A stretch of DNA of 64,000 nt from Enoplolaimus lenunculus (lineage: Eukaryota > Nematoda > Enoplea > Enoplida > Thoracostomopsidae), in contig JASANG010000082.1 in the NCBI GenBank assembly GCA_030248215.1, forward strand, positions 21,935-85,934, given 5' to 3'. How positions within the stretch are numbered: position 1 is the first letter of the stretch; each line of letters opens with the position of its first letter. This document shows positions 1 through 64,000 of this stretch, piece after piece. The notes under the pieces were generated by a model, which saw only the letters and a program-made list of their open reading frames with translations, was not told the DNA's origin and searched no databases. The position numbers and the translations under genes are program-made.

Positions 1-109
1 AATGGAAATGACACAATGGTGTCTGTAAGCAAATAGCACAGGAACATAGCTGTATTACAATTCGTCGCTCGATAACTTGTAATTCGAAATCTAGCAGACT
101 CGACCTTAA

Positions 110-644
110 GATTAGTATTAATAGAATTATACTTAGGTTTAGGCTTAAGATTAGTATTATTAGAATTATACTTAGGTTTAGGCTTATGATTAGTATTATT
201 ATACTTAAGTTTAGGCTTAAGATTAGTATTATTAGAATTATACTTAGGTTTAGGCTTTTGATTAGTATTATTAGAATTAAACTATGGTTTAAACTTATGA
301 TTAGTATTATTAGAATTATACTTAGGTTTAGGCTTAAGATTGGTATTATTAGAATTATACTTTGGTTTAGGCTTATGATTATTATTATTAGAATTATACT
401 TTGGTTTAGACTTATAAGATTAGTATTATTAGAATTATACTTAGGTTTAGGCTTAAGATTAGTATTATTAGAATTATACTTAGGTTTAGGCTTAAGATTA
501 GTATTATTAGAATTAAACTATGGTTTAGACTTATAAGATTAGTATTATTAGAATTATACTTTGGTTTAGCCTTAAGATTAGTATTATTAGAATTATACTT
601 AGGTTTAGCCTTAAGATTAGTATTATTAGAATTATACTTAGGCA
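110..644. repeat. 39-bp minisatellite, about 13 copies
   Basis: Unit built around TTAGTATTATTAGAATTATA followed by CTTAGGTTTAGGCTTAAGA. As 39 is a multiple of three, the array reads open in some frames (LRLVLLELYLGLG), but I take that as an artefact. The TTTAGGCTTA part resembles the TTAGGC runs of the MITEs in this window. Bases 1-109 show no feature. Confidence 0.9.
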
Positions 645-1063
645 TTGACCCGAATAAAGAGGGGGGACTGATATTTATTTGGCCTCTCCAGACGGTACCC
701 CCTTGCTATTCGGTTACGGACTGATATTTATTTTTAACCCACGCTCCGCCGCCCTTCGTTACTGATATATATCCGGTACTGCAATTATCCGTTGAATTCC
801 ACGTTTATTTGTCTTGTGTCAATAGCTTGAGCGATAATTCAAGGATATACTTAGAAATGTACTTTCAAATTTTAAGTACGCTTTAAAGTTTCGAACTCAA
901 ATTATTTGGTCCTGGAGTCATTTATGCTCAACAATTAGGGTTAATTGACATGTATGGACTCTAATTAGGGTTTAGGGACTCTATCCGTTTGCGGACTCTT
1001 ATTAGGGATACGGACACCTATTGATTGGAACCCAAAATGGGGACCCCCTCTTATTAGGGTCAA
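645..1063. mobile_element. hAT-like MITE, family D (TGACCCGAATAAGAGG ends)
   Basis: Starts TTGACCCGAATAA and ends with the near-complement TTATTAGGGTCAA. Related copies lie at 56893-57297, 21968-23235 (interrupted) and, as fragments, at 28130-28320, 31375-31480 and 41950-42010. Better-preserved ends read CACTGTAGTGACCCGAATAA. From 1064 to 1379 I see nothing else. Confidence 0.65.
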
Positions 1064-1379
1064 TACATTAGTTTGATAACACTGCTACAGTAATTTCGAA
1101 TTATATACTAACCAGTTCCGAATCGCAGTATAGTGACTGTAAACCTAAGGCTGTACCTTAACCAGGACCTTATTACGAGTCTTAGCGAAAGCCTAAACCC
1201 TAAGATATGGTTCATGACCTGTTTTATTTCAGACCGCTCGAAAATAGGTTTAGACAAAGGAAAACAAATAGGATACACGCAAAAACTTTTTATAAAAATA
1301 TATTAATCTTAGCAAATGACTTGCGTAACAACGACAAAACGTCACAGGAAATTGAAAAAGATTGGTTTTTATCACTTCT

Positions 1380-1770
1380 CCTCAGGGTGCAACTGGAGGT
1401 GAAACATACCAGAGCCGGAGATCAACGAAACTTGCCGGAGCAGAAGGTGAGGCCAAATTAGGTAAAATAATACACCGTAAGTTAATTTTAGCCAAAACCT
1501 GCAATATGTTGTTAAGTTGTTTGGTTTTACGCTAATTTTCGGCGAAATTTCGGAAATTATTGCTTCAAAATTGTGACAGCAGTAAAACGAAACGCGCTAA
1601 ACAGATAAATTTTGCAAAATTATGCAAAATTTTACTACCGATATTGCCAGAATCTCCGGCAAAAATTATACCGGAGCCGAAGCCGGAGGCCGATTTTCTG
1701 CCGGAGCCGGATGCAGACGTCCGGTTGTACCCTGCTCCTCCTGGTTGTAGCTTAACTTGAAAATTGCCAA
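1380..1770 (+). repeat. Dispersed CCGGAGCC-rich repeat, copy 1
   Basis: Related in inverted orientation to 13290-13700; shared blocks include the AACGAAACGCGCTAAACAGA region and clustered CCGGAGCC motifs. Partial relatives at 61785-61870 and 62950-63130. No credible coding frame. From 1771 to 2142 only a fragment of another dispersed repeat (CTAACTGGTGGTAGGTGCTA, near 1825) is seen. Confidence 0.7.
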
Positions 1771-2142
1771 GTTGCACGGCAATTTTTCACCAGATGCACA
1801 CTTTGAGTTATACTCTGCTAGCTACTAACTGGTGGTAGGTGCTATTGAAACGATGACATCATGGACGAAATGTCTATGCATAAGCGCAAGCATCAGTGGC
1901 TTTCCTAACAAAGCTAATATTTCTAGAGTTTGTCCAGTACTGCGTGTTGAAACTATTTCTTGCTGGCAATGTTTTTTTCTGAAAGAGTCAATTTGGAACA
2001 AATGCGATAATCACACTATGAGGTGCAGTCATGGTTAGTAGAATTATTCAAATGTGCTAAATTTCGAAGCTCATCATTCATCTGTGCTAAAATGTACAAG
2101 TCCAGTAACAACAGTTTGATAAATCGGTGCTACAGACATTTG

Positions 2143-2375
2143 GGCCCATGTAAACATCAGGGGCGGAACGTTTTTCTGTGGGACTGGAATAGAGTAAGCT
2201 TAAGCTGTAAACTAATTTTTATGCTTGGCATAGGCTTAGGCTTACTCTTCATAATATGCTCATTCTTATGCTTTTAGGCTTAGGCTTAGGCTTAGGATTA
2301 GGCTTAGGCTTAGGCTGAGGCTTAGGCTTGGGAATATGGTTATAACACTGTTCCGCCCCTGTTCTCTACAGTGGC
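2143..2375 (+). mobile_element. hAT-like MITE carrying TTAGGC repeats
   Basis: Ends GGCCCATGTAAACATCAGGG and (complement) GGGCCACTGTAGAGAACAGG. Flanked by AGACATTT on both sides, an 8-9 bp target duplication. The core is a run of TTAGGC hexamers. 2376-2540 holds nothing recognised. Confidence 0.85.
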
Positions 2376-2540
2376 CCAGACATTTGAGAATTTGAAGTGG
2401 TAGGAAAAAGTTTCTTTATTTTTACACAGATGCTGTGGCAGTAGTAAATATAGACTATAAGTGGTAGCTTCGGTTCTTCACAACAAAAAAGTCAAAACTT
2501 TAGAAAAACTTTATCAATCGAGCAAAAAGTTTGCAACATA

Positions 2541-2720
2541 ACAGAAACCTATATAATTAAAGCTGGAATACCCTCGCATACGTATTTTGGACACGTTTCT
2601 AGTGTACTTTTTTTACAATAGTTTACTAGCACACAAACAGGATGTTCTATAATTAGAAAATTTACATGCAGATTTTGTACGCATTTTCCAACACTTTTGT
2701 GCATTGCGCAAAGTTACACG
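2541..2720 (+). repeat. Dispersed repeat (TTAAAGCTGGAAT family), copy 1
   Basis: Shares TTAAAGCTGGAATnCnCCnCAnACGTATTTTGG-like sequence with 4030-4205, 45670-45850 and (reverse) 35100-35262. No inverted ends seen; could be a SINE body. From 2721 to 3340 I see no gene or repeat. Confidence 0.7.
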
Positions 2721-3340
2721 TCGGGTATTTTTTAATTTCAGCGTAAAAATTTCCTGAACTGCGTTTTTCAAATAAGCTTGTAAAATTAGATTTTAAACCA
2801 GTTATTTTTCAAATTGGGCCAAACGTTTTTGCATGTAACTTTTAAATCAGTTCTTCAAAAATTATGCTTGTACTTTGTATGCTAATCAGGTTTAGCCAGC
2901 AAAAAACCCGACCCAATTCAAAACAGCTTCCACAAAGATTGTTCATAGCTTAAAAACCTGGCCTTATGGCAACTTTTAGTGTATGAAATTGAATAAAAAT
3001 TTAGTTAAATTATAAGTCGGCTTCGAACTATAACAAATTCTAGGTATGGTCAGCCAGATCGGACGGATGGGCCTATAACTGTAGCCAAGTAATACCGAAC
3101 CAAAGTTTGGGAATAGGATTTGTGGCGGTAAGTAACCATATTGACATTTTTAAACTAGCGGATGTGAGTATAATAAATTTAAAAGTTTGCTACCATTACT
3201 TTTGTATCAGTTTTTACTATTACTCTCAGTTCTTGTACCTGTGTCAGTATACACGGTGTAGCTTGTGTATGTGCAGAGTGTGTAATGTTAAGACGCATAC
3301 ATACTCGTGCACATATAACATTAAAAGAAATTATGATATG

Positions 3341-3413
3341 GGCCGCGTGGTGTAATGAGTAGCGCGCTTGACTCGCGAGCCAGAGGTCCCAAGTTCGAGT
3401 CCCGGCGTGGCCA
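3341..3413 (+). pseudogene. tRNA-like sequence, probable SINE head
   Basis: 73 nt with a 7-bp acceptor stem (GGCCGCG with CGTGGCC), a 4-bp D stem and a B box AGTTCGAGTCCC. The loop CTCGCGA would give anticodon CGC, but the anticodon and T stems have mismatches, so a working tRNA is unlikely. Sequence to about 3600 may be the SINE body. 3601-4020 is AT-rich without features. Confidence 0.65.
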
Positions 3414-4020
3414 TGTTTAGGTGAAATTTAGGTGAAAAACTACGTATATTCATAGTACTCCGGAGAAAGGGGTCGTCCCGACCGTGCAGTTCTGACAGTA
3501 CACTACAGCTCGCTACGCCCCGCCTGGTCGAAAATTTTTGAATCCGCCTCAGAACTAAACCTAAACCTAAGCCTTTGCCTAAGCCTTTACTGACCGTCAC
3601 TGTCAGGTACTTTCCTTGTTTGAAAATCCGGCTGATTGTAGACTAAAATGGTGACCGACAAATGGTTACAAGATATTGTTTAAATACATAATACCGGCTA
3701 GAATATTTGTAATAAAATATATAATGACTTATAGATTTTTAAATTTTAAAATTTACTTAAATTATGATTATAAATTACAAATTCGCTTTTATTTTAAAAT
3801 TATTTTTTTTGCTTAAATTATTACTAAAATTAAACAAATATCAACTCCGAGTCACGCTAGACGTCAATTTGGTTTGATTAACAAAAAAACCGTTTTCGAA
3901 TACAAAATAAAATAATTTTTTATTTGAAACATTACTCAATTTTACCATTTTACACTAAATTTGAAAAAGTTTGTTTACTTACGTTAACTGTAAACTAAGC
4001 TTGTAAAATATTGGAATATA

Positions 4021-4210
4021 TCAATATATACGTATATAATTAAAGCTGGAATGCTCCACATACGTATTTTGGGCAACTTTCCAGCAATACTTTGCTTACA
4101 ATAAATTCTTGGAACATAAACATGATTGTTCTATGAAAAGAAAATCTGCATGCAGACGTTTGTATATTCGCTAAGTTTTTCGTATTTCGCAAAACCCACT
4201 GGCTATTTCT
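4021..4210 (+). repeat. Dispersed repeat (TTAAAGCTGGAAT family), copy 2
   Basis: Matches 2541-2720 and 45670-45850 with scattered differences, from TTAAAGCTGGAATGCTCC to the CGTATTTCGCAAA end. Confidence 0.7.
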
Positions 4211-4249
4211 ATATATTTGCAACGATTCAAAATGTCAAAACTGACATCG

Positions 4250-4412
4250 ACCACTGGATCGTTTTTCGTCCGGGCAGTAATAGAATAAGTTTAAGCTTTA
4301 GACTAACTTTTTTGCTCAGGCTTAGGCTTAGGAATAGGCTCAGCCTTACGCTTACGCTTAGGCTTAGGCTTAGGCTTAGGCTTAGGCTTAGAAATATGCT
4401 TATACTAGTGTT
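4250..4412 (+). mobile_element. Degenerate TTAGGC-bearing MITE
   Basis: Internal GTAATAGAATAAGTTTAAGC, TTAGGC run and TGTTCCGGCC end match the complete copies, but the outer termini are lost. 4413-4735 shows no feature. Confidence 0.65.
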
Positions 4413-4735
4413 CCGGCCATCAAATGTAGCGCTGTGAAAGTAAACACATTGCTCCAATAAAACTAGCTTCAGTGCTCTCCACACTGAAGCCAAAAAGCTT
4501 AGTGTGCAGCGCACTATCCCACACAAAGTCACCTTGTGTACTCATGATATTGTGGAATTTGCATTATAATGTCTACGTGGATATAAAAATTGTAATGTTT
4601 CTTTATGCTTACATTGCATGTTTCGTTTTGTTTCTCAAGTTCTACCACCGATATCATTTTGAATTCTATTTTTGTACAGAATGTTGGAAATACACAGTCC
4701 GCATGACCCCTGGTCGAAGTTTTGCTCAAAGTTAA

Positions 4736-4806
4736 CGACCACGCCGGTAATCGAACCTCGACCCTCTTGCACTCGAGCCAAGCATTCTACCTCTCGGTCA
4801 TGTTGA
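4736..4806 (-). pseudogene. tRNA-like sequence, probable SINE remnant
   Basis: On the minus strand: A-box-like TGACCGAGAGGTAGAA, a CTTG/CAAG anticodon stem and a B box GGTTCGATTACC. The 5' acceptor strand does not pair with the 3' GGCGTGGTC, so it is not an intact tRNA. Resembles the 3341 copy. Confidence 0.6.
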
Positions 4807-4967
4807 CAATTGCAATAACTTCATATCCCGGTATATGCGCACTATTGCAATCTATGCTTTACATAAACTTACCGTGCACATATTATATCGGCACAAAATA
4901 TTTGGTATTGGAACATGAATATTGAAAAACTGTTATCTTAAAATTAACATTTTGTGTTAAAAATAAC

Positions 4968-5230
4968 GGCTCATGTATATAACAGGGCCGGATCCTTTTC
5001 CGGAGGGGCTGTAATAGAGTCAGTTTAAATTTTAGACTAATTTTTTAGCTTAGGCTTAGGCTTAGGCTTAGGCTTAGATTTACGTTTAGGCTTAGGCTTA
5101 GGCTTAGGCTTAGGCTTAGGCTTAGGCTTAGGCTTAGGCTTAGGCTTAGGCTTAGGAATATGATTAGGCTTAGGCATAGGCTTAGGAATATGCTAATACT
5201 ACTGTTCCGGCCCTGTTCTATACATGGGCC
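4968..5230 (+). mobile_element. TTAGGC-bearing hAT-like MITE (GGCCGG subfamily)
   Basis: Ends GGCTCATGTATATAACAGGG and (complement) GGCCCATGTATAGAACAGGG. Target duplication AAAATAAC / AAAATAGC. Core is about 18 TTAGGC units. 5231-5777 holds nothing recognised. Confidence 0.85.
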
Positions 5231-5785
5231 AAAATAGCACATACATTGTAGCATGCACCTTAAAAATAGGCCAATACACCGTTTCCTGAGATTAATTCCG
5301 GTAAAAGCCTGAGGTAAAACACTAAAATACAGCCAATCGCGTGAACATTGCGTTAAAAAAATTTCGTTTTAACCAACTGAATTAGTCTTTTTGCAGTAAT
5401 TTATTAGTTGCTATTCTTTTTTTAACCAATGAAATTAATTACTCGGCCGGAAGTCGATTTGAAGCATTTCTTCTCATTTAGACGAATGTATATTTGTCGA
5501 TTTCATTCAGTGATATTGGTGTTGAGAATTACACGAAAAGCTTGAGGTATTGGTGGTTTAATAGGTTATCCTGGGTTCTGATCATGACTTTGTTTTTAGG
5601 TTCAGGCTTTAGACGTCACAGAATTCAGTTGTAAGCTCAGGAGCGTTTCGCAGGTTTAGCATTAGTCTCATAGATTAAAGCTAAAGATGACATTCAGATT
5701 GGACATTCCGGTTTAAAAATTTGTTGGAGAATATTATTAACAGTAAGGTGTTGTCTAAATTTGCAATCTTAGGATTAAGCCCAAC

Positions 5786-5961
5786 GGCCAATGTAAAGAA
5801 CAGGGGCGGAACCGTATTATAAGCATATTCCTATGCCTAAGTCTAAGTATATTTCTGTGCCTAAGTCTAAGATTAAGCCAAACAAAAAATAGTCAAAAAC
5901 TTAAGCTAACTATTTTCTAGTCCTACTGAAAACCGTTCCGCCCCTGATCTTTACATGGGCC
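5786..5961 (-). mobile_element. TTAGGC-bearing hAT-like MITE, perfect 8-bp duplication
   Basis: Perfect target duplication AGCCCAAC (5778-5785 and 5962-5969). Ends GGCCAATGTAAAGAACAGGG and GGCCCATGTAAAGATCAGGG (complement). Only a few degenerate hexamers inside, so it is among the shortest copies. Confidence 0.88.
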
Positions 5962-6093
5962 AGCCCAACAATAGGGATTAAACTCAAACTCAGATTTGAC
6001 ATTAATCTTAATTTTCTACAGGTGATCGAATGTAAGTATTTTTGGCTGTAAATAAATTGGTAAATAAAATTAAAATTTAAATTTTAAGATTAA

Positions 6094-8119
6094 CCCATTT
6101 GTTCCCGAATAAATTTTTTTCGCACGAAAACAAAATGCTTGAGTTATTTTTAATAAAACGGGTATTTTTTATAAAGTTTTGCCATTTTTAGCCCGATTAT
6201 TGCCCAATCTGCGCTACTGTGGTTTGTTCCCGTTTTGGGAACAGTGGGAACCAGAGGCTACACGGTTTTGGAATAAGGAATTAGTGTACGTGTACTAAAA
6301 TAACTACTACAAAACCAGTTACAGTTTAAATTCTGTTCTAAAGTCAAGTTCAGGTCACTTAAATTTATCAGTATTAATCAATTTTCTGTTTATCTTGCTT
6401 CATGAAAATCCTTGGAGCATTCCTCATGTAGGTTGACCCGACATTTCTCGCACATCTTACGGCTATTTCGTTTGCATAGTGCGCAGCGATTCTGTTTTTC
6501 GGCAGTGATCAGGAAATGATTTATATTGTCTTTTCGTACGTTGTCAGACACCCTTGTTTTGATATTTTTTGCCGTCCGTGGTCGCCCTGGCCCTTCGGCA
6601 GGTGTGCGATATTTCATCAAATACGATTTTGCAATGTAGCGGCGAAATTTGAGTTGGTCGAATTGGCGATCACCCCCAACTTGATCTCGATGAATATGCC
6701 ACGCGTTTTGACAAGCTGCATCGACACAATAAGCAATTATTGGCCAATACCACTTCTTCCCTCGCATCGAAATTCTGTATTTTGCTATGTTCTGATCTAG
6801 GCGATCCACACCACCCATAAACGAATTATACTGCGCAACTGTGTTTGGCTGTGTGACAGGAGTTTTACCTTTTCCGGTAACCCATCTAGTTGCGTGACAG
6901 ACAGGATTTACGGGATCTACGGTGCTAACAAGCGACACAACTGAGTTGTCGTCCAAGACACGATAAGTTTCTCACTCTTCTCATCGACACGGAAATCATG
7001 GGAGCCTCGAGGTTTCTTCGCCATCTTTGCCTTGTCTTCAACAGGACATCGCTCCGTCCGATTGGTCATAATCGTCCCCGTATAACCAATTCCTTTGTTC
7101 TTCAGCGTTTCAGCCAATTTGACGGAACTGAAATATCGATCGCAATATACAACTCGGCATTCATTGTCTAGGAGTTCCGACAAAAGGTCTATCACTACAG
7201 ATCCGCCAAGACCAACACCAGAAAGCCGAGCCATACCGCCTTGATACGGTTCAAACTGTAGTAAGTACCCCAGCCTTGAACACAAACACCAAAACTTATA
7301 TCCAAAACGTATTGGTTTCCCTTTCAAAAACTGTTTGGCACCGTGCCGACCATAATACGGTATCATCGATTCGTCAACAGAGAGTCGAAGCGGAATGGTC
7401 GCCATCTGCAGGAACCGTTCGTTCAACAAGACCATTACTGGCCGCACCTTAGCAAAGCGATCATTGTCGGCTAGCTGAGAATTGTAGGCAAAATGTATTG
7501 CAGTTTTGAGTTCGTCGAATCGATTTCGTCTCATTGCGTTGGCCACCATGCTATTATACGTCTCAGAATCTACCTCCCACCACATACGATATCGTGGAAC
7601 AGTAGCATATCCCGACAACAGTAAAATACCGAAAAAACATCTGATTTCCTGGACTGAGGTTGCAAAATTAACATTTCCTCGTACCGTGTGAACGTACTCC
7701 GTTGTCGCTTCAACGATAAACTGACACACTTGTACCCGCCCATTCCCACTGTTCCCAAACTGGGAACATTTTCATATTTGCTGACTTTCCAAAATAGCTG
7801 AACTCAGAAAACAAACTGTTCTCTTGTGATACAAACCACACTGCATGCTGCAAAAAACAGTTACTAATTGGCATATCCGACAGATAACCAGCTAGCTATA
7901 ACTTTCTTTTTTTGTGTCATCGTTATAGTTGAAGCAACGTGATGCGCCGGGTCGCAAAAAAATTAGTGTATAACATAAACAGTGGTTACTACTATTATAA
8001 AACGCTTTTAATACCAAGTCACGTTTTAGAATAGGATAATAACAAAACTAAAACATAGAACTAAAAATATAACGCATAAATCAAATGTTCCCACTGTGGG
8101 AACAGTGGGAGCAAATGGG
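6094..8119 (-). mobile_element. piggyBac DNA transposon with TTAA target duplication
   Basis: Flanked by TTAA on both sides (6090-6093 and 8120-8123). Terminal inverted repeats are CCCATTTGTTCCC on the left and CCCATTTGCTCCC (reverse complement) on the right, one mismatch in 13. Subterminal copies of TGGGAACAGTGGGA and its complement occur near 6235, 7745 and 8085, probably transposase-binding sites. Contains the broken transposase; 6124-6389 and 7730-8084 look non-coding. Confidence 0.9.
6390..7729 (-). pseudogene. piggyBac-family transposase (frameshifted, 5' end missing)
   Basis: Catalyses TTAA-specific cut-and-paste transposition in the nucleus. The upstream frame (6917-7729) holds the DDE/D core: SVDESMIPYYG (first Asp) and VVYCDRYFSS (second Asp). 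The third Asp, in FMGGVDRLDQ, lies in a second frame (6390-6956), so one frameshift near 6945 separates the catalytic residues. The C-terminus is the expected Cys-rich zinc-binding tail (CALC, CEKC, H, C, H). The upstream frame has no ATG, and the N-terminal acidic region found in the family is absent: the reading begins at FIVEATTEYVH, well inside the usual fold. With the frameshift this makes a silent copy likely. It lies inside an element with matching TTAA ends (6094-8119). Confidence 0.9.
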
Positions 8120-8283
8120 TTAAATATTTTTAAAAAGTTTAAAATTGAACTGTCAAACAAATAATATATCACACCGTGCGTTCAATTAAGATAGTATATA
8201 TACAGCAAACGATGCTGGCGCTAGTCTGTTTGATTGCTATTGATAATAATTAATGTGCAGGTTTGATATACGGCAACTAATTT

Positions 8284-8621
8284 GGCCCATGTAAAGATCA
8301 GTGGCGGAACGTTTTTCTGTGATACTAGAAAAGAGTACGCTTAAGCTTTGACTAATTATTTTGCCTGGCTTACGTTTAGGTTTAGGCTTAGGCTTAGGAA
8401 TATGCTAGTATGCTCATTCTTACGCTTAGGCTTAGGCATAGGCGTAGGCTTAGGCTTAGGCTTAAGGCTTAGGAATATCCTCATTCCTGCGCTTAGGCTT
8501 AGGTTTAGGCTTATGCGTAGGCTTAGGAAAATGTTTATTCTTACGCTTTTAGGCTTAGGTTTAGGCTTACGCTTAGGAATATGCTTATAAAACTGTTCCG
8601 CCCCTGTTTTTTACATTGGCC
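8284..8621 (+). mobile_element. TTAGGC-bearing hAT-like MITE
   Basis: Target duplication ACTAATTT / ACCAATTT. Ends GGCCCATGTAAAGATCAG and GGCCAATGTAAAAAACAGGG (complement). The TTAGGC run is broken by AATATGCTCATTCTTACGC spacers. 8622-9210 shows no gene. Confidence 0.87.
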
Positions 8622-9210
8622 ACCAATTTTCCGGAAATCTACCGATCAGAGTGAAGCATTAAATGTTTAGGCTAAAGTGAAGGGTTGATCAAAAGTTTAA
8701 GCTTCGGCTAAGTTATGGTTTTTCCTAAAAACCAAAACCGAAACCTAAACCCACGGCGGCAAGGGGGGCGGAACTGTACGTGAGCTCAGATCTGCAGATG
8801 GATAAGCAACCACTGCGCTACGCAGTCCGCCTATTCAACTGCATTTAATTAGCAATATATGGCAAAAACTATGCAGCTGATATGCATACAATACAGTGTA
8901 TCATATTTTATTTGCATATAACAGACAACCATAACGCAATCACGAATTTTAGCGTTGAAAATTACTTGCAAAACTCGACAAAACTATACAATTGTTAGAT
9001 TGTCTGTAAGCCTAAACCCAATGCTTCCAATTGGATTGAATATTTGCCTAAATCTTGGCTGTACCCGCTTTAAACAAAGTATTTATTTGAATGCGCACAT
9101 TGGCGTGTAACATGATATCCTAAACCAGGAAATCCAAACGCCAGTTTAAAACGATGGTTATAAAAACTACAGATTTAAAAATAAACACCACTTGCCAGCA
9201 TTGCTAATCA

Positions 9211-9480
9211 GAGGCGGATCCAAAAATTTCTGACGAGACGGGGCGGACTGGTAAATGTTATGAAACGCAAAACTTGTAAGGTAAGAACCTTATCATTTTA
9301 TTAACAAAAAATTTTCTGATGGCGAAAAATTGAAAGGTAGGGGACCCTACCATGTTATCGCAAAACATTCTGCGGGAAAAACTGTAAAAAATTGTAAGGT
9401 AGGGACCTTGACATTTTAACACAAAAAATTTCTGACGGGGGTGTACGCCCCCCCGACCTCCCTCTGGATCCGGTAGTGTA
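9211..9480 (+). mobile_element. Non-autonomous hAT-like element (GGCGGATCC family)
   Basis: Begins GAGGCGGATCCAAAAATTTC and ends GGATCCGGTAGTGTA. Flanks GCTAATCA / GCTAATGG suggest an 8-bp duplication. Related pieces at 30094-30260, 46690-46790, 59871-60160 and 62529-62752. 9481-9896 shows nothing coding. Confidence 0.65.
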
Positions 9481-9896
9481 GCTAATGGTCGGAGCCGTGG
9501 CTTGCACCTTTAATAGAATCTGCTACCTCTAAAATACTACAATTTTTTACAGTATTCCTTTGGTGTAAAAATTCTGTAGTAGTGGAAAATTGAAACAGTT
9601 TCCAAATTCAATTTTCCGCTGCTAGCATTTTGCAAAACCGTAGTGGGAAACAGGCGTGTCTAATTTCCACACGGCGGGCACAAAATAAAGTGGATGACGC
9701 ATTAATGTAACAGTTGATTATGTTGTCATATTTTGAAACAACAAATTATTTTCGGAACCAGATCTGGCTGTGCAATTCCTACACCGCAGAGGAAACAAAT
9801 CAAATTTAAAATTGTGCCGGATTTACATTAAAACAATAACGGATCCGCTTGGGAAATTACCGATTTTTAGTATAGCAAGGAATGATCAGACTTGTG

Positions 9897-10054
9897 AGCC
9901 CGTAAGCAAGAGGGCAGGGAGTTCAGCCCCCCTAGAAAAATTTGGCCACTCTAGAAAATTTCCAGCTTTGCTTGTAAAGTGAACGAAAACTCTTGTATGA
10001 CTCTCCTGTAAAATGGTTAGCCTCTCTAGCAAGGTGAGCTGGTTACGGTCCTGC
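9897..10054 (+). mobile_element. Short MITE (GGCCCGTAGCCA family)
   Basis: Ends GAGCCCGTAAGCAAG and (complement) GCAGGACCGTAACCAGC. Better copies lie at 28392-28556 and 35392-35552, with fragments at 23955-24090, 34910-34996 and 43466-43560. Flanks GACTTGTG / GACTTGCA fit a short duplication. Confidence 0.55.
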
Positions 10055-10236
10055 GGACTTGCAAAGATGAGGTTGTCAAGGCGCCTAAGGACAACGGTTA
10101 AATTTGCTATCCCCGAATCAGGTGGTCAGCATTTCCACCTATCTCATCATTTTTTCGATTCCCAAAACTGTTGGTCAAAAGTCATAAAGTCCTAAAGTTC
10201 CCGATTATTCTTACGTCGAACTGTCAAATGCGTATA

Positions 10237-10594
10237 TACTCTCTAAAAGCTTAAACTAACCTGATTTAAGCTTAAGCTAATCCTACAGCATTAAACTAAG
10301 TTTCTAGATAAACTGAACTAAGAAGTTGGTTTACTCTTAGACTAATTTATAATCTTACATATTTAAAGTTTAAGCTAAACTTATTGAACTCTTATATACA
10401 CATAATTTCTAGCTTGAACTTGTAGTTTAAACCAAAAATAAGTTTACTTAAACTCGTTTTAAACTAAAAAACATGTTAGTTTAAGTAAAACTTAAAATTC
10501 TAGTTTAGTTAGTCCGTCCAGCCATTTGAGTGTTACTTAAACTAATATTCAAGCTTAGTTAAGCTATAATTTAAGTTTAAGTTTTTAGAGAGTA
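10237..10594. mobile_element. MITE with TACTCTCTAAAAGCTTAAAC ends
   Basis: Left end TACTCTCTAAAAGCTTAAAC; the right end reverse-complements to TACTCTCTAAAAACTTAAAC. Interior is full of diverged TTTAAACTTAAG segments. A part of it recurs at 41420-41505. Confidence 0.7.
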
Positions 10595-10759
10595 GTTATT
10601 TCATTTGAGATATAAAACTTGAAATTGGGATATGATGTGAAAAATTCCACTCATTTGTTATATAATTAAAATATAAGTATTTTAGAATTTTCAATATTCA
10701 TTTTGACCAACAAACTTGTAATCGTTTTCCACCCACGTTCATCTTGTGTCAGTTACTAG

Positions 10760-10960
10760 GGTCCGTGTAAAGATCAGGGGTGAAACGTTTTTCTGTGAGA
10801 CTAGAATAGAGTAAGCTTAAGCTTTAGAGTAATTTTTTGCCTGGCTTAGGCTTTGGCTTTGGCTTAAGAATATGCTCATTCTTATGCTTAGGCTTAGGCT
10901 TAGTTTTAGGCCTAGGAATATGCTTATAATACTGTTCCGCCCCTGTTGTTTACATTGGCC
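10760..10960 (+). mobile_element. TTAGGC-bearing hAT-like MITE
   Basis: Target duplication GTTACTAG / ATTACTGG; ends GGTCCGTGTAAAGATCAG and GGCCAATGTAAACAACAGGG (complement). 10961-11869 shows no gene or clear repeat; open frames there are short and unsupported. Confidence 0.85.
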
Positions 10961-11869
10961 ATTACTGGTTCTGGTTTCTACATCGTGATTTAAAAATGTC
11001 GACATTCTACAAAACAGAAAAAAAGACTTTTGCCAACACAACATCCACTACGCAATTAGGCATCGTGGAACGACAACAACTTTGAGTCTGGTCAAAATTG
11101 CCCGAAATCCAAAAATGTCCCTAAGGGCAACACACAAAGTTGGCCGGCCGTCTGCTGCACGCTGGTTAGAAATCTGCTTTATAGAGAAACTCAGTCAAAA
11201 ATTTGTACGTGGAACGCGTTTAATTTTAATCAAAATAAAGCTTTTCTTCGGGGTTTGGGCAACAGGGTACAATTTAGGGTGCCAGTGGGACCGCGACTCG
11301 GACAATGTGGACTCATTACTGTCAGGTGTAGTCATTGAGCCTTTGAACCGTCTATTCCAGTTAGCCAATTCTATATTAAGAATCAATATTTTACTAGCGC
11401 TTCGGTCTCTGCCCTCTATCAATCTAATATTCCTATATATAAATGTATAAATATTATATATATATCACATATGGGCGCCGTATATGATTCGGAACGAAAC
11501 ATTTTTGAGATTTTGATAAATAGTTGGTTTTAGACAGACGTTTATAGAGCTCAGATGCATTATTTTTGTCCGTTCTGATTTGTGCTAATTTTAGGCAAAC
11601 CACAAGAAGCCCAAAGTTGAAAGTTAACCGGTTACGACGAAAAATTGTGGTTGAAATTTAAAAATATACAAAATGTTTCAAAAACTACGCTGTTTTCAGC
11701 TGAAAACACAGATTGGATATGGACGATTTAGACCTGTAACATTTTGGTTATATATAATATATATTAGCGGAATTCAGCTATATTGGTGTCAGAGTTTGTT
11801 GATTGGTAAATTTGAATAAGATGAACGAAACTGAAGAATTAAATATACCGAAATTTGATAGCTTATCAT

Positions 11870-12075
11870 GGTCCATCAGGGGCGGAACGTTTTTCTGTGG
11901 GACCAGAATAGAATAAGCTTAAGCTTTAGACTAACTTTTTTGCTTGGCTTAGGATTACACTTAGGCTTAGGCTTAGGCTTAGGAATTAACTCGTTCTTAC
12001 ACTTAGGCTTAGGCTTAGGCTTAGGCTTAGAAATAAGCTTATAATACTGTTCCGCTCCTGTTCTTTGCATTGGCC
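11870..12075 (+). mobile_element. TTAGGC-bearing hAT-like MITE
   Basis: Target duplication CTTATCAT / CTTTACAT; left end shortened to GGTCCATCAGGGGCGGAACG. 12140-12330 is a GC-rich repeat fragment; 12331-12840 shows nothing recognised. Confidence 0.83.
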
Positions 12076-12840
12076 CTTTACATTGAGACTATATATGCTA
12101 TACATGTCGAATTAAAAGAAACATGAAGAGATAACAATGTACTAAGGGGCAGTTTTTGTGACCATAGAAGCGGATCCCTGTGGAGGACACAGTCCCGTAG
12201 CAAACGACGCTAGGGGTGGGGCTAAAATTTTGTACGAGCGACATACAAGGGGGTTTTCGTTGACTGAGCCTACCGTGGTCCCCCCTTGGCTATTAGCCCG
12301 GTAGGCCAGCGAGGCGGTGGTTTCAGGATCTGTTACTTCAATGTGCCTCTTATGCGGAAACAATTGTTGAAACGCGCTAGATGGTTCCGGTTTTACCGTT
12401 TTAATCGACCCTTTTATGTTCGAATTTGGGGGTTAACAAGACAACCTGATGCTTGGGCCCGGTTAGGTCAAGGTACTGTGCAAAAACACTATAACTTAAA
12501 ATACTATAGTTATATTTTACTAACTTTTTTAAGTAGAAGTGTACTAAATATTGAGCAAATCTTTGCTCAAATAATGTAAATAAGTCAAACTATTGCTGTC
12601 ATTTCGTGATCAATTCAGTAAATGTGAAGCTAAAAACTTTGTGTTTGCTTAAAATTAAGTAAAACTTTGCCAAGCACCATAGTAGTAAAACTGACACTTA
12701 ATTCGGCAACAGTTTTACTTAATTTCAAGTATATTTTTTAGTGAGTAGGTTCTGTCTCGGACTTTTACCATAAATGTCAAATAGGTGAATAATGAGAAAA
12801 TACTGAGTAGAATTCAGAATTTTTATGTTAGATGTTTCGG

Positions 12841-13110
12841 CCAATGTATATGCCGTAGGCCAATCTGGTATTCAGGCCAATTACCAATTAGGTAAGTAGG
12901 CCAATCTGCTAATCTGGGCAATAGCAGATTGGCGTAGGCCTAATAGCGATTGTAAGATGTAGCAAAACAACAGTGATAACGGTGTTGCGTCTGTCCAAGT
13001 AATCAAATCTGATTGGCTATAAGTTTAATAGCAGTTTAGTCTAGGCGAAACTGCTATTACGCAAAATAGCAGATCGACCTAGGCCAATTAGTAATTGGTC
13101 TGAATAGCAG
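12841..13110. repeat. Short interspersed palindromic repeats (GCCAATCTGCTA)
   Basis: Repeated and inverted AGGCCAATCTGCTATT-like segments with TAATTGGCCTGAA variants. Could fold extensively. Function unknown; may be a decayed foldback element. Confidence 0.5.
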
Positions 13111-13118
13111 ATTCGCCT

Positions 13119-13284
13119 ACGACATATACAACAGGACCGTCCAGCAGTACAAGCATATTCCTAAGCCTAAGCGTTAAGATAAGCCCAAGCATAAGGCCAA
13201 GCGAAATATTACTCTAAACCTTACGGATACTCTATTGCAGTCGCGCGTCAAAACGGTCCGCTCCTGAGATCTCTAACATAGGCC
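13119..13284 (-). mobile_element. Degenerate TTAGGC-family MITE
   Basis: Contains ACAAGCATATTCCTAAGCCT and ends GGTCCGCTCCTGAG to TAACATAGGCC, the usual right terminus; the left terminus is decayed. Confidence 0.6.
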
Positions 13285-13289
13285 AATAC

Positions 13290-13700
13290 GTTTAAGGTTT
13301 ATGGCAGGATACAACCGAACGTCTGCCTCCGGCTCCAGTGGAATCTTTGCCGGAGGTTCCGGCCATTTCGGTAGTAAAGTTTTGCATAATTTAGCAAAAT
13401 TTATCTGTTCAGTGCGTTTCGGTTTACTTTCGTCACAATTTTCAGAAAGGAATTTCCGAAATTTCCCAGAAAATCAACGTAAAACCTAACAACTTAACAA
13501 CATATTGCAGATATTGGCTAAAATTAACTAATTAACCATCATTTTTAGCCCATCATTTCGCCTCACCTCCGGCTCCGGCAAGTTTCGTTGACCTTCGGCT
13601 ATGGCTCCGGTATTTTTCGCCTCCTGTTGCACCCTGGTTTATGGTAAACTGAAGCAGTACATTATATCTTGCTTTGCTTTGCCAATTGAAGAATTTTTTG
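13290..13700 (-). repeat. Dispersed CCGGAGCC-rich repeat, copy 2 (inverted)
   Basis: Reverse complement corresponds to 1380-1770, including the TAGTAAAGTTTTGCATAATT block and clustered CCGGCTCC. 13701-13902 shows nothing. Confidence 0.7.
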
Positions 13701-13902
13701 TACGGCAAAATAGATAAAAAAGCTAACTTTGTATTAGGATTTGTGGCTGATACAACGAATTCCAAGGTTATCTAACCAATTTGCTATACAAACCTCGCTC
13801 TGTATCACAAATTGATGCCAAACAGTTCAGTTTCAATATCCAAAACTATATTTACACAAATAAATTCGGAACAAACATAAAACAAGGTTACATCTTTTTA
13901 TG

Positions 13903-14081
13903 GGCCCATGCTACTTTAACGGGCGTCAAGGTTTCTGGTGAGTCTATAAAAGAGTAGGTTTAGATTCTACATTATATATTTTTGCATGCGCATAGGCTTA
14001 GGAACACATTTTTGCAACGCTTGGGCTTAGGATTAGGAATACGCTTAATCTACTGTTATGCCTCTTAAAGTAACATTAACC
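13903..14081 (+). mobile_element. TTAGGC-family MITE, third subfamily
   Basis: Flanks TTTTTATG / TTTTTACG. Shares TTTTTGCAACGCTT and AATACGCTTAATCTACTGTT with 47941-48088; hexamers are sparse. Confidence 0.7.
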
Positions 14082-14189
14082 TTTTTACGTATGAGCGCCA
14101 CCAAAAACATAAACGTCGCCTCATCCTGCGTCTAAGACAGGGTTGGTTTTTTCTAAAAAATCGAATCTACCGGAAAAACGATTTTTTAG

Positions 14190-15565
14190 TTTAATTCGTT
14201 TTTCTTAAAAAACATAAAAAACGGTTTTTTCGTTTTTCCAAAAACATAAAAAACGGGTTTTTCGTTTTTCCAAAAACATAAAAAACGGTTTTTTCGTTTT
14301 TCCAAAAACATAAAAAACGGTTTTTTCGTTTTTCGAAAAACATAAAAAACGGGTTTTTCGTTTTTCCAAAAACATAAAAAACGGTTTTTTCGTTTTTCCA
14401 AAAACAAAAAAACGGTTTTTTCGTTTTTCCAAAAACATAAAAAACGGTTTTTTCGTTTTTCCAAAAACATAAAAAACGGTTTTTTCGTTTTTCCAAAAAC
14501 AAAAAAAAACGGTTTTTTCGTTTTTCCAAAAACATAAAAAACGGTTTTTTCGTTTTTCGAAAAACATAAAAACCGGTTTTTTCGTTTTTCCAAAAACATA
14601 AAAAACGGTTTTTTCGTTTTTCCAAAAACAAAAAAAACGGTTTTTTCGTTTTTCCAAAAACATAAAAAACGGTTTTTTCGTTTTTCCAAAAACAAAAAAA
14701 ACGGTTTTTTCGTTTTTCCAAACATAAAAAACGGTTTTTTTCGTTTTTAGAAAAAAAAAAACCGTTTTTTTTTCCAAAAACATAAAAAACGGTTTTTTCG
14801 TTTTTCCAAAAACAAAAAACGTTTTCTTTTTCCAAAACATCTTTTTCGTTTTTCAAAAAACATAAAAAACGGTTTTTTCGTTTTTCCAAAAACATAAAAA
14901 ACGGTTTTTTCGTTTTTCCAAAAACATAAAAAACGGTTTTTTCGTTTTTCCAAAAACAAAAAAACGGTTTTTTCGTTTTTCCAAAAACATAAAAAACGGT
15001 TTTTTCGTTTTTCCAAAAACATAAAAAACGGTTTTTTCGTTTTTCCAAAAACATAAAAAACGGTTTTTTCGTTTTTCGAAAAACATAAAAACCGGTTTTT
15101 TCGTTTTTCCAAAAACATAAAAAACGGTTTTTTCGTTTTTCCAAAAACATAAAAACCGGTTTTTTCGTTCTTCCAAAAACATAAAAAACGGTTTTTTCGT
15201 TTTTCCAAAAACATAAAAAACGGTTTAAAAAACGGTTTTTTCGTTTTTCCAAAAACATAAAAACCGGTTTTTTCGTTTTTCCAAAAACAAAAAAACGGTT
15301 TTTTCGTTTTTCCAAAAACATAAAAAACGGTTTTTTTGTTTTTCCAAAAACAAAAAAAACGGTTTTTTCGTTTTTCCAAAAACATAAAAACCGGTTTTTT
15401 CGTTTTTCCAAAAACAAAAAAACGGTTTTTTCGTTTTTCCAAAAACATAAAAAACGGTTTTTTCGTTTTTCCAAAAACAAAAAAACGGTTTTTCCGTTTA
15501 AACAAAAACGATTTTTTCGTTTTTCCAAAACAACACAAAAAAACGGTTTTTTTGTTTTTCCGGTA
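14190..15565. repeat. 32-bp minisatellite, about 43 copies
   Basis: Unit CGGTTTTTTCGTTTTTCC plus AAAAACATAAAAAA. Each unit can fold on itself: GTTTTTT pairs with AAAAAAC and TTTTT with AAAAA. All three minus-strand frames stay open for hundreds of codons because the unit lacks TAA/TAG/TGA on that strand; I do not regard this as coding. 14082-14189 and 15566-15982 show no feature. Confidence 0.9.
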
Positions 15566-15986
15566 AAAAACGAAAAACAAGCGAAAAAATTGAAAATAAC
15601 ATGTACTGGCGCTTTAGCAAACGCACAGACGTAATGAAAAATTCTTTTCAAAAATGATACTACGAGAATAACATGACTATTTTATTAAGCATATATCAAC
15701 ATTTTAAAACACATGATAAAGCATATGGTAGACACTACAAAAACTGTCAAATGTCTAAAAAAACTGCATCTACTAGCTTGCTGACCACAGCCTAGCGGGT
15801 TTGAGATCGGCGAAAATATTCTAACAGGTTTTTTAGTTTCGTTGTTCATCAGTCTGGTTTGACTCTAACGCCACAGCTGGAATTGTTGGATCAAACAGAC
15901 ACAACAAAAACAAACGATATAACATATACAGCAGTAATTTTAAGAGCAAAAGGATTTATCACCAAAACCGCCGATAACAGAATTAA

Positions 15987-16125
15987 CCCTTTCTCACATG
16001 AATATTTTCTATTTCCCCTGAGACCTACTTGTATGCTAGGATTCGAACTCCAGTGACTGGAGTGGGAGGCGTATACCATCACGACTCAGATATAGGAGCT
16101 TGACGCTCGAGCCCGAGGGGGCTCT
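15987..16125 (-). mobile_element. Partial TTAA MITE with tRNA-like core
   Basis: Begins after TTAA with CCCTTTCTCACATGAATATT and runs through the tRNA-like part to the CTCGAGCCCGAG region, where it stops; the distal half is missing. A full copy follows 18 bp later. Confidence 0.75.
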
Positions 16126-16142
16126 GAAAATTTTTCGCTTAA

Positions 16143-16404
16143 CTCTTTTTCACATGAATATTTTCTATTTCCCCTGAGACCTACTTTTATGCTAGGATTC
16201 GAACTCCAGTGACTGGAGTGGGAGGCGTATACCATCACCACTCAGCTATAGGAGCTTGATGCTCGAGCCCGAGGGGCTCTCACGTCTTGTGGTGATTTAG
16301 TACTATGTATACGTGTTGCAATTGTTAAACACGGTGCGATATATATTATTTAACGTATATACACTGCGCTGAGTTGCCTACAGGCAACTCAATGTGAGAA
16401 GGGG
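16143..16404 (-). mobile_element. TTAA MITE with tRNA-like core
   Basis: Flanked by TTAA (16139-16142 and 16405-16408). Ends CTCTTTTTCACATG and (complement) CCCCTTCTCACATTG. Minus strand: an A-box-like TAGCTGAGTGGTGATGG and B-box GAGTTCGAATCC about 40 nt apart, as in a tRNA gene. 16409-16931 is the PCDH15 3' flank; no obvious close AATAAA. Confidence 0.85.
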
Positions 16405-16931
16405 TTAAGCCTCAGTTGTGGCAACAGAAATTACGTCTGCTTCAAATTCAGCTTCATTACTGCTACAGCGAACACAAGTAGCAGAAACGTCTGGTATATC
16501 CAATCAAAAACAGGTGCTACAAAATCTAGTAAATTAGCGTAAAACTTACATTTAAGCAAAACTCATTCTGCATATTATGGTGTGAGAAAAATCAATTTCT
16601 TGCAGTTTTCCGCAACGTTTTGTCGTTGTTATGCAAGATGATTTACTTAAATTAATATTTTAAAAAAGATTTTTCTGTTTCTTTGTCATTTTTCCACCCT
16701 TTCAGAAAAACTGGAACACACCGTAAAAAAGGATTATTACTGTTGCGTTCTTCTGGTGTGCCATCCTGGTCTAAAGCTTTTAGACCTGAGCCTAAGCCTA
16801 AGCCTAACCCTGCTGGTGTTTACGAAAAAAGCCCCTTTTTGAGCCATGCCATACGTCTTCGAATATGGGTTCATATGCCAGTATATTAAACTTTGCTTGC
16901 ATCCACGGTCTTCTAAGTTGAGTTCCTTTGG

Positions 16932-17250
16932 CTATAACATAGTCGTTCGTTCGCTATTAATTTGTAATGTAGAAGACGACCCCCCATGCGCGTGATTAGT
17001 CGCCGCAGGCCTATACTTCGTCAACCGGCCTGCCAAGTGTCGGCCTTTGCCAATATGCCGTTGGTCCATATCAGATCCGCCGGAAATCGAACCTGCCGGA
17101 TAATCTGGGGGTGGTATACGAATATCGCCGTCTCCGTGAGACCTTGAGTTTCGATACGGACCCTCGTGAGCGTGATCGCTTATTGAATCGTCCAAAATGT
17201 CATCTTCGCCCAACGCGGCACCGTTTCGAATATGTGATGGCAGTGGACGT
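16932..17250 (-). CDS. PCDH15: PCDH15 exon 38: C-terminus with PDZ ligand and stop
   Basis: Residues 1579-1684 and a TAG stop. Acidic segment [11 protein letters not shown], then a Gly/Arg/His-rich tail ending SERTTML. The last four residues fit the class I PDZ-binding pattern (S/T-x-hydrophobic); vertebrate PCDH15 also ends in a PDZ ligand. Acceptor ATTTGCAG. Confidence 0.92.
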
Positions 17251-19599
17251 CTGCAAATAAAACCTACTAAGCCAGTCAGGACCTTTTAGCTTTGACGAAT
17301 CAAACGTTTTTCCACGCGAAACGAGTGTCAAAAGAGCTATTTTTGCAGTTTGAAAACCTATTACTAACTGATGATTGTGAACTCACGTGTTATACAATGT
17401 GGAAGAGTTTGAATGCATCGGAATAGGTCGGATACTGTACACTCCATCGGTTACAGTGAATCCAACGTCAACTCCGTTTGCATCTTTCGACGGCAAATCT
17501 TCGGGCATCGCCATTTCGAGCATTTGAGTTTCATACTCCGCTACATCTAAAACGATCATAGAAACGGTCACACGTGCAAGCTATTGCAGCGGCAAGTTGC
17601 GCAAGTGCAAGTTATTGCAATTGCAACTTGCGCAAGCGCAAGTTATTGCAATTGCAATTGAACAAGTGCAAGTTATTGCAGTTGCAACTTGTGCAAGTGC
17701 ATGTAGTTATTGCAATTGCAATTGAACAAGTACAAGTTATTGCAATTGCAACTTGCGCAAGCGCAAGTTATTGTAATTGCAATTGAACAAGTACAAGTTA
17801 TTGCAATTGCAACTTGCGCAAGCGCAAGTTATTGTAATTGCAATTGAACAAGTGCAAGTTATTGCAGTTGCAACTTGTGCAAGCGCATGCTGTATGTGCA
17901 ACTTGTATGTAAAGTTTGTACTTACGTGCAACTTGTACGAGCAATTTTTAGTTGCAAAAAGTTTGCATAGAACTTGTAGCTGCAGTTTATTCATGATGCA
18001 ATCATTGGTGAACATTTTGTTCGAACAGTTTAAAATTCACTTTTACAAGAGTATGCAACTGACTACATTCAGTATAAACCGTATTTTGGTCTCAAAAAAA
18101 TCACCGACCTTTGTGACCAGATGAAAAGTGAACGTACCTGTAGGACTTGGTGTTATGTATAACGAATTGTATTTATTTTGTTGAGCAGTCGGAAATATTG
18201 TATATAAGCTCGGTTTACTGTGATGGCCACCAGGGGCGCCGTTACTCGCTTCGTTTCCGGTCGCATGCATAAGACCATTGGCTCCAACATTTTTAGTGAA
18301 AAATTGCTGACGTGTCGCTTGTTTAGTTCTGAAAATTCTAAAAAATAATTTTGTACTAATAATATTGGCTGTTATAAATTCAGGATGAACGAGTACATGG
18401 AAAATTTCACAAATCAAACAACTATTATTTAAATCTTAAATCCGTTGAAAAATTCACTCGAACACGCGAAAATAAACAAACGGTCTACGTCAAACTTGAA
18501 GTTACGTCATACTTCAAGTTACGTCATACTTCAAGTTACGTCATACTTCAAGTTACGTCATACTTCAAGTCACGTCATACTTCAACTTACGTCATACTTC
18601 AAGTTACGTCATATTTCAAGTTACGTCATCCTTCAAGTTACGTCATACTTCAAGTCACGTCATACTTCAACTTACGTCATACTTCAAGTTACATCATACT
18701 TCAAGTTACGTCATTCTTCAAGTTACGTCATACTTCAAGTTACATCATACTTCAAGTTACGTCATTCTTCAAGTTGATGAACTTGGTAAAAAAATTAATA
18801 AACCAAAAACTGTACACCTCCTATAGTAAACCAGACATCATACCACTACACCACCGTGCTGCAATACCAAGTGCATGCTGTATATCCATTATCCATATAG
18901 CCTATGTATTAAAACTAGCCCAAAATGTGTAATCGATCGCACTTACCGTGACACCTTTACCCAGCAGCAACACAAAATTGCAATTGCAATTATTGAACCA
19001 ACTGCAATCACAGACGCAAGAACAATTAATGCAATTTGAGCAGCTGAAATCAATAAAAATAATTTAGTTTAATAGAGTTAGTCGTAATTATACTCATGAA
19101 ACAGGGTCAAATAAGTTAAAATGTTATTATAGTTACAAAACCGACAGGGAGGTTCATAGACACATTACTTAAATAGAAGTTGCGGCCCATGTATAGAACA
19201 GCGCCGGATCGTTTTCTGAAGGGGCTATGATAGAGTCAGGTTAAGCTTTAGACTAATTTTTTTGCTTAGGCTTAGCCTTAGGCTTAGGAATAGGCTCATT
19301 CATACGCTGAGGCTAAGGCTTAGGCTTAGGCTTAGGAATATGATTAGGCTTAGGCTTAGGAATATGCTTACTCTACTGTTCCGGCCCTGTTTTATACATG
19401 GGCCGAAATTGCAATCACATCGAAACTCAGTCATGTCGCGGACAATTTTAAATCAAGTTAGGGTTGTGCTATATCATGTATGATGCCGCATGACGTCAAA
19501 TACGGTACCAACCGTCATCAAGAAAGCATTGTATAGACCTTAGGTTTTTGTTCACTAACCTAAAAGATCGTTTTCGACCATAATTTACAATAATTATGC

Positions 19600-19665
<66 letters not shown>

Positions 19666-22600
19666 GCCAGGCCACAATTCTTAAATGCCTGTATGGTACG
19701 TAATACCAGCTGGTGAAAAGTCTTGTAACTTTTTAATGCAGTACTTGGCGGCGAGGTTCGAAAATTTGCACATTTTTTACATTTGATTGGTCCTACTTCT
19801 GCGCTAAGTTTGAGATTGGCAATTGCCGGCGGCCGTCTGTTTGAAAACCTATCGTTAACTGGTGATGGGTGCTATACGCATTTGAGAATATGGAGTCTCG
19901 TGTAAATAAATTATTATTCTTATATGGATATATATCAAGGTGCGACCGGATATCCGGTCCGGATTAGTCTCCGACAAAATCCGATATCCGTATTCGGTAT
20001 AAACCGTCCGGATACAGGATATTTTGACGGTCGTGGCACCATAATACCACAAAACTGTAGTTAAGGTTTCATAAATACATACCTCTTGCACGATTCAATC
20101 ACTTTCAACAGTGCTCATATTTACCTGCTATATCCTTTTAACATCCGGTTCCGGTAACAAATTTAGTATCCGACTCCGCAAAAAACTTAATATCCGGCTC
20201 CGGTTCGAGTATGCGGTAAATTAATATCCGGTCGCACCATTGAACACATAACGACATACATAGATATGGACATGTATATAATCTTTAGTAATTTTCAACC
20301 CTGTTTAGCCATAACACTAAACCCTCTTTTGAATCTGAAACGTGTCATCGGCGTTTGTCTGCACGCGAGACGGTTCTAAATTTAGCCAAAAACCTCTAAA
20401 AATCCTTGTAAACAAAATATGAACAGCAAAAATTTTAGCAAATTTTCAACACAGATAAAACGGTAAATTCGCTGCTGTTTCAGTTTTAAGCTTTAAGTTC
20501 GTTTACATTTTGCAAAAACGCAATTGTGCAAACATTCCGGATATTATTGCAAAATGTAGTTTTTGACAGTTACGTTAGATTTTTATGAGTTAAACAAACA
20601 AATAAAAAACAATCAGATACAAACAAAAATCTTAGCAAAGAAAAACAAACATATAAACATATATGTATAGTTGGTAAAACGGTTGAAGGGTGTCGCTCAG
20701 ACCGGAAAATAAACGATTTTTGTCGTTCAGACCGGAAAACAAACGATTTTTGTCGTTCAGACCGGAAACCAAACGATTTTTGTCGTTCAGACCGGAAACC
20801 AAACGAATTTTGTCGTTTAGACCGGAAACCAAACGATGTTTGGGCGACAAAAATCGCATTTTGAGTTCAAATGTCAAAATTAGCGAAATTTTGCAAATTA
20901 ATGTTTCGTTAAAGTTTGAACTTTGATCACTGGAGTCCGACATCCGACTTCCATATCTAAATATGACCATAACTGTAGATTATTTTTCTACAGATGCAGC
21001 ATAAAATTTTCCGGCGCGTGTAAAGACCAGGGACGGAACGTTTTTCTACGGGACTGGAAAAGAGTAAGTGTAAGCTTCAGACTATTTTTTGATTGGCTTA
21101 GGCTTAGGCTTAAGAATATGCTCATTCTTTCGCTTAGGCTTAAGCTTAGGCTTAGGAATATGCTCATTCTTACGCTTTGGCTTCGGCTTAAGCTTAGACT
21201 TAGACTTAACAATATGAACATTCGTACGCTTAGGCTTAGAAATATGCTCATTCAGCTTATGCTTAGGCTTAGGCTTCATTTAGGAATATGCTCATTCTTA
21301 GGCTTACGCTTACGAATATGCTCATTCTAACGCTTAGGCTTAGGTTTAGGCATAGGCTAAACTTAGGAATATGCTTATAATACTGTTCCGCCACTGTTAT
21401 TTACATTAGCCAGTTTTCCTAACCTCATTTGCATAAAATAGGTTTTCACCAAACCCAATATTGCTGGGGGGCTGTTATGGTTCAGGCTAAATTATGATGG
21501 TATAGTAAAAAACTTACAGTTCCATTTAGTTGTATTCAGCAACCCGTCACCGTCGCTCAGATTAACACCAGCTTTCGCAACTACAGCGCTTGAAATTGAA
21601 ATTTTGGCAACTTTAAAGTATCGTTTGAGCTCATCTTGTAGGGTCGACAGCACCTCTGGATCGCCAGAAACAAGAGCACTGAAATTACAACAATGAAAAT
21701 GGTCATAGTTTGCACCCCCCAGGGATCAGATTGGCGAGGAACGACTCCGAAGACGCCGATTAAAATGTTGGGGCTTATAAAATGGCATTAGCATATCGTT
21801 AGCTAAATTCGACAGTGTCGTCATCAAACAAATATTTCGTGTTGTTGTTGACTCCCCTCTGGTCTCCTCTGCCAGCACGGCCCCTCAGAGGAATTTCGTT
21901 TTTTATAACAAATGGATATTCCGTAAGTAAGGTTTCTTAGAATTTCATGCAAACAGCGAAAAACAGTAACTTGCTAATAAGAGGGTGTCCCCATTTTGTG
22001 TCCTAATCAATAGGAGTCCGTATCTCTAATAAGAGTCCGTACGCAGGTAGAGTCCCTTAACAAAAATTAGAGTCAATAAATGTCAATTATCCCTAATTAT
22101 AGCGCATAAATGACCCAAGGACCAAATAAAGTTGTGTTCGAAACTTTAAAGAGTACTTCAGTTTGGAAAGTAACAGTTCAAAGTATAACTTTGCATTATC
22201 GCTCAAGCTTTTAATACAGTGGTGCTCACACGTTACCCTACGTGCACTGCGCACATCCATCGTCCCCCTATACCGTTTTAAAAAGACTAGCTATACTGTT
22301 ATTGCGTAACTGTGTGCGGAAATTTTATCTCTAAATATAAAATGTCCGCATAGCGCTTATTGCATTGACGGACATTTTGTATACTGTTTGCGCGTTATGT
22401 TAAAATTAATTATAGAGTTGTGTGAATTGTCGGACTTTGTCGTTACAGTCTAAAAGTTTGCCGCCGGAAAGCGGTTAATAAGATAATTAATTTACTGCGT
22501 AATTTTGTTGCTTTTTGCATGCTCACCAAAATTTCCCGCCAAAATTTGAATTTCGCGCCAAAATGTGAATCTCCCCGCCAAAATTTGAATTTCCCGCCAA

Positions 22601-24502
22601 AATTTAAATTTTCCCGTCAAAACTTGAATTTCCTGCCAAAATTTGAATTTTCCCGCAAAAATTTGAACTTTCCCCCCAAAATTTGAATTTTTCGCTAAAA
22701 TTTGAATTTTCCCGCCAAAATTTGAATTTTCCAGCCGAAATTTGAATTTCCGGCCAAAATTTGAATTTTCCCGCCTAAATTTGAATTTCCCCGTTGAGGT
22801 GCCCCTAATGTGTCTATCATATAAAAATGTTGTCCCCTACACTGTTTTTCAAACATTTCAATGTCCTAGACACTGGCACTGCAAAACAGTTTTGTCCGGA
22901 TAGAGTTTCCGTGAAACTCTATGATGTCCACGAATGGCGGTGATACTATTGGAAAATGAAGGGTTTCGATAAAACATAAGCCGGACAAGCTATTATATAT
23001 ATTTCTTTTGGGAGGGGACATTTTGTGAGCCGAGTGGACGTATGGTAACGCGTGAGTGACACAAGACAAACGATTAATGCAACAGATAGTGCTATACCGG
23101 ATATATCAGTAACGATAGGTGGCCGACGGCGGGTTGAAAATAAATAACAGTCCGTAACCGAATAACAAGAAGTGTACTCTCTGGAGAGGCCAAATAAATA
23201 TCAGTCCTCCCCCCGTCTCTTCGGGTCACCACAGTATTGCAATCTCTTTTGCGTTATTTTTAGCCCAACATACCTTATATCATTGTGATCGCATATTTGT
23301 AATGAATGTGGATTAATAAAATATAACGTAACCAGCGTTCTGAAATTAAATCATACCGTTTCACAATTAATTCAATTGTGTTCTACGGTCACTATGGTCT
23401 CTCCTGGTGGTCCATTGACCCGGAGAGCCAATTGAAGGCTGCCCACCTTCAGGTCTGCTAGACGTGTATTCTTGTTTAAATTTACAAGTTAACCTGATAG
23501 TTGAAAAGAGTGAAATATGGTAATAGTATTCTGAATACACAGTACCAGAAGCAAAAATGCGAATAATCCTAAGGGTGACACTATAGTTTTGAATCATTGT
23601 AAATGCCGTCCGGCGTCGTTCGTCATCCGTACGACGCCGTCCGTCGCCTTGCGTCACCGTGCGGCATTGTACGCGAATTGCTGACGTACGATACCGTATG
23701 GTGATGGACGGTGACGCACGGCGACAGACGGATTACGAACGGCGCCGGACGGGTGGCGGACCGCGCCGTACGACGAGTATAGCTCAACCCTAGCCTGATT
23801 TGAAACTGATTAAACTGAATTTAAAACTTAAACCTTGCCAGATTCAGCAGAAGCTACCGGATTCATCTTCAAAATGGTCCTTCAAGATAAGTCCATCCCT
23901 CAGGTGTTCCATGTGTTGACAAAGGTGAATCCAATACGGGGTATACATATACTGGCCCATGGAAAGCTCACCTTGTTAGGGATGGTAAAAATGTTTAGCA
24001 GGGGCATACTGGGTTTTCAGTGACTTACAAGCAAGGTTGAAAATTTTCTAGATGGCCCAAAATCGTCCAGTGGGGCTGAATCCTCACTGGTCTTCTCTGT
24101 TTATGGACACATCCCCATATATATGTCGCAGTCCAAGTCGGAATTCAGCTCAATTCCGAATTGGGTTAGTCCAAAGCGGAATTACGACATGGACTAGCTC
24201 AAGGCGGAATTATGTCTGATAACGCTGCGTCATTTTACGTGTACTTGTAACAGAGAACGAATTTTGCCGTAAGCTAGCCCAAGTCGTAATTCCGCAGTGA
24301 GCCAGACCAATTCGAAATCAGGTTGTAATTACGACTTGAACTACGACATATATATGCTGTTCAAGATTATTTCGTATTTTCGATAAAATTTAAATATATT
24401 TTTTCATACCTGAGCGTTAATCCTTTAGTAGCATCGTTCATTTTTTCAGCTCCAATCACTTGACACGGTCCAGAAAGGCTTTGCAAACTTCTGAAAAATA
24501 AA

Positions 24503-24592
<90 letters not shown>

Positions 24593-27500
24593 CTGATACC
24601 TACACTATATTATTTAGTGAATTTATTTCTACAACTCACCGTTTTAATAAATTTTCCCATTAAAATGTAACAAATTTACACGCAGTTAAATCTGTACGCC
24701 ATATATTATTGCTTGGTTTAAGCTTTAGCCTAAACACGGGGATTTTCTAATACTTAAGGTTGCGCTATACTCGCCGTGTGGCGCCGGACGCCCGTCGCAT
24801 TCGACGATAAATTATGTTTATTAAAAATTGCTACACGCCACCAAAAAACATTTTGCCTATATTTTTGTTAGCAACGCATAGCGGTGTGCAGCGGCGTCCA
24901 GCGGCGTGCGACACAGTGAAGCATAGCACAACCCTTACTTGACAATATCGCTAAAATGATTGCGAACTTCTTGAGGATATGCATTTTCGATCATTAATTC
25001 AACGCGATTCTCGTCTTTGATTTGGTTAATCTGAAATCACAAGCAATAAACAAAATATATTTAACAATAATTACATAGCTAATAGTTTTACTTGAAAATA
25101 ATGTTAAAGTTAAACGTATTTTGAAACCGCTGTGTCGCAAAGGATTCGAGCAGCCACCACCGTGCGAAAACCTGAGACTCTGCCCACGATCGGCCGATTG
25201 TTTTCAACCAAAAATAAAAACTAGCATGTTGCTTGAAGCGAAAAGTGAGAGCAGTTTGTTATTTAACCCCTTCTCACATTGAGTTGCCTATAGGCAACTT
25301 AGCGCAGTGTATATACGTTAAATAATATATATCGCACAGTGTTTAACAATTGCAACACGTATACATAGTACTAAATCGCCATAAGACGTGAGAGCCTCCT
25401 CGGGCTCGAGCGTCAAGCTCCTATAGCTGAGTGATGATGGTATACGCCTCCCACTCCAGTCACCGGAGTTCGAATCCTAGCGTAAAAGTAGGTCTCGGGG
25501 GAAACAGAAAATATTCATGAGAGAAAGGGTTAAAGTTGTATTGAGTTCGAACAAGATTTTTTGACCTACAAAACATATTGTGAGCTTCCGATGAACAATT
25601 TTCATGGTAAAATTTTAAGTACGACATGGTTGGCAGGGGGGAAGCGTTATTTCGTACCACTCCCCCTGAATGTATTTCTACAACACCGGAGTCTTTGTGT
25701 GATCCTATTTTGATTGACTTGCATTTAATCATTGCCCTTGTTTTTCGGCGACGACCCCCTTACTAAACCGTATTTTTGGGTTCCGCACTGCTAGGAGGGT
25801 AGACACGAGAGACTCTGGAATGTAACAGATTATTCTGAAAACTATACTTAACGTCTCACAAAATTTCTTGGAGGCATATGAGCCCTATATTCCTAACTTG
25901 TGTCCCTATTCCGGGTTTGTATCCAGAGGGGGCCTTGGGCTAGTGAGATCCCTGGAAGTATTCCTTTATACAAAAGTTTTACACTTGATTGTAAATCACT
26001 AGCCACCGCAGCAAGACGTGCTGCCTACAGGCTTTGCTTGGTCCACAGCATCTGCCGGCGGAAACGCCTCCCAAACCCCAATGGGAGCGAATCTTGGGCG
26101 CCCGTCTTGGCAATTCAAATTGTTTTTGGCGGAGCACAAAAAATTATACGTCTGTGAAACATTTTAACACAGTGCCCCTCAGACCTGTTGGGGCAAGGGC
26201 GACTCTCCTAGCGTCGGCCCTATACTCTGTTTTACTAGAATCACTTACCACCACTCGTTGCAACGTAGACTCAGGACGGCCTGTTAACGGGTTATCTTTT
26301 GCCATTACGGATGTAACAAAGTACGAAAGGCCGTGATCCGAAATCGTATCCAGCCGGAAAACGTTTTCCAGTTCACCAGTTGCATTATCGACCCGAAAAT
26401 ACTGACTGTCAGCCATATAGTCCGCAAGCGAATAGCTGATTTTACCGTTCGCACCAAAATCCGGATCAACCGCCTAAATAAATGCATCGTATCACAATAA
26501 CTTGCGTACATCATGTAACAATTTTTACATGCTTATCACAAATTTGGATAACGTGTCAATTTAGTACCGTACAGCTTGAACCGTTTTCAGAGAAAAAACC
26601 CGGACCAGAAGTAGTATACGACAATCAAGCAACCAATAATAACATGGGCAATGGCTTGGTTTTTGAGAAACGCTGGTAAGTAACAATACTTAAGTCGCTG
26701 ACCAAATTTGATAAATTACACAAATTAACCGTTCACGCATACTAACCTTGGTCAAAGTCAAATGGTACACTCATGATGCCTTTTTTAATATAAACCCAAA
26801 TGATTACTTCCTTATTATGACAATGGCAAACATTTGGCGTTTATATAGTTTGATTTTGCTCAAATATTTAAGTATTCGGCGACTAAAGCAAATACATAAG
26901 TATACCTGAGTAAAATTGCAGCAACCCAGTGAAATATTTTTTAAATCGTAGTTAAATATAATTTCACACTTAATAAGTATTTGCCAAACAATCGCTTAAC
27001 CAATTTTAGTTTTGGCATACTTGCAAAGAAAAATCGTCGTCAGCTACAGGTAAAATTAATTAAACCTTTTCGATTACACCCCCCCAGTCTTAAACATTAT
27101 CAGCGTTTAAAAGAATTTATTGGAAATGTTATAAAAATGCTTGTTTGTAAGTTATATTTCACACAACTCGTTTGAAATAGCGCTGTTTGTTTGTTAAAAA
27201 CTGATTCAAAATTTTTGCAACAAAATCAAGCTTAAATCCTACTTTCACTGTAAGCCATCCTCGAGTATTCGCAGGTGCATCACTGGCCAATGCTCCAAAA
27301 TACATTTTTTCAAGCAAATACGGTTCGTACGCATCAGGAATAATAAACTCAGGCGCGTTGTCGTTCGCGTCCAATACGTCAATGTGAATCATTGCAGTGA
27401 ATGACGTCACTGGATCGCCGTATGGGTCTGCAATAGCAAAATGACGTCATCGATAAGAATAAGTCTAAGCGCGTATAAGCCTAAGCCAAAAGGTTTAATA

Positions 27501-30500
27501 TATTAACAGTCGAAATAATTCTATTCCTAAGTGAGAGCCTAAACTTAGACGAAAACGGACATATAAACGCAAGGCTAAGACTTATAGTTAAAGCAAAGCC
27601 TTAGCTTAAGCCTTAGTCTTACCGAACAATCAGTTTAAGCCTTAGCGTAGCGTTATACTTGTCACGCGGCGCTGTCCGGCTTCGAGCGTCACTGTTCGCC
27701 ACCATGCAGTATCGTACATGCATAATTTGTGTACGATGCCGCAGGATGCGATACCACACGGTGACGCAGGGTCAGGCGTCAGGCGGACTGCCCCGGACGT
27801 CATCAAAAGTATAGCGCCATCTTTAGACTCAATATAAAAGCCTAAATACAGGCTTAAGAGACTTTATACAAAAATAAATGCCTAAGTATAAGCATAAAAC
27901 CGAATACCAGGCTATGTATATATCGAATTCGGTATATTGCACGCAAAACCAAAAATAGCCTGCACTGGCCACTGGGTATAGCTAAAGGGTGATGCTGTAG
28001 CCAACTGACAATGGCGGATCCACGGGGGGACCACCCCGGCCGTGGGCCCCCAACAGCATCTCGACAAAAATTATATAGTGTCAATTGCTGTTCTACGCTG
28101 TTTATTTCTCTGTTTCATACACAATAGTATAAGCACGCTTTAAAGTTTCTTGGCCCTGGAGTCATTTATGCGCTACAATTTGGGATAATAGACATTTATG
28201 GACTCTAAACAAGGGTTTAAGGACTCTACCCGCTTACGGATTCTTATTAGGGATACGGACTCCTATTAATTGGGACTCAAAATGCCCCCCTCTTATTTGG
28301 GTCACTACAGTATGGGTCAAAATAAGTTTATTACCTGTGAAATTGGGGACCCCCATTTCGAGATCCTGGATCCGCCACTGCCAACTGAAACGGGCCCGTA
28401 GCCAAGAAAGTGGGCCAGGGATGTCTCACCCCCCTGGAACAATTTTGCCCCCCCTTGAAAATTTTCAACTCTGCTTATAAGTCATTGAAAACCCTTGACT
28501 GTCCATCCTGAAAAATTTTAAGCCCCACCTAGCAAGGTGACCTGGCTCCGGGCCTGATCTGGTAATAGGTCAAGTTTATTAAGCTAAATTGATATAATTG
28601 AGTATATAAATTTATTAATTTTAACTTTTTTGACTTTTGTAAATATTTAACAAAATTTATTTCAAATTTGAAAGAAATCTCGTTCCTCAATCGCAGTTGA
28701 TTTATTTTTTGAAAAAACATTAAAATTAAAGTTTAAAATTCGAAAATAAACTTTTACCTGACGGCGAAAATGATTGAATGCTGATTGGAATGTCGTACGC
28801 GGTTCGGTTTTCGCGATCCAATTCTCGAACTCGAAATTCGCAATCGCCACGTGGAGTTACCACAGCTTGAAATTTGTCTGAAAAACAATATTTAAATAAA
28901 CTAACAAAGTTATCCTTAACCCTTTATCGCATGAATATTTTCTATTTCCCCTGAGACATACTTTTATGCTAGGATTCGAACTCCAGCGACTGGAGTGGGA
29001 GGCGTATACCATCACCACTCAGCTATAGGAGCTTGACGCTCGAGCCCGAGGGGGCTCTCACGTGTTGTGGTGATTTAGTACTATGTATACGTGTGCGATA
29101 GTTAAACACTGTGCGATATAATTTTTTAACGCATATACACCGCGCTGAGTTGTCCATAGTCAACTCAATGTGAGAAGGGGTTAAATTAAACTAATTCTAT
29201 TTTAACCAACAGTTGCAATGACAGCGAAGCGAACAGGGGTACCTTCCCCATTGCATATTTTGGTGTCAATCTTAGTTTTAGGGTGGTACCCACCGGTTCC
29301 CCGTACGACGAGTAGGAGACACCCATTTTAATTGGCATACGATCCGCCACTGAAACGCCGTGTTCAGATATTTGTCACAAATTAGTAAAAATTTCTATAA
29401 TCCGTGATGGATCCAGAAATTTTTAATAGGGGGGCAATTTGTAATAGTAAAAATCTTACGAGCATAGCGAGCAAGAAATCGCCATTTTAGTGCTAAACCT
29501 GACTACAAATATTTTGCTTTTGATTTCTGCTGAAATGCTTTTAGGCCAGAGTGGCCCACTTGCATTCGCCAGTGCCAATTAGTTTTCCGACCATGAGCAC
29601 AGCACGACCGTGATATCCGACTGGTCCGGAACCAGCATTTAGCCGTGCGCAGCTGTGTATCAGAAAACTAATAAGCATTGCTACAACTGACTTGTACCAC
29701 GATCCCAAAACCATAAAATATTTAGTTGCTTCAATAGACTTACCTGTGCCAGAAAAACTGAAGGTTGCGCTATATTCGCTGCGCGTCGCCGGGCGAAGAC
29801 GCCCACCGGCGTGTGGCATAATAAAAATTTTGCCGCACGTCGCCGCGTGTCGGGCGAATTTAAAAAAGTTTACACGGAATCTATTGAACTATAAACATTG
29901 TGTAGTTTATAAATTAACTCATTTTTAGCTTACTGCCTTCTGCTGCATTATAACTGCGCGAAACTTTACATCTGATATACTGCCAATGCACGGTGGTTGT
30001 AGTACAGCGCTTAACTATATGAACCGTGGTAAAAATTACTGATATACTTTATTTGTGTAGAAACATACCGCTAACTTATAATTCGTATAAACCATTAGCG
30101 GATGCAGAGACGGGCGTATGCCCCGTCAGATAATTGTATTGCGATAAAATGGTAAGGTCCCTACTTTACAATTTCTTCCTCAAAAAAATTGACACGTACG
30201 TGTACCGCGTAGTCGTAAGTTTTGCCAACCTGCCTTCAGTCAGAAATTTCTGGATTAACCGCTGGCTATAACATGATGTCAAATCGACTTACTTTCAGAG
30301 ATAGGATCCAGTCGGCCGAGGGAACAGCGTAACTGATTCCGATTGGTCGGTTTGTTGACCACAGGTAGAATTTGAGCTGCATAAGGTTCAATTGGTCCTT
30401 CCGAAATCAACATACTGAAAAAACATCAAAAAACAATTAGAAAAATAAAATAAGACAAACAAATAATTAAGTCGGAAATGTTTTACGCTAAACCAATCGT

Positions 30501-33500
30501 TTGTGTAAACGGCGCTTTACTCAAAAAATCTTCTCATTTACTAAAATTCGTTTGGGTTTCATTTACTAAAACAGATTCTATTAAAATTAAACTTTCCAAT
30601 TTTCAAATTTTTTAATTTTCATCAAAAATAAACAAAGATTAAAGCTACGTTTTGAGTTGAGCATTAACGAAACAATGACTCACTTGTATTCCATTCGATC
30701 AAATCTTACACTGGAATTATTGCTCGCATTAGGGAACATGGCTCCGACCCCCAGTGAATCAAACGGATCCACGGTGGTCAGGGGTCTTGTGTAGGGTTCC
30801 ACGGTTGCTGGGGGTGGTGGTGTTTGTTCGACGGTGACAGGCGGAGGTTCAGTAGGCTTGGGTTGAACGGTAATTTCAACGCTAGCGTTTGATGCCATCG
30901 ACGGAGTGCCAAGATCGCGAGCTTCGACGAATAGCTGAAATTGGAATAATATAATCGATGCTGACGTGTTCGTTTGGCCAATCAAAAGAACCACAAGAAC
31001 GAGGCGAATACAAAAATATTTTGTCCAACCAGATTTTACAAGGGCGCTGCGTCACATGGAACCAATCAAAAACGCGCAATCATACACTCTTAAAGTGATA
31101 AATTGCAGCCAAATATTTCAATTGGTTAATGACACACTTATGAGTTGGAATCAAATGTTTCTAAACTCAGGGCTGGTATTCGTTAATGGCTATAGCACCT
31201 ATCGCCAGTTGCCGATAGGCCGCAGCCCTTTTGAACTGTTGGATTGTACCCTAGTAACCTGAAATTTATCATATCTACATTGGTTGCAGTTCGCTAATTT
31301 AAGGCTTATTGCTAACTGGTGATAGTTGCTACACACATTTGAGAATACGAACTCTAAACACAGTGCCGGATCCATGGGTTTAAGGACTCTACCCGCTTAC
31401 GGACGCTTATTAGGGATACGGACTCTTATTAATTGGGACTCAAAATGGGGACCCCCTCTTATTTGAGTCACTACAGTATGGGTCAAAAATAAGTTTATTA
31501 CCTGTGAAATTTTGCCCCCCCATTCTGAGATCTTGGATCCGCCGCTGTCTAAACATAAATGATAATGAAACATTCCAGCGGCAATCAAACAAATGCGGTG
31601 TTCTTTACCAGATAAGACTGCGGCACAGACGAGTAAATCGTGTCAGCAACGCTTACAACACCAGTTTGATTATCAACAGAGAACAATCGCAACGCTTCTA
31701 CGCTTCGTCCGTAAAGCGAGAAAATCATTTTATTATTTGGAGCCTAAAATATTTTCAAAAATTTAAAATTAAATTTATATACTCATTTGCAGAAAAAAAT
31801 TACCGCAAACGGTACCGAAAAGTTAAAAATACATGCCACCGAAAAATTCATTTTAATTTTCAATTTAATTCATATAATCAAGAGTGGATGATACTCTTGA
31901 ACAAGAGTATGTATCTGGGTACATTCTGTGTACAAAACAATACCCGGCACGCGTTGCGTTTTTAGCCGATCCCCTTATATAATGGGGTCACAACCTGTGT
32001 AAACCATGGCACTTTATGTATCCAGCATCAAAATGCTCCTCGTTTAGTTTAATTTAGGGTTGTTGCATGTGACAGTGACCTCCTGTAAATCAGGGGTCAG
32101 CCAGAAACGCAACGTCGGCCGGTACATTATGTACCATGCGGAACTCCATTGGCTCTCTTAATATATTCAAGCATGTGTCATGACTACTTAACACCCAACG
32201 GCGAATTCAGAATTTAAAATTAAATTTTCCAAAAAATTTCATTTTAACGTCAAATTTTTTAAACGTTTTACAAATAACGTTCGACTTACGGTAGCGTCTT
32301 GATCGACAGCGTTTACCCGAACTACTGGAGTACCAACCGGAGCTTCTGACAGTAACGTTGCTGTATACGATGGCGGAGTAAACGTCGGCGGCCAATCATT
32401 AACGTCCTAAAACAAAAAAAAATTGATTTTAAATTTCAACCAAAATTAATTGGACGATGATACTGTAGATTTTATTAATTTTCAGCTTTTGAGTTTTGAA
32501 ATCATTTTTTTAAGTTTTAAACATTTACAGCCAAAATTTGGGTTTTTGTTGACAATTTTAATTTATTCCAACGAGACGGGACCGTCCGGGATTATATATA
32601 TGCGACGGCGCTATAAATTGATCTGTAAATAAATACTTTCAGCTTAATACGGCACAGCCTGGGGGTTGGGGCATCGGCGCCGCGCGCGGGTCCGTAGCCT
32701 GAGAAAACTCGGCGAAGCTCAGTACCAAAAAAATTTTAACCCTTCCCAAGTAAGTACTGGCTACCGCCAATGTTATGGTAATTGACATTACATTATTTCG
32801 CTTAGGCATAATCCAATTTAATTAAAGTATAAACCGTACTGAAACTAACGCTATATTGCCAACACGTCACATATCAAACAGTTTTAATTAAGCCAAGTGT
32901 TGCGTCTTGCATGAAAATTACAAAATTGGCAGCTGCAACAAAAACTGTACGTGTGACTGCACATACTTAAATTGATTTTATAAATTGCCAAAAATTTCAA
33001 CTCAACTTTGAATACAAATTTAAACTCAAACTCAACTTTGAATACAAATTTAAAACCAACTCAGCTTTGAATACAAATTTAAACTCAACTCAACTTTGAA
33101 TACAAATTTAAACTCAAACTCAACTTTGAATACAAATTTAAACTCAACTCAACTTTGAATACAAATTTAAACTCAACTCAACTTTGAATACAAATTTAAA
33201 CTCAACTCAACTTTAAATACAAATTTATACTCACAATAACACGAATTTCAACGGTCGCAGTTGAATCCGGGTTCAACAGTTGATTTTCGTTCGTTCCAAT
33301 TACAATTCGATGAAGTTGTGAGTCTTCGGCGTTTAAACTGCCCAGTGTTGTGACAATTCCTAAAACAATTAACAACATAAAATTAGTGATGACCAAAAAA
33401 AAAACGAAAAAAAATTGTCAGTAATTTTAACGAAATAATAAATCTTTATATTTTAGCTCTATGCCAAAAATTGTTACTAAAACAAACGAAAAATTTTGCC

Positions 33501-36500
33501 TGAGAAACAAAATTCACAGAATAAATCTGAAATATTCAAACGTGGGGCACCACAGACTAGGGTTCTGATACAAAATAGGGGGATGATTGCTATGAGCAGG
33601 TACTATTTCCTCTATCATTATATAACCAAAAAACTGCTGCACCATTGCATTTATACCATTTTTGCCTTGGTGACGGAGTGATTTTCCGATAAATCTGCGC
33701 TTAATATCAAACAATTTACCTGTTCTGCTGTCTACAGCAAACAGCGTAGGATCACCTTGCCTTAGTTTGTATGTTATCTGCGGATTGCGATCGTCATCTG
33801 TTGCCTAAAAACATCAGTAAACACAATTAAACACAATTAATGTAATAAAATAAAGCTAAAATATTTTGGGCAGCGTTCCAGCTGATTTTTACGCTTCAAA
33901 ATATTACGTGAAAGTTACAAAATCCGAACAACCAGGGATGATCACTTTAACAAGAGTGTGTGTGCAACTACCGAAATTTGTGTGGTACAAAATGTACCAC
34001 CGGGCGTTGCATTTTTGGCCGACCCCTCTTATTTAGAGGGGGTGGTTGATGTGTGAAACGTAGAATGCGCATGCTTTTAAAATTATTAACGGAGTTAATT
34101 TTACAACTGCAATATTCCAACGGGTAAAATTACAGAAATTGTCAAACTTCATCCCTCTTAAATAAACGGGGTTGGTCGAAAACGCAACGCGTGCCGAATA
34201 CATTCTTCTGGAGACAGAATGCACCCAGTTGCACACTCTTGTTATACAGAGTGATCATCCACTCTTGGTAAAACCAAGGCATCAGTACTTTTAGAAGCAT
34301 ACCGATACCAATACTTTTAATTTTACGGTATTCTAAGACAATTTGCGTTGACTTTATATAATTAAGTAGTCATTATATACTCATCACGGGACTCTCGCGA
34401 ACATAGCGTGAGCACCAGAAACAGTCCAATAACAGACGACTGACGGGATTAGTGCCTTTTTTCGACTGTCAGGGCTTGTTTTTATGGCTGCAGCAAATAT
34501 TCTAAGAAACATTCTTGACAAGAAGTTGTATCTCGGCACAGAGTGACGCCCATGGAAAATTGCTTGACATTCTGAATCTCTTGTTCAACCCCTTTTGTTA
34601 CTGCGAGACATTTTTAGCTTGTGCTGTGTGGCACTAAGCAGTAGCCGAAATTAGGGTTGGCTTACATAGGCTACAGAAAATTGCAATTTGCTGAGAATAG
34701 GTTCGCGCAGGTAAGTATTGTAACACCACACCGCATATATATTCAATAGAGACTCGATCTCCTGCCCTATGAGAAAATTCGCAAAACACCTCCCAAAATA
34801 ATCGCATGAGTTACCAATGTACTACTCTACGTATTTCAGTAAATTAACAATTAATTCATAAGCTCACTGAGTAATAGTCGTTGAACAATTAGCATTAGAA
34901 TGTTTTCAACCTTGCTTGTAACTCATTGAAAACCTTTGAATGAACTCATTAAAAAGTTTTAGCCCCCCTGCAAGGTGAGCTGGCTACGGGCCTGTGCACG
35001 TTGTTTTCACATGTGCAAGTGGACTAAGACATCTTCGGCCCTAAGCTAAATTGTTGTCTGGGTTGTTCATATTAAGTGAAAGAAATTAAAAACTGGTTAT
35101 TAAAAAGCTGTAGTGCTTTGCAGATGTATAAAACACATCACAAACGATAGCTATTCTCAATGCATACAGTCTTAATTTGCATACGCAACGTAAACAAAAA
35201 TCTGTTGGAACGCTGTCCAAAATACGCACGTGGGGTGTTCCAGCTTTAATATATAGATAAGACAGCATACATGACAAAAGACAAATTAAATCGCAATTCG
35301 CTTTGATATGAGTGTTTGGTGGAATGACGTGCGCTTCATAATATGAGTAGAATAATAGCTGACTTAATTTAAGACAATCGCTCGGCAGGCGCGTAGCCAG
35401 CTCACTATGCTAGGAGGGGCTAAAAATTTTCACGAGGGGCATACCAAGGTTTTGTTGACTTACAAGCAAGGTTGAAAATTTTCCAGGGATTGCTCAAAAT
35501 TTTTTCAGCGGAAACTGCGCCCCCTTGTCCGCCACTTGAATACCGGCCCGTCTCTCGGGTCTGTCACAACGTAAATCGGAAATTTGAACATCAAATAACA
35601 CAAAATCACAAAAGAAATTAATGAAATTTGTGAAATAAAATTCTTAGCTTAATTTATTACATATGAGTTGATGGAGGGTGCAAGTAGGCGTATATAAAAA
35701 TCGGCTTTTTTACAATTCCTGTAAATTTAGTGCTAAATTTGTACAAAAGTTTAAGCGTAAATGTGGAAGAAAGTGTTGAAAATTCAATAAAATTAAAAAA
35801 AACTAACCTGAACCGTAACCAACGCGATAGGCCCTGAATCTTCGGGAACCGGAATTTGGTACAAAGTTTGTTCGAAATAAGGAATCGAATCGCGAACGTT
35901 ATTAATCGTTACAAGCACATCAGCTGTTGCCTAAAAATCAAAATATACATAGCGTTACATCTTAATATGAAATTGAAAATATTCATGCGAGAAAGGGTTT
36001 AATGATAAAATTTGCTTAGTCAGTATCTTTAAATTTGCCAAATTCTTTTCTGCGTTAAATGTTTAAAAATTTAATCTGTAGATTGTTGCTCTAACTGGAA
36101 TAATCAAAAACATTTACTAACAAATATATGAATAAAAATAAGAAAACAAAAGTAAACAAATGAATAAATGAATCAGTAGATTTAAAATAAATAAATAAAT
36201 AAATAAATCAAATGAGTTAAGAAAATAAAGAAAAGCAAAAAAATTAAAAACCTACCGATAACCGTGGGCGGCCTTTGTCAATGGCTTCAATTTTAACGAT
36301 CATCTGATCCGTTTCCGCGTTCGACAAATCCGATGCCAAATACAGCGTTGCATTGACTGGATCGATGTTGAAGAAACTAAAATAAAAAAAATAATTTAAA
36401 AAAACTGCAGATTAAATGAAGAAACTAAAATAAAAAAATTAACTTAAAAAACTGCAGATTGAAATATTAGCGTTTAAGCCAGGGTTGAGCAGGCAGACAC

Positions 36501-39500
36501 CACCTAACATTTTAGAGTTCAGAAAATTTAGCATAGAATGAAAAATTTTACGAAAAATAGTAAAGTATTTTACACTTAATTTAAAATTGCACTTCTCTGC
36601 ACCCTCGTTTCGCTCGCAATTATTTCCATTTTTACACGTCGGTCAGACCCCATCACATGTGCGCCTTATCGCTTTTGATTCCACTGCCACGCCATTTGTT
36701 CAAATAACAAAAAAATTCCAATTTTCTTCACAAAGTTTTCCGAATTTCGTCCAATTTACACGAAACATAATTTTGAAAAAAAGTTTCCACTGTCACTCAA
36801 AATATCTCCCGGCTTATTTCAATTACCGCGTTCAAAGTTGTGGGCTAGGATGCTACTTACGCGTTTGGAATCGCCAATCGATACTCGAGTTGCCCGCTAT
36901 CGCCTAAATCGTTGTCAGTTGCCTAAAATCAAAACAGACTTCATTATAACAAAACTTAAAAATAAAATTCAATCAAATGGAACGTAAAAAGTTTCAAAAT
37001 ATATTTTGATCTAGTGATTACCGTATGGCAACTGTGGCTACACTGCACCATGCGTCAATACGGTTCAACGATTGGATAGTTTCGCCATTAACCTTCGAAA
37101 AAACAGGTTCCACCGGCAAATCATGAACCAACCAGTAAACATTTCAAATCAGCAATGCAACACCACCATACGCTATAGCATACTTGCAGCATATATTTTC
37201 AAGCCGTATTGCTTTTCTGCGATGTCAAAAGTTGGCGATTGCCCCAAAAAAACTAATCCGATTTTGAAAATTTTTGCATATTTGAACTTTGTACACGCAA
37301 CGTTTGATTCTTTGGTTGAACATTGAGAATACGGCTTCGACGTTTTTAGTGAAAACGTACCCGTATTGGAGCGATAAGCGTTCCAACAGGAGTATCATCT
37401 GTCAGATTAATTCGGATTGGCTGTGGATCTTTAAACCGAGGAGGATTGTCGTTGACGTCCAAAACAACGATATGAACGGTGGTTTGATTTTGCTAAAACA
37501 AATATATATAAATATATACATATAAATATTATATATTATATATACATATATATTTGTTCAAAGTACACTTTCCTAAATTTAGATAACAGATTTGACCAAT
37601 AGTGGATGAGTACTTTTAACAAGAGTATGCAACTGGGAGCAATCTGTGTAAAACAGGTAATCAGCGCATGTTGCGTTATTGGCATACTCCTCATTTAGGA
37701 TATAAGCATTACAGATTTGTTCAACTTACTCCTGTTAAATAAATTCAAACAGATTAGTTCCTTCTCTTATAATCTTATTTGCTACGGTGCAAGCAACATC
37801 TCCACCCTCAAACTCGAGCGCGTGGGTCGGGCAAAAATGCAACGCATGCTGGCTGTATTCTGTACGCCGCGATAGCGCAAAAGTTGCATCTCTTGTTCGT
37901 ATAGGGTCATTTAGACCCTTGGATTTCCCCGATACGCAACCATTTCATACAGGACATATTTCGAGAAAACCACATTTCAGCCGTCACAATCGACACCTGG
38001 CCGAAACAAAATTTTCGGTTTCGACAAAATAATCGCCTTATTTTGTCGACTGTCGTTTGAATAACAGCGGTCGTATCGCAACAGACTCCAAATGATACTT
38101 GTTTTAATGTTCAGTAACATTTTTAAAGATTTTTTCGGTTTTAAAAACTCTTTCAATATTTAATTTGGACGGATTCAAGCAGGTCCATAATTGAGTTAAA
38201 CCAAGAGAGACGACCATGATACAAGAGCATTCAACCCTTGGAGTTCTGCATGGTACAAAATGTGCCGCCGGGAGTTGCGTTTTTGGCTGACACCCGTTAT
38301 TTAGACGGAGGTTGCTATCGCATGCAACACCCCTAAATTAAGCGGAGAATTTTTGATACCGTATGCATACAGTAGTATGAATCGCACAAGTTCTACCCAC
38401 TGTAAATAAGGGGATGTAGACCAAAACCGCAATGTGTGTTTGATTCATTTTTTCTACACAGAATGTATCCAGTTGCACACTCATGTAAACCGACTCATTA
38501 TCGACTCTTGGTTAAACATAATAATTGCACCAGTATCATTTTGGCAGAATTTGGTAACTTTTTTCCGTTGTTTCATCAATAAATGTGCAAGCCATTTTAT
38601 TCGCTAATCTTCAAATTATAAAATAATTTAATTTTCCAAAAATTCACGTACCAATCTGTCAAGACTTTCAGCTCGAACAATCAAATCGTACGCGTCGACT
38701 TGTTCGCGATCCAACGCTTGTGTTAACGTGATTTCACCACTGAAAATAAATAAAGTTCACTCTTTAAGTGTCAACTAAACCAGTTTATTTCCTAAATAAC
38801 GAAAACGTAGTTACACGGCTATAAAACAGGGGCCGTACCAGGGAGACGGTGGCGGGTACCGCCCCTGCTTTATAGCTGTGTATGAACTACGTTTCTGTTA
38901 TTTAGGAAATAAACTGCTGTAGTTGACGGGCCGCCCCGCCCCGCAAAATTTTTCACAATTAAATTTTTAGAACAAATGCTTTTTTATTGCATGTTCTCTT
39001 AAATAAAAAACATAAAATCTAAAAGCTACCCCCACAAAAAATGCCTGGGACTGGAAGTTTTATACATTTTACTAAAATCTTATCTGTCTTTATTACTTTA
39101 GACCGAAAGTAACAACCCTGCTTGTTTTGAAAAATCAAAATACTCGATGTCTTTTACTCACTGGCGTACCGCATGAGAACGGTTAAGGGATTGGTTCATT
39201 TACCGGTTCTGCAATGCTGAAAAATTGCCAAGCAAAATGTTCAATTGAAACTCGCAATGGGTTTTCCAGCTAAGTGGTTGAAAAAACGCATTTTTCAACG
39301 TACGTCCGAAAGCCGGTCGAATTTTTGAAAATAAACTTATTTTACCTCATCGAAAAATTAAGGACCTGCCACTGCAGTTACTGTCAATATTGAAATTGAA
39401 ACTTTTTAGCTAATTTATAAACACTACAAAAGCCTACCATCAACTGGCAACAGGTTCTACCAAGAGTGGATGATCACTCTTTATAAGAGTGTGCAACTGG

Positions 39501-42500
39501 GTACATTCTGTGTATTTCAGAATGTACCCGGCACGCGTTGCGTTTTTGGCCTACCCCCCTTGTTTAGGGAGGGGGTCTGTATGCAGTTTTATAAACGTTA
39601 TTTACGCATACAAACATCTTTAGTGTGATATAGTTGACCGCCCCCTTAAATGACGGCGGGTAGGTGTACTGAAGCATACTATGTTAACCTCTTGCTTAAA
39701 CCCCCCTGATTGAGGAGGGGGTCGAACAAAAATGCAACGCCTGGTAGATTCTTTAATACACAGAATGTACCCAGTTGCACACTCTTGTAATATAAAGAGT
39801 AATCATCCACTCTTGGTGCTACACACATTTGAAAATATCGAAATATTAAAAAAGTTTAAATTATTGTTAAAATTGAATTACCTTCGTTTGTTAATATTAA
39901 ACCGGCCATCGACGTTGCCACCGATAATTGAATAAGTCAACGGATCTTCGGGACCGCGGGTTGAAACAGCCTGAAACAAAAACAAAGTTATACCGTCATA
40001 TAATGTATTAGTTAATTTTCAGAAATTCTAACTAAACACAATTTTCCGTTTGAGTATTTGATTTTTTAAAATCTGCAAAAGTGAATCAACCTGAAATTCA
40101 AATATCCCGATGGTTATAAACGAGAAAATATACCGCTAGCTGTAGGTATTCACTGAATTAATCAGGTTAAGTGTTGACAAAATTTTTTGGGAAAACTATC
40201 CTGGTTATGTTCAGATTACTGGTTCGCAGTTCCATCTTGATTAAGAACGCTGAACTGTTCTTTTCTCACAGTTTATTTAAACTTATTTGTCATCCAAAAG
40301 TCACATTTTGACTTAAATTGTGATTTAAGCAAATCATTTAATTCAAAGTGTAAACGGATAGCAAAAATAACGGAAACGAAAAATGAATGTTTAAGTTAAA
40401 AAAGTTTCAAAAATGTTTTATTTTTATGCCAACCCAGTTGAGGCGTGCATATATATTTACTGGTTTTTTAAAAATTTAAAAAAACAAATGGCGGATGTAT
40501 CGAAATGTTTTAAGATTTTTTGTACAAATTTCACTATTTTATTTCATTTCAAGCAATTGCAGCATATATCAGTAACGAAAAATTGCAAGTTATATACGTA
40601 ATTCATAACTAATTTTTAAACTTTAAAAGAACAAACGAAAACATACGGTTACACCCTGCGTTAATTTAAATTAAGTAAACGTCAAGTTTCTACTTAAATT
40701 CGTGATTTATGTAAATTCTTAAATTCGAATTAAGTAAATACTTAATTTAAATATTTTAAGTAAATCATTAGAAATTCAACCTATGTTTCTAACCTGAACT
40801 TGGGTTAAAACTTCGCCAATAGTGACCGACTCCGGGACTTCAATTGTATTTGCAAGAACAACGAATTGCGGAGGCTCGCCAGGCGGTGGAGCTAACGTGC
40901 GCAGTTGCTCGTCGTCAACGTTAATAACCACAACCGCTTGGGCTTTTCTGAAACAAAAATATGTAACTTTAATCAGCTCGAAGCGAAGCATTGAGTTTTT
41001 GGACAATTATAAACTTCAACAAAAGATTTTTGTAATAGAGCATAAATAGATGCTACACACATTTGAGAATACGGTCAGTAGTGTAACGAAAGTTTACGTC
41101 GCTACAAACCCACCACGAATGCATATCTGGACATTTTCATGTTTGATTCCGTAAAATCAAGAGTGGATGATGCATACTTCAACAAGAGTATGCAACTGGG
41201 TACATTCTGCGTAGAAAACAATGTATCCGGCACGCGTTGCGTTTTAGCCCTATCCCCTTTTATTTAGAGGGAGGTACAACCGGTGTGAATCATGGCACTT
41301 TATATATGTGGTGTCAAACATTCTCCCCATATGGTTTAATTTAGGGTATTCATGTTACAGCAACCCCCCTCTAAACATGGGGAGTCGGCCAAAAACGCAA
41401 CGCCCGGTGGTTTTATTTTAAGCAAACTTAATAAATTCTTAGATACACATAATTTTGGGTCTGCACTTGTTACTTAAACCAAAAATAAGCTTAACTTAAA
41501 CTTGCGTTACCGAGTACAATATTTGCAATTATGTATGTCTACTGAAGTGTAGAATATCACATTCGCAGCTGTCATCGTAGCCGCGTGTTTGATACCTGAT
41601 TGCTTAACTGACTTTAGATGCTACACACATTTGAGAATAACGGCTACTAAAACTACTAGCACAGTGGAAACTTAGTACCTGCCACCTCCATCAATTGCTT
41701 GAAGTATCAGTTGATACTCGCGTCCTGGGGGTAGCGGCTCAACTGCGTTGAGAGATCGCGTTTCAGGCGAATACGTAAACAGACTCGACCCTCGATTCGA
41801 AACGGATAAAATCGAATAAGTCAACTGGCCAAATCTTCCTCGATCGCCATCGTTGGCTGATATCTGAAATGGTAACTCAAAAACGTATTTATAACACTTG
41901 CAGTCAGTCGTAATAAACTTTTTGAAATAGACTCAAATGGGATTACTGTAGTGACTCGAATAAGAGGTTGGAGACTGATATTTATTTCGCCTCCCCATAA
42001 AGTTCCATCCTCGCTATTTTACACAGGACTTTGGACTACACAGTTTTAATTTATGCCAACCACAGATTAAGTTTATTATGTTAGAAATACCGCCCTTCTC
42101 CACGTCCCCTAGGAGACCTGGGCACATGCCCCCCCCCGGCAAAACTGATCCAACATTCGTATTTGCACCTGTGGCCATTAACGTCAAGCACTGTGTTATT
42201 CACGCTCGTTTGGCTTTTTGTTCGCTTCGCTTGCAATTTTGTCCACCATTTTACGCATGTGCACCCTATTTCTTCATAACCTGCTGTACTTCTGGTCTGT
42301 TGACGCCATTCAAGAATCGTCAATTTCGCAAGTTAAGATGGCTAAGATGCCACAACCCTGCACATCCTCTTTACGTAGATACATCACGACTTTTGTTTCA
42401 ACTTATGTTCATTTTATTTCAACTTACGTTCATTTTATTTCAACTTACGTTCATTTTATTTCAACTTACGTTCATTTTATTTACGTTCATTTTATTTCAA

Positions 42501-45500
42501 CTTACGTTCATTTTATTTCAACTTATGTTCATTTTATTTCAACTTACGTTCATTTTATTTCAGCTTACGTTCATTTTATTTCAACTTACGTTCATTTTAT
42601 TTCAACTTACGTTCATTTTATTTCAACTACGTTCATTTTATTTAAACTTACGTTCATTTTATTTAAACTTACGTTCATTTTATTTCAACTTACGTTCATT
42701 TTATTTCAACTTACGTTCATTTTATTTCAACTTACGTTCATTTTATTTCAACTTACGTTCATTTTATTTAAACTTACGTTCATTTTATTTCAACTTACGT
42801 TCATTTTATTTAAACTTACGTTCATTTTATTTACACTTACGTTCATTTTATTCCAACTTACGTTCATTTTATTTCAACTTACGTTCATTTTATTTCAACT
42901 TACGTTCATTTTATTTCAACTTACGTTCATTTTATTTCAACTTACGTTCATTTTATTTAAACTTACGTTCATTTTATTTCAGCTTACGTTCATTTTATTT
43001 CAACTTACGTTCATTTTATTTCAACTTACGTTCATTTTATTTAAACTTACGTTCATTTTATTTCAGCTTACGTTCATTTTATTTCAACTTACGTTCATTT
43101 TATTTCAACTTACGTTCATTTTTTTTCAACTTACGTTCAAAATATTTTGAAATTCAACATTCGGAATCGCTCGAACAGAATTGACAGGGTTCGAAAATAC
43201 AGGCGCGTGATCATTAGTGTCAACAACGTAGATTTCAAGCGTCATCGCTTTACTACTTCGTATTGGAACTGTGCCAACTTCCCGCGCTCGGACCTGAAAT
43301 CAAAATCTGCAATGGTTAACGTACAAATTGCAGTTCGGATACGGTTTCCCCCTTTGATTTTGTTTTTCTTCGTTTACTTTTTCGTTAATAGTGCAATTGA
43401 CAATAACAGCTCTCAACAGCATTAGCTTGAGTAAGGTGCGATATACTCGCCGAGCGCAGCTCGGGCCCGTAGCCAAGGGGGGACAGGGGGATTTAGCCCC
43501 CCTGGAAAAATTTTGCGCCCCTTTGCAAAATTTTCAATCTTGCTTGCAAGTCATTAAAACCCAATGCCGCCGCACGCCACCAAATAGGTTTTGCCTATAT
43601 TTTTGTTGGCAACAAATAGCGGCGAGCGGCAGCCCACGGCTGCGTCCGGCAGTTTAAAGTATAGCGTAACCCATAGCGCGGCGCTATACATTTGTTGACA
43701 TCCGGCACTGCCCGCCACCGTACGTTTGTCATGAGGCAGCCGTCTGGTGCCATCCAGCGCCGTCCGTTACCGTCCGTCAGCGCCATCCATCACCGTAGGT
43801 CACCTTGCGGTATCGTACGTAAATTACTCGTGTACGATACCGTATGCTGACGGACGGTAACGGACGGCGCCGGACGTCACCTCACAACAAATATAGCGCC
43901 ACTCTTCCTTTTATCAACCAAAACTTATTAATCCTTGCCTTCCATATGGTACCGGCCAGTCGATGTTTCGTTCAATGTTTCTCAATTTAACAAATTTTAG
44001 ACTTCGGTCGACGACCATTTAAAGTCCAAAATCAATCCAATCTAATATAATCGACACTTTTCGGTGAGTATTTAAACGTTTGTTTTGTTTAGTCGTCGCA
44101 AAAAACCGTCTGTTTATAGGCGAAATTTAACACTCGGCACAAACGTACCGTTAGTCGATACATTTCCGGCGGATTCGGTTCTTCGTAGTCGAGTTTGGGC
44201 ACATTGAGATAAACGTATCCGGCTTCGTTGATCGCAAACATCGACGCTCCGGAATCGGTGAGGATGTACTGATACGTTGCAGGGGGCATTCCTGGTTTCT
44301 GAAACACAAACAACATTTTTCAATATAAAAAACATAAAAATATAAACACGTTTTCGTCAATGTAACGTATACAACAGAGCAGTAACAGTAGTACAAGAAT
44401 ATTCTTAAGCCACAGTCTGAGCCAAAGCATACGCGTAAGAATACGCTTATACCTAAGCGTAAGCCTAAGCCTGAGCAATAAAATTAATGTAAGCTTAATC
44501 TTGCTCTATTGCAGTCCCACAGAAAAATTGTTCCGCCCTTGATCTTTATATGGGCCGACGTTTTAATAACTTTCAGAGATTGTTTCTGAGTCGAAATCAA
44601 AGTCATTTCATGAAAATTTGACATAAATGAGCTAAAATTACGAAGATTATGCCGAAACAAAAAACAAGCATTTATGCTCCTTTTTTGTATTTTACCTTCT
44701 AAGCTACCAACTTTTCCTTAACTTGCGGAAAGTTTTCTAAGCACAAAACAAATACTTTCAGCACTGTAAAATCCACAGTGAGTTGATTTTAACTCAGAAC
44801 GAGTTGAATCCATTCAGAAGTCTGAGCACTGAAATAGGTGTTTCATAACTCAAAATTTTGAATTGTTTGAACTCATTATGAGTCAATTAATCAACTTACC
44901 CAAAATTAATTTAGCTCAGTGTGAGTTAAATTTTACTGTTACTAACTCAAAAATAACCAAAAATAACTATTAATTCGCTCTCTGAATTGATTAACCATCT
45001 CATTGAAATTTACAGTAAACGTAGTGGCCACGTTCGTTGTTCCAGAGATAAATTTCGCTATAAACAAGGCATAAATGACAAAATACGAAACCAAACAGAA
45101 AAAAAGAAAATAGAAACACGCAATGAATATTTCAAATTGAAATTCAAAAAAATATTAATTTTAACAATAATCTCATTTCGAATTATTGCGTAAAAAGACG
45201 TTTAACTGTAATATGTCTGAGTCTAAAATTTCAAATTTAAAAACAACTTGCACCGCACGTATGCGATGTTGTAGCAATACAACTTGTGTCGACCTTTGAT
45301 ACAACTGCCGGCGGCAACACCCCCAAAACCTCTAACTTAGGTTCGTGATCCATGAAAAGAGGCCCATCTTGGCAAATCTAAAAATTTTTACGTGGACCAC
45401 GAAGTTGCTGTAGCTGTGAGATATTTCCATGGCGGCCCAGGTCCTGTTTAGAAGCGTCCGACTATCGTAACTTTTGGACAGAAATAAGCGACTCAACTTT

Positions 45501-48500
45501 ACAGGTTGAAAATTTTGATTAATCTACATCCCACAACCGATTTAACAGACTTATTGCAAGTTACCACCAGCAGCTTAAAATAGGGTTGACTTTACAAACC
45601 TTAAACTATTGTAGTGAGAAACAAGTAAGTACTAACAAAATATAATAAATTAGAGTTTCTTCATATAATATCTATATATTAAAGCTGGAACGCCCCACAA
45701 ACGTATTTTTGGCAACTTTCCAGCATTACTTTGTTTACAATAATTTCTTAAGAAATAATACACGTGATTGTTCAATGAAAAGAAAATTTGCAACGAAATT
45801 TTTGTGCTTTCGCTAACTTTTGCGTATTGCGCAAAGGTGGCAGACTAGTATACATTATACCTAGTTAATAGATTGCCAAAACAGAATAAAGAAGTAAAAA
45901 AATAAAAAAAAACAATGACAATGCTATCCATAGCTTGCTATAACCGATTCACTTACCCATAAACCCTCAAATGTTAGCTTAAATTTTGTTTAATGATACA
46001 CATCAGAGATGTAAGTGGGCGAAGACTAAAGATTAACAAATTTTTACCCGCACTTTGAAATTCTTTATCCGCAGGTATACCGGGATCAAAATTTTTTTAC
46101 CTGACCCGCGTTTAGCTACGGGTATCCGCGGGTAGCGTGCAACTCTGGCACACATAGGGACGTAGCGAAGAATTTATAAAGGAAATTTAGGACAATTATT
46201 TGCGTTACCTTAAGACGGTTTACAGCCTGAAAATTCTGGACTAATCCAAAAACGACCCATGTTAGTTATTGAGGCTACCTCATTAAACCTACGCCTGTGA
46301 GTTATACTCGTAATCCAAAATAGAGCCCAATGCCTAACCATCGACCTAAGCCTAAACCTTACACTTTCCAGGTCCCCAGTTTCATTAGTCTGACCATGGC
46401 ACGCCGCTCTAAAAATGTAAAGTTAGACGTTTGACCTCTAAAGCCATGCTGGCTAAATCCTTGGGCAACTCCTATGGATTTGTTCCAAATTTAAAAAGTC
46501 AAAATTCACGAGAATTTCCTGACTCAAATTTATATTTCAAGTGTGATTTTTTTAAATTTCAATCCAAAAATATATTATTTAACTCAGACAGCCCAGTGGC
46601 AGATCGACTAAAAATTCCTGACAAATACCGCACGCGTTATATGTCGTGAAAAAATATCGCGAGCGAAGCGAGCGAGAAGCCAAACGTAATTTTTGTGACA
46701 CAAAAATCTGTAATTTAGGAACCATATCATTTTATCACAAAAAATTTCTGATGGGAAACGCATCCGTCGCGGTCTCTCAGGTTCCATAAACCACTATTGA
46801 CGACCGGTATTCCCAAACGGCCATATCCGCACCTCTCAATAATTAGTGGTACGTCTAACCAAACTGCGGATATATGTGCACAATTCATAATCTCCCAACA
46901 AACCTAAACTAAACACTTGTTTCCATCTACTCGCAGAGATAAAAATATATTTCAAGGGTACAGATCTAAAAATATACCGGATACTTAAACGTTTCACAAT
47001 AAACCCTACCAATTTTATAAAGATCAGCCTAAAATTGCTCGAAAAATAGGTTTCACATGATTTTCATGCTTAGGTTTAGACATCAATACCTTTCCTAATA
47101 TTACAGTTCTCAAAAATAAACCTGTAACATCGCAAACCAGTTAGTGATAGACCGTTTCGGCCGATCTATAGAACACGGCCGGAACAATAGTAAAAGCAGA
47201 TTCCTAAGCCTAAGCCTAAGCCTAAGCGTATGGATGAGCCCATTCGTAAGCCTAAGCCTAAGCCTACGCGTATGGATGAGCCCATTCGTAAGCCTAAGCC
47301 TAAGCCTACGCGTATGGATGAGCCCATTCGTAAGCCTAAGCCTAAGCCTAAGCAAAAAATAGTCTAAAGCTGAAACTGACTCTATTATAGCCCCTCAGGA
47401 AAACGATCCAGCCCTGTTCTATACATAGGCCAGAGTTTCAAACACGCACACTGTGAGTTACTATAACGCCCTGCACACTAAGCCTAATCCTATGCCTAAC
47501 TCTAAACGTAAGCCTAAAACATAAGCCTAACCATAAGTCGTTCAATCTCTAACTCTCCAGGTCTTCCGTATCATCCAATGGGAAGGCCCCGATAATGGCC
47601 AGAACTTAAACACCAAAAATCAATAAAAACTAACCAAATCTTGATCGCTAACGGTCACTTGAAGTGGTGCCGCGTTGCGTTCAATGCTGGTTCGAACTGT
47701 CGTTCCAATTGGTGAATTTTCTTCAATGAATCCACGAATTCCTGAGACTTGTAGGACCTGGAACAATGTAAATATATTAATAAAATATCCGTGTACGATT
47801 TCGGGCAAAACAATCTACTTCATCATCTGAACGTAAACCTGAATGTCAAATTGCAGCCTAATTTAACACCATCAAATGTCAGTAGTTGTGAAATTTATCC
47901 AAAATTTAATTTTGGTTAAAAAATCCTAAACGATCCTTAGAACATCACGTTTAACATAGATTCTAGATTACATTTTTTGCCTAGGCTTAGGCTTAAGCTT
48001 AGGAACTCATTTTTGCAACGCTTAGACATAGGCTTAGGCGTAGGAATACGCTTAATCTACTGTTACGTCCCTTAAAGTAACATTGGCCACAATCTTTAAG
48101 AAATACTGAACTAAGCATCGATCAATTTAATACCTTCGGAATACAATTTACAATACAGCGTTTGAACGCACGGAAATAAATGGGTATAAGTTATTATTTC
48201 ATATTTTTAATAATCGAGGTCCATGCATAGAACAGGGCCGGAACAGTAGTAATGCATATTTCTAAGCCTAAGCCTAAGCCTAACCGTATGGATGAGCCGA
48301 TTCCTAAGCCTAAGCCTTAAGCCTAAGCCTAAGCTTATGGATTAGCCTATTCCTAAGCCTAAGCCTAAGCCTAAGCAAAAAAATTAGTCTAAAGCTTAAA
48401 CTGACTCTATTATAGCCCCTCCGGAAAACGAACCGGCCCTGTTCCATACATGGGCCATAATCGAGAAAATATCAAAAATTAAAATTAATATATTTGCAAC

Positions 48501-51500
48501 GGGGACTAACTCCACCGTGCCGCGGACGTTTGAACGATCCACAAACCTTTGTCACAAATATTCAGTGACACTTTTGGTGGCATGTTTTTGTTGATTTGCA
48601 TATCCACGTTTTATTTTATGGTATTACCAGTAAGCCAGCCTACAGAGGACTTGCTTCCGGCGGTCTTGCTCTGAGCTTTGAAGAATTTGCGAAATTAATT
48701 TAGAATATAAACGATGCAAAACAACTTACCGGACTGTGTAAATTTTGTACAACGTTGTCAACGGTAACTCGCAGCCTTACGACAGATAACAAATCAGGCT
48801 CGCTAACACCGGGTTCACTGTTTGCCTGAAATAAAATTATTAATTGACGAGTACTGGCAATATTTAAAATTTGAAATTTAATCTCAAATTCAAAAGGTCC
48901 CAAACTTTGGTCAACGAACTAATGCTGTACTGTAAAGCAGAGTGGATCCGAAGGCGAAAACTATCAAAACCGGTGCGAAATTTTGCGGCCGAAGCCAGTC
49001 TTGTATCACGCCCCATACAGCGGCGAGCAGGGTTAACAAATCAAATAACTGCGGTCTGTTTGTGTATCAAATTTGCCTACCCGGTACGTTGGAAATCATT
49101 TCAACAATAAAATTTGAAACTTTTTTCACGGTTCAAACAGCATCTTTCAAAAAGCTTTATTTTTGTAAATAGCAAAAATTCAAAAAATAAATCGTTTAAG
49201 CTACAAACCGGCGTTTTATTGTTTATTAAAATGTTATTTTAGCGTCAAAAATTGCAAAAATTCAAAAAATAAATCGTTTAAGCTACAAACCGGCGTTTTA
49301 TTGTTTATTAAAATGTTATTTTAGCGTCAAAAATAGCAAAAATTCAAAAAATAAATCGTTTAGGCTACAAACCGGCGTTTTATTGTTTATTAAAATGTTA
49401 TTTTAGCGTCAAAAATAGCAAAAATTCAAAAAATAAATCGTTTAAGCTACAAAACGACGTTTTATTGTTTATTTAAATGTTATTTTAGCGTCAAAAATAG
49501 CAAAAATTCAAAAAATAAATCGTTTAGGCTACAAACCGGCGTTTTATTGTTTATTAAAATGTTATTTTAGCGTCAAAAATAGCAAAAATTCAAAAAATAA
49601 ATCGTTTAGGCTACAAACCGGCGTTTTATTGTTTATTAAAATGTTATTTTAGCGTCAAAAATAGCAAAAATTCAAAAAATAAATCGTTTAGGCTACAAAC
49701 CGGCGTTTTATTGTTTATTAAAATGTTATTTTAGCGTCAAAAATAGCAAAAATTCAAAAAATAAATCGTTTAGGCTACAAACCGGCGTTTTATTGTTTAT
49801 TAAAATGTTATTTTAGCGTCAAAAATAGCAAAAATTAAAAAAATAAATAGTTTAGGCTACAAACCGGCGTTTTATTGTTTATTAAAATGTTATTTTAGCG
49901 TCAAAAATAGCAAAAATTTAAAAAATAAATCGTTTAGGCTACAAACCGGCGTTTTATTGTTTATTAAAATGTTATTTTAGCGTCAAAAATAGCAAAAATT
50001 CAAAAAATAAACTGTTTAAGCTACAAAACGGCGTTTTATTGTTTATTTAAATGTTATTTTAGCGTCAAAAATAGCAAAAATTCAAAAAATAAATCGTTTA
50101 GGCTACAAACCGGCGTTTTATTGTTTATTAAAATGTTATTTTAGCGTCAAAAATAGCAAAAATTCAAAAAATAAATCGTTTAGGCTACAAACCGGCGTTT
50201 TATTGTTTATTAAAATGTTATTTTAGCGTCAAAAATAGCAAAAATTCAAAAAATAAATCGTTTAGGCTACAAACCGGCGTTTTATTGTTTATTAAAATGT
50301 TATTTTAGCGTCAAAAATAGCAAAAATTCAAAAAATAAATCGTTTAGGCTACAAACCGGCGTTTTATTGTTTATTAAAATGTTATTTTAGCGTCAAAAAT
50401 AGCAAAAATTCAAAAAATAAATCGTTTAGGCTACAAACCGGCGTTTTATTGTTTATTAAAATGTTATTTTAGCGTCAAAAATAGCAAAAATTCAAAAAAT
50501 AAATCGTTTAGGCTACAAACCGGCGTTTTATTGTTTATTAAAATGTTATTTTAGCGTCAAAAATAGCAAAAATTCAAAAAATAAATCGTTTAGGCTACAA
50601 ACCGGCGTTTTATTGTTTATTAAAATGTTATTTTAGCGTCAAAAATAGCAAAAATTTAAAAAATAAATCGTTTAGGCTACAAACCGGCGTTTTATTGTTT
50701 ATTAAAATGTTATTTTAGCGTCAAAAATAGCAAAAATTCAAAAAATAAACTGTTTAAGCTACAAAACGGCGTTTTATTGTTTATTTAAATGTTATTTTAG
50801 CGTCAAAAATAGCAAAAATTCAAAAAATAAATCGTTTAGGCTACAAACCGGCGTTTTATTTTTTATTAAAATTTTATTTTATCGTCAAAAATAGCAAAAA
50901 TTAAAAAAATAAATAGTTTTGGCTAAAAACCGGCGTTTTATTTTTTATTAAAATGTTATTTTAGCGTCAAAAATAGCAAAAATTCAAAAAATAAATCGTT
51001 TAGGCTACAAACCGGCGTTTTATTGTTTATTAAAATGTTATTTTAGCGTCAAAAATAGCAAAAATTCAAAAAATAAATCGTTTAGGCTACAAACCGGCGT
51101 TTTATTGTTTATTAAAATGTTATTTTAGCGTCAAAAATAGCAAAAATTCAAAAAATAAATCGTTTAGGCTACAAACCGGCGTTTTATTGTTTATTAAAAT
51201 GTTATTTTAGCGTCAAAAATAGCAAAAATTCAAAAAATAAATCGTTTAGGCTACAAACCGGCGTTTTATTGTTTATTAAAATGTTATTTTAGCGTCAAAA
51301 ATAGCAAAAATTTAAAAAATAAATCGTTTAGGCTACAAACCGGCGTTTTATTGTTTATTAAAATGTTATTTTAGCGTCAAAAATAGCAAAAATTCAAAAA
51401 ATAAACTGTTTAAGCTACAAAACGGCGTTTTATTGTTTATTTAAATGTTATTTTAGCGTCAAAAATTGCAAAAATTCAAAAAATAAATCGTTTAGGCTAC

Positions 51501-54500
51501 AAACCGGCGTTTTATTGTTTATTAAAATGTTATTTTAGCGTCAAAAATAGCAAAAATTCAAAAAATAAACTGTTTAAGCTACAAACCGGCGTTTTATTGT
51601 TTATTAAAATGTTATTTTAGCGTCAAAAATTGCAAAAATTCAAAAAATAAATCGTTTAAGCTACAAACCGGCGTTTTATTGTTCATTTAAATGTTATTTT
51701 AGCGTCAAAAATTGCAAAAATTCAAAAAATAAATCGTTTAGGCTACAAACCGGCGTTTTATTGTTTATTAAAATGTTATTTTAGCGTCAAAAATAGCAAA
51801 AATTCAAAAAATAAACTGTTTAAGCTACAAACCGGCGTTTTATTGTTTATTAAAATGTTATTTTAGCGTCAAAAATTGCAAAAATTCAAAAAATAAATCG
51901 TTTAAGCTACAAACCGGCGTTTTATTGTTTATTAAAATGTTATTTTAGCGTCAAAAATTGCAAAAATTTAAAAATAAATCGTTTAAGCTACAAAACGACG
52001 TTTTATTGTTTATTTAAATGTTATTTTAGCGTCAAAAATTGCAAAAATTTAAAAAATAAATCGTTTAAGCTACAAAACGGCGTTTTATTGTTTATTTAAA
52101 TGTTATTTTAGCGTCAAAAATTGCAAAAATTTAAAAAATAAATCGTTTAAGCTACAAAACGGCGTTTTATTGTTTATTAAAATGTTATTTTAGCGTCAAA
52201 AATAGCAAAAATTCAAAAAATAAACTGTTTAAGCTACAAAACGGCGTTTTATTGTTTATTTAAATGTTATTTTAGCGTCAAAAATTGCAAAAATTTAAAA
52301 AATAAATCGTTTAAGCTACAAAACGGCGTTTTATCGTTTATCAAAATGCTATTTCAGCGCCAATACCTGTTGGCGTTTTATCTCAAAACGCGAAAAATGT
52401 TTTGTATTTTTGACACGATTTTTTCACAGCTAAAGTTTTAGCGTACGAATGTGGTTTGAAACGTACCCCAACGTATAACAAATACTGACTCGGACCACCG
52501 TAATCAATTTGTCGAGTTTGAAATACTTCGGCAGATTGAGGATTTATAGCAAAAAATGTTGCATAATCTGCTGGTGTTCCTGAAATCGAATTTTAGGTTT
52601 TTGAAGTTTATTGATGAGCGACGCGAGTAACGGATAGCGATCAAAATAACGGAAACCGAAAACGAATAATTAACTGTGTATAAAATCTATGGTGCATGTA
52701 AAAATCAGAGGCGAAACGTTTTTGTGCAGGATTACAATTGATGAAGCTTTAGCTTTAGATTAATTTTTTGCCTAGACTCAAGTTTAGGTTTAGGTTTTGG
52801 TATAAGCTTATACTACTGTTATGGCCCTATTCTGCACATTGGTCAGTTTTATTTACGTACGTTGAAACGTAATTATCACCATTTTAAAATTTTAAATTAT
52901 TTGAATAATTTTCCTGTTCATGTGTTCGGCTGTTTTGAACCGACATTAAATTAAATTTTTGAGTTCCATATATGAAATGTTTTCGGACTCCTCTAAGCTG
53001 CTGCCTAACAAGTTGGTCTTGTAAAAATTACTGAATACACAGATATACAAAAGCATGCAGGAACTGTAGCCAGGATTCTGGAAAAACAGGGGGGTTACAT
53101 TTTATAAAAATTTCAAATGCGGGGATTCTTGTGTTACCAACTAGAAAAGGTCTTACAAACGACACGCCAAAAATAGCAAAAAGAGAATATGACAACAAGA
53201 TGAATATTCTCAAATACGTATAGCATCTATCATTATTTGGAATAGGTTTTCAAACTGCGAAAATATTAATGCAAATGCAGGCCAGAATACTGTTACTGAT
53301 CTCACGCCAAATCAGATGCAAAAAATGTGCTGAATTTCAAACAGTCGTCAATCGATACATGTTTAAAAGTTACAAAACCTATCACCAACTGGTAATTGAT
53401 ACTACTCGCATTTGAGAATATGGGCCCTAAATCGGCCTGGCGACATCTTCGTGTCCGGGTAACATTCTTACAAGCGTGTGACCGTTTTTGTATTGCAGCT
53501 CGAACAATCATAAACGCGAAAGCGACGTAAAGCTGTCGACATTAAAAAACTAACCATTCACAAAACTGTACATAATATTCGCATTGAACGAATCAGAGTC
53601 TTTTGCCAAAATCGCAATCGGTTTAATTGTTAGTTTGCCTCGATTTGGCTAAAATAAGCTTTTCCTATTGGTCAGTCAGTTACTGAACTGATCAAGAGCA
53701 GCCGCTACTGCAGGATCCAATGGGAGGCCCATCCAAGCCACGCCTTTTTAGCATGGATTAATATTCAAATTTTGGTATTTAGGTTTAATACTAAAATTGC
53801 GTATGGCTTCTTGATCGCTTCGCTCGCGAGCTTGTTTTCACTATCATAGCACACGTGCCTTCGACCAGAAATTTTTCAATATTTGAATAAAAGGTCTTTA
53901 AGTACACTGCTTCGCTACTAAGGCGACAACTGCTACTAAAACAGACAAAATAACGTTTGAACCATATAACATAAATATTTCAAGTAAAAAATTAGTCTAA
54001 AACTTAAACCTAATCGATCGCAGTACCGCAGAAAAACATGATACCTTTAAAAGTAACTTTTTAACTATCTCAGTACTGAATAAATATTTTCTCACAATCT
54101 CAGTACTGAATAAATATTTTCTCACAATCTCAGTACTGAATAAATATTTTCTCACAATCTCAGTACTGAATAAATATTTTCTCACAATCTCAGTACTGAA
54201 TAAATATTTTCTCAGCGCGCGGTTAAAGGATTACCGGCTTAATTCCTGCCTTCACTGTGGCGCTGTACTCAACGTTATCGCACGGTATTCGGGACGCGTT
54301 TGGAGTCACCGGTTTTGGACAGTTTGGATGAACAAAACTCGGCGGTTGATCTTTGCTGTCCATGACTTGGATTTCAAGCGTTGTCTCCGCTGATAACCGG
54401 AGCGATCCTGGGCTGGATTCGGCGTTATCCTATGAAAATATGACTCTTACACACTTTCGCTACTATTAACTTAAGCCTAAGCCTTAACCTAACATCACTA

Positions 54501-55670
54501 AACGAAAGACGGCATTTATAACAAACTTAAGCCGAAGCCTGAGTCTAACCCTAGGTCTACGCTTTAGGCGTGAACCTAAATAGTCTAAGCGTGAGTCTGA
54601 TCTTAAGCCCAAATCTAATCGTAATCCTAAACCTAAATTATTTCAAATCAACAATTTTTGCAAAAATTCTGTTGGTAAAACGTACACCAGCCGAAAAAAT
54701 AATAATAATAATAATAATCAACATTTTGCGTGTGACAAAAAGAGTTAACCATTCGGGCCAATGTTAAGCACAGGGGCGGAACAGTATTATAAGCATATTC
54801 CTAAGCCTAAGTCTAAGCCTAAGCGTAAGAATGATCATATTCCTAAGCCTAAGCCTATGCCTAAGCCTAAACCAGCCAATAAACAGCCTAAACCTTAAGC
54901 TTACTCTATTGTCCCACGGAAGAACGTTCCACCCCTGATGTTTACATGGACCATCATTCTCAAGTGACCCCAGGTAAATTCTAACGCCTAAAAAGGTCCA
55001 TTTTTCAAAGTTCGTATTTGAAAGTTAGGGGCATACACCATCTGTCGCCACTATCACTATTGATTACTACTGTCGGGAAAATTTCCAACGCAGAGAGTAA
55101 ATTTCTTGAAACCAGAATCGAACAGTCATTTTACCTAAAACCGACGTATCCGAATTTTACTCCATACCATTTCAACTTACAATCGCTGCGATAACAAGTC
55201 GGTAACTTTGTGTAGTTTCGTAATCCAAAGGTCTTGCCAGTACAACGGCCCCGTCGAGCGGATTCGGAATTGAGAAAACATTTTCAACTCCACGCTAAAA
55301 ATACGAAAAACAAATTAATTTATTAATTTTTCAAAAATAAATTTTAATTTCGTTTCGCTGCTGTAAATTTGTTAATTTTAATAACTTTATTGCCAGGGAG
55401 GGGGGGCGTAGCCAAGATTTCATTTCGTGAAGGTATAATCTCAGGTAAAAGTTTTTTTTTGCAAGCGTGAAAATCATTTAAACAACTCGTATCCAGGATG
55501 TGAACGCTTCTCATACCGGACTTCCGGCGTTTGCAACAATTCGATATTCGATACGATTATTCGGTTCAGTTGCATCGCCATCTGACGCTTGTATATTGGT
55601 GAATATCGTTTGACCGACTGGAACCAGCTGAAAAATAACAATATATACATATACGTATACATATACATAC

Positions 55671-55702
<32 letters not shown>

Positions 55703-58700
55703 GTGTGTATTATAAAAGTATAGTATAGTCATAGACGGTTGCCAGGCACGAGAATAACTAAACTGATCATTTACAGATTTGAAAATGATCAGTTTAGTTA
55801 TTCTCGTGCCTGACAATCGTCTATGACTATCTATACTTTTATTATATTATGTTTATATCGTTTGGTATATATATTTATATATAATACCAAAAGTGATTGA
55901 AAGCCCACGACGTTAGACTGCACCTAAAAATTTCTGGGGGGAATAAACGTACAATGATATAGTATAATTTGTATGCGAGGCTGAAGCTAAAAGACAGTTC
56001 CTAAAAGACGTTCAAATTGATATGAAGGGCTGAGTCCTGAGCCCCTCGTGCCATGTGTAGTTGCGGTAAACAAGAATACCTCGGAAACTTGAACAAAATA
56101 TGGCGTTTTTTTAAATACTGGTCCATTATCGTTGACATCATCAATAATCACACCAATTGGAATTTCGTTCTGAAATCAAAAAAACCGGAACTTTTCAATT
56201 GTGACAGCTGAGAGGGAACGCTGTTGGACACAAGCAACAGCTCTAAATTGATATTAGTTTAGTCGCCGCATAACCGTTATTGGGGTTTCACGACAACTCG
56301 TCACCCTGACAACTCGCAACCCGAGCTGTCGGGCGACGATTTGTCGTACCTTATTGAAACATTGCTAGCAAATTACTGTCAGAATAATGGTCTCTACACA
56401 ATTCCTTTGCATGACAACTGAAACCAAATAAATGCTGTGATTTTGATGCAAAGTTGCTATTATGAATAACACGATTTTAAACTGCATATCTATGAATAAG
56501 GCTACCAGGAGTAAAATTTAATGTTGCGTACCAAAGAGCTGAGATTTGGCGACAGCCGCCTCCGGAACAACAGTTTAAATCAACCTCAATCTGCAATGAC
56601 CAACTTAACAATTACGGATTCGAATTGGCGAAAATTTAAAATTTCATAAAAATTACAATAAAGGTAAAAATTTAAAATTTCATAAAAATTACAATAAAGG
56701 TAAAAATTTAAAATTTCATAAAAATTACAATAAAGGTAAAAATTTAAAATTTCAAAAAAAATTGCAATAAAATAAACTTAAAATAACCTCAAATCGAAGT
56801 CCATCTCGTTCATAGTTGCATCTTAATTGCAGTGTAAGAACGTTGGTTGCAAGTTCCTGAAATCAATTTAGCGCTGAATACAAGCAATCGAGGGTAATAT
56901 TTATTTGATCTCTCCAGACGGCACCCGCCTCTGTTATTCGGTTACGGACTGTTATTTATTCTTAACCTGTACTCCGCCGCCTTCTGTTACTGATATATAT
57001 CCGGTATTGCAATTATCCGTTGAATTGAACGTTTATATATTTTGTGTCAACAGCTTGAGCAATAATGCAAGGATAAAAACTTAAGTACGCTTTAAAGTTT
57101 CAAACTCAACTTTATTTGGTGGTGCAGTCATTTATGCACTACAATTAGGGATAATTGACATTTACGGATTCTAATTAGGATTTATAGACTCTATCCGCTT
57201 ACGGACTCTTATTAGGGATACAGACTCCTATTGATTGGGACTCAAAATGGGGACCCTCCTCTTATAACCCCCTCTTATTCGGGTCACTACAGTGCACGGT
57301 ATGGATCGGGCTATAGACGCTTGCTTATTGATGTTACTTCGGAACTTTTCAAATGACCGGTACTAGAAATGTTGAGGGACTCCACCAGTTTTAGAAACCA
57401 GCTGCAGTACAACTACATACTTACTTTTTAATCAGTTTAGTTATGCATTCCAAACTTATAAAGCACAAGCGGATAGTTTGAACCAATTGCTTTCAAATTA
57501 ATCTAATATGCAAGCTAGTTCTTAGCTAACTATTCAATTATCAATTTTGGAGATTTATAAACAATATATTCAGATAGCTCGCACCCAAAAACCGTTCAGT
57601 AACCCTAATAAAAGTGAAATAATTTAAAAAGTACGATTTAAAGTTTTTGTAGCGAGATCATGCAGCAACAGCTTGCACATGCAATTTTAATTTGAAACCT
57701 TTTTGTTCAAACCTTTTAGTAGCAAATTTTTGATGCCAAAAATCTTGCTTGAGTGAATCTATAACGAAAATTTGAAATTTAATTAAATAAATTTTAAAAA
57801 TACAAAAATTAAACTAACCTCCCTGTCGATAGCACGATCCAGCATCAATTGTTTTCCCTGAAGCCGGAAGTAATTGCCAGGATTCGCAATTAACGCAACA
57901 CGAATTTGCGACAAATCGCCAAACAGATCACGTGACATATCAAGTATTAAATTTGGCAACACTGAAAAAATAAATAAAATACTGTATACAAAGTTAAAAA
58001 TATATAAAAAATAAACAATTTTAAGAAGCAAATGCAACTGCAATATTTTCTGTTTAAAGTAATTATAAAAACATTTTGATCGAAATCGCGCGGCATGCAG
58101 TTAAATTAATTTTAGTACAACACAGACGATCTTCAAATGGCCAATGTAAAGAACTGGGGCGGAACAGTATTATAAGCATATTCTTTTGCCTAAACCTAAA
58201 CCTAAGCGTAAGACAAGTTAATTCCTAAGATTAAAACCTAAGCTTAAGCCAAGCGAGAAAAATAGTCTAAAGCGTAAGCTTACTCTATTGCAGTCCCACA
58301 GAAAAACGTTCCGCCCCGATCTTTACATGCGCCCTTCATATTAATAAAATATCGTCTATTACCGCTGAAATGTCCACATTGCGTACACAAATTAAAGTAA
58401 ACGATGCCATTACCTGGTCCTTGAGTTTCGTTTATTCTATACAGTAAGCCACCGGTTGGTGAATTGGTTAAGCATACTGAAAAGAATTAAAAAGTAATTT
58501 ATACAGTAAACTGTAACTATAAAACAAGCCAGCTCCTTATAAAATACTCAACAGCCTTAATTACATCACAATTAAATGTAAATGAATAGTCTGTTTTGAG
58601 TAATAATGTGGTAATTGATAAATTACTATATACAAATTACTTTTCCAAGATTTTTCTAAATTCACAACCATGAAAACCATTTTTTATTAAAACTTTACGT

Positions 58701-59634
58701 TTGCAACTTGGTTTTCAGTTCTGGAAACAAAAGGAGCATGCTTACTAAACATAAGCCTAAACCTAAACCTAAACCTAAACTTATAGGTGTAAGCTGAAAC
58801 AAAAGCATACAACTAAAGCCTATGTCCAATTTTTTTTCAAAATTATTTATAAATTTCCGAATTTGTTTCAAAATTATTTATGAATTTACTAATTGTTTCA
58901 AAATTATTTATGAATTTAATAATTTTTTCAAAATTCTTTATGAGTTTCCTTATTTGTTTCAAAATTATTTATGAATTTCCTAATTTGTTTCAAAATTATT
59001 TATGAATTAAATAATTTTTTCAAAATTATTTATGAATTTAATAATTTTTTCAAAATTCTTTATGAATTTCCTAATTTGTTTCAAAAAATTATTTATGAAT
59101 TTCCTAATTTGTTTCAAAATTATTTATGAATTAAATAATTTTTTCAAAATTATTTATGAATTTAATAATTTTTTCAAAATTCCTTATGAATTTCCGAATT
59201 TTTTCAAAATTATTTATGAATTTCCTAATTTGTTTCAAAATTATTTATGAATTTAATAATTTTTTCAAAATTCTTTATGAATTTCCTAATTTGTTTCAAA
59301 AAATTATTTATGAATTTCCTAATTTGTTTCAAAATTATTTATGAATTAAATAATTTTTTCAAAATTATTTATGAATTTAATAATTTTTTCAAAATTCCTT
59401 ATGAATTTCCGAATTTTTTCAAAATTATTTATGAATTTCCTAATTTGTTTCAAAATTATTTTTTGAATTTCCTAATTTTTCTCAAAATGATTCAATTTGA
59501 AATTAAAAAATAAACTTACACGAGCTGGTTTGAGCAAATGTTTCATAAACAACAACATACAATGACAACACAAACACGGCCTCAAAAATGAGGCAAAACC
59601 TGTGATGCAAGTTTAGGTCTGGCACAGGCACCAT
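16932..59634 (-). CDS. PCDH15: Protocadherin-15-like gene (complete, 38 coding exons)
   Basis: Single-pass cadherin of the PCDH15/Cad99C family. I see 38 exons with AG/GT borders and matching phases, total 5055 nt (1684 residues, close to the roughly 1700 of fly Cad99C as I recall it). Order: signal peptide (1-37), 11 cadherin repeats (about 40-1318), MAD12/PICA-type domain (1319-1429), transmembrane helix (1431-1457), cytoplasmic tail ending TTML. Family-specific marks: Cys41 and Cys120 in EC1, placed like the EC1 disulfide of PCDH15; a Cys272-Cys285 loop at the start of EC3; the EC2 start VPVGQTIF; a non-canonical EC9-EC10 junction. In vertebrates the protein pairs with cadherin-23 in tip links; in flies it acts in microvilli. 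The start is the first ATG before a hydrophobic signal segment. Introns (about 0.1-3.6 kb) carry most of the repeats in this window. A 5' untranslated exon upstream is possible but not seen. Splicing is inferred from sequence only. Confidence 0.93.
17387..17546 (-). CDS. PCDH15: PCDH15 exon 37: cytoplasmic tail
   Basis: Residues 1526-1579: [20 protein letters not shown], then [16 protein letters not shown]. The acidic start resembles an ETQML/YETQM-type cadherin tail segment. Acceptor CGTTTTAG, donor GTGAGT. Confidence 0.9.
17572..17905. repeat. 31-bp palindromic minisatellite in PCDH15 intron 36
   Basis: Unit AAGTTATTGCAATTGCAAC plus TTGCGCAAGCGC; about 10 units, each with two palindromes (TTGCAATTGCAA and CTTGCGCAAG). 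Lies 25 bp upstream, on the sense strand, of the exon 37 acceptor. Confidence 0.88.
18138..18328 (-). CDS. PCDH15: PCDH15 exon 36: cytoplasmic tail
   Basis: Residues 1462-1526: [20 protein letters not shown], then Gly/His/Asn-rich sequence and SLYITPSPT. No known domain recognised; low-complexity tails are usual in this family. Acceptor ATTTTCAG, donor GTACGT, ends in phase 1. Confidence 0.88.
18485..18777. repeat. 17-bp minisatellite with TGACGTAA motif, PCDH15 intron 35
   Basis: Unit TTACGTCATACTTCAAG, about 17 copies. On the gene strand each intact unit reads CTTGAAGTATGACGTAA, with a CREB/ATF-like TGACGTAA. Substitutions (TCACGTCAT, TTACATCAT) break it in some units. Confidence 0.9.
18947..19043 (-). 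CDS. PCDH15: PCDH15 exon 35: transmembrane helix
   Basis: Residues 1430-1462. [20 protein letters not shown] plus AILCCCW is a clear single membrane span, followed by basic residues (VKVSR). Acceptor GATTTCAG, donor GTAAGT, ends in phase 2. Confidence 0.93.
19184..19404 (+). mobile_element. TTAGGC-bearing hAT-like MITE (GGCCGG subfamily), intron 34
   Basis: Target duplication GAAGTTGC / GAAATTGC; ends GGCCCATGTATAGAACAG and GGCCCATGTATAAAACAGGG (complement). Confidence 0.87.
19597..19664. repeat. (TTA)n microsatellite
   Basis: About 22 perfect trinucleotides in intron 34. Confidence 0.95.
19939..20239. mobile_element. Foldback element with GGTGCGACCGGATAT ends
   Basis: Left GGTGCGACCGGATATCCGG and right CCGGTCGCACC are inverted; the interior repeats ATCCGG and its complement many times. 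Likely a MITE or foldback element in intron 34. Confidence 0.65.
20690..20850. repeat. 30-bp minisatellite, about 5 copies, intron 34
   Basis: Unit GTCGTTCAGACCGGAAACC plus AAACGATTTTT. In-frame on both strands because 30 is a multiple of three; no coding support. Confidence 0.88.
21013..21411 (+). mobile_element. TTAGGC-bearing hAT-like MITE, longest copy, intron 34
   Basis: Target duplication AATTTTCC / AGTTTTCC; ends GGCGCGTGTAAAGACCAGGG and GGCTAATGTAAATAACAG (complement). TTAGGC blocks are separated by repeated AATATGCTCATTCTTACGC. Confidence 0.87.
21518..21678 (-). CDS. PCDH15: PCDH15 exon 34: membrane-adjacent domain
   Basis: Residues 1376-1430: [19 protein letters not shown], then [11 protein letters not shown] just before the membrane. 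Acceptor AATTTCAG, donor GTAAGT, ends in phase 1. Confidence 0.9.
21968..23235 (-). mobile_element. Family D hAT-like element interrupted by a nested element, intron 33
   Basis: Outer parts 21968-22218 and 23058-23235 match the reverse of 645-1063 and 56893-57297. The join would fall between ATCGCTCAAGC and GACACAAGAC, which are nearly adjacent in the uninterrupted copies. See the nested entry. Confidence 0.7.
22219..23057. mobile_element. Nested non-autonomous element with CAGTGGTGCTCACACGTTACC-like ends
   Basis: Left end CAGTGGTGCTCACACGTTAC; the right end reverse-complements to CACTCACGCGTTACC. Inserted in a family D copy. Contains a TGTCCGCATAGC / GACGGACATTTTG inverted segment and a diverged CCCGCCAAAATTTGAATTT array (22535-22800, about 13 units). 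No transposase frame seen. Confidence 0.6.
23585..23785. mobile_element. MITE of the GGTTGCGCTATACT family, intron 33
   Basis: Right end GAGTATAGCTCAACCCTA; interior is full of CCGTCCG/CGGACGG and GTACGGCG inverted pieces. Other copies: 24761-24936, 27645-27815, 29762-29860 and 43435-43900. 23240-23580 shows nothing. Confidence 0.6.
24110..24350. repeat. Degenerate short repeats (CGGAATTACGACATGGACTAG)-like, intron 33
   Basis: Alternating GGAATTnnGnnnTAGTCCAA segments and their complements; likely a decayed foldback element ending 60 bp from the exon 33 donor. Confidence 0.5.
24410..24490 (-). CDS. PCDH15: PCDH15 exon 33: membrane-adjacent domain
   Basis: Residues 1349-1376: [20 protein letters not shown]. 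Acceptor TTTTTCAG preceded on the sense strand by a (TTG)n tract; donor GTATGA; ends in phase 2. Confidence 0.88.
24505..24592. repeat. (CAA)n microsatellite upstream of exon 33 acceptor
   Basis: About 29 perfect units. On the gene strand it reads (TTG)n, 14 bp before the acceptor of exon 33, in the zone usually filled by the polypyrimidine tract. Confidence 0.93.
24761..24936. mobile_element. MITE of the GGTTGCGCTATACT family abutting the intron 32 donor
   Basis: Left end AAGGTTGCGCTATACTCGCC; the right end reverse-complements to AGGGTTGTGCTATGCTTC and begins at about position +4 or +5 of the exon 32 splice donor GTAAGG. Interior GCGTCCAGCGGCGT-type sequence matches other copies. Confidence 0.7.
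24939..25030 (-). CDS. PCDH15: PCDH15 exon 32: start of membrane-adjacent domain
   Basis: Residues 1319-1349: [20 protein letters not shown]. Not a cadherin repeat; its position fits the MAD12/PICA domain of PCDH15. Acceptor GATTTCAG, donor GTAAGG, where a MITE end begins at about +4 or +5. Confidence 0.9.
25267..25529 (+). mobile_element. TTAA MITE with tRNA-like core, intron 31
   Basis: TTAA at 25263-25266 and 25530-25533; ends CCCCTTCTCACATTGAG and (complement) CCCTTTCTCTCATG. tRNA-like part 25418-25485 in plus orientation (AGCTGAGTGATGATGG, GAGTTCGAATCC). Confidence 0.87.
25900..26248. other. GC-rich patch of unknown origin, intron 31
   Basis: Richer in GC than surrounding intron and with short open plus frames (for example [16 protein letters not shown]), but no recognised domain and a stop-broken upstream part. 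May be a decayed transposon or gene fragment. Confidence 0.3.
26249..26473 (-). CDS. PCDH15: PCDH15 exon 31: EC11
   Basis: Residues 1244-1318: [29 protein letters not shown] and [11 protein letters not shown]. Acceptor TATTTAG, donor GTAAGT. Confidence 0.94.
27243..27427 (-). CDS. PCDH15: PCDH15 exon 30: EC10-EC11 linker
   Basis: Residues 1182-1243: [16 protein letters not shown], a textbook cadherin linker, then EC11 to GWLTVK. Acceptor CTATTGCAG, donor GTAGGA. Confidence 0.94.
27645..27815. mobile_element. MITE of the GGTTGCGCTATACT family, intron 29
   Basis: Left TAGCGTTATACTTGTCACG and right AAAAGTATAGCGCCAT; GGACG-type inverted core. 27470-27640 before it is a diverged AAGCCTAAG segment related to the TTAGGC MITEs. 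Confidence 0.55.
28010..28390. repeat. Family D fragment between GGATCC-type ends, intron 29
   Basis: CAATGGCGGATCCACGGGGG at one end and TGGATCCGCCACTG at the other; inside is family D sequence (ATTAGGGATACGGACTCCTA). A shorter relative lies at 31368-31552. Confidence 0.55.
28392..28556. mobile_element. Short MITE (GGCCCGTAGCCA family), intron 29
   Basis: Ends GGGCCCGTAGCCAAG and (complement) AGGCCCGGAGCCAGG, the best-preserved copy in the window. Confidence 0.65.
28758..28877 (-). CDS. PCDH15: PCDH15 exon 29: EC10
   Basis: Residues 1142-1182: [20 protein letters not shown] then [13 protein letters not shown], with the LDRE motif. Acceptor TTTTTCAG, donor GTAAAA, ends in phase 1. Confidence 0.92.
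28920..29180 (-). mobile_element. TTAA MITE with tRNA-like core, intron 28
   Basis: TTAA at 28916-28919 and 29181-29184; ends CCCTTTATCGCATGAA and (complement) CCCCTTCTCACATTG. Same A-box and B-box arrangement as the 16143 copy. A 35-bp fragment of the same end lies at 35970-36001. Confidence 0.87.
29762..29860. mobile_element. Fragment of a GGTTGCGCTATACT-family MITE, intron 28
   Basis: GAAGGTTGCGCTATATTCGC end plus CGCCGGGCG core. The rest of intron 28 (29185-29760, 29861-30292) holds GGCGGATCC-family fragments (29405-29450, 30094-30260) and no gene. Confidence 0.5.
30293..30414 (-). CDS. PCDH15: PCDH15 exon 28: EC10
   Basis: Residues 1101-1142: [19 protein letters not shown] and [10 protein letters not shown]. 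Acceptor TTTTTCAG, donor GTAAGT, ends in phase 1. Confidence 0.9.
30684..30934 (-). CDS. PCDH15: PCDH15 exon 27: EC9 end, proline-rich insert, EC10 start
   Basis: Residues 1018-1101: [16 protein letters not shown], then a Pro/Thr/Val-rich stretch of about 33 residues (1042-1074) where a calcium linker would normally lie, then SVRFDRMEY of EC10. Acceptor AATTTCAG, donor GTGAGT, ends in phase 2. Confidence 0.92.
31609..31743 (-). CDS. PCDH15: PCDH15 exon 26: EC9
   Basis: Residues 973-1017: [24 protein letters not shown] and PQSYL. A GTAAGC inside TGVV^S could be mistaken for the donor. Continuing to GTAAAG keeps the frame and completes the YxLFVEA strand with exon 27. Confidence 0.87.
31879..32140. 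mobile_element. Foldback MITE (CCAAGAGTGGATGATCACTC family), intron 25
   Basis: Left end CAAGAGTGGATGATACTC, TGGGTACATTCTGTGTAC and the shared core CGGCACGCGTTGCGTTTTT; right end truncated. One of six related copies between 31.8 and 41.5 kb. Confidence 0.72.
32290..32406 (-). CDS. PCDH15: PCDH15 exon 25: EC8-EC9 linker
   Basis: Residues 934-972: DVNDWPPTF, then [20 protein letters not shown]. Canonical cadherin linker and DQD motif. Acceptor GTTTTAG, donor GTAAGT. Confidence 0.94.
32995..33231. repeat. 24-25-bp minisatellite at the intron 24 donor
   Basis: Unit AACTCAACTTTGAATACAAATTTAA, about 10 copies. On the gene strand the array starts about 3 bp after the exon 24 donor GTGAGT, and the first intron bases (ATAAATTTGTATTTAAAGTT) already belong to the repeat. 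Confidence 0.9.
33235..33359 (-). CDS. PCDH15: PCDH15 exon 24: EC8
   Basis: Residues 892-933: [20 protein letters not shown] to TATVEIRVI. Acceptor GTTTTAG, donor GTGAGT; a 24-25-bp minisatellite starts within a few bases of the donor. Confidence 0.93.
33720..33804 (-). CDS. PCDH15: PCDH15 exon 23: EC8
   Basis: Residues 864-892: [19 protein letters not shown] and LFAVDSRTG. Acceptor TTTTTAG, donor GTAAAT, ends in phase 1. Confidence 0.93.
33932..34268. mobile_element. Foldback MITE (CCAAGAGTGG family), intron 22
   Basis: Right end is GAGTGATCATCCACTCTTGG; left end CCAGGGATGATCACTTTAAC. Core CGTTGCGTTTTTGGCCGACC is shared with the other copies. 34269-35807 holds GGCCCGTAGCCA fragments, a reversed TTAAAGCTGGAAT repeat (35100-35262) and no gene. 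Confidence 0.8.
35392..35552. mobile_element. Short MITE (GGCCCGTAGCCA family), intron 22
   Basis: Left GGCGCGTAGCCAGCTCAC, right CCGGCCCGT, with CTTACAAGCAAGGTTGAAAA core shared with the copy near 24020. Confidence 0.5.
35808..35930 (-). CDS. PCDH15: PCDH15 exon 22: EC7-EC8 linker
   Basis: Residues 823-863: [15 protein letters not shown] (variant linker), then [18 protein letters not shown]. Acceptor ATTTTTAG, donor GTTAGT. Confidence 0.93.
36256..36376 (-). CDS. PCDH15: PCDH15 exon 21: EC7
   Basis: Residues 782-822: [17 protein letters not shown] and [14 protein letters not shown]. Acceptor TATTTTAG, donor GTAGGT. Confidence 0.93.
36861..36922 (-). CDS. PCDH15: PCDH15 exon 20: EC7
   Basis: Residues 762-782: [20 protein letters not shown]. 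Smallest exon (62 nt). Acceptor GATTTTAG, donor GTAAGT, phase 2. Confidence 0.92.
37361..37492 (-). CDS. PCDH15: PCDH15 exon 19: EC6-EC7 linker
   Basis: Residues 718-761 with [11 protein letters not shown], a canonical calcium linker, then [14 protein letters not shown]. Acceptor GTTTTAG, donor GTACGT. Confidence 0.95.
37596..37922. mobile_element. Foldback MITE (CCAAGAGTGG family), intron 18
   Basis: CCAATAGTGGATGAGTACTT left end, GAGTATGCAACTGGGAGCA, core and a diverged right end (TTAGACCCTTGG). Confidence 0.7.
38201..38511. mobile_element. Foldback MITE (CCAAGAGTGG family), intron 18
   Basis: Ends CCAAGAGAGACGACCATGAT and TCATTATCGACTCTTGG, both flanked by TTAAA, suggesting a 5-bp target duplication. 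Confidence 0.78.
38652..38739 (-). CDS. PCDH15: PCDH15 exon 18: EC6
   Basis: Residues 688-717: [20 protein letters not shown], the classic cadherin LDRE motif. Acceptor ATTTTCAG, donor GTACGT. Confidence 0.94.
38768..38930. repeat. Inverted repeat with 63-67-bp arms, intron 17
   Basis: Left arm 38768-38836 and right arm 38866-38930 are nearly complementary (TCAACTAAACCAGTTTATTT against TCAACTACAGCAGTTTATTT). The loop is about 29 bp and GC-rich. May be a small foldback element. Confidence 0.8.
39460..39816. mobile_element. Foldback MITE (CCAAGAGTGG family), best copy, intron 17
   Basis: Terminal inverted repeats of about 57 bp starting CCAAGAGTGGATGATCACTC / CCAAGAGTGGATGATTACTC. It interrupts another dispersed repeat (AACTGGnnAnnGnTGCTACACACATTTGA), which supports a true insertion. 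Confidence 0.85.
39882..39970 (-). CDS. PCDH15: PCDH15 exon 17: EC6
   Basis: Residues 659-688: [19 protein letters not shown]. Acceptor TGTTTCAG, donor GTAATT, ends in phase 2. Confidence 0.93.
40794..40947 (-). CDS. PCDH15: PCDH15 exon 16: EC5-EC6 junction
   Basis: Residues 607-658. [20 protein letters not shown] then PPQF is a lengthened, non-canonical linker; EC6 begins [19 protein letters not shown]. Acceptor TGTTTCAG, donor GTTAGA. Confidence 0.93.
41158..41415. mobile_element. Foldback MITE (CCAAGAGTGG family), partial, intron 15
   Basis: TCAAGAGTGGATGATGCATA left end and core CCGGCACGCGTTGCGTTTTA; the right inverted end is missing after AACGCAACGCCCGGTGG. 41416-41510 matches part of the 10237 MITE. 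Confidence 0.7.
41679..41863 (-). CDS. PCDH15: PCDH15 exon 15: EC5
   Basis: Residues 546-607: [19 protein letters not shown], then [14 protein letters not shown]. Acceptor CATTTCAG, donor GTACTA, ends in phase 2. Confidence 0.94.
42395..43140. repeat. 21-bp minisatellite containing the exon 14 splice donor
   Basis: About 35 near-identical units AACTTACGTTCATTTTATTTC. On the gene strand each unit holds TGAACGTAAGTTGAAAT, identical to the exon 14 donor context; the exon's last five bases (TGAAC) belong to the array. On the plus strand the unit stays open ([14 protein letters not shown]), which I reject as coding. Confidence 0.93.
43135..43293 (-). CDS. PCDH15: PCDH15 exon 14: EC4-EC5 linker
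   Basis: Residues 493-545 with DTNDHAPVF (linker) and the first EC5 strands, ending VEFQNILN. The donor GAAC^GTAAGT is also the first unit of a 21-bp array that fills much of intron 14. Only this first donor avoids an immediate in-frame TGA. Confidence 0.92.
43435..43900. mobile_element. Compound GGTTGCGCTATACT-family MITEs, intron 13
   Basis: GTGCGATATACTCGCCGAGC end, a GGCCCGTAGCCA fragment inserted at 43466-43560, then AAGTATAGCGTAACCC and a second inverted core with GCCGTCCGTTACCGTCCGTC. At least two elements are mixed. Confidence 0.5.
44149..44298 (-). CDS. PCDH15: PCDH15 exon 13: EC4
   Basis: Residues 443-492: [20 protein letters not shown] and [17 protein letters not shown]. Acceptor GTGTTTCAG, donor GTACGT. 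Confidence 0.93.
44355..44556 (-). mobile_element. TTAGGC-family hAT-like MITE, intron 12
   Basis: Flanks CACGTTTT / GACGTTTT; right end reads GGCCCATATAAAGATCAAGG (complement); the left end is decayed. Confidence 0.72.
44761..44942. mobile_element. Small MITE (ACTGTAAAATCCACAGTGAG ends), intron 12
   Basis: Left ACTGTAAAAT and (complement) right ACAGTAAAATTTAACTCACA. Interior repeats TGAGTTnAAnT in both orientations. Confidence 0.5.
45670..45850 (+). repeat. Dispersed repeat (TTAAAGCTGGAAT family), copy 3, intron 12
   Basis: Closely matches 4021-4210. Elsewhere 44943-47158 shows a Gly/Arg-codon-free foldback fragment near 46020-46135 (CCGCAGGTATACCGGG / ACGGGTATCCGCGGGTA), a GGCGGATCC-family fragment at 46690-46790 and no gene. 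Confidence 0.68.
47159..47431 (-). mobile_element. TTAGGC-bearing hAT-like MITE (GGCCGG subfamily), intron 12
   Basis: Flanks ACCGTTTC / AGAGTTTC. The internal block TATGGATGAGCCCATTCGTA alternates with AAGCCTAAGCCTAAGCCT four times, a higher-order repeat. Confidence 0.85.
47635..47757 (-). CDS. PCDH15: PCDH15 exon 12: EC4
   Basis: Residues 402-442: [16 protein letters not shown], then [10 protein letters not shown] with a DQD calcium motif. Acceptor TGTTCCAG, donor GTTAGT. Confidence 0.93.
47941..48088 (+). mobile_element. TTAGGC-family MITE, third subfamily, intron 11
   Basis: Same layout as 13903-14081: ATTTTTGCAACGCTTAG and AATACGCTTAATCTACTGTT. Left terminus decayed. Confidence 0.65.
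48228..48456 (-). mobile_element. TTAGGC-bearing hAT-like MITE with perfect 8-bp duplication, intron 11
   Basis: Perfect ATAATCGA on both sides; ends GGTCCATGCATAGAACAGGG and GGCCCATGTATGGAACAGGG (complement). Confidence 0.9.
48730..48825 (-). CDS. PCDH15: PCDH15 exon 11: EC3 end
   Basis: Residues 370-401: [15 protein letters not shown] closes EC3 without a DxNDN motif, so the EC3-EC4 linker is non-canonical. Acceptor TATTTCAG, donor GTAAGT. Confidence 0.92.
49175..52345. repeat. 82-bp satellite array, about 38 copies, PCDH15 intron 10
   Basis: Unit includes ATAAATCGTTTAGGCTACAA, ACCGGCGTTTTATTGTTTAT and ATGTTATTTTAGCGTCAAAA. The variant unit with AAACTGTTTAAGCTACAAAA recurs 738 and then 656 bp apart (9 and 8 units), so blocks were duplicated as well as single units. 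On the gene strand every intact unit carries AATAAA. No spacers, so not CRISPR-like. Confidence 0.95.
52467..52579 (-). CDS. PCDH15: PCDH15 exon 10: EC3
   Basis: Residues 332-369: [20 protein letters not shown] and IDYGG. Matches the PCDH15 EC3 pattern GTPxDYxxFFxxxPxxAE. Acceptor GATTTCAG, donor GTACGT. The 82-bp satellite starts about 110 bp into intron 10. Confidence 0.93.
52691..52844 (+). mobile_element. TTAGGC-family MITE, diverged, intron 9
   Basis: GGTGCATGTAAAAATCAGAG left end, TTTAGGTTTAGGTTTTGG core, right end GGCCCTATTCTGCACATTGG. Target duplication not convincing. The remainder of intron 9 (52845-53554) shows one fragment of the CATTTGAGAATA repeat near 53375-53425. Confidence 0.65.
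53555..53648 (-). CDS. PCDH15: PCDH15 exon 9: EC3
   Basis: Residues 301-332, including [19 protein letters not shown] (DSD calcium motif). Acceptor TATTTTAG, donor GTTAGT, ends in phase 1. Confidence 0.92.
54066..54214. repeat. 30-bp minisatellite near the intron 8 donor, 5 copies
   Basis: Unit TCTCAGTACTGAATAAATAT plus TTTCTCACAA, starting about 20 bp after the exon 8 donor. On the gene strand each unit contains TATTTATTCAG, which looks like a 3' splice site. Confidence 0.92.
54235..54429 (-). CDS. PCDH15: PCDH15 exon 8: EC2 end and EC3 start
   Basis: Residues 236-300. Contains a variant linker ([11 protein letters not shown]) and a Cys-bounded loop (NCPKP to IPC), a feature of PCDH15 EC3. 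Donor GTAATC; a 30-bp tandem array starts about 20 bp downstream. Confidence 0.93.
54756..54952 (-). mobile_element. TTAGGC-bearing hAT-like MITE, intron 7
   Basis: Ends GGCCAATGTTAAGCACAGGG and GGTCCATGTAAACATCAGGG (complement); flanks ACCATTCG / ATCATTCT. Confidence 0.85.
55181..55294 (-). CDS. PCDH15: PCDH15 exon 7: EC2
   Basis: Residues 198-235 with [20 protein letters not shown], the LDYE cadherin motif. Acceptor ATTTTTAG, donor GTAAGT, phase 0. Confidence 0.93.
55517..55627 (-). CDS. PCDH15: PCDH15 exon 6: EC2
   Basis: Residues 161-197: [20 protein letters not shown] followed by an RIEYRI strand. Resembles the PCDH15 EC2 segment with VGTTIFT and QIEYVI. Acceptor TTTTTCAG, donor GTATGA. 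Confidence 0.94.
55714..55840. repeat. 57-bp near-perfect hairpin, intron 5
   Basis: Arms 55714-55771 and 55784-55840, loop TACAGATTTGAA. Arms read GGCACGAGAATAACTAAACT and the exact complement, with only two or three mismatches in all. Flanked by AT dinucleotide runs. Could be a tiny MITE or a hairpin-RNA source. Confidence 0.92.
56080..56169 (-). CDS. PCDH15: PCDH15 exon 5: EC1-EC2 linker
   Basis: Residues 131-160, containing DVNDNGPVF, the canonical calcium-binding inter-repeat linker, then the first strand of EC2 (TPYFVQVSE). Acceptor GATTTCAG, donor GTATTC, phase 0. Confidence 0.94.
56630..56770. repeat. 37-bp tandem repeat next to the intron 4 donor
   Basis: About 3.5 units of AAAATTTCATAAAAATTACA plus ATAAAGGTAAAAATTTA, ending about 20 bp from the exon 4 splice donor. 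Confidence 0.88.
56788..56856 (-). CDS. PCDH15: PCDH15 exon 4: EC1
   Basis: Residues 108-130, [17 protein letters not shown]. The Cys (120) would pair with Cys41. Acceptor GATTTCAG; donor is the weak GTTATT. A 37-bp tandem repeat begins about 20 bp after the donor. Confidence 0.87.
56893..57297 (+). mobile_element. Family D hAT-like element, intron 3
   Basis: About 85-90% like 645-1063 by eye, from AATATTTATTTGATCTCTCC to CTTATTCGGGTCACTACAGTG. Left terminus decayed. 57298-57818 shows nothing else. Confidence 0.7.
57819..57961 (-). CDS. PCDH15: PCDH15 exon 3: EC1
   Basis: Residues 60-107, from [16 protein letters not shown] to [10 protein letters not shown]. The LDRxxDRE element is a cadherin signature (calcium-site glutamate). 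Acceptor TTTTCAG, donor GTTAGT, ends in phase 0. Confidence 0.92.
58139..58333 (-). mobile_element. TTAGGC-bearing hAT-like MITE, intron 2
   Basis: Target duplication CTTCAAAT / CTTCATAT; ends GGCCAATGTAAAGAACTGGG and GGCGCATGTAAAGATCGGGG (complement). Confidence 0.87.
58414..58476 (-). CDS. PCDH15: PCDH15 exon 2: start of EC1
   Basis: Residues 39-60, with [19 protein letters not shown]. The Cys is placed like the first EC1 cysteine of vertebrate PCDH15. Acceptor TTTTCAG, donor GTAATG, phase 1 to 1. Confidence 0.85.
58830..59492. repeat. 31-bp minisatellite near the intron 1 donor, about 21 copies
   Basis: Unit TCAAAATTATTTATGAATTT plus CCTAATTTGTT, alternating with a TAATAATTTTT variant; a block of about 216 bp is duplicated (59032-59250 against 59247-59460). 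Ends about 28 bp from the exon 1 donor. Confidence 0.92.
59520..59634 (-). CDS. PCDH15: PCDH15 exon 1: start codon and signal peptide
   Basis: Residues 1-39. Begins [13 protein letters not shown], followed by a hydrophobic run ([17 protein letters not shown]) and likely cleavage near ETFAQ. G at +4 but C at -3, so the Kozak context is moderate. Donor GTAAGT, phase 1. A 31-bp minisatellite begins about 30 bp into intron 1. Confidence 0.82.
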
Positions 59635-59870
59635 TTGCAATATGTTTTTAGACGTCACAACTTATAATAATTACGTTAAATCTTGCATTATTGCAGTATA
59701 ATTGCACGTTCTAAAACAGCAATAGGAATATTTTAAGCAAAATGCGCAATAACTCTCAAAATTGCCGTTTGCTGAACTCATTCAAAACGTCGTGGCTTGA
59801 GCGACGCCAGACCTATCGCCAACTGGAAATAAATGCTAAAACACGTTCGCCTATACAAACACTAGCGGAT

Positions 59871-60160
59871 CCGGAGGTGGGGGGGACAATGGGCGTACAT
59901 ACCCCCGTCAGAAATTATTTCGAGAAAAAAATTGTAGGATCACCCTTGCAATTTTCCCCACTCCGATAGTTTTTGTGATAAAATGATAAGGTCTTCCCTA
60001 CCTTACAACTTTTTGCCTCAGAAAATTTTTTGAGGATAAAATGATAAGCCTACTTTACAATATGTTCGATAGTAATAGCATATATGGCATACATTTAAAA
60101 TTGCGTTTCATAACGTTTGCCAGCTCGCTCCCCGTCAGAAATTTCTAGATCTGCCGCTGT
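59871..60160. mobile_element. GGCGGATCC-family element, PCDH15 5' flank
   Basis: Left ACTAGCGGATCCGGAGG and right TCTAGATCTGCCGCTGT. Inside are AATGATAAGGTC and TTACAACTTTTTGCCTC, as in 9211-9480. 59635-59870 would be the promoter/5' UTR region; a TGACGTC (CRE-like) lies about 22 bp above the ATG. Confidence 0.55.
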
Positions 60161-60424
60161 GTATAAACCTAATACAGCTATACAACTGTCCACTTCTTCC
60201 GCTCTCAAAGCCATCGAATACTCGAGTTAAAATTCAACTTAACATTGAAATTCAAATTATACCTTAAGGTATTCGCAGTCAAAACGGCTCAATGAGTTAA
60301 ATATGAGTAATCGCTTGAGTCTTAAGACGTCTATTGCGCTAAATGCAATATCACGTTACCAGTAGCAACCTCAAATTCTGAACGCGGCTTTAGGGCGAAA
60401 ATCTAAAATTTAGATTACTCATTT

Positions 60425-60632
60425 CAGTAATAATAATAATAATAATAATATAATAACAATAATAATAATAATAATAATAATATAATGATAATAATAACAA
60501 TAATAATAATAAGAATAACAATAACAACACCAATAATTATAATAATAATAACAATAATAATAATAATGATAATAATAATAATAATAAGAATAACAATAAC
60601 AACACCAAAAATAATAATAATAATATTAATAA
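60425..60632. repeat. (AAT)n-type microsatellite, imperfect
   Basis: Runs of AAT mixed with AAC and ACACC in two similar blocks (AATAAGAATAACAATAACAA twice). 60633-61094 shows nothing recognised. Confidence 0.92.
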
Positions 60633-61094
60633 TGTGTTTAGTGGACGGTCAGCTTAAGGTAAAAGCTGAGTCATTTTCTGAATGAAACTACTGTGTTCAT
60701 AGAGTATGTCAAATGTAAGCTAACTCAGGTGGAAATTTTATACAGTTGAAACGCGTGTTTCACAGGGTATATCAGATGTGTGCTCGCTTAACAAGGAATT
60801 AAATTTAAAATTTAAAAGATGACAAGGCTGGAGCTCACACCCCCCCGAAAGTTTGGGCCCAGGACGTTGACCTAGCGACGATCCTGTACCCGGATTGAAA
60901 TCAGTAAACAAGTAAACAGTACAAAACTATAAAATGCCTCCCTAGAATTTATATATACTTAATATATATTTATGTACGCGCAGATATTTACAGTTGTATA
61001 TATCCTATTCCTAAGCCTCAAAGCTAAACCACATTTTTGCATCAAAAACTGGTTTGAACCTAAACCCAGGCTGTTTATACCACCACCAACTATT

Positions 61095-61965
61095 CTTATT
61101 CATTATTCATTTAATTTACCGCCCTAAAAATATACTTCAAATCCATCAAGTACTCATATCCGTTGTCCACTAATCTGAGTGAGCAAATTCTGCCAGAGAG
61201 AGATATGTAATTAAACAGTAGGTTTTACCTGATTTTCAAAATATCAAACTGTGTTCAAAATATATATTTCCAGAATAGAAGGTACGTGTTTATGTTTCAT
61301 TAAATATCATAGCTAAACCAGAAATGAAAATATTTCATTAGAAGAATGAGTCGTCGAATGGCCTGCTCAGAATATGACACGTGTTCGATTTAAGAGCTGG
61401 GCATAGTAACCTCAGTAAGGCTGTGAGTCACAAACATTTACAGGCTAAAAATCGAAAGCTTTTCATTTTTAAATGTTAGCTCGTTGTTAGGACAGGACTC
61501 GAACAATGTAATATAGGGCTTAGATCTTGGTTTAGGCTTAGATTTATAATTTTATTCGCGTCTAAGTTCATGGTTCATGTCCTGACATGTTCGGAACCTG
61601 TTGTGTATCGCAACTCGACATATATTTAAATTAAAATTACGAGGGTGTAATCTACCTATTATCATTATTGTCAAATCCGTATATATGCACTCAAACTTAT
61701 ATATTTATTATATATAAATAAATAAATAAATAAATAAATATATATGTACATATATATAAATAAATAAATATATATATGTAGGAATGACATTTTGCCGGAA
61801 TACGAACAGGAATTGATTTTCTTTGCAGGAACCCGAAATCGAAACAGGAGCCGGATTTTGAAATAATTTTCATTACCAAATTACAGTTGGACTTCTTAGA
61901 AAACTTGGCAAAAAATGGCTTAAGAGAATATTCAACTATTTCATCATCAAATTTTGCGAAAACAC
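61095..61965 (+). repeat. Left arm of a long inverted repeat
   Basis: Starts CTTATTCATTATTCATTTAA and ends near GAATATTCAACTATTTCATC; nearly complementary to 63108-64000 along its length, with over 90% identity by eye. Confidence 0.9.
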
Positions 61966-63107
61966 GCAATAAACAGTTTGTTAACAAAATTGAACTACTT
62001 ACAAAAATACTCATATATGATGCCCGCATGGCTTGCACGATTCTACTGGAACTACTAACCGTTTTTTATAACTGGAAAATATGCGAAAATTCTCAAAAGT
62101 AGATTTCTCATTAAAATTGTAACTTTTATCTTTCCTAAATTTTTCAATTTCAACAATATTGAAATATGGCAAATATTAAAATTAATTTTCTTAAAATGAA
62201 CGAAATGAATACTTAAAAATAACCAATTAAATGCGCACAGGCGGCGAATATCGAGTAATCAGAAGTTGCGTTCAGTGATAAATAAATTTTTACTGTATAA
62301 GTTTTGATTGAAAATTTAAAATTAACCAATTATACTCGTATTTATTACAATATTTTCTTAAATTGTGCACATTTTACCTAAATATTACAAAATGTTTAAC
62401 GACTTAAATTTAAATTAATAATACTAAAATGAATTATGAATAACTACGATCCAATCATGTGATGCGTAGGTATTCTGGATGAGAAAAATAGCTTTTTGGA
62501 CTATGGTAAATGTAGGTGTATAGAGTACAGGGGCACATCCAGAAGTTTCCGGCAGGGATGGCGGGCTTGCAAATGTTATGTAGCGCAATTTTTACTGTAT
62601 GCTAAATATGCTGTTGGCAGCGAAAAATTGTAACGTATGCTTATCATTTTATCCCCAAAAAATTTAGGGACCTTGACATTTCATCAGAAACGAAAATTCA
62701 GATGAGGGAACGGGCGTACGCTCACCGCCCCCTCTTCTGGATTCGGCAAGTGGATAGCGTATAACGTTGGAAATGTTTTACATCGTTAGATATGTTTTGA
62801 ATATAAACCATGCCTCACTTTCGAAACTTCAAATACGGATTAGGTCCAGCGGGGTATGCGATTTCTAAATTGCATACTCATATTTAGTTTGCCCTAGAAA
62901 CGAGATAAGACTCAGCTATTGTGATGCCAAAAAATACTGAAAAAAACGTGAAACCAATAATTCAGGCTGACTTCCGTCTTCCGGTTCCGGGGCTCTGGTA
63001 CAATTTCTGCCGATGGTCCTGGCAATTTCGACGCGCGTAGTTTTACAAAATCCATGATTGTTCGGTGCGTTTCGTTTTAACTTTTCGTACAATTTTGACG
63101 AAAAAAT
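61966..63107. other. Spacer between the long inverted arms
   Basis: AT-rich sequence without a gene. It contains a GGCGGATCC-family remnant (62529-62752) and part of the CCGGAGCC-rich repeat (62950-63107). Confidence 0.6.
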
Positions 63108-64000
63108 TGCGAGATTTCGCAAAATTTGACTACTAAAATAGCTTGAATATTCCTCTTAAGCCATTTTTTGCCAAGTTTTCTAAGAAGTCCAACTGTAATT
63201 TGGTAATGAAAATTATTTCAAAATCCGGCTCCTCTTTCGATTCGGGTTCCATGCAAAGAAAATGCAATTCTTGTTGGTATTCCGGCAAAATGTCATTCCT
63301 ACATATATATATTTATTTATTTATATATATGTACATATATATTTATTTATTTATTTATTTATTTTATATAAATAATATATAAGTTTGAGTGCATATATAC
63401 GGATTTGACAATAATGATAATAGGTGAGACTACACCCCTCGTAATTTTAATTTAAATATATGTCGAAGTTGCGCTACACAACAGGTTGCGAACATGTCAG
63501 GACATGAACCATGAACTTAGAACGCGAATAAAATTATAAATATTAAGCCTAAAGTGCCAAGATCTAAGCCCTATACTACATTGTTTTCACGAGGTCCTGT
63601 CCTAAACAACGAGCTAACATTTAAAAATCAAAAGCTTTCGATTTTTAGCCTGTAAATGTTTGTGACCCGACACCTTACTGATAGTTACTATGCCCAGCTC
63701 TTAAATCGAACACGTGCATATACTGAGCAGGCCATTCGACGACTCATTCTTCTAATGAAATATTTTCATTTCTGGTTTAGCTATGATATTTAATGAAACA
63801 TAAACACGTACCTTTTATTCCGGAAATATATATTTTGAAACACAGTTTGATATTTTGAAAATCAGGTAAAACCTACTGTTTTAAATACATATCTCTCTAT
63901 GGCAGAATTTGCTACGGTAGATTAGTGGACAACGGATATGTACTTGATGGATTTGAAGTATATTTTCTAGGGCGGTATAATTAAATGAATAATGAATAAG
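63108..64000 (-). repeat. Right arm of the long inverted repeat, open at window end
   Basis: Reverse complement of 61095-61965; ends TTAAATGAATAATGAATAAG exactly where the left arm begins, so the true outer border may lie beyond 64000. Confidence 0.88.

Follow-up and report, generated by a model that had tools for sequence, protein, structure and literature searches.

Minisatellite-like duplications of exon-intron boundaries, termed "mirages", were described in lancelets, in Adh3, the globins BflGb6 and BflGb9, troponin C and PGBD5, and normal splicing was reported to be undisturbed (excerpts of PMC3087553 and PMC3902484). Internal tandem repeats located at the exon-intron boundaries of human segmental duplicates likewise represent boundary minisatellite expansions able to alter gene structure; there, exons are changed or new introns are formed in recent paralogs (excerpts of PMC2812944). 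Introns can also be gained when AGGT segments are duplicated in tandem, as in a potato RdRp gene, where a duplication that carries a splice motif creates the intron (excerpts of PMC4974935). Among the titles and abstract openings searched, there was no report of junction-spanning minisatellite arrays in a nematode.

In the window (the whole stretch of 64,000 nucleotides analysed here) we identified an array of this kind at the donor of a cadherin exon, with the following features:

42391..43139, minus strand: 21-bp minisatellite of 36 units, unit ATGAACGTAAGTTGAAATAAA, each derived from the exon-intron junction (TRF)
43135..43293, minus strand: cadherin exon of 159 nt and 53 codons, preceded by the acceptor TTTCAG and ending in ...EFQNILN, then GTAAGT
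41864..43134, minus strand: intron with the array, 1271 bp, of which 744 bp are array (exon model)
41679..41863, minus strand: next exon, in frame with the first donor (exon joining and alignment)

The exon ends, on the minus strand, in TTGAAC and the intron begins with GTAAGTTG. The array, read by TRF as 36.0 copies of 21 bp (94% matches, score 1337), overlaps the last five bases of the exon with no gap between them, and its unit is composed of five exonic bases (TGAAC) followed by the donor GTAAGTTG. The preliminary description, which held that a minisatellite had multiplied a 5' splice site and had grown from, or over, the donor, is therefore confirmed in the first respect and supported in the second. 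Its figure of about 35 copies, each with an intact donor, stands as regards the presence of the array, whereas the count is 36 and seven of the donors are damaged (three GTAAGC, two ATAAGT, one with a lost base and one GTAAAT). When all 36 donor positions are counted, GT is found in 34 and GTAAGT in 29, and 22 agree with the first donor at every position from -5 to +8. First-order Markov sequences modelled on the array exon and intron (2000 in number) contained GTAAGT 1.1 times on average and six times at most, against the 29 observed. Three core words of the unit are absent from the rest of the window, and a 30-base pattern drawn from the unit is matched exactly at 17 places in the 296-Mb genome, every one inside the array. 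Variants of the unit are ordered along the array, where, for example, a four-unit block recurs, and these repeated blocks fit growth by several units per step. A comparison of the last 21 bases of the exon with the rotated unit gave 13 matches in 21, a level reached at 50 of 30,933 places and too weak to be used. On the plus strand, antisense open frames of 401, 322 and 126 codons run across the array (window region 41979-43422); their length is mechanical, because the array is a stop-free repeat of seven codons.

The array thus spans an exon-intron boundary, has a minisatellite-sized unit (21 bp) and carries splice signals in its units, anatomical features that it has in common with the lancelet mirages described in the excerpts cited above; the host here is a nematode. 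Unit numbers are 3 and 6 in BflGb6, according to the same excerpts, and 2 to approximately 100 in this nematode. Normal splicing was reported in lancelets, whereas here it is presumed, with use of the first copy backed by protein alignment. In contrast to the human repeats, the cadherin exon is left unchanged, and in contrast to the potato case, the array lies in an existing intron, which it would have lengthened.

By its sequence, the array-bearing gene is a nematode cadherin. Candidate exons were listed by a script with nematode-like splice sites and untrained site weights; the model comprises 30 exons, all inside the window, and the exon at 43293-43135 is the 12th. In the part of the protein that was searched, six cadherin stretches were matched and the Pfam models were those of general cadherins. 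The best PDB chain was CELSR1, with PCDH15 scoring below it; the top scores of a large protein search were vertebrate multi-cadherin proteins, and the highest identity (38-39%) was observed with C. elegans and strongylid cadherins over about half of the query. The naming of the gene as PCDH15 in the preliminary description is not supported by these matches, nor is the designation "exon 14" confirmed by the exon model.

Twenty exons were joined, of which the first 18 (44298 to 27718) are free of stops and the last two break the frame. Across the junction that follows the array-bearing exon, the relative from the strongylid Cylicocyclus could be aligned over 125 residues without a gap, with 53 identical (42%), which indicates that the true donor is copy 1. 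In the relatives from C. elegans, Diploscapter and Haemonchus, the main exons were matched in the same order. Splicing therefore likely uses the first, exon-proximal copy. Reading through beyond the exon gives Val-Ser-stop (VS*), as had been foreseen in the preliminary description (GTA AGT TGA), and any later donor would consequently end the protein. The view that only the first copy gives full-length protein draws support from both this stop and the alignment.

We also looked at other repeats in the same gene and identified the following:

32997..33233, minus strand: 29 bp x 8.1 array starting at donor 33234 (TRF and exon model)
36369..36465, minus strand: two-copy tandem duplication of 48 bp spanning the acceptor at 36376 (TRF and exon model)
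56631..56771, minus strand: 36 bp x 3.9 array starting 16 nt past a modelled donor, which lies outside it (TRF and exon model)
54067..54214, minus strand: 30 bp x 4.9 array starting 20 nt past a modelled donor, which lies outside it (TRF and exon model)

At donor 33234 the matching GT is lost in the later units (the first unit matches at 23 of 29 positions, by eye). At acceptor 36376, a protein read from the upstream copy would end after four residues, so that the copy adjoining the exon is again the viable one. Four of the eight intronic arrays of this gene with at least three copies start at most 20 nt from a donor (expected 0.30, p = 0.0001), as do four of all 15 intronic arrays (p = 0.0011), and three of the 15 lie near an acceptor (expected 0.51, p = 0.014; one of the eight with at least three copies); the pattern was noticed first, in one gene, and the p values were computed afterwards. 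Scanning for copies of the junctions gave at least 16 matches in 20 at one of 30 donors and one of 30 acceptors, and the same level was reached at 0.1% of random intron places outside arrays and at 4.9% with arrays included. In a further intron of this gene, an array of 39 units of 82 bp (window 49167-52363) begins 103 nt past the donor.

Tandem copies starting at an exon end were also found in this genome in five further genes whose protein could be recognised:

RXR (locus L052, G000:C147), ~2648-5000: 23 bp x 102.6, about 100 units, from the DNA-binding-domain exon (TRF)
Rhodopsin-type GPCR (7tm_1 1.4e-13): about 18 GTAAGT, in six copies of a 90-bp compound unit according to TRF
EGF protein, inverted paralogs L049 and L050 (G000:C115): 9 and 12 units (EGF_CA 8.2e-9)
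T-type calcium channel: 19 bp x 2 (PDB match 9.6e-26)
OTUD7B: 32 bp x 2 (PDB match 4.5e-14)

Units in these confirmed cases measure 19 to 32 bp, with the exception of the GPCR array, in which TRF sees a longer compound unit. The RXR array, where AAG followed by GTAAGT occurs in 81 copies, is the most extreme donor array seen; its exon matches zf-C4 (2.1e-20) and could be aligned with human RXR-alpha as far as MKRE (E 3.3e-27). The two EGF paralogs lie about 20 kb apart, and their two longest alignments are 98.0% and 93.7% identical. The part of the EGF exon that was examined is identical in both, and their arrays are related and differ in size (9 versus 12 units) at the same junction, which makes them a natural comparison of array growth. 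Four further arrays (L042, L044, L047 and L048) begin at an exon predicted from an acceptor and an open frame alone, and a scan of the predicted exons of L042, L047 and L048 gave no family match. Among nine donor junctions, read-through meets a stop in eight, the exception being L042. There (G000:C32, minus strand, donor 3009) three 18-bp donors stand in tandem at the predicted exon, and reading through stays open and would insert VSELFR once or twice, so that later copies at this place need not be harmful.

Long tandem arrays are often mis-sized in assemblies, and a single assembly was available, so an array made or resized by assembly error had to be considered. We regard this as extremely improbable: the unit variants of the cadherin array are ordered in repeating blocks, two paralogs carry related arrays of unequal size at the same junction, and the two-copy cases need no assembly of long arrays.

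We consider it probable that 21 bp straddling the junction were multiplied into 36 units, of which the first donor is likely used and the others are likely inert passengers, the whole being a nematode mirage. Directly observed behind this reading are an array that overlaps the exon end, donors most of which are identical, the stop past copy 1 and the donor copies in five other genes. The array would have originated in a small tandem duplication across the donor, a process of which the two-copy cases resemble early stages; growth may have followed through slippage or unequal exchange. As long as the exon-proximal copy is kept in use, the duplicate would fall in the intron, harmless, and the repeat would be free to grow, whereas use of another copy would break the protein and the allele would be lost. 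The cases that survive would then be those with a viable copy adjoining the exon, so that the viable exon-proximal copy in the cases seen may in part be a matter of survivorship.

The preliminary description had proposed a donor decoy, a length-dependent splicing switch or a U1-binding sink, which we consider less likely. In a regulatory device of this type, competing donors would divert transcripts to the Val-Ser stop and the length of the array would tune the amount of cadherin, as a decoy or rheostat. Competition is plausible, given that GT is kept in nearly all the donors and most match the first one, every later copy would stop the protein, and array length is unequal in the two EGF paralogs. 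Nevertheless, we find such a device improbable, since similar anatomy recurs in genes that have no relation to one another, built from different units and in 2 to ~100 copies, which a mutational by-product fits better than a device of one gene, and since the array at donor 33234 is without a matching GT in its later units. A second proposal concerns polyadenylation signals: with U1 on the donors, premature 3' ends would stay silent, or, when U1 is lost, a truncated, secreted cadherin would result. The array does contain 34 sense AATAAA hexamers, with GTAAGT and AATAAA side by side in 28 units, and a stop codon lies just past the exon. The unit is AT-rich, however, so that an AATAAA in each unit may have arisen by chance, and by eye the hexamer is absent from the RXR, GPCR and EGF units and from the first unit of the window array; we therefore hold this explanation to be very improbable.

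The choice of one donor from a set of equals is a long-standing problem, approached for the most part with two or three sites, and the genes described here offer a natural series of 2, 9, 12, 36 and ~100 near-identical donors in which a wrong choice would nearly always stop the protein. Under the mirage reading, since the donor letters are the same in most copies, the choice would rest on exon-side cues or on the order of transcription. Such cues could be provided by exon-bound SR-type proteins, and nonsense-mediated decay would presumably clear transcripts that used a later copy. In human DOK7, exon-bound SRSF1 steers between two close donors, away from the intron-distal one (excerpt of PMC5585400), so exon cues exist, yet they need not point toward the exon-proximal choice. 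A strict exon-proximal rule of the spliceosome in this nematode, by which exon-side cues alone would select the first of up to ~100 near-equal donors, seems to us unlikely; if it were true, donors would freely seed minisatellites, introns would lengthen from their 5' end and array length would set the loss of transcripts to unproductive splicing. Junction-seeded minisatellites are now seen outside lancelets and are a likely route of intron lengthening.

The frequency of donor arrays was addressed by pattern searches of the genome, whose figures are matches and not distinct arrays. Triples of GTAAGT matched 714 times and the reversed pattern 574 times, which does not establish a genome-wide excess of donor arrays, and pairs of AAGGTAAGT gave 77 against 39 in the control, but 68 of the 77 lie inside the RXR array, which leaves nine and no wider excess. 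The idea that donors are a "hot spot" for minisatellites was dropped, as the control was nearly as frequent and the AAGGTAAGT excess came from one array. From the listed places of GTAAGT triples, with C48 and C81 set aside, we took 15 loci containing 16 array groups. Of these groups, four begin at exons that match a protein family (L040, L049, L050 and L052, in three genes), four at the predicted exons named above, and at the start of the other eight no exon was found. The AAGGTAAGT pairs fall in six distinct places, three of them confirmed (RXR, calcium channel and OTUD7B), one predicted and two without an exon.

Loci chosen regardless of arrays were scanned for repeats as well, L062 being set aside. 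In another cadherin gene (9.9 kb, nine domain matches), the nearest array lies 370 nt past the end of a match, and at four EF1A loci no array was found on the donor side of any exon identified, where the scan gave one two-copy repeat of 18 bp, 18 nt from an acceptor. In the window outside the array, 6 of 37 GTAAGT are modelled donors; donors are a common source of this motif, so that much of the overlap between arrays and donors is explained. Ordinary tandem duplication, now and then striking a donor, may suffice.

As regards the organism, EF1A identity was 93% with a metagenome protein, 91% with Trichinella murrelli, 89% with both Xiphinema index and Enterobius and 86% with C. elegans. Interstitial TTAGGC-type runs, which we take to be nematode telomere-like, occur in many places throughout the window (for example 2274-2329, 4314-4391 and 5048-5186). 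Together, EF1A, with T. murrelli as its nearest named match, and these runs place the organism among the nematodes, perhaps in clade I. SL1 RNA gave no match in the genome, as in all 14 control genomes, and COX1 gave none in the assembly. On the minus strand, at window ~6390-7771, two transposase pieces, presumably piggyBac-like, are present in different frames and match DDE_Tnp_1_7 when searched apart (2.6e-58 and 3.8e-13).
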